Shown: positions 1 through 40,855 of the stretch, piece after piece | Position numbering within the stretch: position 1 is the first letter of the stretch | How the letters are laid out: each line of letters begins with the position of its first letter | NCBI GenBank assembly: GCA_013388645.1 | Contig: JACAEV010000035.1 | Coordinates: 1 to 40,855, forward strand | DNA from: Syntrophaceae bacterium | GTDB lineage: Bacteria > Desulfobacterota > BSN033 > UBA1163 | Length of the DNA stretch: 40,855 bases | Direction of reading: 5' to 3' | The notes under the pieces: model-generated | What the model saw: only the letters and a program-made list of their open reading frames with translations | Databases searched by the model: none | Told to the model about the DNA's origin: nothing | Position numbers and translations under genes: made by a program

Positions 1-228
1 ATTCTTCGATCCAAAGACATCCAAGACCTGATCATCTCAGGAGTGATGACCAATCTTTGTTGTGAGACCACGGCACGGGATGCCTTTATGAGGGATTATA
101 AAGTCTTTTTTCTGATCGATGGAACAGCGACAGGAAGAAGCGAACACCATCTTGCCACACTAAAAAATTTAGGCTACGGCTTTGCCTACCTGATGACCTG
201 TGAGGAGTTGATTCAAACACTAAAATAA
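1..228 (+). CDS. Isochorismatase-family cysteine hydrolase (3' end only)
   Basis: The frame is open from base 1 to a TAA at 226-228, giving the last 75 residues of a protein whose start lies outside the window. The piece carries the signature of the isochorismatase-like hydrolases: SGVMTNLCCETTARDA, where the first Cys of the pair (fragment residue 20) is in the place of the family nucleophile. A strand ending in FFLIDGTAT and a helical tail follow. The other two members of the catalytic triad (Asp and Lys) would lie upstream and cannot be seen. Family members hydrolyse amide or vinyl-ether bonds in small molecules such as nicotinamide, N-carbamoyl compounds or isochorismate, so the substrate is unknown. 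The next gene is convergent, so there is no operon partner downstream. Confidence 0.8.
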   Translation: MLRSKDIQDLIISGVMTNLCCETTARDAFMRDYKVFFLIDGTATGRSEHHLATLKNLGYGFAYLMTCEELIQTLK

Positions 229-241
229 TAAAAGGTTTACG

Positions 242-331
242 TTGACGATGCTCGTATCGAACCAGGAAGCTCGAAACTTGAAGCTCGAATATCCAATATC
301 CATGTTCGATTCTCGATACCAGCATCGACAA
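242..331. repeat. Foldback (inverted-repeat) element
   Basis: Two arms of 19 bp (242-260 and 313-331) are reverse complements with two mismatches (TTGACGATGCTCGTATCGA against the complement of TCGATACCAGCATCGACAA). They enclose about 52 bp that itself contains repeated CTCGAA and ATCCAATATCC words. It lies between two convergent genes, so it may act as a bidirectional terminator-like hairpin or be a remnant of a small non-coding mobile element. No T-tract follows either arm. Confidence 0.55.
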
Positions 332-364
332 TGACAAACGTCTTTTTCAATTTAACGATGCAGG

Positions 365-386
365 CCTCGTTACCCTTACCGTTAGA
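365..386 (-). repeat. Divergent copy of a dispersed GGTAA-rich repeat
   Basis: Read on the minus strand this begins TCTAACGGTAAGGGTAACGA. It shares the TCTAACGGTAA core with the repeat near 15.23-15.27 kb and more weakly with the copy at 38.35 kb. It is the least certain of the three copies. Confidence 0.3.
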
Positions 387-405
387 TTTCTATTTTCTGG
401 GTCAA

Positions 406-1752
406 TTACGCTTTCGCCACCTTCTTCAATACCTCCTCAAAGATGGTCAGGGCAGTGTCAGCCTGTTTCTGGTTAATGATCAGGGGTGGGATGAAGCGAA
501 CCACATTTTCCCCGCACCCTAAAATAAGAAGTCCTTTCTCGAAACAGGCTTGGATGATCTGATTTCTTTCTTCGATGGCCTTTTCTTTGGTCTCCGGGTC
601 TTTCACCAGCTCGATCCCGATCATCAACCCCTTTCCCCTTACATCACCGATCAGAGAAAAACGTCTCTGAAGTCCCTTCAATTTCTCAAGGAGATATTCA
701 CCCATCCGTACAGCATTTTTAATCAGTCCCTCTTCAAGGAGTTCAATGGTGGTCAGAGCAGCTCGGCAACTGATAGGATTTCCACCAAAGGTGCTGGCAT
801 GAGAACCAGGCACCCAATCCATCACCTCGCTCTGGGAGACCGTGGCTCCCAAGGGCATCCCGGAAGCAATTCCTTTCGCTAAGGCGATGATATCAGGCAC
901 CACTCCCCAATGTTCAATGGCCATCATCTTTCCTGTTCTTCCCATTCCACTTTGCACCTCGTCATCCACAAACAGAATTCCAAAGTCCTTTGCCAATTTG
1001 TAAAGTTTCTGATGAAATTCTGGCGGAGGGATCACATAACCTCCTTCACCTTGAATGGGTTCAACGAAGATGGCCGCTACTTCTTCCGGGGGGAGGCTCC
1101 GTTTGAAGAGGTCTTCACGAATCCAATCCACACAGGCAATACTGCAATGAGGATAAGGGTGTTGATGATAGGGGCAGCGATAACAATAGGCATAGGGGAC
1201 ATGAGTCACCCCGGGGACAAGTGGAGAAAACCCTCTTTCATGAATTACTTTGCTGGCTGTTAAAGAAAGGGCGCCCATGGTTCGACCATGAAAAGCACCA
1301 AGAAAAGCTAAAATACGAGGCCTTTTCGTATGATAACGCGCCAGTTTTAGAGCTGCTTCAATCGCCTCTGCGCCTGAATTACCGAAGAAGACTCTCTTTT
1401 CTTTTGGTCCAGGAGTGATCTCGGATAGCTTGGCAGCCAGGCTCGACTGGAGATGATAATAGAAATCACTCCCGGACATATGGATGAGTTTCCCAGCTTG
1501 AAGACGAATTGCCTCTACTACTTTGGGATGGCAATGTCCAGTATTGCAAACCGCAATCCCCGACGTAAAGTCGAGGAATCGATTCCCATCCACATCTTCC
1601 ACCCAAATTCCCTTGGCACTCTTGACGACAAGGGGGTAGACACGCGTGTAAGATTGGGAGACAAATTTCTGGTCCTTCCTCAAGACCTTCTCCGCTTCAG
1701 GGCCGGGAAGTTCGGTCAGGATCGAAGGAGATCGTAATGTTTTCTTTGCCAT
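406..1752 (-). CDS. Class III PLP aminotransferase (acetylornithine / 4-aminobutyrate type)
   Basis: A 448-residue fold-type I, class III aminotransferase. Visible landmarks are the phosphate-binding GNSGAEAIEAALKLAR (about 124-139), the PLP ring-contact FVDDEVQSGMGRTG (261-274) and LAKGIASGMPLGA, in which Lys293 is the Schiff-base lysine. The Cys/His-rich insert around 190-207 (YCYRCPY...HCSIAC) is typical of the long archaeal/bacterial subgroup that includes broad-specificity aminotransferases and amino-acid racemases, rather than true ArgD. The start ATG at 1752 follows a purine-rich GGAGAGAGAAG. It is the second gene of a leftward pair, 30 bp after the dehydrogenase gene at 1783-2676. The pairing suggests that an amino group is removed to give a semialdehyde that the dehydrogenase then reduces. 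The natural substrate cannot be read from sequence; a 2-aminoisobutyrate, GABA, beta-alanine or racemase role are all possible. Confidence 0.85.
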   Translation of the reverse strand: MAKKTLRSPSILTELPGPEAEKVLRKDQKFVSQSYTRVYPLVVKSAKGIWVEDVDGNRFLDFTSGIAVCNTGHCHPKVVEAIRLQAGKLIHMSGSDFYYHLQSSLAAKLSEITPGPKEKRVFFGNSGAEAIEAALKLARYHTKRPRILAFLGAFHGRTMGALSLTASKVIHERGFSPLVPGVTHVPYAYCYRCPYHQHPYPHCSIACVDWIREDLFKRSLPPEEVAAIFVEPIQGEGGYVIPPPEFHQKLYKLAKDFGILFVDDEVQSGMGRTGKMMAIEHWGVVPDIIALAKGIASGMPLGATVSQSEVMDWVPGSHASTFGGNPISCRAALTTIELLEEGLIKNAVRMGEYLLEKLKGLQRRFSLIGDVRGKGLMIGIELVKDPETKEKAIEERNQIIQACFEKGLLILGCGENVVRFIPPLIINQKQADTALTIFEEVLKKVAKA

Positions 1753-1782
1753 GTTTCTTCTCTCTCCGATGCATCTCTTTTT

Positions 1783-2676
1783 TTAAACAACGGATTGAAT
1801 CTCCACTTTTGCTATTTTTTCAAAAAAGGTGACCAAGGCCGAATGATCTTCATCCCCTCTGCCATCGGTCACCAGAGAAATGAAGATCTGGTCAACGAGA
1901 CTGGTGAGCGGGAGTGGAACGCCCAAATCCTGGGCCGTGGAAAGGGCATTTTTAAGATCTTTTTGGTGAAGCCTGATCTTAAAGCCTGGTTTAAAACTCC
2001 TTCGGAAGATCATGGGGGCCTTTGTCTCTAAGACCGAGCTTCCAGCCAGACCTCCTCGGATCGCCAGATAGATCACTTGAGGATCAAGACCTGCCTTAAC
2101 TCCGAGGCTAAAGGCTTCTCCCACCGTAGCGATATTCAAGGCAACAATGATCTGATTCACCAGTTTGACATAACCCCCTGCCCCTATCGGTCCGACATGA
2201 ACGATACTTTTTCCGAAGGCTTTAAATACATCCATACAATCGTCATATACTTCCTTCTTACCTCCAACCATGATGACCAATGTCCCTTTAATGGCACCGA
2301 GTTCTCCTCCACTCACTGGGGCATCCAGCATCTCCACCCCTCTTTCTTTTAATGACATTGCAATTCCCTGAGTGATTTGAGGATTGATGGAACTCATGTC
2401 GATGACCACCGAGCCTTGCTTAACTCCCTGAATCACGCCCTCTGTCCCCAAGAGGACCTCCTGAACCTCTGGTGAATCAGGAAGCATCGTGATGATGATT
2501 TCAGATTGCTCAGCTACCTCTTTCGGAGAATTTGCTGGGAGGGCTTTTTCTTTAACCAATTCTTCCACCGCTCCTCTGCTTCGGCTGAAGACGACAAGAT
2601 CAAACCCTTCCTTCAAAAGATTTTTGGCCATAGGTTTTCCCATGATCCCCAATCCGATAAATCCCACTTTCTTCAT
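1783..2676 (-). CDS. 3-hydroxyacid dehydrogenase (3-hydroxyisobutyrate / tartronate semialdehyde reductase family)
   Basis: A 297-residue NAD(P)-dependent beta-hydroxyacid dehydrogenase of normal length. The Rossmann fingerprint FIGLGIMGKPMAKNL is at residues 6-20, the substrate-binding DAPVSGGELGA at 118-128, and the catalytic-lysine motif GAGGYVKLVNQ at 166-175 places the proton-relay lysine at 171. KDLKNAL near 240 is the usual cofactor-proximal motif. The start ATG has a good Shine-Dalgarno (TTAAGGAG) 6 bases upstream. The family covers 3-hydroxyisobutyrate dehydrogenase, GarR/GlxR, glyoxylate and succinic semialdehyde reductases. DAPVSGGE looks GarR-like, but the substrate is not settled. 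The partner aminotransferase starts 30 bp downstream, consistent with reduction of a semialdehyde made by transamination. Confidence 0.85.
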   Translation of the reverse strand: MKKVGFIGLGIMGKPMAKNLLKEGFDLVVFSRSRGAVEELVKEKALPANSPKEVAEQSEIIITMLPDSPEVQEVLLGTEGVIQGVKQGSVVIDMSSINPQITQGIAMSLKERGVEMLDAPVSGGELGAIKGTLVIMVGGKKEVYDDCMDVFKAFGKSIVHVGPIGAGGYVKLVNQIIVALNIATVGEAFSLGVKAGLDPQVIYLAIRGGLAGSSVLETKAPMIFRRSFKPGFKIRLHQKDLKNALSTAQDLGVPLPLTSLVDQIFISLVTDGRGDEDHSALVTFFEKIAKVEIQSVV

Positions 2677-2814
2677 CTTTTTCTCCTTAAAATCATTTTA
2701 TCACAAATCGATGCCTAATTTCTATTGAAAGGCCTTCAAGCGTAAGCATCTCTTAACCCTTGTGCCCACTCAAATCGTAAAAATTTATTATGAAAGGTTA
2801 AGTGAAATCCTGTA

Positions 2815-3453
2815 TTAATTTGATAAAAGGTAGGCCAAATTATCCAAGATAGTGGTAAAAAAAACATCCTTCACCACAAAACCTTCGGGAACGGTAATCT
2901 GGGCTGGGGCAAAATTAAGAATCCCTCTCACCTCTGCCTCCACAAGCAAATCAGCCACCCCTTGAGCTTCCGAAGGAGGGGTCGTGATCAAACCGATCTC
3001 AATCTTCCTTTCTTTCACTACATCTTTAATTCGGTTAATATGGAAGACCTCTACTGGTTTGCCAAGTTTTTCTGAAACCCTACCAATCACTTTTGGAGGA
3101 TCGATATCAAAGGCAGCTACAATGGTATAATTCTGTTTTAAGAAATCTTTATAGGCCAGGAGAGATGAACCCAAATTCCCTACTCCAACCAATGCCATCC
3201 TCCATTCCTTGTCCGATCCCAATATCTTTTTGATATTATTTAGTAAATCTTTCACATAATAACCCACACCACGAATCCCAAATTCCCCGAAATAGGCTAA
3301 GTCCTTTCTCACTTGAGCTGGATTCACGATACACTTATTGGCTAATTGAGCGGAAGAAACGACTTTCTCCCCTTTTTCATCCATCTCTTCTAAGCATCTC
3401 GAATATCTGGATAATCTCCTAATAGTGGCTTCAGGGATTTTTTGATATTTCAA
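2815..3453 (-). CDS. rex: Redox-sensing transcriptional repressor Rex
   Basis: Rex senses the NADH/NAD+ ratio and represses fermentative and respiratory genes when NADH is low. The N-terminal winged helix begins KYQKIPEATIRRLSRY and includes the recognition region NPAQVRKDLAYFGEFGIRG. The Rossmann domain has GVGNLGSSLL with the GxGxxG loop, and AFDIDPPKVIG supplies the acidic residue after strand 2. I place the start at a TTG at 3453, which gives 212 residues, the usual Rex length. It is preceded at 8 bases by AAAGGAG and puts the conserved KYxKIPEATIRRL at the extreme N terminus. A longer frame reaches another TTG at 3513, but those bases form the -35 box of the promoter, so it is unlikely to be translated. 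A perfect Rex operator overlaps the ribosome-binding site, pointing to autorepression. Confidence 0.95.
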   Translation of the reverse strand: MKYQKIPEATIRRLSRYSRCLEEMDEKGEKVVSSAQLANKCIVNPAQVRKDLAYFGEFGIRGVGYYVKDLLNNIKKILGSDKEWRMALVGVGNLGSSLLAYKDFLKQNYTIVAAFDIDPPKVIGRVSEKLGKPVEVFHINRIKDVVKERKIEIGLITTPPSEAQGVADLLVEAEVRGILNFAPAQITVPEGFVVKDVFFTTILDNLAYLLSN

Positions 3454-3455
3454 TT

Positions 3456-3473
3456 TTGTGACTCCTTTCACAA
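3456..3473. promoter_or_regulatory. Rex operator (perfect palindrome) overlapping the rex ribosome-binding site
   Basis: TTGTGA-CTCCTT-TCACAA fits the classical Rex half-sites with a 6-base spacer, with no mismatch in either arm. The spacer contains the complement of the rex Shine-Dalgarno AAGGAG. A further TTGTGA half-site follows at 3477-3482. The operator lies just downstream of the predicted start point, so bound Rex would block initiation or early elongation of its own gene. Confidence 0.8.
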
Positions 3474-3484
3474 ATTTTGTGAAA

Positions 3485-3513
3485 AATTTATAAAATTCTA
3501 AATCTTTTGTCAA
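3485..3513 (-). promoter_or_regulatory. Predicted sigma-70 promoter of rex
   Basis: On the minus strand TTGACA (3513-3508) is followed by TATAAA (3492-3487, spacer 15) or TAAATT (3490-3485, spacer 17). The Rex operator begins about 12 bases beyond the -10 region. Confidence 0.55.
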
Positions 3514-3762
3514 GTTTTTCGTAGTTTTGTCTTCAGATTGGGGGCATGTTCAACATATCTTATTGAACTTAATGGAAAATAATAGGGTACGATTTATTAA
3601 GGAAGTCCAACATGTAGATTATATTTCTATATGTTATTGTGCAATCCAATTCACATAAATGAGGGATGAAAGGGAGGGTTTATGGGATCGTTCAAGAACC
3701 AGCGCGAATTGAACGAGTAAAATTCTTGTTCTATTTGTTATCATTCAGGCCATTCATGTTTC
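3514..3762. other. Spacer between the cytochrome gene and rex
   Basis: About 250 bp downstream of the cytochrome c/b gene and upstream of the rex promoter. I see no clear terminator hairpin, RNA gene or conserved ORF. A 12-codon ORF with a fair ribosome-binding site starts at 3682 on the plus strand, but nothing supports it as a gene. Confidence 0.4.
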
Positions 3763-5697
3763 TTAAATAACGAATTCCCAAACAATTAGAAAGATACAGA
3801 GAAGCCCGAGTGCTAACATAGCAAATCCCATAATAGTTGAGAAGAGATCTGCCCAAACGCTGGGGTATTTCTTTTGATAAGTCCCCAGTGCCTTCTGTGT
3901 GATCATCCTCTTATACTGCTCTGGCCTCTCTTCGACCAATTCAAACTTAGGGATCTTTCCGGTAAAAATAACTGTATCGATTGGGAACTTCGAGGGGCGA
4001 AAATGGGTATTGAAAAAATGGACGGTGAAGATGAAGCCCGAAGCTAATAAGGCTTCGTCAGAATGGACGATGATCGCTATATTAAAAATCCATCCTGGTA
4101 AAAAGATGGCGAAGTATTCTGGAAACCAGAGCATCAGGCCGGAGAGCCCAATGGCAAACATGCCCCAAAAGACAGCCAAGAAATCAAATTTCTCCCAATA
4201 GGTCCATCGGTCATACTGAGGTTTTGGACCCTTATTAAAGAACCATCGGATCGTACCAATGATGTCTTGAACATCCTTCCATCGGGGGCAGAGTGAATCT
4301 GGTCCAAAAAGTCGTTGCAGGGGATTGGGATTCCCCGGAATCTTTTTATAAAACAGAAAATAGAAGATATAGCCAAGGGTGGCTCCAAAATAGGCAAAGG
4401 TGATGGCGGCACAGATGCGGTGGATCAAACCAGCGAGATAAGCTCCTCCAAGAAAATGCATTAAACCGGAGGCCCAAGGAGCATGGGAAAATTTCAAGGG
4501 CAGGCCGGTCAATACAAGACCGATAAAGGTTACCATCATTGTGAAATGGAGGACGATATCAAAAGCGCTAAACCGGCGATACATCTGGCCCGCCTCTTCT
4601 GGTTTCAGATGCTGGGGGAAAAAGATGCCCTGGGCTCTCAACTCTCGTTTTTCCCAGAAGTCTTTTCTCCACCAAAGAAAAGAATGAAACCAGAAGATTC
4701 CAAACACCGTAACAAGAAGTGTGGTCATAATGACAAACACTCCATAAAGCACCGGTTCCTGCTCGGGGTCATTATGCGTGGCGTGGGGAAGCCACTGTAC
4801 GAAATTAATGTTGGCACGGGGATGACATTTTCCACAGGTTTCTACCAGACGCTCTTGTGAGATGAGTGACTTGGGATTATCCATTGGTAAAATGCTGTGA
4901 TACCCATGACAATCTGCACACCCTGCAACTAAACTCGGATAGCCCAGGGATTTTACCTTCCCATGATAACTATCGTAATAAGTTTCGGTGGCTATGAAAA
5001 AGACGTTATTCCTCTTCATCATTTCTTTATCTCCATGGCACCTTTGGCAGACCTCGGTATGGAACTGTCTCCGAAATTGAACTACCTTTGGCTCATCCCC
5101 TTTTAATATAGGAATGTTATGGAGACCGTGGCAATCACTACAGGTTGCTGAATCTGGATTCCCATCCATCACGGCTTTTCCATGGACGCTTTCTGCATAA
5201 CCATCATCAGCATGACAGGTGGTACATTTCTGAATGACGCGGACTTTATTTCCTCCCCATGGGGTCATCTCGTGAATATCTTTATGGCAGTCTTTACATA
5301 GAATGTTATTCGTGAAATGGACACTGTTATAATGCTCCGAGGCTTCCTTTTTATGACAGCGATGACAGGTAGCTGATTCGGTATGAATTTGAGCTCCTTT
5401 TTTTTCCGGGTGAATTTTAAGATCCACAATATCCCAGTGACAGCTATTACAGGAATTAGCCCCGTGAACGGATTTTGAAAATTTTTTCTCGTTGATTTTA
5501 TCCCCGTGGCAACCCAAACATTGAGAATTGTCGATGACCTTATCTCCTCTTTTCTCAGGAACAGGAGGTTTGGCAATATCACCAGGTTTAGGACTCGGTT
5601 TTTCAGAATCAGGTTTGGCTGCCCATAATATTTCGATGCCCCAAAATAGAGAAAGAACGAGACATATAAGAATGGATATTTTAAATGTTGATTTCAT
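3763..5697 (-). CDS. Nonahaem cytochrome c fused to a membrane cytochrome b
   Basis: A 644-residue exported electron-transfer protein. It starts with a signal sequence (MKSTFKISILICLVLSLFWG, ending near AAKP). The periplasmic half carries nine CxxCH haem-c motifs: CLGCH, CNSCH, CHRCH, CKDCH, CTTCH, CSDCH, CQRCH, CADCH and CGKCH, roughly residues 60-295. From about residue 318 it becomes a membrane protein: a first helix (VFVIMTTLLVTVFGIFWFHS), then several helices with conserved His (DIVLHFTMMVTF, GLIHRICAAITFAY, IVHSDEALLAS) like b-type haem ligands of formate dehydrogenase gamma/cytochrome b561 subunits, and a last helix near 615-640. The likely role is quinol oxidation in the membrane with electrons passed to the periplasmic haems (or the reverse), a single-chain counterpart of two-subunit quinone-cytochrome c modules. 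It stands alone: the divergent gene is a zinc ribbon and rex lies 310 bp downstream. Confidence 0.85.
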   Translation of the reverse strand: MKSTFKISILICLVLSLFWGIEILWAAKPDSEKPSPKPGDIAKPPVPEKRGDKVIDNSQCLGCHGDKINEKKFSKSVHGANSCNSCHWDIVDLKIHPEKKGAQIHTESATCHRCHKKEASEHYNSVHFTNNILCKDCHKDIHEMTPWGGNKVRVIQKCTTCHADDGYAESVHGKAVMDGNPDSATCSDCHGLHNIPILKGDEPKVVQFRRQFHTEVCQRCHGDKEMMKRNNVFFIATETYYDSYHGKVKSLGYPSLVAGCADCHGYHSILPMDNPKSLISQERLVETCGKCHPRANINFVQWLPHATHNDPEQEPVLYGVFVIMTTLLVTVFGIFWFHSFLWWRKDFWEKRELRAQGIFFPQHLKPEEAGQMYRRFSAFDIVLHFTMMVTFIGLVLTGLPLKFSHAPWASGLMHFLGGAYLAGLIHRICAAITFAYFGATLGYIFYFLFYKKIPGNPNPLQRLFGPDSLCPRWKDVQDIIGTIRWFFNKGPKPQYDRWTYWEKFDFLAVFWGMFAIGLSGLMLWFPEYFAIFLPGWIFNIAIIVHSDEALLASGFIFTVHFFNTHFRPSKFPIDTVIFTGKIPKFELVEERPEQYKRMITQKALGTYQKKYPSVWADLFSTIMGFAMLALGLLCIFLIVWEFVI

Positions 5698-5823
5698 AGC
5701 CCCCCCAACATATTAAAAATTACTGCCCCATTTCACAACCGGGATGAAGTATTATTTATTCAAAATTTTAAAAAATAATTTTTTTGGATGTAATTGTGGA
5801 TAAGGTCTATTTTTCCTAACACA

Positions 5824-5852
5824 TCAAAATATTGAAGTCAATAATATTTTGA
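5824..5852. promoter_or_regulatory. Inverted repeat upstream of the cytochrome gene, possible operator
   Basis: TCAAAATAT (5824-5832) and ATATTTTGA (5844-5852) are perfect 9-bp arms around 11 bases, about 130 bp upstream of the cytochrome start. It could be a regulator site or a weak hairpin; no regulator family is recognised. Confidence 0.3.
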
Positions 5853-5980
5853 CCTAAAAATGAGGTTCATTAGTTATAAATGCCAGAGGTTTTCCATCTT
5901 GACAATTTTAGAAGAAATATTATTTTATGTCTTAAAAGCGTGGTCTTAATATAAGATGAAACACGCAATATGCCAATGCT

Positions 5981-6036
5981 CTCTCCCTCCCCTCCCTTGT
6001 TCGGAAAGGGGGGGATAGGAGATGAGGGAGGGAGAG
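5981..6036. repeat. C/G-rich inverted repeat
   Basis: CTCTCCCTCCC (5981-5991) pairs perfectly with GGGAGGGAGAG (6026-6036), and an inner CCCTT/AAGGG can extend the hairpin. It ends 21 bases before the FmdB-like start codon, so it would sit in that gene's leader. A related CCTCC/AAAAGGGGGGG patch lies near 40.38 kb, which suggests a dispersed repeat family. Confidence 0.5.
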
Positions 6037-6057
6037 GTCTAATAAAAGGTTTTCACT

Positions 6058-6408
6058 ATGCCTACCTATGTCTATAGAGCTATTGATTCTGATAGAAGTT
6101 GTGATCATTGTGAATTAGGGTTTGAGATCATTCAGAGGATGACCGAACCTACATTAACGACCTGCCCTCATTGTAAAAATCCGATCTCTCGTATCCTCTT
6201 TGCTCCTACCGTGGTCATCAAAGGAAGTCCGCTTACCGAGACAGATCGGAAGATCAGGGATTACGAGAAAGAGGGAAAATGGAGCCATGCCGCTGAATTG
6301 GCCGATAAGGAGGCGGAGAAGACGAAGCGAGAGGATTTAAAGACCCGTGCCCTGGAGGATTACAAGAAAGCAGGGTATAATTTTGATAAGTACAATACCG
6401 ACACATAA
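6058..6408 (+). CDS. FmdB-family zinc ribbon protein
   Basis: 116 residues. The N terminus MPTYVYRAIDS and two CxxC knuckles (CDHC at 15-18, CPHC at 37-40), with the ISRILFAPTVVIKGSP linker between ribbon and tail, match the FmdB/CxxC_CXXC_SSSS family. These small putative regulatory or zinc-binding proteins were first seen next to amidase/formamidase genes. The C-terminal 50 residues are highly charged and helical (DYEKEGKWSHAAELADKEAE), like a coiled tail. The molecular function of the family is not established. It is followed by a 128-bp foldback spacer and the ABC-F gene on the same strand. Confidence 0.8.
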   Translation: MPTYVYRAIDSDRSCDHCELGFEIIQRMTEPTLTTCPHCKNPISRILFAPTVVIKGSPLTETDRKIRDYEKEGKWSHAAELADKEAEKTKREDLKTRALEDYKKAGYNFDKYNTDT

Positions 6409-6419
6409 TTCTGGAATAT

Positions 6420-6526
6420 TGGAATGATGGAATACTGGATTATTGAGAATACAATTCAATACAAAATAACAACGAATTTAGCATAAAAGAAGTAAAGTCT
6501 CCTCCGCCCAATCTTCCATTATTCCA
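6420..6526. repeat. Foldback element between FmdB-like and ABC-F genes
   Basis: TGGAATGATGGAA (6420-6432) and TTCCATTATTCCA (6514-6526) are inverted arms of 13 bp with one non-Watson-Crick position. The left side also has partial direct copies (TGGAATATTGGAATGATGGA). It resembles the foldback at 242-331 in plan but not in sequence. Confidence 0.4.
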
Positions 6527-6536
6527 TTTTAATTCT

Positions 6537-8537
6537 ATGATCACGCTCAACCATATTCAGAAACAGTTTGGAAGCAAAATTCTTTTTAAGGACTGCTCCC
6601 TTCAGATCGGAGTGAGGGATCGAGTAGGTCTCATCGGCCCCAACGGTTCCGGGAAGACGACTCTCTTCCGCATGATCTTGGGAGAGGAATCGGTCGATGA
6701 GGGAGAGATCCTCATTGCCAAAGGGGTAACAATCGGCTATCTCCCTCAGGAAGTCATTTCTTTAAGAGGCAACACGGTTCTGACTGAGGTTTTAAAAAGC
6801 CTGACCCATATCGCCTCCCTTCAAGATAAGATGAACATTTTAGAAGAGGAACTTTCATCCATTGAGGATCCAAAAAAACAAGAGAAGCTATCAAAGGAAT
6901 ATGGAAAACTCCAAGAGCGTTACACCCTCCTCGGAGGATATGGCCTCGAGGCTGAGGCAAAGCGTATCCTTTACGGTTTAGGATTTAAAGAAAGGGATTT
7001 TGATCGATCTACTGAGGAGCTGAGTGGGGGATGGCTGATGCGCATCGCCCTGGCAAAAATTCTTCTCCAATCTCCTGATCTCCTCCTTCTTGATGAGCCG
7101 ACCAATCACCTCGATTTGGCCTCCCTCATCTGGCTGGAGGAATTTTTAATCAATTATCCAGGTGCCATGGTGATCGTTTCCCACGATCGGGTTTTTCTGA
7201 ACCATCTCATCGATCGGATTGCAGAGATTGAAGCTCAAAAAATTGATCTCTATTATGGTGACTATGACCATTACTTACAGGAAAAGGAGTCTCGGATTCA
7301 AATTCTCGAAGCCACCTATAAAACTCAGCAGAGGAAAATTGAACAAACCGAACGGTTTATTGAACGATTTCGGGCTAAAAACACCAAATCGAGCCAGGTT
7401 CAAAGTCGAATTAAGATGCTCGAAAAAATTGAGCGAATTGAACTTCCAGAAAAAAAGAAAGAGATTCGATTCCGCTTCCCTGCCCCAAAAAGGAGCGGCC
7501 ATAAGGTGGTGGAGGTAAAAAATCTTCATAAATGTTATGGAGAGACAGTGGTCTATCAGGGGATCGATCTTAATCTCTACCGAGGAGACAAAGTGGCTCT
7601 GGTCGGCCCCAATGGGGCGGGGAAATCGACCCTTCTCAAAATTTTGGCAGGTGTTCTTGATTTTGAAGAAGGGGAGGTGGTGTTAGGCAAGGATGTAACC
7701 CGAGCCTACTTTGCCCAACATCAGTTTGATCTCCTCCATCCAGAAAATACGGTCTTTGAAGAACTTCTATCCGTTGCCACGGATGAAAGCCAGACAGACC
7801 TTCGGACGATTCTGGGAACCTTCCTCTTTAGTGGAGATGAGATAGAGAAAAAAGTCTCTGTTTTAAGCGGTGGGGAAAAGAGTCGCCTGATTTTGGCAAA
7901 GATGCTCCTCAAGCCTGCCAATTTTCTTCTCTTGGATGAACCCACCAGCCATCTGGACATTCCTTCTCGAAATGTCCTGGAGGCGGCTTTGAAACAATTT
8001 CAGGGAACCCTCTGCCTCATCACTCATGACCGTCACCTGATCAATGAAATTGCCAATAAGGTCATCGAGATTGATCAGGGAGTCCCGCATCTCTACCCTG
8101 GAAACTATGATTATTACCTTTACAAAAAACAGCAAGGCCCCGTTCAAGAGACTGAGAAAGAAGTAAAAAACGAGGCTAAGGTCAAGGTTGAGGAAAAAGA
8201 AAAATCTGGAAAAAAGAAAACAACATACATGGCGAAAGAGGAGAGGCGAAAAAGAGCACAGGAAATTGACCAATTTAAAAAGCAACTCTCCAGTCTTGAG
8301 AAGAGATTTCAGGAAGTCGAAAAATCTTTACACGATGCCACCCAAAAACTGGACCAACTCAACCAAAAACTTTCTGATCCGAATCTCTACTTAAATCAGC
8401 AAGAAACTTATGAAACCGTCCAGACCCATCAACAGGTGAAGGAACAGGTGAAAGAGCTGACCCAACTCTGGGAATTCCTCGCTCTGGAGTTGGAAGAATT
8501 AAAAATGGCAAACCTCCTGTCCAATCCTAAAAATTAG
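6537..8537 (+). CDS. ABC-F family ATPase (Uup/YheS-like)
   Basis: 666 residues with two soluble ABC domains and no membrane segment, the mark of the ABC-F class that acts on ribosomes rather than in transport. First domain: Walker A GPNGSGKTT near 36-44, signature LSGGWLMRIALAK near 161, Walker B DLLLLDEPTNHLD near 180. A charged linker (YKTQQRKIEQTERFIERFRAKN) corresponds to the P-site tRNA interaction motif region. Second domain: GPNGAGKST near 360, LSGGEKSRLILAK near 444, LLLDEPTSHLD. A lysine/glutamate-rich stretch (about 540-580) and a C-terminal coiled coil follow, as in Uup/YheS. The likely job is to rescue stalled ribosomes or assist translation of difficult sequences. An antibiotic-resistance role is possible but not indicated. 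Confidence 0.9.
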   Translation: MITLNHIQKQFGSKILFKDCSLQIGVRDRVGLIGPNGSGKTTLFRMILGEESVDEGEILIAKGVTIGYLPQEVISLRGNTVLTEVLKSLTHIASLQDKMNILEEELSSIEDPKKQEKLSKEYGKLQERYTLLGGYGLEAEAKRILYGLGFKERDFDRSTEELSGGWLMRIALAKILLQSPDLLLLDEPTNHLDLASLIWLEEFLINYPGAMVIVSHDRVFLNHLIDRIAEIEAQKIDLYYGDYDHYLQEKESRIQILEATYKTQQRKIEQTERFIERFRAKNTKSSQVQSRIKMLEKIERIELPEKKKEIRFRFPAPKRSGHKVVEVKNLHKCYGETVVYQGIDLNLYRGDKVALVGPNGAGKSTLLKILAGVLDFEEGEVVLGKDVTRAYFAQHQFDLLHPENTVFEELLSVATDESQTDLRTILGTFLFSGDEIEKKVSVLSGGEKSRLILAKMLLKPANFLLLDEPTSHLDIPSRNVLEAALKQFQGTLCLITHDRHLINEIANKVIEIDQGVPHLYPGNYDYYLYKKQQGPVQETEKEVKNEAKVKVEEKEKSGKKKTTYMAKEERRKRAQEIDQFKKQLSSLEKRFQEVEKSLHDATQKLDQLNQKLSDPNLYLNQQETYETVQTHQQVKEQVKELTQLWEFLALELEELKMANLLSNPKN

Positions 8538-8644
8538 TGTTCATATCTAAAAACCATCCAAAACAATGTGATGATAAAAAGTTTGAGTTGAATCATTCAT
8601 GATAAAGGGGAATACTATTGAACGGTAATCCACAGTGATAAGAT

Positions 8645-9796
8645 ATGACTACTCAAACGATGCCAAAGATATTAACCCGTGACTTTCTTCTTGTTTTTTT
8701 AGCGCAATTCACTTTTACATTCGTTTTCCATATCCTGATTCCCACTCTCCCAATCTACCTTTCAAGATTGGGATCTACAGAGGAAGAGATCGGTGTGCTC
8801 ATTGGAATCTTTTTTTTCTCCTCATTAGTGTTAAGGCCCTTTGTTGGAAAAGCCCTTTTGAAAACCCAGGAAAAAAACTTTATGATTGCTGGGGCCCTTC
8901 TCTTTGCATTCACTTCTGTTGCCTATCTCTTTGCTCCCCCTTTTTGGCCTGTTTTGATCGTGAGGATCTTTCAGGGAATAGGATTCGCATTTTTCCAAAC
9001 TGCCTCACTAACATTGATCGTCAATATCAGCTCAGAGGCCCACAGAGGGAGAAGCGTCAGTTATTTTTATCTGGCCATCAACCTCTCCGGTGCTTTAGGT
9101 CCTTCCCTTGGGATGTTCCTGATCAACCACTTTAGTTTCTCCATCCTTTTCTGGGTCTGTTTAGGTCTCTCATTAGGTTCATTATTTATTACTCATCGAT
9201 TGGGTCTGAGAACAATCATTCCATTGCCGGATGTCCCCAGCGAAGACCATTCTTTAATCAGTAGGAAAGCTATTCCAACGTCTATCGTCAGCTCCCTTTC
9301 TCTCTTCATCTGGGGAGCTCTCACTGCCTTCTTCCCTCTTTTTGCGATTGATCAAGGTGTTTCCAATCCCGGGCTTTTTTTTACCACTATGGCCATCATG
9401 CTTATTTTGGGCCGTGCTTTGGGTGGGAAGTTATTGGATCTCTACAGCAAAGAAAGAATTATCCTACCTTGCCTGGCCACTTATATCATTTCAATGGTCA
9501 TCCTCGCTTTTTCAAAAACACTACCCATGTTTATTCTGACTGCAGTCATTTGGGGGATTGGTCATGCCTTTCTCATACCTTCTGTGTTGGTCTCTACCCT
9601 TGAGCGTGTGGGAACTTCTCCTGGTCCAGCCATGGGGACGTTCACAGCCATTACGGATTTGGGAGTAAGCTTGGGACCAATGATCACGGGTATCATCGTT
9701 CATAATGCGGGCTATCCAATCATGTTTCTCTGTTTGGCCCTCACCGGCGTCATCAATCTCTGTTACTTCTATTTCTTCGTGAGAAAAAAGGAATGA
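8645..9796 (+). CDS. MFS transporter
   Basis: 383 residues with about 12 hydrophobic segments and little soluble sequence. It starts FLLVFLAQFTFTFVFHILIPTLPIY, followed by a cytoplasmic loop LVLRPFVGKALLKTQEKN in the position of the major facilitator loop 2-3 motif. RIFQGIGFAFFQTASLTLIVNI is the fourth/fifth-helix region of drug/metabolite efflux-type MFS proteins, and RGRSVSYFYLAINLSGALGP is typical of the same group. The central loop separates two six-helix halves. The substrate cannot be inferred. No strong ribosome-binding site is seen before the ATG, and the gene stands alone, 107 bp after the ABC-F gene. Confidence 0.85.
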   Translation: MTTQTMPKILTRDFLLVFLAQFTFTFVFHILIPTLPIYLSRLGSTEEEIGVLIGIFFFSSLVLRPFVGKALLKTQEKNFMIAGALLFAFTSVAYLFAPPFWPVLIVRIFQGIGFAFFQTASLTLIVNISSEAHRGRSVSYFYLAINLSGALGPSLGMFLINHFSFSILFWVCLGLSLGSLFITHRLGLRTIIPLPDVPSEDHSLISRKAIPTSIVSSLSLFIWGALTAFFPLFAIDQGVSNPGLFFTTMAIMLILGRALGGKLLDLYSKERIILPCLATYIISMVILAFSKTLPMFILTAVIWGIGHAFLIPSVLVSTLERVGTSPGPAMGTFTAITDLGVSLGPMITGIIVHNAGYPIMFLCLALTGVINLCYFYFFVRKKE

Positions 9797-9907
9797 TTCT
9801 TATATATGATGGATTCCCCAACCATCATTGCTTTCACCTCCTCAATAGGGATGACTTCAGCTTGTAGAAAATGAAAGTATTTTCAGAAAGTTCCCTGAAA
9901 TAGGCTT

Positions 9908-11185
9908 TTAAAATGCCTTGGTTGTAAGCCAAAGTGATAGGGGGGGGAAGAGTATAATGATGATCAAGCCAACCGTAAGGAGAATGATGAAAGGCCACAC
10001 ACCGCGAATCACCTCCGACATGGCGGTTTTGGCAAGGCCCAGGATAACATAAAGGTTCATCCCCACTGGTGGAGTGATGAGTGCCAACTCCATATTGACA
10101 GTAAAGATGATGCCAAACCATACAGGGTCTACCTCTAAGACTCGGATGATAGGAAACAAAATTGGAACCGAGATAAGGATGATGGATACCACCTCGAGGA
10201 AGCATCCGAGGAAAAGGAGCAGAAAATTGATAAATATCAGGAAACCCCATTTTCCAAGAGCGATGCTTGTGGCAAACTGAACGATTTTCTGAGGGATCTG
10301 GTTTATCGTTAGCACCTGGCCAAAGTAGACCGCAGCCCCGATGATCATAAGGAGCATCGACGTTACCTTTACAGTGTCTTTAAGAATGGGAATCATGTCC
10401 CTCAATCTCAGCCTCCTATAAACGACAAAACAGATGATGAAACTCATTGCTGCGCCAATCCCGGCTGCTTCTGTAGGGGTGAAAGCACCGGAGTAGATGC
10501 CACCGATAATTACAGGAGGAAGGATGAGGGAGAATGCAACGCGTTTTAGAGCTGCTCCTTTCTCCGCCCATGTTGATGAAGATTCTTTGGCCAGTTCAGG
10601 TAACTTCTGGGAATGAAACCAGCAGTAGATGATAAAGAGGAGGGAGATAACAATACCAGGGAGGATACCCGCGATAAAGAGTTTGCCCACAGAAGTGTCG
10701 GTAATGGCACCGTAGATGATCATGGGGCCGCTCGGGGGGATAAGGATTCCAAGAGTACCGCCTGCTGCCAGGAGTCCGAGAGTAAAGGGTTGATCGTATT
10801 GGTATCGCAACATGGCTGGAATGGCTAAGGTCCCGATGGTGAGGGCAGTGGCCGTGCTCGATCCGCATATGGCTGCAAATAGAGAACAGGCCACCACAGT
10901 GGTGATAGCCAGTCCACCCGGGAGATGCCTTAGCCACACATGGACGAAATCAAAAAGATCATCTCCCACGCCTCCTTTGGCCATGATCTGGGCCATGAGA
11001 GTGAAAAGTGGTATAGCAAGGAGCACGAAATTGTCCATGGAGCCGTACATGGTCCCTGCAAGAGAAGATAGATTCTGACCCGAGAGCAGAATAATTCCAG
11101 CGGCCAATGACCCGAGAGAGAGGAATACAGGGAGTCCCGTAAAGAGAAGAGCAAAGAGGATGATGAAGATGATCAGAATTTCCAT
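9908..11185 (-). CDS. dctM: TRAP transporter large permease subunit DctM
   Basis: 425 residues and about 12 hydrophobic segments, with typical DctM/TRAP large-subunit stretches: GLPVFLSLGSLAAGIILL, AAICGSSTATALTIGTLAIPAML, GILIPPSGPMIIYG, FTPTEAAGIGA and ELALITPPVGMNLYV. The subunit carries solute with sodium, receiving it from the periplasmic DctP protein. I start it at the ATG at 11185, whose A is also the last base of the dctQ stop codon (TAATG), so the two genes are translationally coupled. A start 10 residues upstream would lie wholly inside dctQ. It is the last gene of the XRE-lyase-dctPQM operon. Confidence 0.92.
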   Translation of the reverse strand: MEILIIFIILFALLFTGLPVFLSLGSLAAGIILLSGQNLSSLAGTMYGSMDNFVLLAIPLFTLMAQIMAKGGVGDDLFDFVHVWLRHLPGGLAITTVVACSLFAAICGSSTATALTIGTLAIPAMLRYQYDQPFTLGLLAAGGTLGILIPPSGPMIIYGAITDTSVGKLFIAGILPGIVISLLFIIYCWFHSQKLPELAKESSSTWAEKGAALKRVAFSLILPPVIIGGIYSGAFTPTEAAGIGAAMSFIICFVVYRRLRLRDMIPILKDTVKVTSMLLMIIGAAVYFGQVLTINQIPQKIVQFATSIALGKWGFLIFINFLLLFLGCFLEVVSIILISVPILFPIIRVLEVDPVWFGIIFTVNMELALITPPVGMNLYVILGLAKTAMSEVIRGVWPFIILLTVGLIIIILFPPLSLWLTTKAF

Positions 11186-11697
11186 TATATGCTCCCAGTC
11201 TTCCCTTTGAACCAAGGGATTAGTTTTACCGCTTTTGTAAAAAACTGGAGGAATAGTAGGGCCGAACCAACCGGGACTGCGAGCTGAGGGATGAAGAGTG
11301 GAAAATCGATCGCAATGGATCGGTTGTTAAGACTGATGGAGAATTGAACCAGTTCCAATCCCTTCAAAAAGAGAATGGAGCAAAAGATAATCCCCACCAC
11401 ACAATGGAAAAGGTGAAAACAGGGCTTCATTTTTTCCGGGAGTTTCGAGAGAAGCAAATCGACTCCGATATGGGCATCTTCCTTCAGGGCATAGGCGGCC
11501 CCGAGAAAGGCAGCCCATATCATGAGATAGGTAGAAATCTCTTCCGACCATCCAACCGGCTGATTCAGCGCATATCGCATCACCACAGCATAGGTGACAG
11601 TGAATGTCATCACTCCTGTGAAGAGACCACCCAATACCGATCCGACATGGGTAAGGCCATTGATGAGGCTCTCTATTTTCCTGAGCACATACGACAT
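11185..11697 (-). CDS. dctQ: TRAP transporter small permease subunit DctQ
   Basis: 170 residues with four hydrophobic helices: VGSVLGGLFTGVMTFTVTYAVVMRY, the ISTYLMIWAAFLGAAYALKEDAHIGVDLL motif region that marks DctQ proteins, FHCVVGIIFCSILFLKGLEL, and a last helix near LAVPVGSALLFLQFF. DctQ scaffolds the large subunit DctM. The ATG lies 3 bases after the dctP stop codon with AAGAGG overlapping the end of dctP. The gene ends in a TAATG overlap with dctM, so dctP, dctQ and dctM must be one transcript. Confidence 0.9.
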   Translation of the reverse strand: MSYVLRKIESLINGLTHVGSVLGGLFTGVMTFTVTYAVVMRYALNQPVGWSEEISTYLMIWAAFLGAAYALKEDAHIGVDLLLSKLPEKMKPCFHLFHCVVGIIFCSILFLKGLELVQFSISLNNRSIAIDFPLFIPQLAVPVGSALLFLQFFTKAVKLIPWFKGKTGSI

Positions 11698-11700
11698 GAC

Positions 11701-12693
11701 TTACCTCTTGATTCTCGAGATCAGATCGACAAGCTCCTCTCCTTCCTTGCCTGTTATCTTAAGAAAATAGTCAAGGACAGGTTTTTGCATTACCATCTGC
11801 CACGCCTGCTCTTCTTGTTCCGTCTGCATATGGACGTTCATCTTTTTCTTCAACTCTGCCACAGACGTATCTTTGAAATTTTCACTGTCTTCGAGGCTCT
11901 TTTTCTGAACCGTCATGGCGGACTCCCTGATGGCACCTTGGAGATCAACGGGGAGGGACTTCCAGAAGGTGGGATTCACAAAAAGGACATGGATGACGGT
12001 GAAGTTGTTGGAGACGGTGCCGTACTTATGAAACTCATAGTAGTGACGGGTGAGCGCAGCATCAACGCCAGTAAGGCCGATATCGATCGTCCCACGCTCG
12101 AGTGCAGTGTGAACCTCAGGACCGCTTATCGGGACAGCGGCCGCGCCCAACGCCTCTGAGCCCAGGTTCATGATCTTGGATGTCCCTCGTATTTTCTTCC
12201 CCTTGAAATCTGCCGGCATGATAAGAGGTTTGTCTTTTGAAGTATAAATGTTGGTCCGGGTCTGTAACATCCACATTACCGGCACTACGCCCTTCGTTTC
12301 CATCTTCTTGAAAAGCGTCGCCCCCACTTCTCCGCTGGCCGCTTTATCGATTACAGGGATTTTCGTAACGAGGAATGGGACTATGAAAATGTCCATTGCA
12401 GGGATGATGCCGGACCATTCGAAGTTCGTCGTCACCGCTGCTTCAATGGCTCCGGTGGCAACCGCATTCATGGTCTCTTTCGGTTTAAAGGCCTGAGCTG
12501 CTGGATATATCTCAATGGCAACCTTACCACCCGTCTTCTGCTCCACCAGACTCTTGAATGCCTTCACATCATCCGACAAGAAGTGGGTTTCCGGCATCTG
12601 GTGGGAAATTCTCATTTTGAACTGGGCAGCGAACAGAGGAGAACTGAAAAGCACCACTAACGTTACAACCATCATCCATCTTGCTATTTTCAT
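11701..12693 (-). CDS. dctP: TRAP transporter solute-binding protein DctP
   Basis: 330 residues. A cleavable signal peptide (MKIARWMMVVTLVVLFSSPLFA, cut before AQF) precedes a DctP-type periplasmic binding protein: FKMRISHQMPETHFLSDD, GGKVAIEIYPAAQ, FKGKKIRGTSKI (where the family's ligand-carboxylate arginine sits) and TALERGTIDIGLTG. I start it at the ATG at 12693, because AAGGAGG lies 8 bases upstream of it while the in-frame ATG at 12711 has no such site. The ligand is probably a small organic acid, as for most DctP proteins. The lyase gene 14 bp upstream suggests a dicarboxylate or methylated malate-like acid, but this is inference. Confidence 0.9.
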   Translation of the reverse strand: MKIARWMMVVTLVVLFSSPLFAAQFKMRISHQMPETHFLSDDVKAFKSLVEQKTGGKVAIEIYPAAQAFKPKETMNAVATGAIEAAVTTNFEWSGIIPAMDIFIVPFLVTKIPVIDKAASGEVGATLFKKMETKGVVPVMWMLQTRTNIYTSKDKPLIMPADFKGKKIRGTSKIMNLGSEALGAAAVPISGPEVHTALERGTIDIGLTGVDAALTRHYYEFHKYGTVSNNFTVIHVLFVNPTFWKSLPVDLQGAIRESAMTVQKKSLEDSENFKDTSVAELKKKMNVHMQTEQEEQAWQMVMQKPVLDYFLKITGKEGEELVDLISRIKR

Positions 12694-12707
12694 CTTTCCT
12701 ACCTCCT

Positions 12708-13595
12708 TCATTTTTTTGTGAGCTCGAAAAGCTCCTTGTAATAATGACGCTCGATAGCCCTTACCTCTTCAAGACCAACCAGTTGATTAAAATCGCTAAA
12801 GGTTATCATTTTATCCATGATGCCTGTCGTTGTTCCCTTCTTGGCCAGTTCCTCCATGACTCTCCTTACCCCCCAGGCGGCAGCATAGAGGGTGGATAGG
12901 GGAAAGGTGACGATGCTGTATCCGATTTCCTGAAGTTCTTTTGCAGTGAGGATTGGGGTTTTACCGCCCTCTACCATGTTTGCTGACATGGGCGCCTTCA
13001 CTTCTCTGCAGACCCGTCTCATATCATCGATCGAAGACGGCGCTTCAATGAAGATAATGTCAGCCCCCGCTTCGGCGAACCTGTTCCCCCTTTCGATGGC
13101 TTCGTCCATTCCATACACTGCCAAGGAATCTGTCCTGGCCATGATCATGAGATCATCATCTCTCCTCGCGTCTACTGCTGCCTTGATCTTTGCAATCATC
13201 TCCCCTGTCGAGATGACCTGTTTCCCCTCCATATGTCCGCAGCGTTTGGGGAAGACCTGATCTTCAATAAAAAGACCTGCCACTCCGGCATTCTCAAAGA
13301 CTCGGACTGTTCGTTGCACATTCGTGACATTGCCGTGTCCGGTATCACCATCAACAAAGAGAGGGATATCCACCGATTCTGCGATATACCTCGCTTGATT
13401 GACCATCTCCGTTAGGGTGAGGAGGGACACATCGGGTTTTGCCAAAAGAGATGCTGAGGTCGGGTAGCCCCCAAGTGTCACGGCCTTAAAACTTGCCTGC
13501 TCTATAATTTTTGCAGAGAGAGCATCATAAGCTCCTGGCAAAATAAGGATTTCTTCATCTAAAACAAGTTTCTTAAAAAGGGTCGTCTTTTTCAT
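12708..13595 (-). CDS. Isocitrate lyase / PEP mutase family lyase
   Basis: 295 residues. The TIM-barrel superfamily of isocitrate lyase, methylisocitrate lyase, 2,3-dimethylmalate lyase, oxaloacetate decarboxylase and PEP mutase is shown by LPGAYDALSAKIIEQ, the metal-binding VDGDTGHGN (residues about 81-89), IEDQVFPKRCGHMEGK with the catalytic loop Cys-Gly-His, ARTDSLAVYGMDEAIERG and EAPSS. The loop KRCGH indicates a C-C lyase (PrpB/dimethylmalate lyase type) rather than a phosphonomutase. It lies directly upstream of dctP (14 bp) and 57 bp after the XRE-cupin regulator gene, so the imported acid is probably its substrate or a near precursor. Methylisocitrate, 2,3-dimethylmalate and oxaloacetate-type substrates cannot be told apart from sequence. 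Confidence 0.88.
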   Translation of the reverse strand: MKKTTLFKKLVLDEEILILPGAYDALSAKIIEQASFKAVTLGGYPTSASLLAKPDVSLLTLTEMVNQARYIAESVDIPLFVDGDTGHGNVTNVQRTVRVFENAGVAGLFIEDQVFPKRCGHMEGKQVISTGEMIAKIKAAVDARRDDDLMIMARTDSLAVYGMDEAIERGNRFAEAGADIIFIEAPSSIDDMRRVCREVKAPMSANMVEGGKTPILTAKELQEIGYSIVTFPLSTLYAAAWGVRRVMEELAKKGTTTGIMDKMITFSDFNQLVGLEEVRAIERHYYKELFELTKK

Positions 13596-13652
13596 CTTAT
13601 CAATTCCTCATCTCTTTATCTAAATCAACGAAAAGGATATAAAAACCAAGTT

Positions 13653-14240
13653 CTACTTTTTAGACGAAAAAACTACTAACAATTTTGAGGGCTTATTACC
13701 AAGGCTTCTTGCATAATGCGGCTTCATGGATTCAAAACAATAACAATCGCCTTTTTCAAGTAAGTAGGTCTTCCCATCGTAAACAAATTCATGTCTTCCT
13801 TCTAAAACATAGGTTATTTCTTGACCTTCATGGACTAAAGGCTCATCAGGGAATTCAGGTCCAACGGTCACAATGTAACCATCCATCATTCGATTCAACT
13901 TCTTGTCATTGATCGGTTCGTAAGTATAGGCAGAACTTCCGGATTGTCGGGGGATCACCTTCCTGTCTGAGGCTTTTACAATAGAGATGGAGGCTCCATC
14001 ATTTTGTCGAGTTTCCCCGCTTATCAGGAAGAAGACATCCACTCCAAGCACATAAGCAATTTTAGTGAGGGTGCTGATGGGCGGCTCTCTCTTCATGGTT
14101 TCTATTTGACTGATGTAGCTCTTGGCAAATCCCGTTCTTTTAGCCAATTCATCCAACGTTAATCTTTTTTTCTGCCTGATAACACGAATACGAAGTCCAA
14201 TCGCTTTACAGATCTCTTTTGCATTTTTTTCTGCAATCAT
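13653..14240 (-). CDS. XRE-family transcriptional regulator with C-terminal cupin
   Basis: 195 residues from the ATG at 14240. An N-terminal helix-turn-helix (RIRVIRQKKRLTLDELAKRTGFAKSYISQIETMKREPPISTL) is followed by a cupin barrel (HEGQEITYVLEGRHEFVYDGKTYLLEKGDCYCFESMKPHYAR) that should bind a small effector or metal. Regulators of this layout usually control the adjacent catabolic or transport operon. Here it is the first gene of the lyase-dctPQM operon. Another in-frame ATG at 14252 lies inside the -10 region of the predicted promoter and cannot easily be in the transcript, so 14240 is preferred; this leaves a leader of only a few bases. A near-perfect palindrome between -35 and -10 suggests autoregulation. 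Confidence 0.88.
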   Translation of the reverse strand: MIAEKNAKEICKAIGLRIRVIRQKKRLTLDELAKRTGFAKSYISQIETMKREPPISTLTKIAYVLGVDVFFLISGETRQNDGASISIVKASDRKVIPRQSGSSAYTYEPINDKKLNRMMDGYIVTVGPEFPDEPLVHEGQEITYVLEGRHEFVYDGKTYLLEKGDCYCFESMKPHYARSLGNKPSKLLVVFSSKK

Positions 14241-14251
14241 ATTAGTGAACA

Positions 14252-14280
14252 TATATACACTTAAAGTGAATATTTGTCAA
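14252..14280 (-). promoter_or_regulatory. Promoter of the XRE-lyase-TRAP operon with operator in its spacer
   Basis: On the minus strand TTGACA (14280-14275) and TATATA (14257-14252) are 17 bases apart. A palindrome of 21 bp centred on 14263 (14253-14273) fills the spacer: arms ATATTCACTT and AAGTGTATAT around one base, with a single mismatched pair. A repressor bound there would exclude RNA polymerase; the XRE-cupin protein encoded immediately downstream is the obvious candidate. Confidence 0.7.
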
Positions 14281-14496
14281 TAAAAATTTTAAGATCTCAG
14301 CAATGAAGAGTCAGGGGTGTTGGAAAGACGGCGTATGGGCGTAAGAGGTTATGGGGTTGGAGAGAGCCAAGGAGGAGGAAATAAGAGGCCGCTGATCCAT
14401 GGGTTGGGATCGTAATCGGAGGTTAGATTGTCAGGGAGGGGAGAACTGGAGCAGCCGAGTGGGTCAAGAGGAATCAAAACGGATTTGAAATCGTTT

Positions 14497-15138
14497 TTAA
14501 AGCGTTGCCGTGATATCTGATTGAGCCATACGGGCATTTCGCCAAGCTTCCAGCAATCGAAAAGCCAGGTTCTTTGCTGAGCCAAATCTACCCGGGAAAT
14601 CTCTCTTAAGGAGGTTGGATTTGTAGAGAAGCTGTGCGAGCAGATGAGCGATCTGTAAGAGAAAGTAAAAGATCTTGGTTGAGTTAGGATGATTGGTGTA
14701 GGCATGCTCCAGTTCGTATCTTCCCTTTTTTTGTACGTTGAATCCCTCATTTTCAATTTTCCATCGCATCCTCCCTCCGTCATTCGATAAGGTCGTAATC
14801 TTTTTAGATGAGAGATGGCAGTTAGTGACCCACTTGAACTTGGCCGTTTTGTTTTGACCCTCCTGGTCGGGTTTGGTCTCCAGGCACTCGATGGCGGACA
14901 ACGTATGTTCCTTCTTTTGGGAGTCGACATAGGCGATATCAACGACCCAGCGGAAGACCTGTTTGATTTGGGCCCCCTTGCCCGTGCGCCAAACCAACCG
15001 GTTCTCGGGCTGTAATCGGGACAGTGCATCAAACTCCTCGTTGACGGAGGGCAAATCGTCGTCCTTTAGAACGCTCATCTTATCGCGATAAAAAGGGCCC
15101 ATGAACTCCAAATTAAAAAAGGCACGTTCTAATTGATC
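14497..15138 (-). pseudogene. Truncated transposase, C-terminal part
   Basis: An open frame of about 213 codons (start-like TTG at 15111; frame open back to a TAG at 15141) encodes the C-terminal half of a DDE-type transposase. RWKIENEGFNVQKKGRYELE, followed by the tail EHAYTNHPNSTKIFYFLLQI, resembles the YREK-like region of IS4-superfamily transposases. The N-terminal half with the first catalytic Asp residues is missing, and the upstream DNA ends abruptly before the IS5-family element. Most likely this is a remnant left by deletion or by insertion of another element. The exact IS family is uncertain. No terminal inverted repeat was recognised. Confidence 0.65.
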
Positions 15139-15351
15139 CTATCGCCCCACCTCTTTGCTGGTTGACACAAAAACACACTTATCCTATGCTTAATGCCGCG
15201 TGAGATTAGGTAGAAAATATTGGTTTCGTCTAAGGGCAACGGTAAGGATGCCCGTTCCGTCTAACGGTAACAATGTTCGTCTTCAAATTCTTTAACCCTA
15301 ACCTTTTGACGATATACCAAACGGGTTTCGCAACCCTAACCTATAGACTTT
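15139..15351. other. Spacer between transposase remnant and IS5-family element
   Basis: No gene. It holds one copy of the dispersed GGCAACGGTAA repeat (15235-15252), a second TCTAACGGTAA word at about 15260, and two direct copies of AACCCTAACC (15294-15303 and 15332-15341) just outside the IS left end. Confidence 0.4.
15235..15252 (+). repeat. Dispersed near-palindromic repeat (GGCAACGGTAA...GATGCC), copy 1
   Basis: GGCAACGGTAAGGATGCC, preceded by GTCTAAG. An almost identical 18-mer is at 38354-38371, preceded by GTCTAAA. The ends GGCA/TGCC are complementary, so each copy can fold on itself. Confidence 0.5.
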
Positions 15352-15452
15352 AGGGTTCCTCTAAAAATTGATGAAAATTATTATCAACACTCTACCAATT
15401 TAACAACCGGTATGTTATGGTGATTAAAGACAACATTTAAAGGAGAGAGATC

Positions 15453-16463
15453 ATGCAGACCGGTTTGTTGGATTGGCAGATACGTTTTAAACAACTGGAC
15501 AATGGGGGTGATCCGCTGCCCAAGATTCAGAAAATGGTGGACTGGAAACGGTTTCGTCCTATCCTGGAGGTAGTGCGAGACAAACAGCGCAAATCCAATG
15601 CAGGCCGAAAACCCTTTGATGTGCTGTTGATGTTCAAAGTTTTGATTCTTCAATCGCTTTACAATCTGTCGGACGAGCAGACGGAGTTTCAGATTCGGGA
15701 TCGTCTCTCGTTTATGCGATTCTTGGATCTGTCTTTGGGAGAGGACGTTCCGGACGCCAAGACCCTCTGGTTGTTTCGGGAGCAGTTGACCGAGGCTGGG
15801 GTGATTGAAAAAGCCTTTGACCAATTTGAGGCGTATCTTTGCGAGCAAGGCTTCTCGGCCCGCAAAGGGCAGATTGTAGACGCCAGTATTGTTCCTGTAC
15901 CAAAGCAGAGGAACAGTCGGGAAGAGAATAAGCGAATCAAGCAGGGAGAGGTTCCAGAAGACTGGAGCGAGCAGAAGAAGCGCCAGAAGGATACGGATGC
16001 CCGCTGGACCAAGAAGAATGGTCAGAACTACTATGGTTATAAGAATCATATTGATGTGGATGTGAAGCATAAACTGATTCGCAGCTATGAGGTGACCCCG
16101 GCGTCGGTTCATGACAGTCAGGTCTTTGAGGATCTTTTGGATGAAGATAACAGCAGTCGGGATGTGTGGGCGGACTCGGCGTATCGTTCGGAGGAGAAGC
16201 TCAGAGAGTTGAAGCAACGACGGTATCGGGAGCATCTTCAGCGTAAGGGATGCAAGCACAAGAAGCTGACGGATCGGGAGGCCCAAGGCAATCGGACGCG
16301 TTCTCGAATTCGGAGTCGTGTGGAACACGTCTTTGGGGTGCAGGCGAAGCGGGCGGGAAAGCTGATCGTACGGGCCATTGGTTTGTTCAGGGTGAAGGCC
16401 AAGGTTGGGTTGAGGAATCTGGCTTACAATTTGGATCGATTCTGTGTGTTGGTAGGGGCATGA
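15453..16463 (+). CDS. IS5-family transposase
   Basis: 336 residues. The N-terminal region (RKPFDVLLMFKVLILQSLYNLSDEQTEFQI) is the usual DUF772-like helical domain of IS5 transposases. The DDE catalytic core is complete: Asp in GQIVDASIVPVP, Asp in DVWADSAYRSEE and Glu in RIRSRVEHVFG, the last inside the IS5-type Y-x2-R-x3-E-like region. The start ATG follows AAAGGAGAGAG. It fills the element between its inverted repeats, as expected for a single-gene IS. A long antisense frame across it (15384-16577) is a shadow. Confidence 0.92.
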   Translation: MQTGLLDWQIRFKQLDNGGDPLPKIQKMVDWKRFRPILEVVRDKQRKSNAGRKPFDVLLMFKVLILQSLYNLSDEQTEFQIRDRLSFMRFLDLSLGEDVPDAKTLWLFREQLTEAGVIEKAFDQFEAYLCEQGFSARKGQIVDASIVPVPKQRNSREENKRIKQGEVPEDWSEQKKRQKDTDARWTKKNGQNYYGYKNHIDVDVKHKLIRSYEVTPASVHDSQVFEDLLDEDNSSRDVWADSAYRSEEKLRELKQRRYREHLQRKGCKHKKLTDREAQGNRTRSRIRSRVEHVFGVQAKRAGKLIVRAIGLFRVKAKVGLRNLAYNLDRFCVLVGA

Positions 16464-16480
16464 TTGCCCTGGAGAGGACC

Positions 16481-16520
16481 ACTGGGTAAAATGACCCAGT
16501 TGGATCGTTAAAAAACGATC
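16481..16520 (+). terminator. Tandem hairpins after the transposase gene
   Basis: ACTGGGT (16481-16487)/ACCCAGT (16494-16500), followed by GATCGTT (16503-16509)/AACGATC (16514-16520). Two adjacent perfect stems 20 bp after the stop codon suggest termination or shielding, although only A residues, not a T-tract, follow on this strand. Confidence 0.4.
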
Positions 16521-16643
16521 AAAAGGGGACTTCAGATAGGTTTGATAAGATGAATGATCGATTTTTCTGTTTAACACTTCTGGTAATTTCGATGCAACGG
16601 ATTCCTAACTCTCGAAAATCAAATTTTTAGAGGTTGCCTCAAG

Positions 16644-16699
16644 ATTCAAGATTCAAAATTCAAAATTCAAGATTCAAAATTCAAAATTCAAAATTCAAG
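16644..16699. repeat. Tandem array of eight 7-bp units (ATTCAAR)
   Basis: Eight perfect head-to-tail units, each ATTCAAA or ATTCAAG, with only the last base varying. The array starts 5 bases after the IS5 right end and runs into the 3' end of the Cas6 gene, whose last codons and stop are made of this repeat. It is too short in unit length to be a CRISPR. Confidence 0.9.
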
Positions 16700-17685
16700 A
16701 TTTTATATTTTCCTAATCCGAAACTGGTCCCTTTTCCAACGTTGATATACTCTCCGAGCAATAAAAATGGAAAAAAGGGTTCAAAATTTCCCTCAAAGGT
16801 GATTGAGCCTATGAATCCCCCCATCCTCATCTTTTTTTCCTGGCGATTCGAATACCGCTCCCAGTCAAACCAGGAAAGGGATTCTTTTGTACCCATTATC
16901 TCCTTAGACTTTTCTATTAGTCCTTTAAAATCGAGTTCTAATTCCTCTCCACAATGGAAATAAGAAAGAAGTGAAATTCGTCTCAATAGATTTCGCATAA
17001 GAATGTGAAATTCTAATTTAGGGGTAAGCCTTCCATCAAATTTCAATCGGGTAGGGGTAATGAAAAGTAGGTCTATCCTGACAGGTGAAGATTCAAAGAG
17101 ACACAGGTCATCAAAGGTTAAAACCCTGAAGTGATTCCGAAGGATTTTATCTTTTCCTGAATAAATGATTTTCCCCTCTTCGCTCCTCTCACCCCTCTTA
17201 TCATCTTTTCCCTTTATCCTTTGACTTGGACGGACTTCCTTCACCTCTTCCAATAAATATTTTCCTCTGCCTTTACCAATTCCTATTCGTCCCAATTCGT
17301 CAAAGGTGTATATGAAATAGGGAAGGCAATCGATCGATTTACCAATCAAGGTCAATTCAAAACAGAGAATCTCACCTTCTCGATATTCCCCTTTCTCTTC
17401 CAAAGGGGGATTGATGACGAAAGGATGAGGGGCGTAGGGATATTTCCTCATTTTTAAAGTGCCCGAAGGAGGTGGAGTTTCAAAAACATAGGAATAGACA
17501 CATTTTTCTTTTAGAATACAGGAATTACAAATTCTTTCCCTGCTTACACAAACAACCTTCTTGAAAGCATGGCCAAAAGCACCCCTAAAGGTTGAACCTT
17601 TGTAAGGGGGTAATTTAATGGGGCTTTCTGATCTGATGGAGAATAGAAATTTAGCGAATCTGAATTGAGCTGGTCGCCTTTCCAT
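16681..17685 (-). CDS. cas6: Orphan Cas6-type RAMP endoribonuclease
   Basis: 334 residues. It fits the long Cas6 group that processes CRISPR precursor RNA: N-terminal PPYKGSTFRGAFGHAFKKVVC (about 26-46), a Cys cluster C46-x6-C53-x2-C56-x5-C62 followed by YSYVFE, and a C-terminal glycine-rich loop GEYINVGKGTSFGLGKYKI, the RAMP hallmark. I start at the ATG at 17685 because GAGGG lies 8 bases before it; the in-frame ATG at 17700 has no such site. No CRISPR array, cas1/cas2 or effector gene is in the window, so it either serves a locus elsewhere or has another RNA target. The final codons are read from the 7-bp tandem repeat, so the C terminus may have been altered. Family call is good; activity is unproven. 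Confidence 0.75.
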   Translation of the reverse strand: MERRPAQFRFAKFLFSIRSESPIKLPPYKGSTFRGAFGHAFKKVVCVSRERICNSCILKEKCVYSYVFETPPPSGTLKMRKYPYAPHPFVINPPLEEKGEYREGEILCFELTLIGKSIDCLPYFIYTFDELGRIGIGKGRGKYLLEEVKEVRPSQRIKGKDDKRGERSEEGKIIYSGKDKILRNHFRVLTFDDLCLFESSPVRIDLLFITPTRLKFDGRLTPKLEFHILMRNLLRRISLLSYFHCGEELELDFKGLIEKSKEIMGTKESLSWFDWERYSNRQEKKMRMGGFIGSITFEGNFEPFFPFLLLGEYINVGKGTSFGLGKYKILNFEF

Positions 17686-17980
17686 TTCTTTTGCCCTCAT
17701 TCAATGGAAGAGAAGGGTTAGGGTTTAAGTTCATATTAAAGGTTTAACGATAGGCGGCCTTAACGGGTTTAAAATCTACTAAATTTTTACAATAAAGTCT
17801 ATAAAAATTATTTATTCTTTTAATTGTTCTGTTTTTCGATGTCTGAATTAACATAGATAATTGGCCTGAAGATATCTTATTATCGGCTTTCCTCTAAAAA
17901 GGGGTCTCTCAAGAACCATATAGCCTTTTAAGAAATAACCTGTTATAAAAATCTAAGATTTATCCAACAGAGGAAGAGAG
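17686..17980. other. AT-rich divergent spacer, Cas6 / molybdopterin oxidoreductase
   Basis: 295 bp upstream of both divergent genes, so it should hold both promoters, but no convincing -35/-10 pair, operator or RNA is visible. In particular there is no CRISPR-like repeat. Confidence 0.4.
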
Positions 17981-20113
17981 ATGGTCGAGAAGACAATAAA
18001 GAAAGGGTTATGTGGGATCTGTCCATCAGGTTGTGGTGTAGAGATCTCTATGAAGGGAGAAAGGCTTCATCGCATTAAGCCGATGGAGGGTCATCCCTTA
18101 GGGATTGTTTGCCGGCGAGGGATCCATGCCGAAGAGATTATTTATTCCCCCGACCGATTACCATCCCCGATGAAACGAATTGGGAACCGAGGGGAGGGTA
18201 AATTTGAGAAGATTTCTTGGGAGGAGGCTTTTGAGCGATCGGCTAACTTGATTAAGAAGGTGATAGAGAAAAGTGGCCCTGAGGCCATGGCGATTTATTC
18301 AGGGAGAGGAGGGTTTGAAGAATCGCTAATAGATATTTTTACAGTAGGGGGACACGATCATATCTGTTTGAACTTTCTCTTTCCATTGGGATCTCCAAAC
18401 ACTTTCAGTTGCAGTTCCCTCTGTAACAATGCCCATCGTGTCATTGCCCCTGTGTCTACTTTTGGAGTTTCTTATGACCGCCTCTTCCCGGATTTCGAAA
18501 AAAGTGACCAGATCGTTGTTTGGGGTTCAAACCCTGCAACGGATTCTCCCCCCATCCATTTAAAAAAAATCTTGGAAGCCAAGGCTCGTGGTACAAAGGT
18601 GGTAGTGATCGATCCTCTTAAAACTTATACGGCAGAGAAGTCTGGCGAATGGATTGGCCTCAGACCCGGTACAGATGGGGCTTTGGCCTTGGGGATGGCC
18701 CATGTGATGATGGAGAAAGGCTTTTACGATGAAGCCTTTGCGAATGATTGGATCCACGGCCTTGAAGAATTCAAAGATTATGTCAAAGGATTCCCTCCTG
18801 AAGTAGTAGAGAAGATCACCTGGGTCAAAGCAGAAAAGATCAGGAAATTGGCTGAGGATATTGCCAAGCCGAAAACCTCCCTGCTTCTCCATACAGGCCT
18901 GGAATACACCAATAGCGGTGTCCAAAATATTCGGGCCATTCTTATTTTTTGGGCTTTGGCAGGGAACCTGGACCGACCAGGAGGATTAGTTTTTCGAATG
19001 TCCCATAGATCTCCGGCTCGAAGAAATCGGATCGAACCACCCCGAGGGAAACCCGCCATCGGTTCGGATCGCCATCGCCTCTATTGTGTCCTGAATAGAA
19101 GCGGCCATTTCATGGAGGTACCGAGGGCCATTCTTAAAGGAGAGCCTTATCCAGTGAGAGGGTTGATTGTTCTTGGAGGTTCGATCATTACTGCTTTTCC
19201 AAACCCCGAGGAGTGGAGGCGATCAATCGAAGCCCTTGATTGTCTTTTGGTGATTGATCGGTTTCTAACCAACGAAGCTTTATATGCGGATATCGTTTTT
19301 CCAGCGACGACGATGTTTGAGATCACTTCCTATAAACGTTACCCAGGTCACCTCTCATTTCGGGAAAGGGTTGTGCCTCCTGTTGGAGAAGCCAGAAATG
19401 ATTATCTTATTTTGGCAGGGTTGGCAAAAGCCTTAGGTTATGGAGATCACTATCCCCAATCCGAAGAGGCGATGTTAGAGTTTGTATTTCAGGAATCCCC
19501 TGAGTTTCTCGAAAAAATGAAATCGACCTCTGAAGGCCTTTCCCTTCCTTCTCCTCCTATGTTCTATGAAAAGTACAAGACGGGATTGCTTCGAAAGGAC
19601 GGACATCCAGGATTTGAGACCCCTTCCAAGAAATTCGAGATCGCTTCGAATTTATTGAAAAAATATGGACATGATCCTCTTCCCATTTATCAAGAACCTT
19701 CTGAGGGTCCGATTGGTTCTCCTGATTTGGTTAAGGAGTTTCCACTTGTTCTAACCACAGGGACTCGACTCCAATCTGCCTTCAGAAGTCAGCACCTCAA
19801 TATCCCGGGCCTACTCAAACTTCAGGACAAGCCCAATATCCTCATTCATCCTGAGGATGCAGACCCCAGGGGGATTCAGAACGGAGATAAGGTCTGGGTG
19901 AAGACAAAAAGGGGAAAAGTCCCTTTCTATGCAAAAGTGACAAGGCGGATTATGAAGGGTGTCATTGAGGCCAATATGGGAGGGGGCGGACCTCTTCAAC
20001 CTCAATCATGGCGAGAAGCCAATGTGAATGAATTAACAGATTCTGAAAACCGGGATTCCATTTCTGGATTTCCCGTCTTTAAGGCGTTGCTCTGTGAGGT
20101 TGAGAAAGGCTGA
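17981..20113 (+). CDS. Molybdopterin-dependent oxidoreductase (DMSO reductase superfamily)
   Basis: 710 residues. The N terminus has a 4Fe-4S site C11-x2-C14-x3-C18 with C44 (CGICPSGCGVEIS...GIVCRRG). The bis-pterin guanine dinucleotide-binding core follows: SGPEAMAIYSGRGG, VVWGSNPATDSPP, VVVIDPLKTYTAEKSGEWIGLRPGTD, and the C-terminal TTGTRLQSAFRSQHLN...IHPEDADPRGIQNGDKVWVKT domain. In GSPNTFSCSSLCNNA (137-151) either Cys144 or Cys148 is placed to ligate Mo or W. There is no Tat signal, so it is probably cytoplasmic. Family members include formate dehydrogenases, thiosulfate/polysulfide reductases and acetylene hydratase-like enzymes; the substrate is unknown. No electron-transfer subunit is encoded next to it, unusual for a respiratory enzyme. 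Its 3' end overlaps the convergent acyl-CoA ligase gene by 35 bp. Confidence 0.85.
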   Translation: MVEKTIKKGLCGICPSGCGVEISMKGERLHRIKPMEGHPLGIVCRRGIHAEEIIYSPDRLPSPMKRIGNRGEGKFEKISWEEAFERSANLIKKVIEKSGPEAMAIYSGRGGFEESLIDIFTVGGHDHICLNFLFPLGSPNTFSCSSLCNNAHRVIAPVSTFGVSYDRLFPDFEKSDQIVVWGSNPATDSPPIHLKKILEAKARGTKVVVIDPLKTYTAEKSGEWIGLRPGTDGALALGMAHVMMEKGFYDEAFANDWIHGLEEFKDYVKGFPPEVVEKITWVKAEKIRKLAEDIAKPKTSLLLHTGLEYTNSGVQNIRAILIFWALAGNLDRPGGLVFRMSHRSPARRNRIEPPRGKPAIGSDRHRLYCVLNRSGHFMEVPRAILKGEPYPVRGLIVLGGSIITAFPNPEEWRRSIEALDCLLVIDRFLTNEALYADIVFPATTMFEITSYKRYPGHLSFRERVVPPVGEARNDYLILAGLAKALGYGDHYPQSEEAMLEFVFQESPEFLEKMKSTSEGLSLPSPPMFYEKYKTGLLRKDGHPGFETPSKKFEIASNLLKKYGHDPLPIYQEPSEGPIGSPDLVKEFPLVLTTGTRLQSAFRSQHLNIPGLLKLQDKPNILIHPEDADPRGIQNGDKVWVKTKRGKVPFYAKVTRRIMKGVIEANMGGGGPLQPQSWREANVNELTDSENRDSISGFPVFKALLCEVEKG

Positions 20114-21632
20114 GGAAGAATTTTTTCACTTCCTCTTTCAAGACCTTTCCCATTTTGTTTCTGGGGAGTTCCTGGAGAAAAAAAACCTCCTTGGGGCATT
20201 TCCAATCGAGGAGATGAAGTTTGCAGTGATCTTGAATCTCTTGAGCCGTGAGCGTTACCCCTGGTCTTAATACGACCGCTGCCACCACTTTCTCTCCCCA
20301 TTTCTCATCTGGAATTCCTACGACACAGGACTCTGAGACTTTTGGGTGACGATGGATCACGGATTCGATCTCTTGAGGCGATATATTCTCACCTCCAGAG
20401 ATGATGATATGTTTCAACCGATCTGTGATATAGTAATATCCTTCTTCATCCTTTTTGCCGAGATCGCCCGTACGAAACCAGCCCTTCACAAATGAGGCTT
20501 CGGTCTCCTGGGATTTTCTCCAATATCCCGGGCTCACGTTTGGACCTCTTAACCAAATTTCTCCTACCTCCCCTGGTGTCACATCTTGAAGCGTCTCCGG
20601 GTTCACGATCCTTACTTCCACCTCCGGAAGCGGGAGCCCAATGGAGCCAGGTTTTTTTCTTCCCCGAAGAGGATTTGAAAAATTCATTCCGGTTTCAGAC
20701 ATCCCCTCTCTCTCTACGGGCTCTTTACCAAAGAGTTCCTTTATCCTTTCAAAATCTTTTGGAAGAAGAGGGGCAGAGCCGGAGGCCAGGAATCGAAGGT
20801 GACTGAAATCTCTCCTCTCACCTCCTAACGTCTCTATCATCCTCAAATACATGGTTGGGACACCCATAAACAGGGTGCAGGCCAATTCTCCCTTTTGTTG
20901 AGAAAGAATATCCAAGACAGTCCCCGGGGAAAATTCATCACACATGACCACTTTGGCTCCGGCGATCAAAGCGGTATGAAGGGCAAAGCATAAACCATGA
21001 ATATGAAACAGCGGAAGGGCGTGAAAGAGGACATCTCTTTCCGTAATTTCCCAAATTTGGATGATGTTCTTCGCATCTTGGATTAGATTCTGATGGGTGA
21101 GAATGGCTCCCTTGGGATACCCTGTTGTTCCAGAAGTATAAATCAGGAGGGCAGGGTCATGAGGACCTGATGTCGCCTCGATGACCTGGGCTGAGGATTC
21201 TAAGAATAATTTGTCTTCAGTAAAAGGAGAATCTGCGTCGAAGGATAGGGTGAGTCTTTTTTCATCGATCGATCGGATTAAGGCTTCCTCTTTCTTCCCG
21301 ACCAATACCATCTTTGCATCGGTGTCCTCCAAAAAATATTCCATTTCCTCTTTTTTGAATCCTGGATTGAGCATCACGGAGATGGCCCCCACTTTCAAGA
21401 TGCCAAGATGAAGGATTACCTGTTTAACACTTTTGGGCATAAAAAGAATAACCCGATCTCCTTTCTCAAGACCCATTTTTATCAATCCCAGGGCGACCCG
21501 ATTGGAGAGATGATGAAGTTGCAAATAAGAGAGCCGGCTTTCCCGTCTCCCCTTCCTTATGAACAGGATGGCTTCTTTTGTCCCCAACCGGAGGGCGGTT
21601 TGATCAATCAGACGGATCAATGTTTCATCCAT
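20079..21632 (-). CDS. MatB-like acyl-CoA synthetase (AMP-forming)
   Basis: 517 residues. The ANL adenylation core is clear: P-loop YTSGTTGYPKG (165-175), MGVPTMYLRM, ASGSAPL, the A5 region EGMSETGMNFSNPLRG, GWFRTGDLG, DRLKHIIISGGENISPQEIE and the C-terminal catalytic-lysine motif LPRNKMGKVLKEE. The stretch SETGMNFSNPLRGRKKPGSIGLPLP is close to malonyl-/methylmalonyl-CoA synthetases (MatB, ACSF3), which suggests a short dicarboxylate substrate. One oddity is Glu where A5 normally has Tyr in RYGM. It stands alone on its strand, converging on the molybdopterin enzyme; a 35-bp overlap covers both stop codons. The substrate is an inference from motif resemblance. Confidence 0.85.
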   Translation of the reverse strand: MDETLIRLIDQTALRLGTKEAILFIRKGRRESRLSYLQLHHLSNRVALGLIKMGLEKGDRVILFMPKSVKQVILHLGILKVGAISVMLNPGFKKEEMEYFLEDTDAKMVLVGKKEEALIRSIDEKRLTLSFDADSPFTEDKLFLESSAQVIEATSGPHDPALLIYTSGTTGYPKGAILTHQNLIQDAKNIIQIWEITERDVLFHALPLFHIHGLCFALHTALIAGAKVVMCDEFSPGTVLDILSQQKGELACTLFMGVPTMYLRMIETLGGERRDFSHLRFLASGSAPLLPKDFERIKELFGKEPVEREGMSETGMNFSNPLRGRKKPGSIGLPLPEVEVRIVNPETLQDVTPGEVGEIWLRGPNVSPGYWRKSQETEASFVKGWFRTGDLGKKDEEGYYYITDRLKHIIISGGENISPQEIESVIHRHPKVSESCVVGIPDEKWGEKVVAAVVLRPGVTLTAQEIQDHCKLHLLDWKCPKEVFFLQELPRNKMGKVLKEEVKKFFLSLSQPHRATP

Positions 21633-21930
21633 TTTCGTTTCTCATCTCGTAGGATTAGACTTTTTGAAATAGAAGGACTTTGTAGAGTGAATACGAAATG
21701 ATATTATCATTAAAAAGGGAAAAACCCAAATTTCGATTTTTGGACTTTTTCAGAAATCTCAATAAAAACTTGCCTACCCCCCATTTTTTAAATCAACAAG
21801 GAATGAGAAACGAAAATGACACAGGCAGACGGGGGTCCAAAACCTTAGAATGCGGTCGGAATAAAAAGGTTTGGTATGGGTCCTCTTCACTGACATCGTC
21901 ATCCAACCTGACCCAAAAGAATAAAAATCA
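21633..21930. other. Divergent spacer, acyl-CoA ligase / unknown gene
   Basis: Roughly 300 bp of AT-rich DNA between divergent genes. Apart from the rightward promoter at 21931-21958, I see no gene, terminator or strong repeat. Confidence 0.35.
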
Positions 21931-21958
21931 TTGACAGTAAAAATAGCTCTGATAAAAT
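21931..21958 (+). promoter_or_regulatory. Predicted sigma-70 promoter for the unknown gene at 22016
   Basis: TTGACA (21931-21936), 16-base spacer, TAAAAT (21953-21958), about 57 bases before the start codon. Confidence 0.6.
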
Positions 21959-22015
21959 GGCAGGGTAACATAGCTTAATATAAATAGGTCATATTACATC
22001 GAGGAGAAAGGCATC

Positions 22016-22495
22016 TTGGGAGTCTTTGATTTTTTAAAAGGAGGCGGGCGAGGGGTAGGGGATGCACCAAACCCTCCGGTCAGCAAAGAGACCAGATCTT
22101 ACGATGAACTCATCGATGAGATCATGGAGTGGAATATTGAACATACAGATATTTTAGAGGTATTGCGGAAGGAAGTCGAAGAAGAGAGGCTTGCGACTTG
22201 GTCTCGTGCCTTAGAGGTTGGGGTGAGGAAAGGACTTGCGTCTCCTTCGGGCAAGGTGGAAGAAAGTCCCTTCTATTCGACGTTTCTTGATCTGTATCAA
22301 TATGTCAATCGTCTGAGACCAAAGTTGTTGACGAACCCGACCATGCAACATGTGAAGAAGATGGAGAAGTCGGATTCTCTCTGCATGTGCATTATCTGTG
22401 GCATACGTGCCTTACAAATGGAGAGTGGAGCGAAACGGTTGTTTAATACTCTCCATTGGATATTACTGGAGAGGTATTTGAGCAATTTACCATGA
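22016..22495 (+). CDS. Protein of unknown function, 159 residues
   Basis: I do not recognise this protein. It starts at a TTG (22016) with GAGGAG 9 bases upstream and a good promoter before that. The N terminus is MGVFDFLKGGGRGVGDAPNPP, a flexible glycine-rich leader. Residues 25-70 are acidic and probably helical (SYDELIDEIMEWNIEHTDILEVLRKEVEEERL), and the C-terminal half has a Cys-rich helix (SDSLCMCIICGIRALQMESG). There is no signal peptide or membrane helix. It sits alone between a divergent ligase gene and a tRNA gene. Coding potential is supported by the ribosome-binding site, the promoter and the coherent charge pattern; function is open. Confidence 0.6.
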   Translation: MGVFDFLKGGGRGVGDAPNPPVSKETRSYDELIDEIMEWNIEHTDILEVLRKEVEEERLATWSRALEVGVRKGLASPSGKVEESPFYSTFLDLYQYVNRLRPKLLTNPTMQHVKKMEKSDSLCMCIICGIRALQMESGAKRLFNTLHWILLERYLSNLP

Positions 22496-22598
22496 CGGCT
22501 TCATCCTCTACGAACGATGAGAATGAAAGAATGATAAATGGCAATTCAAGACGGATACGGAACACGGCCACGGGCACGTTTTTTAATCCATTACAGGG

Positions 22599-22626
22599 TT
22601 GACTTTTTAAGAAGGTCTTATAAAAT
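22599..22626 (+). promoter_or_regulatory. Predicted promoter of tRNA-Val
   Basis: TTGACT (22599-22604), 16-base spacer, TAAAAT (22621-22626), ending 12 bases before the tRNA 5' end. Confidence 0.6.
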
Positions 22627-22638
22627 ACGGTATAAAAC

Positions 22639-22713
22639 GGGCGCTTAGTTCAGGGGGAGAACGCCTGCTTCACACGCAGGAGGTCACTGGTTCAAATCCA
22701 GTAGCGCCCACCA
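22639..22713 (+). tRNA. tRNA-Val (anticodon CAC)
   Basis: Cloverleaf of 75 bases. The acceptor stem GGGCGCT (22639-22645) pairs with AGCGCCC (22703-22709), and discriminator A plus an encoded CCA ends the gene (22710-22713). The anticodon stem CCTGC/GCAGG closes a 7-base loop TTCACAC with CAC at positions 34-36, reading GUG valine codons. The T arm is CTGG-TTCAAAT-CCAG. It has its own promoter and a terminator 10 bases downstream, so it is a single-gene unit. Confidence 0.96.
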
Positions 22714-22722
22714 TTCTGGTAT

Positions 22723-22768
22723 AAAAAAGGGACAGGCTGATTTTCAAAAGATGGCCTGTCCTTTTTTG
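22723..22768 (+). terminator. Rho-independent terminator after tRNA-Val
   Basis: GGACAGGC (22730-22737) pairs with GCCTGTCC (22754-22761). The stem is extended by an A-tract opposite the following TTTTTT tract, which makes a strong terminator. Confidence 0.85.
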
Positions 22769-22880
22769 TTAAATATTTTTAACTGGGCGAAGGTGCCTGC
22801 CTGTTATCCCGATTGACTTTGCCTATGGCATCTTTTATAAAATTAAAATCTATATGATAAATTTCTCGTTCTTTTTTCTG

Positions 22881-22985
22881 TTCCGAACCAAGAGGACAAC
22901 GGGTTGTCCCCTTGGGGGATATGGTCCTCTGGTACGGGATATTCGCCTCTCGCGGGGTGTTTTTGGGAACCGCGAGCTTAGCCCG
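22881..22985 (+). repeat. Structured dispersed repeat, copy A
   Basis: About 105 bases that match copy B (25353-25461, opposite strand) over almost the whole length, with one single-base gap. Stem 1 is AGAGGAC (22891-22897)/GTCCTCT (22924-22930). Between the stems both copies share GGTACGGGATATTCGCC. Stem 2 is CTCGCGG (22949-22955)/CCGCGAG (22970-22976), and copy B has different bases there that still pair. This copy lies in the leader of the PHP gene, 34 bases before its start. Whether it is a mobile palindromic element or encodes an RNA is not known. Confidence 0.75.
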
Positions 22986-23018
22986 TAGGGCTTCTTGATG
23001 GGAGTTAAAATTTAATTT

Positions 23019-23885
23019 ATGGGATATGTTGACCTTCATCTTCATACCACTGCCTCGGATGGGGTGCTTACCCCATCCCAAATTGTCAGGTACGCGAAAG
23101 CAAAGGGACTTCAGGCGATTGCCATTACTGATCATGATACCATTGAGGGGTTAGAAGAGGGTTTATTCGAAGGGGAGAAAATTGGGTTTGAGGTGATACC
23201 AGGCATCGAGGTGAGTGCTGAACATTCCCCTGGCTCGATGCATATCCTTGGATTTTTTTTAGATATTCATCATTCCCCCTTGCATGAAAAACTGAAATAT
23301 CTTCAAAAGGCCAGAGCGGAACGAAATCCAAAGATTTTAGAAAAGTTAAATCGCTTAGGAATCGATATCACCTTTGAAGAGGTTCTAAGAGCCTCTGGTG
23401 GGGGACAGGTTGGACGACCTCATTTTGCCAATGTACTTTTAGAAAAAAAGGTGGTCAGAAATTTTCAAGAAGCGTTTGATCGATTTTTGAAGAAAGGAGC
23501 CCCGGCCTATGTAGACAAATTTAGGTTTACGCCAAAAGAGGCCCTCCATTTTATTAACGAAGCCAAAGGAATAGCTGTTCTGGCTCATCCCAATACCCTC
23601 GGAATTGATCAGTACTCTGAGTTAGAGAAATTAGTCTTGCGGCTTGTGGGGGAGGGGCTAAGGGGAATAGAAGTTTATTATCCGGAACATTCCTTATCCG
23701 AGGTGGCTCAATATGAAACCCTGGCTAAAAGAAATGGCCTCCTGATCACCGGAGGTACAGACTATCATGGGATTGAAAAAAACGGGTTGGATATTGGAGT
23801 CGGCAGGGGAGAGATGAAGATTCCCTATTCGATGGTAGAGAATCTTAAGGCCTTAAGAAATAGGGTATCCGGAGCCTCATCATGA
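23019..23885 (+). CDS. PHP-domain phosphoesterase (RNase AM/TrpH-like)
   Basis: 288 residues with all PHP metal-binding motifs: VDLHLHTTASDG (4-15), AITDHDTIEG (34-43), PGIEVSAEH, the conserved AERNPKILEKL helix, GRPHFANVLL, AVLAHPNTLG and GGTDYHG. Length and motif order match the YciV/TrpH group, which includes RNase AM, a 5'-3' exonuclease acting on short RNA and DNA and on nucleoside 3',5'-bisphosphates. The structured repeat (copy A) lies just upstream. Its TGA overlaps an ATG of the next tiny ORF (ATGA at 23882-23885), which suggests coupling. Confidence 0.88.
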   Translation: MGYVDLHLHTTASDGVLTPSQIVRYAKAKGLQAIAITDHDTIEGLEEGLFEGEKIGFEVIPGIEVSAEHSPGSMHILGFFLDIHHSPLHEKLKYLQKARAERNPKILEKLNRLGIDITFEEVLRASGGGQVGRPHFANVLLEKKVVRNFQEAFDRFLKKGAPAYVDKFRFTPKEALHFINEAKGIAVLAHPNTLGIDQYSELEKLVLRLVGEGLRGIEVYYPEHSLSEVAQYETLAKRNGLLITGGTDYHGIEKNGLDIGVGRGEMKIPYSMVENLKALRNRVSGASS

Positions 23886-23902
23886 AGAGGGGAGAGGAAA
23901 CG

Positions 23903-24007
23903 ATGAAACGACGAAAAAAAACAAATCGTTTGAAGGCAGCATTGAAGAAGAAAAACATTAAACGCTCTTTAAGGAAGTCTGGGGGAGAAAGAAAATATCC
24001 AACCTAA
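23903..24007 (+). CDS. Very small, highly basic protein (34 residues)
   Basis: MKRRKKTNRLKAALKKKNIK then a short basic tail ending in YPT: about half the residues are Lys or Arg. The ATG at 23903 has GGAGAGG about 5 bases upstream. A longer reading from an ATG at 23882 (41 residues) overlaps the PHP stop codon by ATGA. The composition suggests nucleic-acid or ribosome binding. I do not recognise the family. The tight spacing between the PHP phosphoesterase and the radical SAM gene suggests co-transcription. Moderate confidence that it is translated. Confidence 0.5.
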   Translation: MKRRKKTNRLKAALKKKNIKRSLRKSGGERKYPT

Positions 24008-24056
24008 ACCCAACGTCTTATTAGAAGATAGAACCAATCTCTGTTTTAAACATGTC

Positions 24057-25343
24057 ATGGTCAGCTCTGAATATCCTCGGCTTATCTTTTCCGATCCCCA
24101 TGGGAATCTTTTTGATCATCCCTCACTGAGATTGACAGGGCGATCTGGAGATCGTTGGCTTCTTCCTGACCCATCAGAATTAGTGCCTTTGCCTAAGGGG
24201 AGTCAACTTTTTACCCTACCCGGGAGGATCCCCATTGGATGGGATGAAGAAAAGAAATCTTTCCTCTCTTTGGAAAAAGTTAAAATCGGGAGGAAAGAGG
24301 CGAACTGTATGGCTGTTGCGGCCTTCTTGCCGCCAGGATATATCCGGACTTTTCTCCCCGCCACACAACTTAAGCCAAAGGCCCCTATCTTACCCCTTTG
24401 GGCTTATAGTCCGGTGGGATGGAGGAAGGGGAAGTTTTGGGTGACCGGTGTATATATTGACCCAAATCCCCATTGGAATCCAAAATATTTTGGAAACGAT
24501 CATCTTTTGAAAAAGAGGGTTCATTCATTTCTCATTCAAAACCCCTCCAATCGCCTCCTCCAACAACTTTCGAAATGCGCTTTGGAATATCATTGTTTTG
24601 CAGCCAAGAATGTTTTTTTTCGAAGATGGGAATGCCCACTTCCCACTTCTCCTTCATGCAATGCCAATTGTCTGGGTTGCATTTCCCTTCAACCCTCTGA
24701 ATGCTGTCCTGCTTCCATGGAGAGGATTCAGTTTGTGCCAACGGTGGATGAAATCCTAAGGGTTGCCTTACCCCATTTGGAAAGGGCAGAGGATGCGATT
24801 GTCAGTTTCGGTCAGGGTTGTGAAGGGGAGCCGTTAATGCAGTGGAGACTTCTGGAAAGATCGATCCATGAACTTCGAGAAAGGACAGACCGCGGGACCA
24901 TTCATCTCAATACCAATGGTAGCTTTCCAGATCGGATTGCAACACTTTGCGACGTTGGCCTCGATAGCCTTCGTGTCACGCTGAACAGTCCTCATCGCAA
25001 ATATTATAACCGCTACCATCAGCCCAAGGGGTATACCTTTGGAAAAGTAGTGGGCTCCTTGGTCAAAGCCAAGGAAAAAGGGATTTACACTTCAATCAAT
25101 CTCCTCGTCTTCCCAGGATTCACGGACAAGATGGAAGAGATAGAGGGATTGATCGAATTAATCAGAGAGACTCATCTTGATCTCATCCAGATGCGAAATC
25201 TTAATATCGATCCTGATCTCTATCTCAAGGTCATGGGTAAGGGGGAAGGATTGGGGATTTCTCAGATGATTGAAATTCTTAAAGAGGAATTTCCTCATTT
25301 ACAATTTGGTTATTTCAACCGCACCAAAGAGAAGTTTAGATAA
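24057..25343 (+). CDS. Radical SAM protein with an uncharacterised N-terminal domain
   Basis: 428 residues. The radical SAM cluster site is C201-x3-C205-x2-C208 (PSCNANCLGC), followed by Cys216/Cys217 in PSECCPAS that may help bind another cluster. The SAM-binding glycine-rich region is AIVSFGQGCEGEPLM; HLNTNGSFPDRIATLCDVGLDSLRVTLNS and SINLLVFPGFTD are standard barrel strands. The first 195 residues form a separate, proline- and tryptophan-rich domain (PRLIFSDPHGNLFDHP; AYSPVGWRKGKFWVTGVYID) that I cannot assign. No peptide substrate gene with a recognisable leader is adjacent, apart from the tiny basic protein 49 bp upstream. No good ribosome-binding site precedes the ATG, so the exact start is open. 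Function unknown. Confidence 0.8.
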   Translation: MVSSEYPRLIFSDPHGNLFDHPSLRLTGRSGDRWLLPDPSELVPLPKGSQLFTLPGRIPIGWDEEKKSFLSLEKVKIGRKEANCMAVAAFLPPGYIRTFLPATQLKPKAPILPLWAYSPVGWRKGKFWVTGVYIDPNPHWNPKYFGNDHLLKKRVHSFLIQNPSNRLLQQLSKCALEYHCFAAKNVFFRRWECPLPTSPSCNANCLGCISLQPSECCPASMERIQFVPTVDEILRVALPHLERAEDAIVSFGQGCEGEPLMQWRLLERSIHELRERTDRGTIHLNTNGSFPDRIATLCDVGLDSLRVTLNSPHRKYYNRYHQPKGYTFGKVVGSLVKAKEKGIYTSINLLVFPGFTDKMEEIEGLIELIRETHLDLIQMRNLNIDPDLYLKVMGKGEGLGISQMIEILKEEFPHLQFGYFNRTKEKFR

Positions 25344-25352
25344 CGGATTAAG

Positions 25353-25461
25353 GCTGAGCCCGTGGCTCCCAAAAGACGTCCCACAAGGGGCGAATATCCC
25401 GTACCAGAGGACCGATTCCCCCGCATGTAGAACCCGTGGTCCTCTTGGCTCGGGATAGAAT
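25353..25461 (-). repeat. Structured dispersed repeat, copy B
   Basis: Minus-strand counterpart of copy A. AGAGGAC/GTCCTCT and GGTACGGGATATTCGCC are identical, while the second stem reads CTTGTGG/CCACGGG (plus-strand 25381-25387 and 25359-25365) instead of CTCGCGG/CCGCGAG. It still pairs, using G-U pairs in an RNA. It lies between the radical SAM gene and azlC, in the opposite orientation to copy A, beginning 10 bases after the radical SAM stop codon. Confidence 0.75.
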
Positions 25462-25511
25462 ATAACCCTTGGGACTCTTGATCTTGATCGTTAGGTGATG
25501 AGAGTTTCATC

Positions 25512-26201
25512 ATGCTGAATATCAACCCATTCAGGGAGGGAGTGAAAGCAGCCCTTCCTATTGTTTTGGGATATTTGCCTGTGGGAATGGCATTCGGCTT
25601 ATTGGCACGACAATCCGGTCTTACTCCAATCGAAGCGGGTTCGATGAGTCTTCTTGTCTACGCAGGGGCCAGTCAATTCTTAGCGATCGATATGATTTCT
25701 AAGAGTATTTCATGGTTTCCCATTGTGGTCACCACCTTTTTCATTAATCTCCGACACCTCCTGATGAGCTCTGCTCTTTCTCTCCATTTCAAGGAATATG
25801 GACTTCGAACGCTGACCTTCTTATCGGCACAGCTGACCGATGAATCCTTTGCTGTAGCGATGTCGAATCCTTCGAAAATTTCAAATCGTCCCTCCTATCT
25901 ATTTGGACTCCAGATAACCTCCCAGATAGGATGGATTGTTGGCTCCGTTAGCGGAGCCTTATTTGGAAAGTGGGTCGATCATAAAGAGTATGGGATCCCT
26001 TTCGCACTCTCCAGCCTTTTTATCTGTCTGCTCGTCCTTCAAATCAATAGCATCCACCATCTTTGGGTGATGGTGATTGCTGGAATTGCCTCTGTTTTTT
26101 TTAAATGGGTTTTTCCAGGGAATTGGTACCTTCTGCTGACAGCCCTTTTCGCTTCAGGAATAGGGATCACCATTGAAATGGTGATGAGGGACCAGAAATG
26201 A
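25512..26201 (+). CDS. azlC: AzlC family branched-chain amino acid exporter, large subunit
   Basis: 229 residues, about seven hydrophobic helices. Diagnostic AzlC sequence: FREGVKAALPIVLGYLPVGMAFGLLA at the N terminus, MSLLVYAGASQFLAI in helix 2, FFINLRHLLMSSALS and LTDESFAVA. With the small subunit AzlD it exports branched-chain amino acids or azaleucine, and in other bacteria methionine (BrnFE). The ATG is overlapped by no upstream gene; the next gene, azlD, begins in an ATGA overlap with its stop codon. Confidence 0.93.
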   Translation: MLNINPFREGVKAALPIVLGYLPVGMAFGLLARQSGLTPIEAGSMSLLVYAGASQFLAIDMISKSISWFPIVVTTFFINLRHLLMSSALSLHFKEYGLRTLTFLSAQLTDESFAVAMSNPSKISNRPSYLFGLQITSQIGWIVGSVSGALFGKWVDHKEYGIPFALSSLFICLLVLQINSIHHLWVMVIAGIASVFFKWVFPGNWYLLLTALFASGIGITIEMVMRDQK

Positions 26202-26515
26202 GAATTTCGGTATTGATTCTCATCTTAGGAATGGGCCTTGTGACTTTTTTACCCCGTTTTCTTCCTATGGCCTTTTTGACTCGATGGGCCATCCCAGAAA
26301 GGGTGAAAATGGGATTGGGCTATATTCCGATTTCGATTTTGAGTGCCATTGTTTTTCCTATTCTCTTTTTCAATGTTGAAGGAGAAATTGAAATTCAAGC
26401 CCATGCTCTTCTTTCTGCTATCCCCATTTTCATCTTTGCCTGGAAGGTGAAAAGCCTTTGGGGGTCTGTCATCCTGGGGATGTTGGTTTACTGGGGTTTG
26501 GGATTCTTTTTTTGA
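26198..26515 (+). CDS. azlD: AzlD family branched-chain amino acid exporter, small subunit
   Basis: 105 residues with about four hydrophobic segments: ILILGMGLVTFLPRFLPMAFL at the N terminus, the conserved VKMGLGYIPISILSAIVFP and the final WGSVILGMLVYWGLGF. This is the usual short partner of AzlC. ATGA overlap at 26198-26201 couples it to azlC. It converges on the methyltransferase gene with only 6 bp between stop codons. Confidence 0.9.
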   Translation: MRISVLILILGMGLVTFLPRFLPMAFLTRWAIPERVKMGLGYIPISILSAIVFPILFFNVEGEIEIQAHALLSAIPIFIFAWKVKSLWGSVILGMLVYWGLGFFF

Positions 26516-26521
26516 ACCCTC

Positions 26522-27097
26522 TTAAAGCTTTTCGGCAATCAGGCTTGCAATCGCTTTTCTCTTCCCGCCTATCCTGAAGATCCCTTCGCGATAGAAAAGT
26601 ATTCTAAAATCCCTGAAGAGGTGAAGAAGCTCATTTGACCTTAAAAAATATTTTGCATGCTTGGGTCCACTTGTGCCGAGGGTTCGATGCTCGAGTATAT
26701 AAGTCTCGAAGACCACCCTTCCACCTTTTTTAAGTCCTTTTTTCATTCTTGGAATGAGGCGACGTTTGAGAAAATAAAAATTGGCAATGAGATGATATCG
26801 ATCTTTCTCAATCCGGTAGCGGTCGAGATCAACTGGGTAAGTGTTTATTTTAACCCCTTGTTCTCTGGCTAATTTTTTGGCTTTCTTCAACCCTTTCTCA
26901 GAGATATCCACCGCATCCACTTCAAATCCATTTTGAGCCAGGAAGACCGCATTTCGGCCTTCCCCTGTAGCCATGTCCAGGGCTTTTCCTCTTGGAAGGA
27001 GATGGATATGTTTTTTTAGAAAAGGGTTGGGTTTTTTCCCAAAGGCAAATTCCCTCCTTCCGAATCTCTTATTCCATCTTTCTTGATCAGCTTTCAT
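26522..27097 (-). CDS. Class I SAM-dependent methyltransferase (TehB-like)
   Basis: 191 residues, single methyltransferase domain. RWNKRFGRREFAFGKKPNPFL is the N-terminal lead of TehB/thiopurine-like enzymes. Motif I KALDMATGEGRNAVFLAQ (about 38-55), acidic end of strand 2 VDAVDISEKGLKKAKKLA, and motif IV LIANFYFLKRRLIPRMKKGLKKGGRVVFETY. Likely substrates are small molecules such as oxyanions of tellurium or selenium, thiols or quinone precursors; the sequence does not decide. It stands alone on this strand, facing azlD. Confidence 0.82.
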   Translation of the reverse strand: MKADQERWNKRFGRREFAFGKKPNPFLKKHIHLLPRGKALDMATGEGRNAVFLAQNGFEVDAVDISEKGLKKAKKLAREQGVKINTYPVDLDRYRIEKDRYHLIANFYFLKRRLIPRMKKGLKKGGRVVFETYILEHRTLGTSGPKHAKYFLRSNELLHLFRDFRILFYREGIFRIGGKRKAIASLIAEKL

Positions 27098-27219
27098 AAT
27101 CGCTCCCTCTCCCCTCGCCTCATTCTAACCTCTCTGCAGAAGAGTGGCTGGTGACCTCATGGCTTGTATTCGAATTTTAAAGCAGTTTTTAAGAAATTAA
27201 AAACGAGAAAAAATTTCCC

Positions 27220-27248
27220 TTGACATCCTTTAGGGAGGATAGTATAAA
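27220..27248 (+). promoter_or_regulatory. Consensus sigma-70 promoter of lexA-dinB
   Basis: TTGACA (27220-27225), exact 17-base spacer, TATAAA (27243-27248). The best promoter in the window. The palindromic operator begins 3 bases after the -10 box, covering the start point. Confidence 0.88.
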
Positions 27249-27250
27249 TA

Positions 27251-27266
27251 GTCTACATATGTAGAC
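27251..27266. promoter_or_regulatory. Putative LexA operator (perfect 16-bp palindrome)
   Basis: GTCTACATATGTAGAC, perfectly symmetrical, lying over the lexA transcription start. It matches neither the Escherichia (CTGT...ACAG) nor the Bacillus (GAAC...GTTC) SOS box. Its position and the autoregulation known for LexA make it the likely SOS box of this lineage. Confidence 0.75.
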
Positions 27267-27309
27267 CTATCCCAAAAAGGAGATTTGGAAATGGAAAGGG
27301 AGAATGGCG

Positions 27310-27930
27310 ATGGAAAATGAACTAACCGAAAGGCAAAAGGAAGTGTTCGATTTTTTAAAAGATTTTCTTAGAGTGAAGGGATTCCCTCCTACACTCCGTG
27401 AAATTGCTTCTCACTTTGGGTTGAGAGGACCGAAAGGTCCTCAGAAGACCCTAAACATCCTGGCGAGGAAGGGTTATATCCGTAAAATCCCTGGAGGTTC
27501 AAGGGCGATTGAAATTTTAAGCTATCCCCAATTTAGCCTCACCCATATCCTTTCTGTGCCAATAATCGGGAGGGTTCGCGCGGGCGAACCCATTCTTGCC
27601 ATCGAGAATATCGAAGGTTACCTCAATTTCGACCGGAGTCTCGTTTCTTCTGAAGATGTCTTTTTACTCCGGGTGGAGGGAGAGAGCATGATCGATGACC
27701 ACATTCAGGATGGAGATTTTGCTCTGGTGAAGCCACAGGCCACAGCAGAAAATGGTGAGATTGTCGTGGTTTTAATCGAAGAGGAAGCGACGATCAAGAG
27801 GATCTTTAGAAAAAGAGATTTGATTCGGCTTGAACCTTCGAACCCCAAGATGGAGCCTATTGTTGTCAAAAAAGGAGAGAAAAGGATTACCATCGTGGGG
27901 AAGGTGGTTGGGATTTTTAGGAAGCTGTAA
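27310..27930 (+). CDS. lexA: LexA repressor, SOS regulator
   Basis: 206 residues from the ATG at 27310 (GGGAG 7-8 bases upstream); an in-frame ATG at 27304 is too close to that site. The winged helix-turn-helix is LTERQKEVFDFLKDFLRVKGFPPTLREIASHFGL, then RGPKGPQKTLNILARKGYI. Self-cleavage machinery is complete: Ala-Gly bond in GRVRAGEPI (Ala91-Gly92), nucleophile Ser126 in VEGESMIDD and general-base Lys163 in EATIKRIF. LexA represses DNA-damage genes until RecA filaments trigger cleavage. The recognition-helix region differs from the usual GLRSPNAAEEHLK, which fits the unusual operator. dinB follows 88 bp downstream on the same strand. Confidence 0.96.
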   Translation: MENELTERQKEVFDFLKDFLRVKGFPPTLREIASHFGLRGPKGPQKTLNILARKGYIRKIPGGSRAIEILSYPQFSLTHILSVPIIGRVRAGEPILAIENIEGYLNFDRSLVSSEDVFLLRVEGESMIDDHIQDGDFALVKPQATAENGEIVVVLIEEEATIKRIFRKRDLIRLEPSNPKMEPIVVKKGEKRITIVGKVVGIFRKL

Positions 27931-28018
27931 TAAAGAGAGGGGGCAAGGGGTCAAGGGTCCAAGTAAAGACTTCGCCTCCTATATCCTTGAACCCTTGAAT
28001 CCTCGAATCCTAATCATT

Positions 28019-29173
28019 ATGGAACCACGCATTATTCTTCACCTCGACATGGATGCCTTTTTTATTTCGGTGGAGCAGAGGGATAACCCTCTTCTTCGAG
28101 AAAAACCTGCCGCAGTTTGTGGTTCCCTTTCTCGGAGTGTGATCACCTCTGCCACCTATGAGGCAAGGCCTTATGGAATTCGGGCCGGGATGTCCACCCA
28201 GGAGGCAAAAAGGCGATGCCCTCATTTGATTCTTGTGAAAGGAAACCATTCGAAATATACAGAGACAGCCGCTCGAATATTTTCATTATTAAGAAAGTTC
28301 ACTCCTTTGGTAGAAGTTGCCTCCGTTGATGAGGCCTATCTGGATATCACCGAATCTCTCCTCCTCTTTCAATCTCCTCACCACATCGCCCAATCAATAA
28401 AAAATCAAATCCGAAAATGTGAACGATTGACTTGCTCTATTGGGATCGCTCCCAATAAACTCCTTGCAAAATTGGGGAGTCGCCTGAAAAAGCCTGATGG
28501 GTTGGTGGTCATTAAAAAAGAAGAGGTGGGAGAGTTGCTTAAGGACCTCCCGGTGTCCAAGCTGAATGGAATTGGTCCCAAACTGGGTGAGGCGTTAAAT
28601 TCAATGGGCATCTTCACCTGCGGTCAATTGGGAAAATTCCCAGTTTCTATTTTATCCGATCGGTTTGGTATCATCGGGGAGAGGCTTCACGAGATGGGTT
28701 TGGGATTGGATGATCGTCCTGTGGTGCCTTTTGACGAGGGAGAGGATTCAAAATCAATCAGCCACAGCGTCACCCTCGAAAAAGATACCTCTGAGCCAAA
28801 TATTCTTAAAACGGTACTTCTCCAACTCTCGGAAAAGGTCTCCAGGAGGATGAGAAAGGATGGTTTTTATGGAAAGAGGGTTGTCGTGACCGTCCGATAC
28901 TCCGATTTTTTTACCTTCTCTAAACAAAAAACCCTTTCCCGATGGGTGAATAGTGGGGATGAAATATTTAAACAGGCTTTTGAGATTTTCGAGGCAGTTT
29001 CCCATCCCAAACCTATTCGTCTTCTCGGGGTTGGAGTCTCCCAGTTGAAAAAAGAATGGTATCAGTTAGGTCTTTTTGAGCGGAGAGATAAGAAGGACAG
29101 TTTGCTCAAGGCCATGGACCGAGTCAATGAACGATTTGGAGATTGGACATTGACCTGGGCTGGGCTTTATTAA
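28019..29173 (+). CDS. dinB: DNA polymerase IV (Y-family)
   Basis: 384 residues from the ATG at 28019. Y-family motifs: HLDMDAFFISVEQ with metal ligands Asp10 and (in the Asp-Met-Asp) Asp12, CGSLSRSVITSATYEARPYGIRAGMS, catalytic SVDEAYLDIT with Asp104/Glu105, SCSIGIAPNKLLAKLGSRLKKPDG and helix-hairpin-helix LNGIGPKLGEAL. The C-terminal little-finger domain (SVTLEKDT...VTVRYSDFFTFSKQKTL) is complete; a terminal beta-clamp-like LFER follows. It makes error-prone bypass synthesis in the SOS response. The frame is open upstream into lexA, but the added 63 residues lie over lexA and the spacer and do not resemble a polymerase, so that extension is rejected. Placement 88 bp after lexA suggests one SOS transcript. 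Confidence 0.95.
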   Translation: MEPRIILHLDMDAFFISVEQRDNPLLREKPAAVCGSLSRSVITSATYEARPYGIRAGMSTQEAKRRCPHLILVKGNHSKYTETAARIFSLLRKFTPLVEVASVDEAYLDITESLLLFQSPHHIAQSIKNQIRKCERLTCSIGIAPNKLLAKLGSRLKKPDGLVVIKKEEVGELLKDLPVSKLNGIGPKLGEALNSMGIFTCGQLGKFPVSILSDRFGIIGERLHEMGLGLDDRPVVPFDEGEDSKSISHSVTLEKDTSEPNILKTVLLQLSEKVSRRMRKDGFYGKRVVVTVRYSDFFTFSKQKTLSRWVNSGDEIFKQAFEIFEAVSHPKPIRLLGVGVSQLKKEWYQLGLFERRDKKDSLLKAMDRVNERFGDWTLTWAGLY

Positions 29174-29176
29174 TGT

Positions 29177-29797
29177 TTATTCGACCCATACCGCCCTTGG
29201 CTTCTCTGGCTTTTGGGGGCGTTCTTCGAAGACAAGAAAAGAAAAAAGAGTTATTTTTATATAAGGGAGATCACTTGATTTGCCCCCTATAGGGAAATGG
29301 AGAGACTCTACCCGTCTACTCAAAGATTGTGAGGGGAAGTGGATGATCGGTGTGGAGGGAATAAAGAGGGGAAGTATTTTTACACACCCATAGATCATCC
29401 ATACCGCCGCAAATCCGTAACAACCCAGTAGGGCCAATTCTTTCCAACCCATCCCATAGCGGAAACGAAGACGGTATCTAAACCCATCTCTTACTATTCC
29501 ATCTTTTTTATCCCCGATCATTTTTATTAACTGCTTTCTCATATTGAATTGTTGAATTTCGGCCAACAGAAAAAAAGGAGTATGTTTTGACAGACCTTTT
29601 TCAAGGGTAGATATTTTTTCTGGTTTAGACATTCTTCTCCAATTCTCGGGAAGATCGATCTCGACTTCCCGTTTGTCAAAATGCCACTCATAACTGAGGG
29701 GGAGAATGATTCCTACCAGAAGGGATAACACCCAAGTGACTCTCCAAAAACTTTTTCTTATATTTAGGCTCTTCTCTTCATTTATTCGATGCATCAT
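29177..29797 (-). CDS. Membrane protein of unknown function
   Basis: 206 residues, no family recognised. One helix near the N terminus (VTWVLSLLVGIILPLSY) and another near residues 117-140 (ELALLGCYGFAAVWMIYGCVKILPLF) enclose a basic, helical periplasmic or cytoplasmic stretch that includes REVEIDLPENWRRMSKPEKI. The C terminus is proline- and basic-residue-rich. It lies immediately (3 bp) after the convergent dinB stop and 68 bp downstream of the histidine-kinase-like gene on the same strand, so it may belong to that small cluster. Start at the ATG at 29797; no strong ribosome-binding site is seen. Confidence 0.6.
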   Translation of the reverse strand: MMHRINEEKSLNIRKSFWRVTWVLSLLVGIILPLSYEWHFDKREVEIDLPENWRRMSKPEKISTLEKGLSKHTPFFLLAEIQQFNMRKQLIKMIGDKKDGIVRDGFRYRLRFRYGMGWKELALLGCYGFAAVWMIYGCVKILPLFIPSTPIIHFPSQSLSRRVESLHFPIGGKSSDLPYIKITLFSFLVFEERPQKPEKPRAVWVE

Positions 29798-29865
29798 GCT
29801 TCATCGCCTAAAGTTCCTTGTTCATTTGGTACATCTCCAATGATGGAAAATAGAAAAAAATAGTA

Positions 29866-30582
29866 CTAATTATCCAAGATTTTAAGAAGGTTGTTTGGTG
29901 GGTTGGTGACCATCGGTTCGTAAAACAATACTTTTCTTCTCTCCATAGGAAATCGTAAAGAGATCATTATTTCCGACCGGCCTTCATTTGCTTCCCATTT
30001 CAATATTCCCTGGTTTTTCTGTACCATTTCCTGAATCATCCGTAACATGAGGTCCATCGAACTATCTAATCGAAGAGAAGGAACCTTCTCCCCTGAAGAG
30101 GCGACCGATATCTCAACGCCTCCTCCAAACTCCCCGAAACAAGTCTGAGCCCCTCCCTCGTCCTTCAAATGGGGAAAGGACTTAGTTGATATTGTGACCT
30201 TTCCCCTGCGTGGTGTGGAGGCCATGATATAGTGGAGGGCTGAATTTAAAATATACTTCAATGGTTCATCGGAAACGATGATTTCGGGAAGATCCTTCTC
30301 CAATGTTTTAAATAACCTTACTTCCCTTTCTTCGAAATGGGTTTGGTATTTCTTTGATAACTCCTCGACCAGGGTGTTCACGGTATTGCTTTTTTGAAGG
30401 GGAGTCGTAATGTAACAATAGTCGAGAAGACTGTTTAGCCATAAGTCGGCTTGATCGATTTCCTCGTTGATCCTTCGCCTGAGAAAGTTACCAAATTCCT
30501 TATCGCTGAATTTATTCTGAGAGAGAAGGGTCAGCTTTTTGATGGAGTCCAGAGTCCTTTTTGTATAATGAACCCACCCCAT
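29866..30582 (-). CDS. Degenerate histidine kinase-like protein
   Basis: 238 residues from an ATG at 30582, 17 bp after the stop of the Fn3-like gene, with AAGGA overlapping that stop. The plan is a helical dimerisation region (KRTLDSIKKLTLLSQNKFSDKEFGNFLRRRI) followed by a HATPase-like domain: DEPLKYILNSALHYIMAS is an N-box with its Asn, and MLRMIQEMVQKNQGILKWEA...GRSEIMISLRFP matches the end of the fold. However the phospho-accepting His is absent from the helical region, and the DxGxG and GxGxG nucleotide loops are replaced (VASSGEKVPSLRLDSSMDL). It therefore looks like a pseudokinase or scaffold. No receiver domain is nearby. The open frame extends 57 codons further upstream over the Fn3 gene in another frame; that part is not credible. 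Confidence 0.6.
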   Translation of the reverse strand: MGWVHYTKRTLDSIKKLTLLSQNKFSDKEFGNFLRRRINEEIDQADLWLNSLLDYCYITTPLQKSNTVNTLVEELSKKYQTHFEEREVRLFKTLEKDLPEIIVSDEPLKYILNSALHYIMASTPRRGKVTISTKSFPHLKDEGGAQTCFGEFGGGVEISVASSGEKVPSLRLDSSMDLMLRMIQEMVQKNQGILKWEANEGRSEIMISLRFPMERRKVLFYEPMVTNPPNNLLKILDN

Positions 30583-30599
30583 CAAAAACTGAGGTTCCT

Positions 30600-30932
30600 T
30601 TAAAGGCTCTCGATCCCACCTTTCGAAGGGGGTGGTGGAGCGAGGAATTTGAATGGGCCGGAGGATACAAAAGGGTCGCTTTGGTTCCCCACCTCGTCTT
30701 TGGATGTCACTCCAATATAGTAGGTCCCCGCTTCTGTGGGGAATCCCGGCCATTCATCGGGAACAATCAACTCGGTTTTCCCTGTTACCTGTTTTGAGAG
30801 GATTCCAGAAGTTGCCTCCCATGCAAAGTGATCGGGATCAAATTTTGTGCGGTCCTGACTGACATACACCACATAACTGGTTGCTTCAGGAACCGATTCC
30901 CACCAAATTCTGCGTTTACGAATAAAAGCCAT
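30600..30932 (-). CDS. Small fibronectin type III-like protein
   Basis: 110 residues. The ATG at 30932 has AAGGAGG 7 bases upstream, which excludes a longer TTG start at 30962. The sequence has a typical Fn3 layout: WWESVPEATSYVVYVSQD at the B/C strands, TELIVPDEWPGFPTEAGTYYIGVTSKDEVGNQSDP at the F/G strands (the TYYIGVTSKDEVGN motif is characteristic). No signal peptide is present, so it seems cytoplasmic. The tail is proline-rich (FLAPPPPSKGG). It sits 17 bp upstream of the histidine-kinase-like gene, so both should be made together. Its partner or ligand is unknown; it may be an adaptor for the degenerate kinase. Confidence 0.65.
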   Translation of the reverse strand: MAFIRKRRIWWESVPEATSYVVYVSQDRTKFDPDHFAWEATSGILSKQVTGKTELIVPDEWPGFPTEAGTYYIGVTSKDEVGNQSDPFVSSGPFKFLAPPPPSKGGIESL

Positions 30933-31082
30933 CGCTCTTCCTCCTTTCTTACACGGATCCAATATCCTGGGCTTGGTTTGATCTTCCTATTACAACCTAA
31001 AATCTTATGAAAATCAAATCAAATATAGCGTGAGTTCCATTCCCCCCAAGGAGGTCCCTCATGGAGGGATGGATTTCGTTGC

Positions 31083-31310
31083 CTAATCGATCTTTAACCA
31101 TTGGGGGCCCCTGATTTTAAAAACCTTCCTGAAAAGAGAATGCCGAAATGTCCAATCCCATTCGCAGTCACAATCGCGACAGCGGAATTGTTCAGTTTTA
31201 AAATTATCTCTTTCAACGACCACTTCATTCAAACAAACAACATTCTTTCCATGACAAATTGGACAAGCCATGATGGTTTGATGCTTTTTTGTGAATTTCC
31301 AATGTTTCAT
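31083..31310 (-). CDS. Small zinc-ribbon-like protein
   Basis: 75 residues from the ATG at 31310 (GTG at 31316 and ATG at 31271 are alternatives; none has a good ribosome-binding site). Two Cys pairs, CPIC (near residues 16-19) and CRDC in FRCRDCDCEW (about 43-50), plus an intervening VCLNEVVVERDNFKTEQ, have the spacing of a small zinc ribbon. The aromatic, basic end (WTFRHSLFRKVFKI) could contact nucleic acid. It is the last gene after the big GH13 enzyme (74 bp spacing) on the same strand. No function is assigned. Confidence 0.5.
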   Translation of the reverse strand: MKHWKFTKKHQTIMACPICHGKNVVCLNEVVVERDNFKTEQFRCRDCDCEWDWTFRHSLFRKVFKIRGPQWLKID

Positions 31311-31389
31311 TTCCACGGAGTCAACGTTCCCCGGAAATCCTTCCCCACGTTCACCACCACCCCAGAGGGGAAAACCCTATCCCGGAGAA

Positions 31390-34300
31390 TTATGAATGGA
31401 TGACCTCACCTTCCGATTCTCGAAGGACAGAAAACAATTTTTGAACTTGATATTCGGATTTTTCTTCAGCCTCTTGCCATTTTAAAATGGTTAAGTAACA
31501 TGCCTGTAATTCTTCCACCAAGGCATTGACCGGGCGGAGAGGATCGGAGCCGATCGTCAAAGCCGCCACCATCATGAGCCACCACAGCATTTCCTCATAG
31601 GCTTCTTTGTTGAACCACCAGATGTTATTGAACTGGTTGACCTGCAGAAATGCTTGAACATCGGCATCTTTGAACAATGTTTCCAATATGGTCACCGCCT
31701 GCTCTTGATCTAATGGTTTTTTCTCAAACCATCTTTGATGGACCGTGAGCAATTTGATGACCATCAAAGACCTCCATGCCATGGCTTCTTCAACCCCCAA
31801 ACCCCTCAGTGCATTCAAAATCGTTTTTCCAAATCCCCATTCATCCACCCAGGTCCGGCTCATTTCTGCGAAGTCCCTTGGATGAGCCACCTTAGCAAGA
31901 GCGTGGACAAATAACCAACTGAACAGTGTATTCCAGATGGTGAGTGAATTCTCCAATTTCTTATATAAGTATTCTGCCGCTGCCTTCACTCCTTTGGGTT
32001 GAAACTGTGGATAGCGGCTGGTAATGGTGGGCAAATATAGGATGGCTTCCAGTTTTCGCCTTATTTCTCGAACAACCGTTCCCTCCTCCTCTCTTCCTCT
32101 GGTGAACTGTTTCACCTCTCGGAGGAGGTGTATCAACTTTTTTTCTACCTCTTCCAAAAGCATCGGGTCCAGTTGGGTCTGAGGGGGAGTGATACGGGCC
32201 TTCATTAACCGATGGAGCATTTCTGAATTGACTAACTCCTGAAAAGCCCCCTGAAGAGGTTGCAACAACATTTCTTTGAAGGCATCTTCGATATTGGATA
32301 CGCCGCGCCCGCTCAATGCTTTGGCTATTTGTTCATAATGGCGCCATTGATTATCCCGGACTTCTCTAAAATCGACGAAAACATGATATTGGTAAGCCCC
32401 TAACTCCACATATAATCCCTTCTGACACAATTCACCGCTATTTCGGATGTACTCCAATCCAGAGGCATGATCCCTGAAAATACAAAAATATCCCTGATCA
32501 TCATGCAATCCGATTCCTTCCCCTAAGTCTTTTTGAACCAATCTACGGTCCTCCCCTTCACCCGTCTGAATAGAAAACGCGGTGGAGGAACGTATCCAGC
32601 CTTGGGCGGACTCGTATTTATTATGATAGATGACCAGGGCTCGTTCATCCCCAGCACGATTGGAATAAGCAAAGATGTTTTCATTGACATGACCCTCTGG
32701 GGTAAAAAAATCATAAAGAAGGAAGTTTTTTACGTCAGAAAAGAGGTGGCGGCGTTTGACGAGCGGAAAGATTTCCCTTTCATGGCGGAGGATCAATTCC
32801 TGGTCCGGTGGCTCATCCCATTTGGCGTATCGGTATTCCATCCCATATTTTTCATGAAACCCCTCAATTTGTCCGTGGGCGAACATGGGAAGGCCGGGCA
32901 AGGTCACCATCATCGTACACACTCCGAAATACTTGTCTCCCTTGCCGAATTGAGTTACAGCCGTTTCTTCATCTGGATTGCTCATGAAATTAACAAACCG
33001 CTTAAGGACCTCTGGGTTGAATTCGAGCGTATTTTTTAGGACGGAGCGGTATTTCGCATTTTCTTCATCCTTCAACATATTCATAAACGCACTGTTATAA
33101 ACACGATGCATTCCCAAGGTTCGGACAAAATACCCCTCCAACAACCAAAAGGCTTCGGCCAGTAATAAGGTTTCGGGGGCTTCATGGGCGACACGGTCTA
33201 CCACTTGGCGCCAGAATTCTTCGGGCATGAAGTGATTGAATTTTTCTTTGGGCATTCCATGGTCAGCTCGCGATGGGATGGCTCCCCCTGTGCCCGGCTC
33301 TGGAAACCACAAGCGCTGGAAATGCCTTTTGGTCAGGGTCATCGCCGCATCGAAACGGATAATAGGAAATTTTCGAGCGACATGGAGGATCATTTGAATC
33401 ACCGCTTCTCTTACTTCAGGGTTAAGGTAGTTCAACTGAGCCGTATCATTCCAGGGCATTCGAGTCCCATCGTTCCCGTGATAGATATACATTTCGTTGC
33501 CATTTCGGCGGTCGACCCTCTTAAAAACAACCGCTGCGTCACTCTGGTCATAATAATGATCTTCCAGATAGATTCCCACCTCTCCGTGCCAGGAGAGATC
33601 GGGTCCGCTGAAATGATAAGCGGGGAAAGGGCTGTAATCTAAGGAGATGAACCACTCTGGATGTTCGATGACCCATCTTGAGTCAATGCCCACATGGTTT
33701 GGCACCATATCGCTCGCCATACGGATGCCTCTCCTCCAGGCTCTGTCTTTTAAATTTTGAAAGGCATCTTCTCCTCCCAAGTCGCTTGCGATTTGATAGT
33801 CAAAGAGAGAATAAGCCGAAGCCACTGCATCTGGGTTCCCTAAAAGTTCCTTGATCCTTTTTGAGGCAAGGCTCCTCTCCCAAACGCCGATGAGCCATAA
33901 ACCTGTAACCCCCCAATGGGCGAGGAGGTTCAGCTCTTCCTCAGGGACGTGATCCAGCCGATAGATGGAACGACGATATTTTCGGGAGAGTTGATGGAGC
34001 CACACATAAACATTTTTTGCCACCAGCACCAACCTGGGCATCCATTCGAGATCATGACTAAAACGCTCTGGCTCTTCTTCCGTTTCAAGAAATTCATAGA
34101 CCTCTGAAGGGGTACGCCCCCAAAACGCCATTCTTCGAAGTTCTGCTATTTCTTCTTCTTTAAACAGATCCAGACTGCTGAGAAGCCGAAGGAGATAAGT
34201 ACTCAATAAGTAACCCCATTTCTCCCGAATAAATTCAAGCTGACCTGAAAGGGAGTAAGGGACAGCGATGGCAGGACTTCGAAGCATATCCAGCAGATTT

Positions 34301-34893
34301 TGATGGTCAGGACCAAACGGGGGTTGATGGTCGAAAAAGAGATGAAGGGCTTCAATCATTTTTAGGTAGATGGTATTTTTTTTCAATCTGAAGTCATCAA
34401 AAAGTTCAAGGAAGGGAGAAAAAGCTGGATTCATATTGGCCATCCAAAGCATCAACATTTCTTCCAATACCACCAGACGATGGGGCAAGCCCGCCGTCTC
34501 TCCCTCCAGGTAAGTTTCCGAAGCCGTTTTGTGCTGATAGACCGCCACGGGAGGGAATTCCTCCGCAAATTCCCGAAGGGCTTCCTCCACTTTCTGTTTA
34601 TCAAACTTTTCATAAAGTGAATCCAAGGCCTGTTGCATCACCTGCGGGTTTTCCGCTCTGCGATAGACACCAATGATGTAATGAGTGATCTCATCAATCA
34701 ACCCCATGGCGTTGATCTGTCCTGCTTTCACCGCTTGGTCGGGAAAACTGATGAGATCCCTCTTTTCATTTATTTTCTGGGCTAATACTCTTGCGGCATG
34801 AAAGTTGGGAAGGATGACGTTTCCGCTGAGGGAAAATAGAGAGGCATCAAATTGGTAGAAATCTCGCGCCTTCCGAGAGATGTGGAATTCCAT
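31390..34893 (-). CDS. Very large alpha-amylase family (GH13) glycoside hydrolase
   Basis: 1167 residues, more than twice a normal amylase. The catalytic barrel lies in about residues 330-720: ASDMVPNHVGID (region I), IIRFDAAMTLTKRHF with nucleophile Asp (region II), LLLAEAFWLLEG with acid/base Glu (region III) and FMSNPDEETAV (region IV). A helical N-terminal domain of about 320 residues and a helical C-terminal domain of about 320 residues have no recognised family. There is no signal peptide, so it acts on cytoplasmic glucan, probably glycogen-like storage polymer or maltose-type sugars; transfer rather than hydrolysis is possible, as for GlgE- or amylosucrase-like GH13 members. The N-terminal MEFHISRKARDFYQFD is a plausible start, though only AAAGGGAGAGATC precedes it. 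A small zinc ribbon gene follows. Confidence 0.85.
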   Translation of the reverse strand: MEFHISRKARDFYQFDASLFSLSGNVILPNFHAARVLAQKINEKRDLISFPDQAVKAGQINAMGLIDEITHYIIGVYRRAENPQVMQQALDSLYEKFDKQKVEEALREFAEEFPPVAVYQHKTASETYLEGETAGLPHRLVVLEEMLMLWMANMNPAFSPFLELFDDFRLKKNTIYLKMIEALHLFFDHQPPFGPDHQNLLDMLRSPAIAVPYSLSGQLEFIREKWGYLLSTYLLRLLSSLDLFKEEEIAELRRMAFWGRTPSEVYEFLETEEEPERFSHDLEWMPRLVLVAKNVYVWLHQLSRKYRRSIYRLDHVPEEELNLLAHWGVTGLWLIGVWERSLASKRIKELLGNPDAVASAYSLFDYQIASDLGGEDAFQNLKDRAWRRGIRMASDMVPNHVGIDSRWVIEHPEWFISLDYSPFPAYHFSGPDLSWHGEVGIYLEDHYYDQSDAAVVFKRVDRRNGNEMYIYHGNDGTRMPWNDTAQLNYLNPEVREAVIQMILHVARKFPIIRFDAAMTLTKRHFQRLWFPEPGTGGAIPSRADHGMPKEKFNHFMPEEFWRQVVDRVAHEAPETLLLAEAFWLLEGYFVRTLGMHRVYNSAFMNMLKDEENAKYRSVLKNTLEFNPEVLKRFVNFMSNPDEETAVTQFGKGDKYFGVCTMMVTLPGLPMFAHGQIEGFHEKYGMEYRYAKWDEPPDQELILRHEREIFPLVKRRHLFSDVKNFLLYDFFTPEGHVNENIFAYSNRAGDERALVIYHNKYESAQGWIRSSTAFSIQTGEGEDRRLVQKDLGEGIGLHDDQGYFCIFRDHASGLEYIRNSGELCQKGLYVELGAYQYHVFVDFREVRDNQWRHYEQIAKALSGRGVSNIEDAFKEMLLQPLQGAFQELVNSEMLHRLMKARITPPQTQLDPMLLEEVEKKLIHLLREVKQFTRGREEEGTVVREIRRKLEAILYLPTITSRYPQFQPKGVKAAAEYLYKKLENSLTIWNTLFSWLFVHALAKVAHPRDFAEMSRTWVDEWGFGKTILNALRGLGVEEAMAWRSLMVIKLLTVHQRWFEKKPLDQEQAVTILETLFKDADVQAFLQVNQFNNIWWFNKEAYEEMLWWLMMVAALTIGSDPLRPVNALVEELQACYLTILKWQEAEEKSEYQVQKLFSVLRESEGEVIHS

Positions 34894-34965
34894 GATCTCT
34901 CCCTTTTTTCAATTTGCTTTTTTATTCAATATAGGCTAATCCATTAACAGACTCAAGAGAAATTA

Positions 34966-34995
34966 TTGAAAATCCATCTGAGTTTCATCTACAAT
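34966..34995 (+). promoter_or_regulatory. Possible promoter of the opine dehydrogenase-family gene
   Basis: TTGAAA (34966-34971), 18-base spacer, TACAAT (34990-34995), about 30 bases before the start codon. Confidence 0.4.
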
Positions 34996-35024
34996 GAAAA
35001 TAACTGATTCATGAGGATTTGAAT

Positions 35025-36137
35025 ATGCCCACTTTAGGTAAGAAAGAGATCTGTGTCATCGGTGCTGGGAATGGCGGGTCTGCCATCGCAGGAGATATGA
35101 CCTTAGCCGGACACCAATGTCGCCTGTTCGAATTTCCAGAGTATGCCGAAAACATCAAACCCATTATGGCCCAAGGCGGAATCCATGTGACCGGAATTGC
35201 GCGTACCGGCTTTGCCAAGCTGGCCATGGTCACCACGGACTTGGCGGAAGCGGTTCGAGGGGCAGATTTGATGATGGTCACCACCCAAGCATTAGCGCAT
35301 GAACGAGTCGCACGAGAGCTGACCCCGGTTCTATCCGATGGACAGACCGTCGTTTTATGGCCCGGGAGTGGTGGCACACTAGTTTTTCGGAAGGTGTGGG
35401 ATGAGAAGGGGATGGATCGCCGAGTTTTTCTTTCAGAGGGAGTGACTTTTCCTTACTGCTGCCGTCGTCTGGAAGGCCCGGGAACGGTCAACATCCATCG
35501 AATAGATGGCCCGCGAATGTTGTTGGCTGCACTGCCAGCGACCGATACCGATGCCGTCTTAAAAGCACTGATTGGGACCTATGCGGATGTCGTGAAGCCA
35601 GCCGTCAGCATTTTGGAACCTGCACTTTATAATGTCAATATCATCGTCCATCCTGTCGGAGCGTTGCTTAATATGGGACGTATTGAACATTCAAGAGGGG
35701 AGTTCTGGATGTACAAGGAGGGACTCACCCCCTCTGTCAAAAAAGTCATCTATCGCATGGATGCTGAACGCTCAGCCCTTTTCAAAAGATTGGGATATGT
35801 TCCCTATACTTACGATCAGGTTTTTTGGGATTCCTTCAATATGAGCGTTGATGAGTTTGCGAGAACATCAAGCCAAGGGCCTTTCAGCATGCAAGACCGT
35901 TACATTACCGAAGATATCCCCATGGGAACAAGCCTCACTGTCTCCATAGGTCGGAAGGCGGGCGTGCCCATGCCGACCTATGAAACGATGATCCACCTTG
36001 CTTCCGTGGTCAATGACACGGACTTTTATGCGAAGGGTCGTACATTGGAAAATTTGGGATTGGGTGATATGAATTTAGAGGAGTTGAAACAATACTTTCT
36101 GATTGGCAAGAGGCCGTCGTTTGTGATGAACTCCTGA
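35025..36137 (+). CDS. NAD/NADP octopine/nopaline dehydrogenase-family protein
   Basis: 370 residues. A Rossmann GAGNGGSAIAGDMTLAGH (about 14-31), then ADLMMVTTQALAHERVARELTP and the octopine dehydrogenase-specific C-terminal helical domain: SILEPALYNVNIIVHPVGALLNMGRIEHS holds the conserved Asn/His, and PFSMQDRYITEDIPMG is typical. The start is the ATG at 35025 with GAGG 8 bases upstream; the TTG at 35019 is too close to that site. Enzymes of this family condense an amino acid with a keto acid by reductive amination, or act on related opine-like compounds, including metallophores (staphylopine-type). No partner synthase is adjacent, so the substrate is unknown. Confidence 0.85.
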   Translation: MPTLGKKEICVIGAGNGGSAIAGDMTLAGHQCRLFEFPEYAENIKPIMAQGGIHVTGIARTGFAKLAMVTTDLAEAVRGADLMMVTTQALAHERVARELTPVLSDGQTVVLWPGSGGTLVFRKVWDEKGMDRRVFLSEGVTFPYCCRRLEGPGTVNIHRIDGPRMLLAALPATDTDAVLKALIGTYADVVKPAVSILEPALYNVNIIVHPVGALLNMGRIEHSRGEFWMYKEGLTPSVKKVIYRMDAERSALFKRLGYVPYTYDQVFWDSFNMSVDEFARTSSQGPFSMQDRYITEDIPMGTSLTVSIGRKAGVPMPTYETMIHLASVVNDTDFYAKGRTLENLGLGDMNLEELKQYFLIGKRPSFVMNS

Positions 36138-36177
36138 TGGGCCGCTGCCCTCCCATCTTTTCTTTCAAAAAATATTC

Positions 36178-36205
36178 TTGACAAACATTGTATTTCTGAT
36201 ATGAA
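36178..36205 (+). promoter_or_regulatory. Predicted promoter upstream of the riboswitch
   Basis: TTGACA (36178-36183), 16-base spacer, TATGAA (36200-36205). The transcript would start near 36212 and run through the aptamer and terminator into the DUF4124 gene. Confidence 0.6.
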
Positions 36206-36235
36206 TGATTTATATTTTTGACCCATAATCCGATT

Positions 36236-36312
36236 CACCCGAGAAAGCTTAACCCTTCGTGAGGAGGGGGCGGAAAGCGACGGGTCTTTGGAGAAGACAG
36301 CCGAGCTGCCGA
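36236..36312 (+). ncRNA. GEMM-type (c-di-GMP class I-like) riboswitch aptamer
   Basis: The layout matches GEMM aptamers: AAAGCTTAACC, then a hairpin CCCTTC/GGAGGG (36253-36258, 36263-36268) closed by a GNRA tetraloop GTGA, followed by GCGGAAAGCGACGGGTCT, a second stem GTCTT/AAGAC (36284-36288, 36294-36298) and CAGCCGAGCTGCC. The last segment overlaps the terminator stem, so ligand could choose between aptamer and terminator. GEMM RNAs bind c-di-GMP or, in a subset, c-AMP-GMP; I cannot tell which. It lies between a promoter and a gene for a secreted protein, the usual setting. Confidence 0.65.
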
Positions 36313-36344
36313 AGGACGAGTCTTTTGGTAGTTCGGCTTTTTTT
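36308..36344 (+). terminator. Riboswitch expression-platform terminator
   Basis: GCCGAA (36308-36313) pairs with TTCGGC (36332-36337), followed immediately by seven T residues. The 5' arm overlaps the 3' end of the GEMM aptamer. It ends 35 bases before the DUF4124 start codon. Confidence 0.8.
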
Positions 36345-36379
36345 CTTTTATTGATTCTTAGGAATGGGGAGGAAAGGAC

Positions 36380-37294
36380 ATGTGCAAAAGGGTGTTGATC
36401 ATTGGGTGGACCATGGGTTTCCTGATGAGTTCTTCTTTCATTCATGCGGAAGTTTTTAAATGGGTCGATGATAAGGGAACCCTTCATTTTACCGATGACT
36501 ACAGTCGCATCCCCTCTTTTTATCGAGAGCAACAACAAGTAGAAATCAAGAGAGAGGTTCAAGAAGAGAAGAGATCCTTAGAACCTATGAACATAGTGAT
36601 CAGGATGAAAGAGGAACAGGTCGAAGCCGGTCCATATGATCAAGAGGAAATGGGATGGAGAGAAAAAGAGCGTTCGTGGAAGGATCAATTTGAGAGAGCT
36701 TTGGAAAACGAAAAACTCGTCGAGAAAAAATTTATCGAGGAGTCAAATCAATTGATCTTGAGAAAATTCGGAAGCCATCAGCAATTCAAATCGACCATTT
36801 TAAGATTAGATAGAATCAAAGAGGAGAGAGCCTTATACGAAGATCAAATCATCGAAGCGGAGGGGATGTTAGAAAAATTATCAAGGGGGGTTAAAGCATC
36901 AAAGGGAGAGATGAGTGGGTGGATCAATACGTTGATCCCTCTTCAAACGGCTTCCTCAGAGATCAGAAAAATTGAGAAGGATATCTATGGACGCGATGAG
37001 GTGTGGTGGAGACAGAAAGTTTTTGATGCGAGGGAAAGCTTGGAAAAGGCGATTCAGAATTATGAGAGGACATACCGAACGTACCGCCAAGATATCGAAA
37101 GATTAAATTCCTCCAGGTTTGGAGGGTTGAGTTTGACGCAGTATCAAATGATTTCTTTGAGGTTAACCGCTTTCAATGATCAACTGAAGAGGGACCAAAG
37201 CCAAATTGCTGAAGCGATGGAGGTATTGAAGAAACTTTCGAAGGAAGCCCGAGAAGCCCATGCTGATCCAGCTTGGTTAGATTGGCTGGATTAA
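36380..37294 (+). CDS. Secreted DUF4124 domain protein with coiled coil
   Basis: 304 residues. A signal peptide (MCKRVLIIGWTMGFLMSSSF, cut near HAE) precedes the DUF4124 motif EVFKWVDDKGTLHFTDDYSRIP (about 25-46), a small periplasmic domain. The rest is highly charged and helical with few prolines: EEKRSLEP, ENEKLVEKKFIEESNQL, KIEKDIYGRDEVWWRQKVFDARESLEKAIQNYERTYRTYRQDIERL, an extended coiled coil. GGGGAGG precedes the ATG. A GEMM riboswitch and terminator control it, so its level probably follows cyclic dinucleotide signalling; a role in the cell envelope or surface attachment is inferred. It converges on the adhesin-E-like gene with 1 bp between them. Confidence 0.8.
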   Translation: MCKRVLIIGWTMGFLMSSSFIHAEVFKWVDDKGTLHFTDDYSRIPSFYREQQQVEIKREVQEEKRSLEPMNIVIRMKEEQVEAGPYDQEEMGWREKERSWKDQFERALENEKLVEKKFIEESNQLILRKFGSHQQFKSTILRLDRIKEERALYEDQIIEAEGMLEKLSRGVKASKGEMSGWINTLIPLQTASSEIRKIEKDIYGRDEVWWRQKVFDARESLEKAIQNYERTYRTYRQDIERLNSSRFGGLSLTQYQMISLRLTAFNDQLKRDQSQIAEAMEVLKKLSKEAREAHADPAWLDWLD

Positions 37295-37295
37295 T

Positions 37296-37718
37296 TTATT
37301 TGCAAATCGCTTTGAATAGTTTTTCTTGGATGGTTCCTGGACTTACGATTCCCCACCCTAAATTTTTATCTTCTCCTAAATACGTCGCCCTTTGTGAAAA
37401 GAAAGTTCTCTGTAATTCTTTATATTCTCTGTTGGCACAATTTAATTCATATAGTTCTATGGAAAAACTTAACAACCGAAATTCCTTCCCCAATCGTGTT
37501 GCGAACCCCTTTGCCCCTTCCTGGGTATACACCACCTTGCTCCACACTCGGACGACGTTTTTAGAGGGGTGAATGATTTTTTCTGTATCATAGTAGTAAG
37601 TGGCAAAGCCATCCTCCCCATATGGCCGCCAATTCTGCCCCCAAAGCTCTGCGTGAGCAAGGAATATCCATCCGATGCATAGAAGAATGATGCCCGATCT
37701 CCTTAGTAAGGACTTCAT
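37296..37718 (-). CDS. Secreted surface-adhesin-E-like protein
   Basis: 140 residues. Signal peptide MKSLLRRSGIILLCIGWIFL, cut near AHAELWGQ, then a single compact domain. WRPYGEDGFATYYYDTEKI, VRVWSKVVYTQEGAKG, SIELYELNCANREYKELQ and PGTIQEKLFKAICK match the small adhesin E/DUF-like beta domain seen in many proteobacterial envelope proteins, usually with a conserved Cys pair (here in NCANRE and AICK, likely disulfide). The gene begins 4 bases after the stop of the ERR-motif gene upstream on the same strand, so the three leftward genes are one operon. Function is only inferred from the family. Confidence 0.7.
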   Translation of the reverse strand: MKSLLRRSGIILLCIGWIFLAHAELWGQNWRPYGEDGFATYYYDTEKIIHPSKNVVRVWSKVVYTQEGAKGFATRLGKEFRLLSFSIELYELNCANREYKELQRTFFSQRATYLGEDKNLGWGIVSPGTIQEKLFKAICK

Positions 37719-37722
37719 CAGG

Positions 37723-38022
37723 TCAGCCCTCTTTTCCCTTCATCTCCCGTTCGATCCCTTTCATCATCTCTAAGTACTCTTCTTTATTTAAGATTCCCTT
37801 ATCGAAAAGCCACTTGGTTTCGTCCTTTACCTTTAATTCGTTGGGGACCACGAAAATAGACTGCGTATCTTTTACCAAACGACCAAACGTTAGTTTTGCC
37901 CATTTCAAGCCAGACTCAATTTGGGACTTGCCCCTCATATCTTTCCTTCTCTCAAGTAACACGCCTAAAAGTTCAGCTTTTTTAAGAATAAAATTCTTGT
38001 AAAAAACTTTGTATATCAACAT
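37723..38022 (-). CDS. ERR-motif small protein, SHOCT-like tail (paralog 3)
   Basis: 99 residues from the ATG at 38022 (GGAG 7 bases upstream); a longer frame to 38106 overlaps the ribbon-helix-helix gene and lacks such a site. Residues 1-60 (MLIYKVFYKNF...AELLGVLLERRKD...SGLKWAKLTFG) resemble the two rightward paralogs at 38861 and 39273, which have ELIGVLPERRRD...SWGKLLLG and ELVGILPERRKN...RWGENIFG. The last 30 residues (WLFDKGILNKEEYLEMMKGI) look like a SHOCT-type short C-terminal domain. It lies between an RHH regulator and a secreted protein in an apparent operon. Family unknown to me. Confidence 0.65.
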   Translation of the reverse strand: MLIYKVFYKNFILKKAELLGVLLERRKDMRGKSQIESGLKWAKLTFGRLVKDTQSIFVVPNELKVKDETKWLFDKGILNKEEYLEMMKGIEREMKGKEG

Positions 38023-38062
38023 CTCTTTTCTCCATGCTTCTTTTGGTACCGATCGATCATGG

Positions 38063-38212
38063 TTATTTCCGGGCTCCTTTTCCTTCGTATTTTCCCAACC
38101 ACTCATCCAAAGCCCTTCGGATGAGGTCGGATACGGTCAAGCCTGTTTTTTTTGAGATCGCTTTAAATTTCTTCATTTGGGGTTCTGTCAAATAAATATT
38201 GGTTCTGATCAT
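38063..38212 (-). CDS. Ribbon-helix-helix (CopG-like) DNA-binding protein
   Basis: 49 residues from the ATG at 38212. MIRTNIYLTEPQMKKFKAIS is the beta-strand and first helix, and KKTGLTVSDLIRRALDEWLGKYEGK is the second helix, a standard CopG/Arc-type fold. A longer start at 38260 would fall inside the promoter -10 region and is excluded. These proteins are usually autoregulators, often antitoxins. Here it heads an operon with the ERR-motif protein and adhesin-E-like protein, 40 bp upstream of the former. Two ATACAT direct repeats overlap its -10 box and are candidate operators. Confidence 0.8.
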   Translation of the reverse strand: MIRTNIYLTEPQMKKFKAISKKTGLTVSDLIRRALDEWLGKYEGKGARK

Positions 38213-38243
38213 TGCCTCCCCCTCCCAATCTCTTTTAGGGCGA

Positions 38244-38280
38244 ATACATTCTATATACATCTTTTCAACTTATCTGTCAA
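38244..38280 (-). promoter_or_regulatory. Promoter and candidate operator of the RHH operon
   Basis: On the minus strand TTGACA (38280-38275), 17-base spacer, TATATA (38257-38252). Direct repeats ATGTAT lie 11 bp apart (plus-strand ATACAT at 38244-38249 and 38255-38260), on one face of the helix and overlapping the -10 box, as expected for RHH autorepression. Confidence 0.6.
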
Positions 38281-38713
38281 GAATTTTTTTGAAAGCCCTG
38301 AAAACTACTTTCCGCTCTCTTGATTGCTCAGAAGATAAGGGGTTGGGTCTAAAGGCAACGGTAACGATGCCCATATCTTCTATAAAAGGCGATGTCTATC
38401 GTATTTAATAATATTTGTATTATGAAACTACCAAGATCATCCACCATCCTTTTTGACTTGACGAAAATCAAATTGTAAAGAAAATTTACAATTTCTAAAA
38501 AGAGTAAATTAATTAATATAATCGATAAGTCACGTCATTATCATTAAACTATTGTTGGAAATTTTAACATTTTCAAATTATTACAGAATTGTCCATGTAC
38601 ATAAAAATTTTGTAATTATAATTAGTTATAATAATTGCGAAATTTGGTACAAAATATGCTGAATATATATGGGTTTATATATAGCCATACATTTTCAAAT
38701 AAACAATGAGGGT
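38281..38713. other. AT-rich intergenic DNA
   Basis: About 430 bp with no gene. Apart from one dispersed repeat (38354-38371), it is very AT-rich with many short inverted repeats (for example TGTAAAGAAAATTTACA near 38475) but no clear promoter, RNA or ORF. Confidence 0.4.
38354..38371 (+). repeat. Dispersed near-palindromic repeat (GGCAACGGTAA...GATGCC), copy 2
   Basis: GGCAACGGTAACGATGCC, preceded by GTCTAAA; differs from copy 1 (15235-15252) at one of 18 positions. Confidence 0.5.
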
Positions 38714-38835
38714 CTCGTAAAAAAGTCTCCCCACCCGTCACTCATGCGAAAGCAGGAGTCCAGAAGTATTTGAATTCACTGGATTCCCGTTTTCACGGGA
38801 ATGACAATAATCGGCTGAATCGGACTTTTTACGAG
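38714..38835. mobile_element. MITE-like palindromic element
   Basis: 122 bp. The left end CTCGTAAAAAAGTC (38714-38727) is the complement of the right end GACTTTTTACGAG (38823-38835) but for one A. Inside, GGAGTCCAG...CTGGATTCCC and GTCACTC...GGGAATGAC form a second inverted repeat. It has no coding capacity, so any movement would rely on a transposase elsewhere. It ends 25 bp before the ERR-motif gene at 38861. Confidence 0.7.
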
Positions 38836-38860
38836 TTCATCAACAGTGTGAATTAAATAT

Positions 38861-39079
38861 ATGCTGGCTTACGAATTATACGCATTTGATAAGACAAGAG
38901 GATTTGAATTGATTGGGGTTCTTCCCGAGAGAAGAAGAGACCCAAAAAGGATCACAAAGGACTCTGTCATCAGTTGGGGAAAACTGCTTTTGGGTGATAA
39001 CGCTAATAACCAGAACATCTATTTCAAGCGGATCACTTTGGATCATACAGGAAGAATTGTCTGGTTTAACCCTAAATGA
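38861..39079 (+). CDS. ERR-motif small protein (paralog 1)
   Basis: 72 residues, family not recognised. It is about 45% identical by eye to the protein at 39273 over its length, sharing AYE-Y, ELIGVLPERRRDPKRIT, S-x3-WGK, IYF-x3-T and TG-x-I-x3-NP. No signal peptide or membrane segment. The ribosome-binding site is weak. The end of the MITE-like element is 25 bp upstream and may provide or disrupt its promoter. The conserved ERR and Trp residues suggest a nucleotide- or protein-binding surface, but that is a guess. Confidence 0.6.
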   Translation: MLAYELYAFDKTRGFELIGVLPERRRDPKRITKDSVISWGKLLLGDNANNQNIYFKRITLDHTGRIVWFNPK

Positions 39080-39272
39080 TAAAGACCATTTAAGAAGGAC
39101 CCCACTTTTCGTGATTGCAGGAGAGATGAGTGAGAAGTTTCCTGATTAACAAAAACTTATCTCTTTATTATTGGCTCAAAAAGAGAATTGGAAAAGAGAG
39201 GGCATTTCGGGTAGCCAGTGCGTTTGAGAAGGTTATCCTTCTCTTCGGAAGAGAGCGGATAGGGGATCATAT

Positions 39273-39521
39273 ATGGTAGCTTATGAATTTTACTTGCATG
39301 ACCCAGTGAAGGGGTATGAATTAGTTGGGATACTGCCTGAGCGGAGAAAGAACCCTGAAAGAATTACTCAAGAGTCCATTATGCGATGGGGGGAAAATAT
39401 TTTTGGTAAAGACTTAAATGTCAAAGATATTTATTTCATTCAAGTCACCATTAATGCAGATACCGGAAATATTATTCGCCCGAATCCATTTTTTGTTAAT
39501 CAGAAGAAAATGAAAAAATAG
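39273..39521 (+). CDS. ERR-motif small protein (paralog 2)
   Basis: 82 residues. MVAYEFYLHDPVKGYELVGI then LPERRKNPERITQESIMRWG and DIYFIQVTINADTGNII. It is a paralog of the protein at 38861 and, more distantly, of the one at 37723. The C-terminal tail is basic (VNQKKMKK). It starts at ATG 39273, with AGGGG nearby upstream. It is followed after 53 bp by a convergent polysaccharide deacetylase gene. No assigned family. Confidence 0.6.
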   Translation: MVAYEFYLHDPVKGYELVGILPERRKNPERITQESIMRWGENIFGKDLNVKDIYFIQVTINADTGNIIRPNPFFVNQKKMKK

Positions 39522-39574
39522 ATTTCTGCACTTGGTCAAGGTGAACACTCGGAGGAAAGTCACCTGACTATTTT

Positions 39575-40339
39575 TCACCTTAAGGGAAATTCAGACAATT
39601 TAGTGAACCGAAAGCCTGCCTTTTTTAATTCTGGAAAAGCCTCCATGAAACCTTCTGCCGTTTCCTTTTCAGGTTGATTCATATGCATGAGGATAATGGA
39701 GGAGGGAGGGGCATTCCTCAATGCCCTTTTCACCTCTCCTTTCGAGTAGGTTGCCCCAGCATCTCCACGGACATTAAAATTGACCACCTCATACCCAAGG
39801 GCATTGGCGATTTCTATACAGATCTCATCACAGAAAGCAGCCCCTGGACGGTAATATTTTGGTTTGCGTCCGGTGAGGTTAAAGATTTTTAAGGCGTTTA
39901 ATTCTATCTCATCATAAATCTCATCCACATTTTTTGTCCCTTTCATTCCATAAATAGAACGACCCGTGGATGAGCAGGGTTGATGGTTCAAACCGTGATT
40001 TTCGATTTCAAAAAGCGGATTTTCCGATAATTTTTTGAAGTGGGAAGGATTGGCATCGATCCACTTTCCGCTGATAAAAAGGGTCGCAGAGATGTGCTCA
40101 CGTTCCAGGTACTCCATCAACTTGGCATCATAGCCTGAACCCTTTGAGCCTCCACAGGCATCAAAGGTAAAAGCTAACACCCTTTGATCCGTGTTTAATC
40201 TGGTTTTTACTCCTTCTACCCTTTCTCCCCATTCTTTCGGAACCCTCCCAGAGAATCTTGAGATGATCTTTTCTCTGGACAGTCGTTCCTGACATTCTCC
40301 CCGGTCTGGCCTCCAAAAGGGAAGAACAAAAGCAGTCAT
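39575..40339 (-). CDS. Polysaccharide deacetylase (NodB-like)
   Basis: 254 residues from the ATG at 40339. NodB motifs: LAFTFDACGG (motif 1, metal Asp), FEIENHGLNHQPC (motif 2, His-x3-His), YRPGAAFCDEICIEIANALGYEVVNFNV (motif 3) and IILMHMNQ (motif 5). A lone HATPase or carbohydrate-binding domain is absent. The frame continues upstream to an ATT at 40369 with a strong AAGGAGG 9 bases before it; starting there adds IIRKIYLIFL, which would complete a signal peptide with the hydrophobic LMTAFVLPFW. Without it the protein has only a short hydrophobic N terminus. Substrate could be peptidoglycan, chitin-like or exopolysaccharide; not decidable. Confidence 0.85.
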   Translation of the reverse strand: MTAFVLPFWRPDRGECQERLSREKIISRFSGRVPKEWGERVEGVKTRLNTDQRVLAFTFDACGGSKGSGYDAKLMEYLEREHISATLFISGKWIDANPSHFKKLSENPLFEIENHGLNHQPCSSTGRSIYGMKGTKNVDEIYDEIELNALKIFNLTGRKPKYYRPGAAFCDEICIEIANALGYEVVNFNVRGDAGATYSKGEVKRALRNAPPSSIILMHMNQPEKETAEGFMEAFPELKKAGFRFTKLSEFPLR

Positions 40340-40431
40340 TAAAAATATCAGATAAATTTTTCGGATAATTTCTCCTCACCTCCTTTTGGAAAAGGGGGGG
40401 ATGATTAACTTATAGCACTGAAACGCTGGAG

Positions 40432-40460
40432 TTGACAATCCAATCTTATTCGTCTATCTT
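40432..40460 (+). promoter_or_regulatory. Predicted promoter of the methyltransferase gene
   Basis: TTGACA (40432-40437), 17-base spacer, TATCTT (40455-40460), about 50 bases before the ATG. Confidence 0.6.
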
Positions 40461-40508
40461 TTAAGTGAATTTCAATTTATTCTTAATAATGGGTAAAAGA
40501 CGAGTTAG

Positions 40509-40855
40509 ATGGCGACGCTCAATTTTAAGGGGAAAACATTTGTTCAGAATCACCATCTGACGGTGAAGTATCATCAGCTCATCCCCCAAAAAGATAAAAG
40601 TTTAACAGACAAGGTCAGTCTTAACGATAACCTCATCATCTATGGGGATAATCTCAAGGCTTTAAAAGCCCTTCTTCCAACTTATGCAGGTAAAGTGAAA
40701 TGTATTTACATTGATCCACCTTATAATACAGGAAATGAAAGATGGGTCTATAATGACAATGTGAACAGCCCGATGATGCAGGAATGGCTGGGGAAGGTCG
40801 TCGACAGGGAAGACTTAACCCGCCACGACAAATGGCTCTGCATGATGATGCCGAG
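40509..40855 (+). CDS. mod: Type III restriction-modification DNA methyltransferase, N-terminal part
   Basis: The first 115 codons of a gene that runs off the window, so it has no stop here. Adenine-methyltransferase motif IV is IYIDPPYNTGNERWVYND with DPPY at 69-72; the following NVNSPMMQEWLGKVVDREDL and RHDKWLCMMMP are characteristic of type III Mod subunits. The GDNLKALKALLPTY stretch just before is the usual lead-in. It should be followed by a target recognition domain and, outside the window, by a res helicase/nuclease gene. It marks the start of a defence locus beside the accessory genes of 37.3-39.5 kb. Confidence 0.88.
   Translation, partial: MATLNFKGKTFVQNHHLTVKYHQLIPQKDKSLTDKVSLNDNLIIYGDNLKALKALLPTYAGKVKCIYIDPPYNTGNERWVYNDNVNSPMMQEWLGKVVDREDLTRHDKWLCMMMP

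Follow-up and report, generated by a model that had tools for sequence, protein, structure and literature searches.

Small ERR-motif proteins and an overlapping microgene in putative sigma-54-dependent operons of a Syntrophaceae-like lineage

The window, a stretch of 40,855 nt of bacterial DNA that we analyzed as a whole, contains three genes for small proteins with a common E-R-R motif, two of subfamily A (A1 and A2) and one of subfamily B (Table 1). A preliminary description of the locus had pointed out the motif by eye, and the three open reading frames are indeed present, with the conserved columns as they had been read; the columns common to all three proteins include Y4, E16, L17, G19, L21, E23-R24-R25, S35, W39 and G45. 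The ATG at 38022 is supported as the start of B because homologues start there. A fourth conserved gene of the cluster, the microgene U, had been missed. The neighboring features that had been named are real as well: the RHH regulator (RHH_1), the MITE with its matches across the genome, and a type III methyltransferase gene, the start of which can be read at 40510-40855, where it is cut by the contig end. The pair of RHH and Adhesin_E genes also adjoins an A1 orthologue in another genome (G003:C186, L172), with B absent between them, and this is the only related locus at which the RHH gene recurs. We considered B as a toxin with the RHH protein as its antitoxin and rejected the idea, as B has no constant partner among the neighboring genes of B loci and the RHH gene of G003 pairs with Adhesin_E without B.

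Table 1. Features of the ERR cluster, with positions numbered from the first letter of the window.
Feature	Position	Strand	Remarks
Adhesin_E-like secreted protein	37296-37718	-	PF16747, E 3.2e-13
B, ERR protein of subfamily B (99 aa) with C-terminal helix	37723-38022	-	homologous to A; without upstream sigma-54 sites
RHH (CopG-like) regulator	38063-38212	-	upstream of B; RHH_1, E 6.6e-9
Enhancer site 1, TGTAAAGAAAATTTACA, PEP-CTERM-box motif 1, distal, exact	38474-38490	+	154 nt upstream of the sigma-54 site; spacing also seen at G011, G001 and other loci
Enhancer site 2, TGTTGGAAATTTTAACA, proximal, weaker, ends TTAACA	38553-38569	+	75 nt before the sigma-54 site; PWM 13.2
Sigma-54 -24/-12 promoter-like site, TGGTACAAAATATGCT	38645-38660	+	PWM 14.6
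MITE, ~137 bp	38706-38842	.	between the sigma-54 site and A1; 46 genome matches, ~20 of them >90% identical
A1, ERR protein of subfamily A (72 aa)	38861-39079	+	clade with G003, G011 and G004 copies
U, conserved microgene of 49 codons with a GTG start	39130-39279	+	between A1 and A2, its end reaching past the A2 start
A2, ERR protein of subfamily A (82 aa), core predicted as beta-beta-alpha-beta	39273-39521	+	clade with PEP-CTERM-linked G001 copies

BLASTP aligned A1 with A2 at 46% identity (E 4e-26), in line with the roughly 45% estimated by eye, B with A2 at 40% across 63 aa (E 3e-7), and B with A1 at E 7e-6. When the profile of subfamily A, built from 34 sequences, was compared with that of subfamily B, built from 18, the probability was 96.5 and the E-value 7.7e-10, and the copy at 37723-38022 is therefore genuinely homologous to the other two, as had been proposed. 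The consensus of A, of ~60-85 aa, reads 'MxAYEFYxRD...LIGILPERRKxPxRITxESIxNWG...IxFxxVxI'; that of B, of up to ~100 aa, reads 'MIxYKVFxKNYELKKGELxGMLxERRKDLRGxTQIESGLxWAKLTFG...IFVVPxEL' and is followed by the C-terminal helix. Over A, B and U, the dN/dS values of closest pairs were mostly 0.05-0.4, indicative of purifying selection, with most values at 0.05-0.36 for A (two pairs were higher, with few differences), 0.05-0.35 for B and 0.05-0.2 for U. A, B and U are thus genuine protein-coding families. Pfam contained no match for A or B, whether single proteins or both subfamilies member by member were searched, and NCBIfam, PADLOC and the PDB sequences contained none for the ERR proteins of the window. 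The earlier view of an accessory family without a recognized domain thus holds, with no known housekeeping family matched in Pfam or NCBIfam, and the ERR proteins represent an undescribed bacterial family.

The genomes used for comparison are mostly or all fragmented MAGs, 17 of them from the family of the window. Subfamily A occurs in three to seven dispersed copies in most genomes of this family. Some genomes of a single other family of the phylum have one copy apiece, and beyond these A is rare; it is all but confined to one lineage of Syntrophaceae-labelled Thermodesulfobacteriota. At four loci of another family of the phylum (L117, L148, L149, L151), the single A gene has no strong sigma-54 site and lies upstream of apparent MoaD-like and aldehyde ferredoxin oxidoreductase genes. 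Two nearly alike A copies, which also have similar flanks (L152:541-720 and L156:6751-6930), come from genomes that belong to separate families of the phylum, a likeness that may reflect either lateral transfer or MAG contamination. B is present in one or two copies in nearly all genomes of the family of the window. At one B locus in G009 (L131, ~7600-8000), a BrnT/BrnA-like toxin-antitoxin pair, recognized by eye, is located divergently upstream of B, an arrangement that is not conserved elsewhere. U was detected in 22 copies in 11 of the 17 genomes, and outside the family none was found in a sample of 395 genomes of the phylum.

In a maximum-likelihood tree, of which only the starred forks were used because it has few columns, A1 and A2 fall into different supported clades, each together with copies of other genomes (Table 1), and B sits on a long separate branch as a deep sister to A. 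Moreover, the order A1-U-A2 is collinear with a locus of another genus (G011:C138) over 632 bp at 69% DNA identity. According to these data, the cluster is not a recent local expansion, as had been suggested for it; the three ERR genes of the window are old, scattered members of their family.

The genes next to A vary from copy to copy, with four recurrent settings: after U, after a PEP-CTERM gene, after a gene resembling a histidine kinase (HK), and beside a DUF5658 gene. A lies directly downstream of 11 of the 22 U copies, and the two genes overlap or abut at no fewer than eight loci (at least 8); one further U copy precedes a DUF5658-like gene. Three U copies have another neighbor in place of A: at L213, L215 and L216, the U-like microgene overlaps or abuts a gene for a 103-aa protein ('FKCPHNLFW...WTPEEISDAWGLTREE') that has no Pfam match and, by eye only, looks like a free-standing sigma-region-4 helix-turn-helix. 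PEP-CTERM genes are rare, amounting to 36 in the 17 genomes of the family, and for seven of them the next gene is A or U-A; three of these seven cases are related duplicates in G001, in which the DNA similarity (~500 bp) spans the PEP-CTERM tail through A. Within one prsK-prsR-prsT locus, an A gene is convergent to a PEP-CTERM gene; a sister copy of this A gene is found next to prsT. A also occurs in genomes in which no PEP-CTERM gene was detected. In six species (L030, L032, L034, L037, L052, L161), A follows a gene for a degenerate, HK-like protein of ~285 aa that has no Pfam match and carries its own sigma-54-like promoter.

Upstream regions were scored with a sigma-54 matrix trained on the promoters of PEP-CTERM genes only, at a cut-off of 14, and 285 neighboring genes from the same neighborhoods of the same MAGs served as controls. 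Sites at or above the cut-off preceded 29 of 45 A-containing modules vs 2.1% of the controls (Fisher 2e-24), counts that are not fully independent because orthologues or duplicates occur among the HK-led and PEP-led modules. When PEP-led modules were left out, 25 of 40 A modules still scored at least 14. A sigma-54 site is missing from several A modules, chiefly those of family f21. Scoring enhancer and sigma-54 box jointly placed 10 of 33 solo A genes above the 99th percentile of the controls (p 7e-9). None of the B genes reached this level, and only 1 of 19 had a sigma-54 score of 14 or more; with no enrichment in either scan, membership of B in the sigma-54 regulon was rejected. We infer that B is an older homologue of A that stands outside the regulon. 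Given the sigma-54 and enhancer control of A modules and the HK-like neighbors in six species, the earlier suggestion of a signalling-related family is partly borne out.

Two enhancer classes accompany these promoters. The first, motif 1, is a 17-nt element (TGTNRR-N5-TTTACA), often paired, that lies 71-77 and/or 151-155 nt before many of the sigma-54 sites. It corresponds to the PEP-CTERM box, a 17-nt motif ending in TTTACA and sometimes repeated, from which a spacer of 32-92 nt leads to a sigma-54 site, which in turn precedes the start codon by 23-221 nt (Haft et al., 2006; PMC1569441). RpoN dependence has been demonstrated for the PEP-CTERM gene pepA in Aquincola (PMC9850573). The window has this layout, with 75 nt from motif to sigma-54 site and 200 nt from there to the A1 start, of which ~137 nt are the MITE. 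DNA homology to G011 starts at 38841, immediately past the MITE, and without the element the A1 start would lie ~63 nt from the sigma-54 site; the MITE in the A1-U-A2 leader is probably a recent insertion. PrsR itself is encoded in the genome of the window (G000:C92, TIGR02915, E 6.5e-185), near its single PEP-CTERM gene. As PrsR was above the cut-off in only 4 of the 17 genomes, other activators must serve some of the boxes. The second enhancer is palindromic, TGTGGAAA-N3-TTTCCACT, and its distance to the sigma-54 site is mostly 72-74 nt and in some cases also 116-119 nt; it is found upstream of A, U, HK-like and DUF5658 genes (e.g. L024:4714-4732, L125:1179-1197). This class suggests another, undescribed sigma-54 activator. 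The window's own genome harbors a second U-A pair (G000:C85, L125:734-1052), at which a strong sigma-54 site is combined with a type II enhancer.

The A modules thus resemble the PEP-CTERM/EpsH (exosortase) regulon, governed by PrsK-PrsR and sigma-54, in their two-part promoter, composed of motif 1 followed by -24(GG)/-12(GC), and in their physical linkage to PEP-CTERM genes, prsK, prsR and prsT. Whereas PEP-CTERM proteins carry a C-terminal PEP motif, a transmembrane segment and a basic tail, the sequences of A, B and U have no such tail. Furthermore, A and U lack a signal peptide and are not described members of that regulon, and many A modules carry the other enhancer. From the sequence evidence, the placement of A/U modules in sigma-54 regulons, with that of the window being of the PEP-CTERM-box type, is well supported.

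Could the linkage to sigma-54 sites merely record where a mobile element has landed? U-A might be a small toxin-antitoxin-like or mobile cassette that inserted behind many promoters, as would fit the overlap within a small gene pair, the dispersal of the copies, the duplication in G001 of ~500 bp of PEP-CTERM tail together with A, and the truncation of some copies (G004:C54, L017, L159). We regard this as improbable. The obligate pairing expected of a type II toxin-antitoxin system is not seen, since half of the U copies have no A and most A copies have no U; each gene often stands alone, and therefore neither requires the other. Nor did we find toxin-antitoxin or defence profile matches, terminal repeats or an integrase, and A genes of several clades have preserved specific spacings of the enhancers in front of them.

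AlphaFold predicted beta-beta-alpha-beta cores for the ERR proteins at medium confidence (pLDDT 71-74). In a Foldseek search, the B model (pLDDT 71) had as its top match PaaB, a subunit of phenylacetyl-CoA epoxidase (3egr/4iit, probability 0.94-0.96, TM (target) 0.62), a protein of similar length with the same predicted order of strands and helix. A and B might accordingly adopt the PaaB fold and act as the bridging subunit of some enzyme complex, but we judge this unlikely: the E-value of the match was only 0.14-0.19, the A model matched no PDB entry by fold, PaaB included, and comparison with a profile of eight PaaB sequences (PF06243) was not significant (hhalign probability below 1, no Pfam match). 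PaaB also lacks the ERR motif, and A and B lack a paa gene context, with no recurring PaaA/PaaC-like neighbor. The C-terminal helix of B is weakly similar to the SHOCT C-terminal domain (PF09851, E 0.03-0.05), although the match falls below the Pfam cut-off and is absent from A. A PilZ-like RxxxR reading of 'ERRKDxR' was dropped because the spacing is unequal in A and B and there is no PilZ match.

That an accessory family with a role in defence has recently expanded on the spot, beside a type III restriction system, as the preliminary description had cautiously suggested from three homologues within 1.8 kb and the methylase at the contig end, is highly improbable, given that the copies fall into different clades common to other genera, that neither the methylase nor any other defence gene recurs beside other A or B copies in the neighborhood comparison, that the expected wealth of copies next to RHH or defence genes came down to the single RHH locus in G003, and that the window proteins have no PADLOC match and no relatives in PHROGs or viral contigs.

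With homology, coding constraint, lineage restriction, dispersal and a statistical link to sigma-54 sites, to enhancers and to PEP-CTERM genes established computationally, the explanation that we favor, and hold as a whole to be reasonably probable, is that A and U serve as accessory genes in operons that depend on sigma-54 in this Syntrophaceae-like lineage. One set of operons would belong to the PEP-CTERM/PrsK-PrsR regulon and a second set would use the TGTGGAAA-N3-TTTCCACT enhancer. In the window, A1, U and A2 would share one operon, with two sites of the PrsR type ahead of a sigma-54 site and the recent MITE in the leader. This operon would be turned on, alongside surface and matrix genes, by phosphorylated PrsR or by an activator akin to it, and coupled translation would yield U and A. 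Judging from their context, A and U are probably small cytoplasmic adaptors in sigma-54-driven surface/matrix programs. The conserved E-R-R/W surface of the beta-beta-alpha-beta protein A would bind a partner, be it protein, RNA or nucleotide, and partner-bound A may then tune the program.

To our knowledge, the PEP-CTERM/exosortase surface system has been little characterized on its cytoplasmic side. Tentatively, and with some doubt, we envisage U and A as a new class of small regulators or adaptors through which sigma-54 enhancer systems, those of PrsR and of the second activator, would couple PEP-CTERM production to an intracellular response. U would be the swappable partner in such a class, pairing with A or with the sigma-region-4-like protein, or acting solo. 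Lineage-restricted small proteins and a microprotein that carry the PEP-CTERM promoter box would mean that the regulon extends past surface proteins, and the shared PEP-CTERM switch provides a first testable clue to the function of these anonymous small open reading frames.
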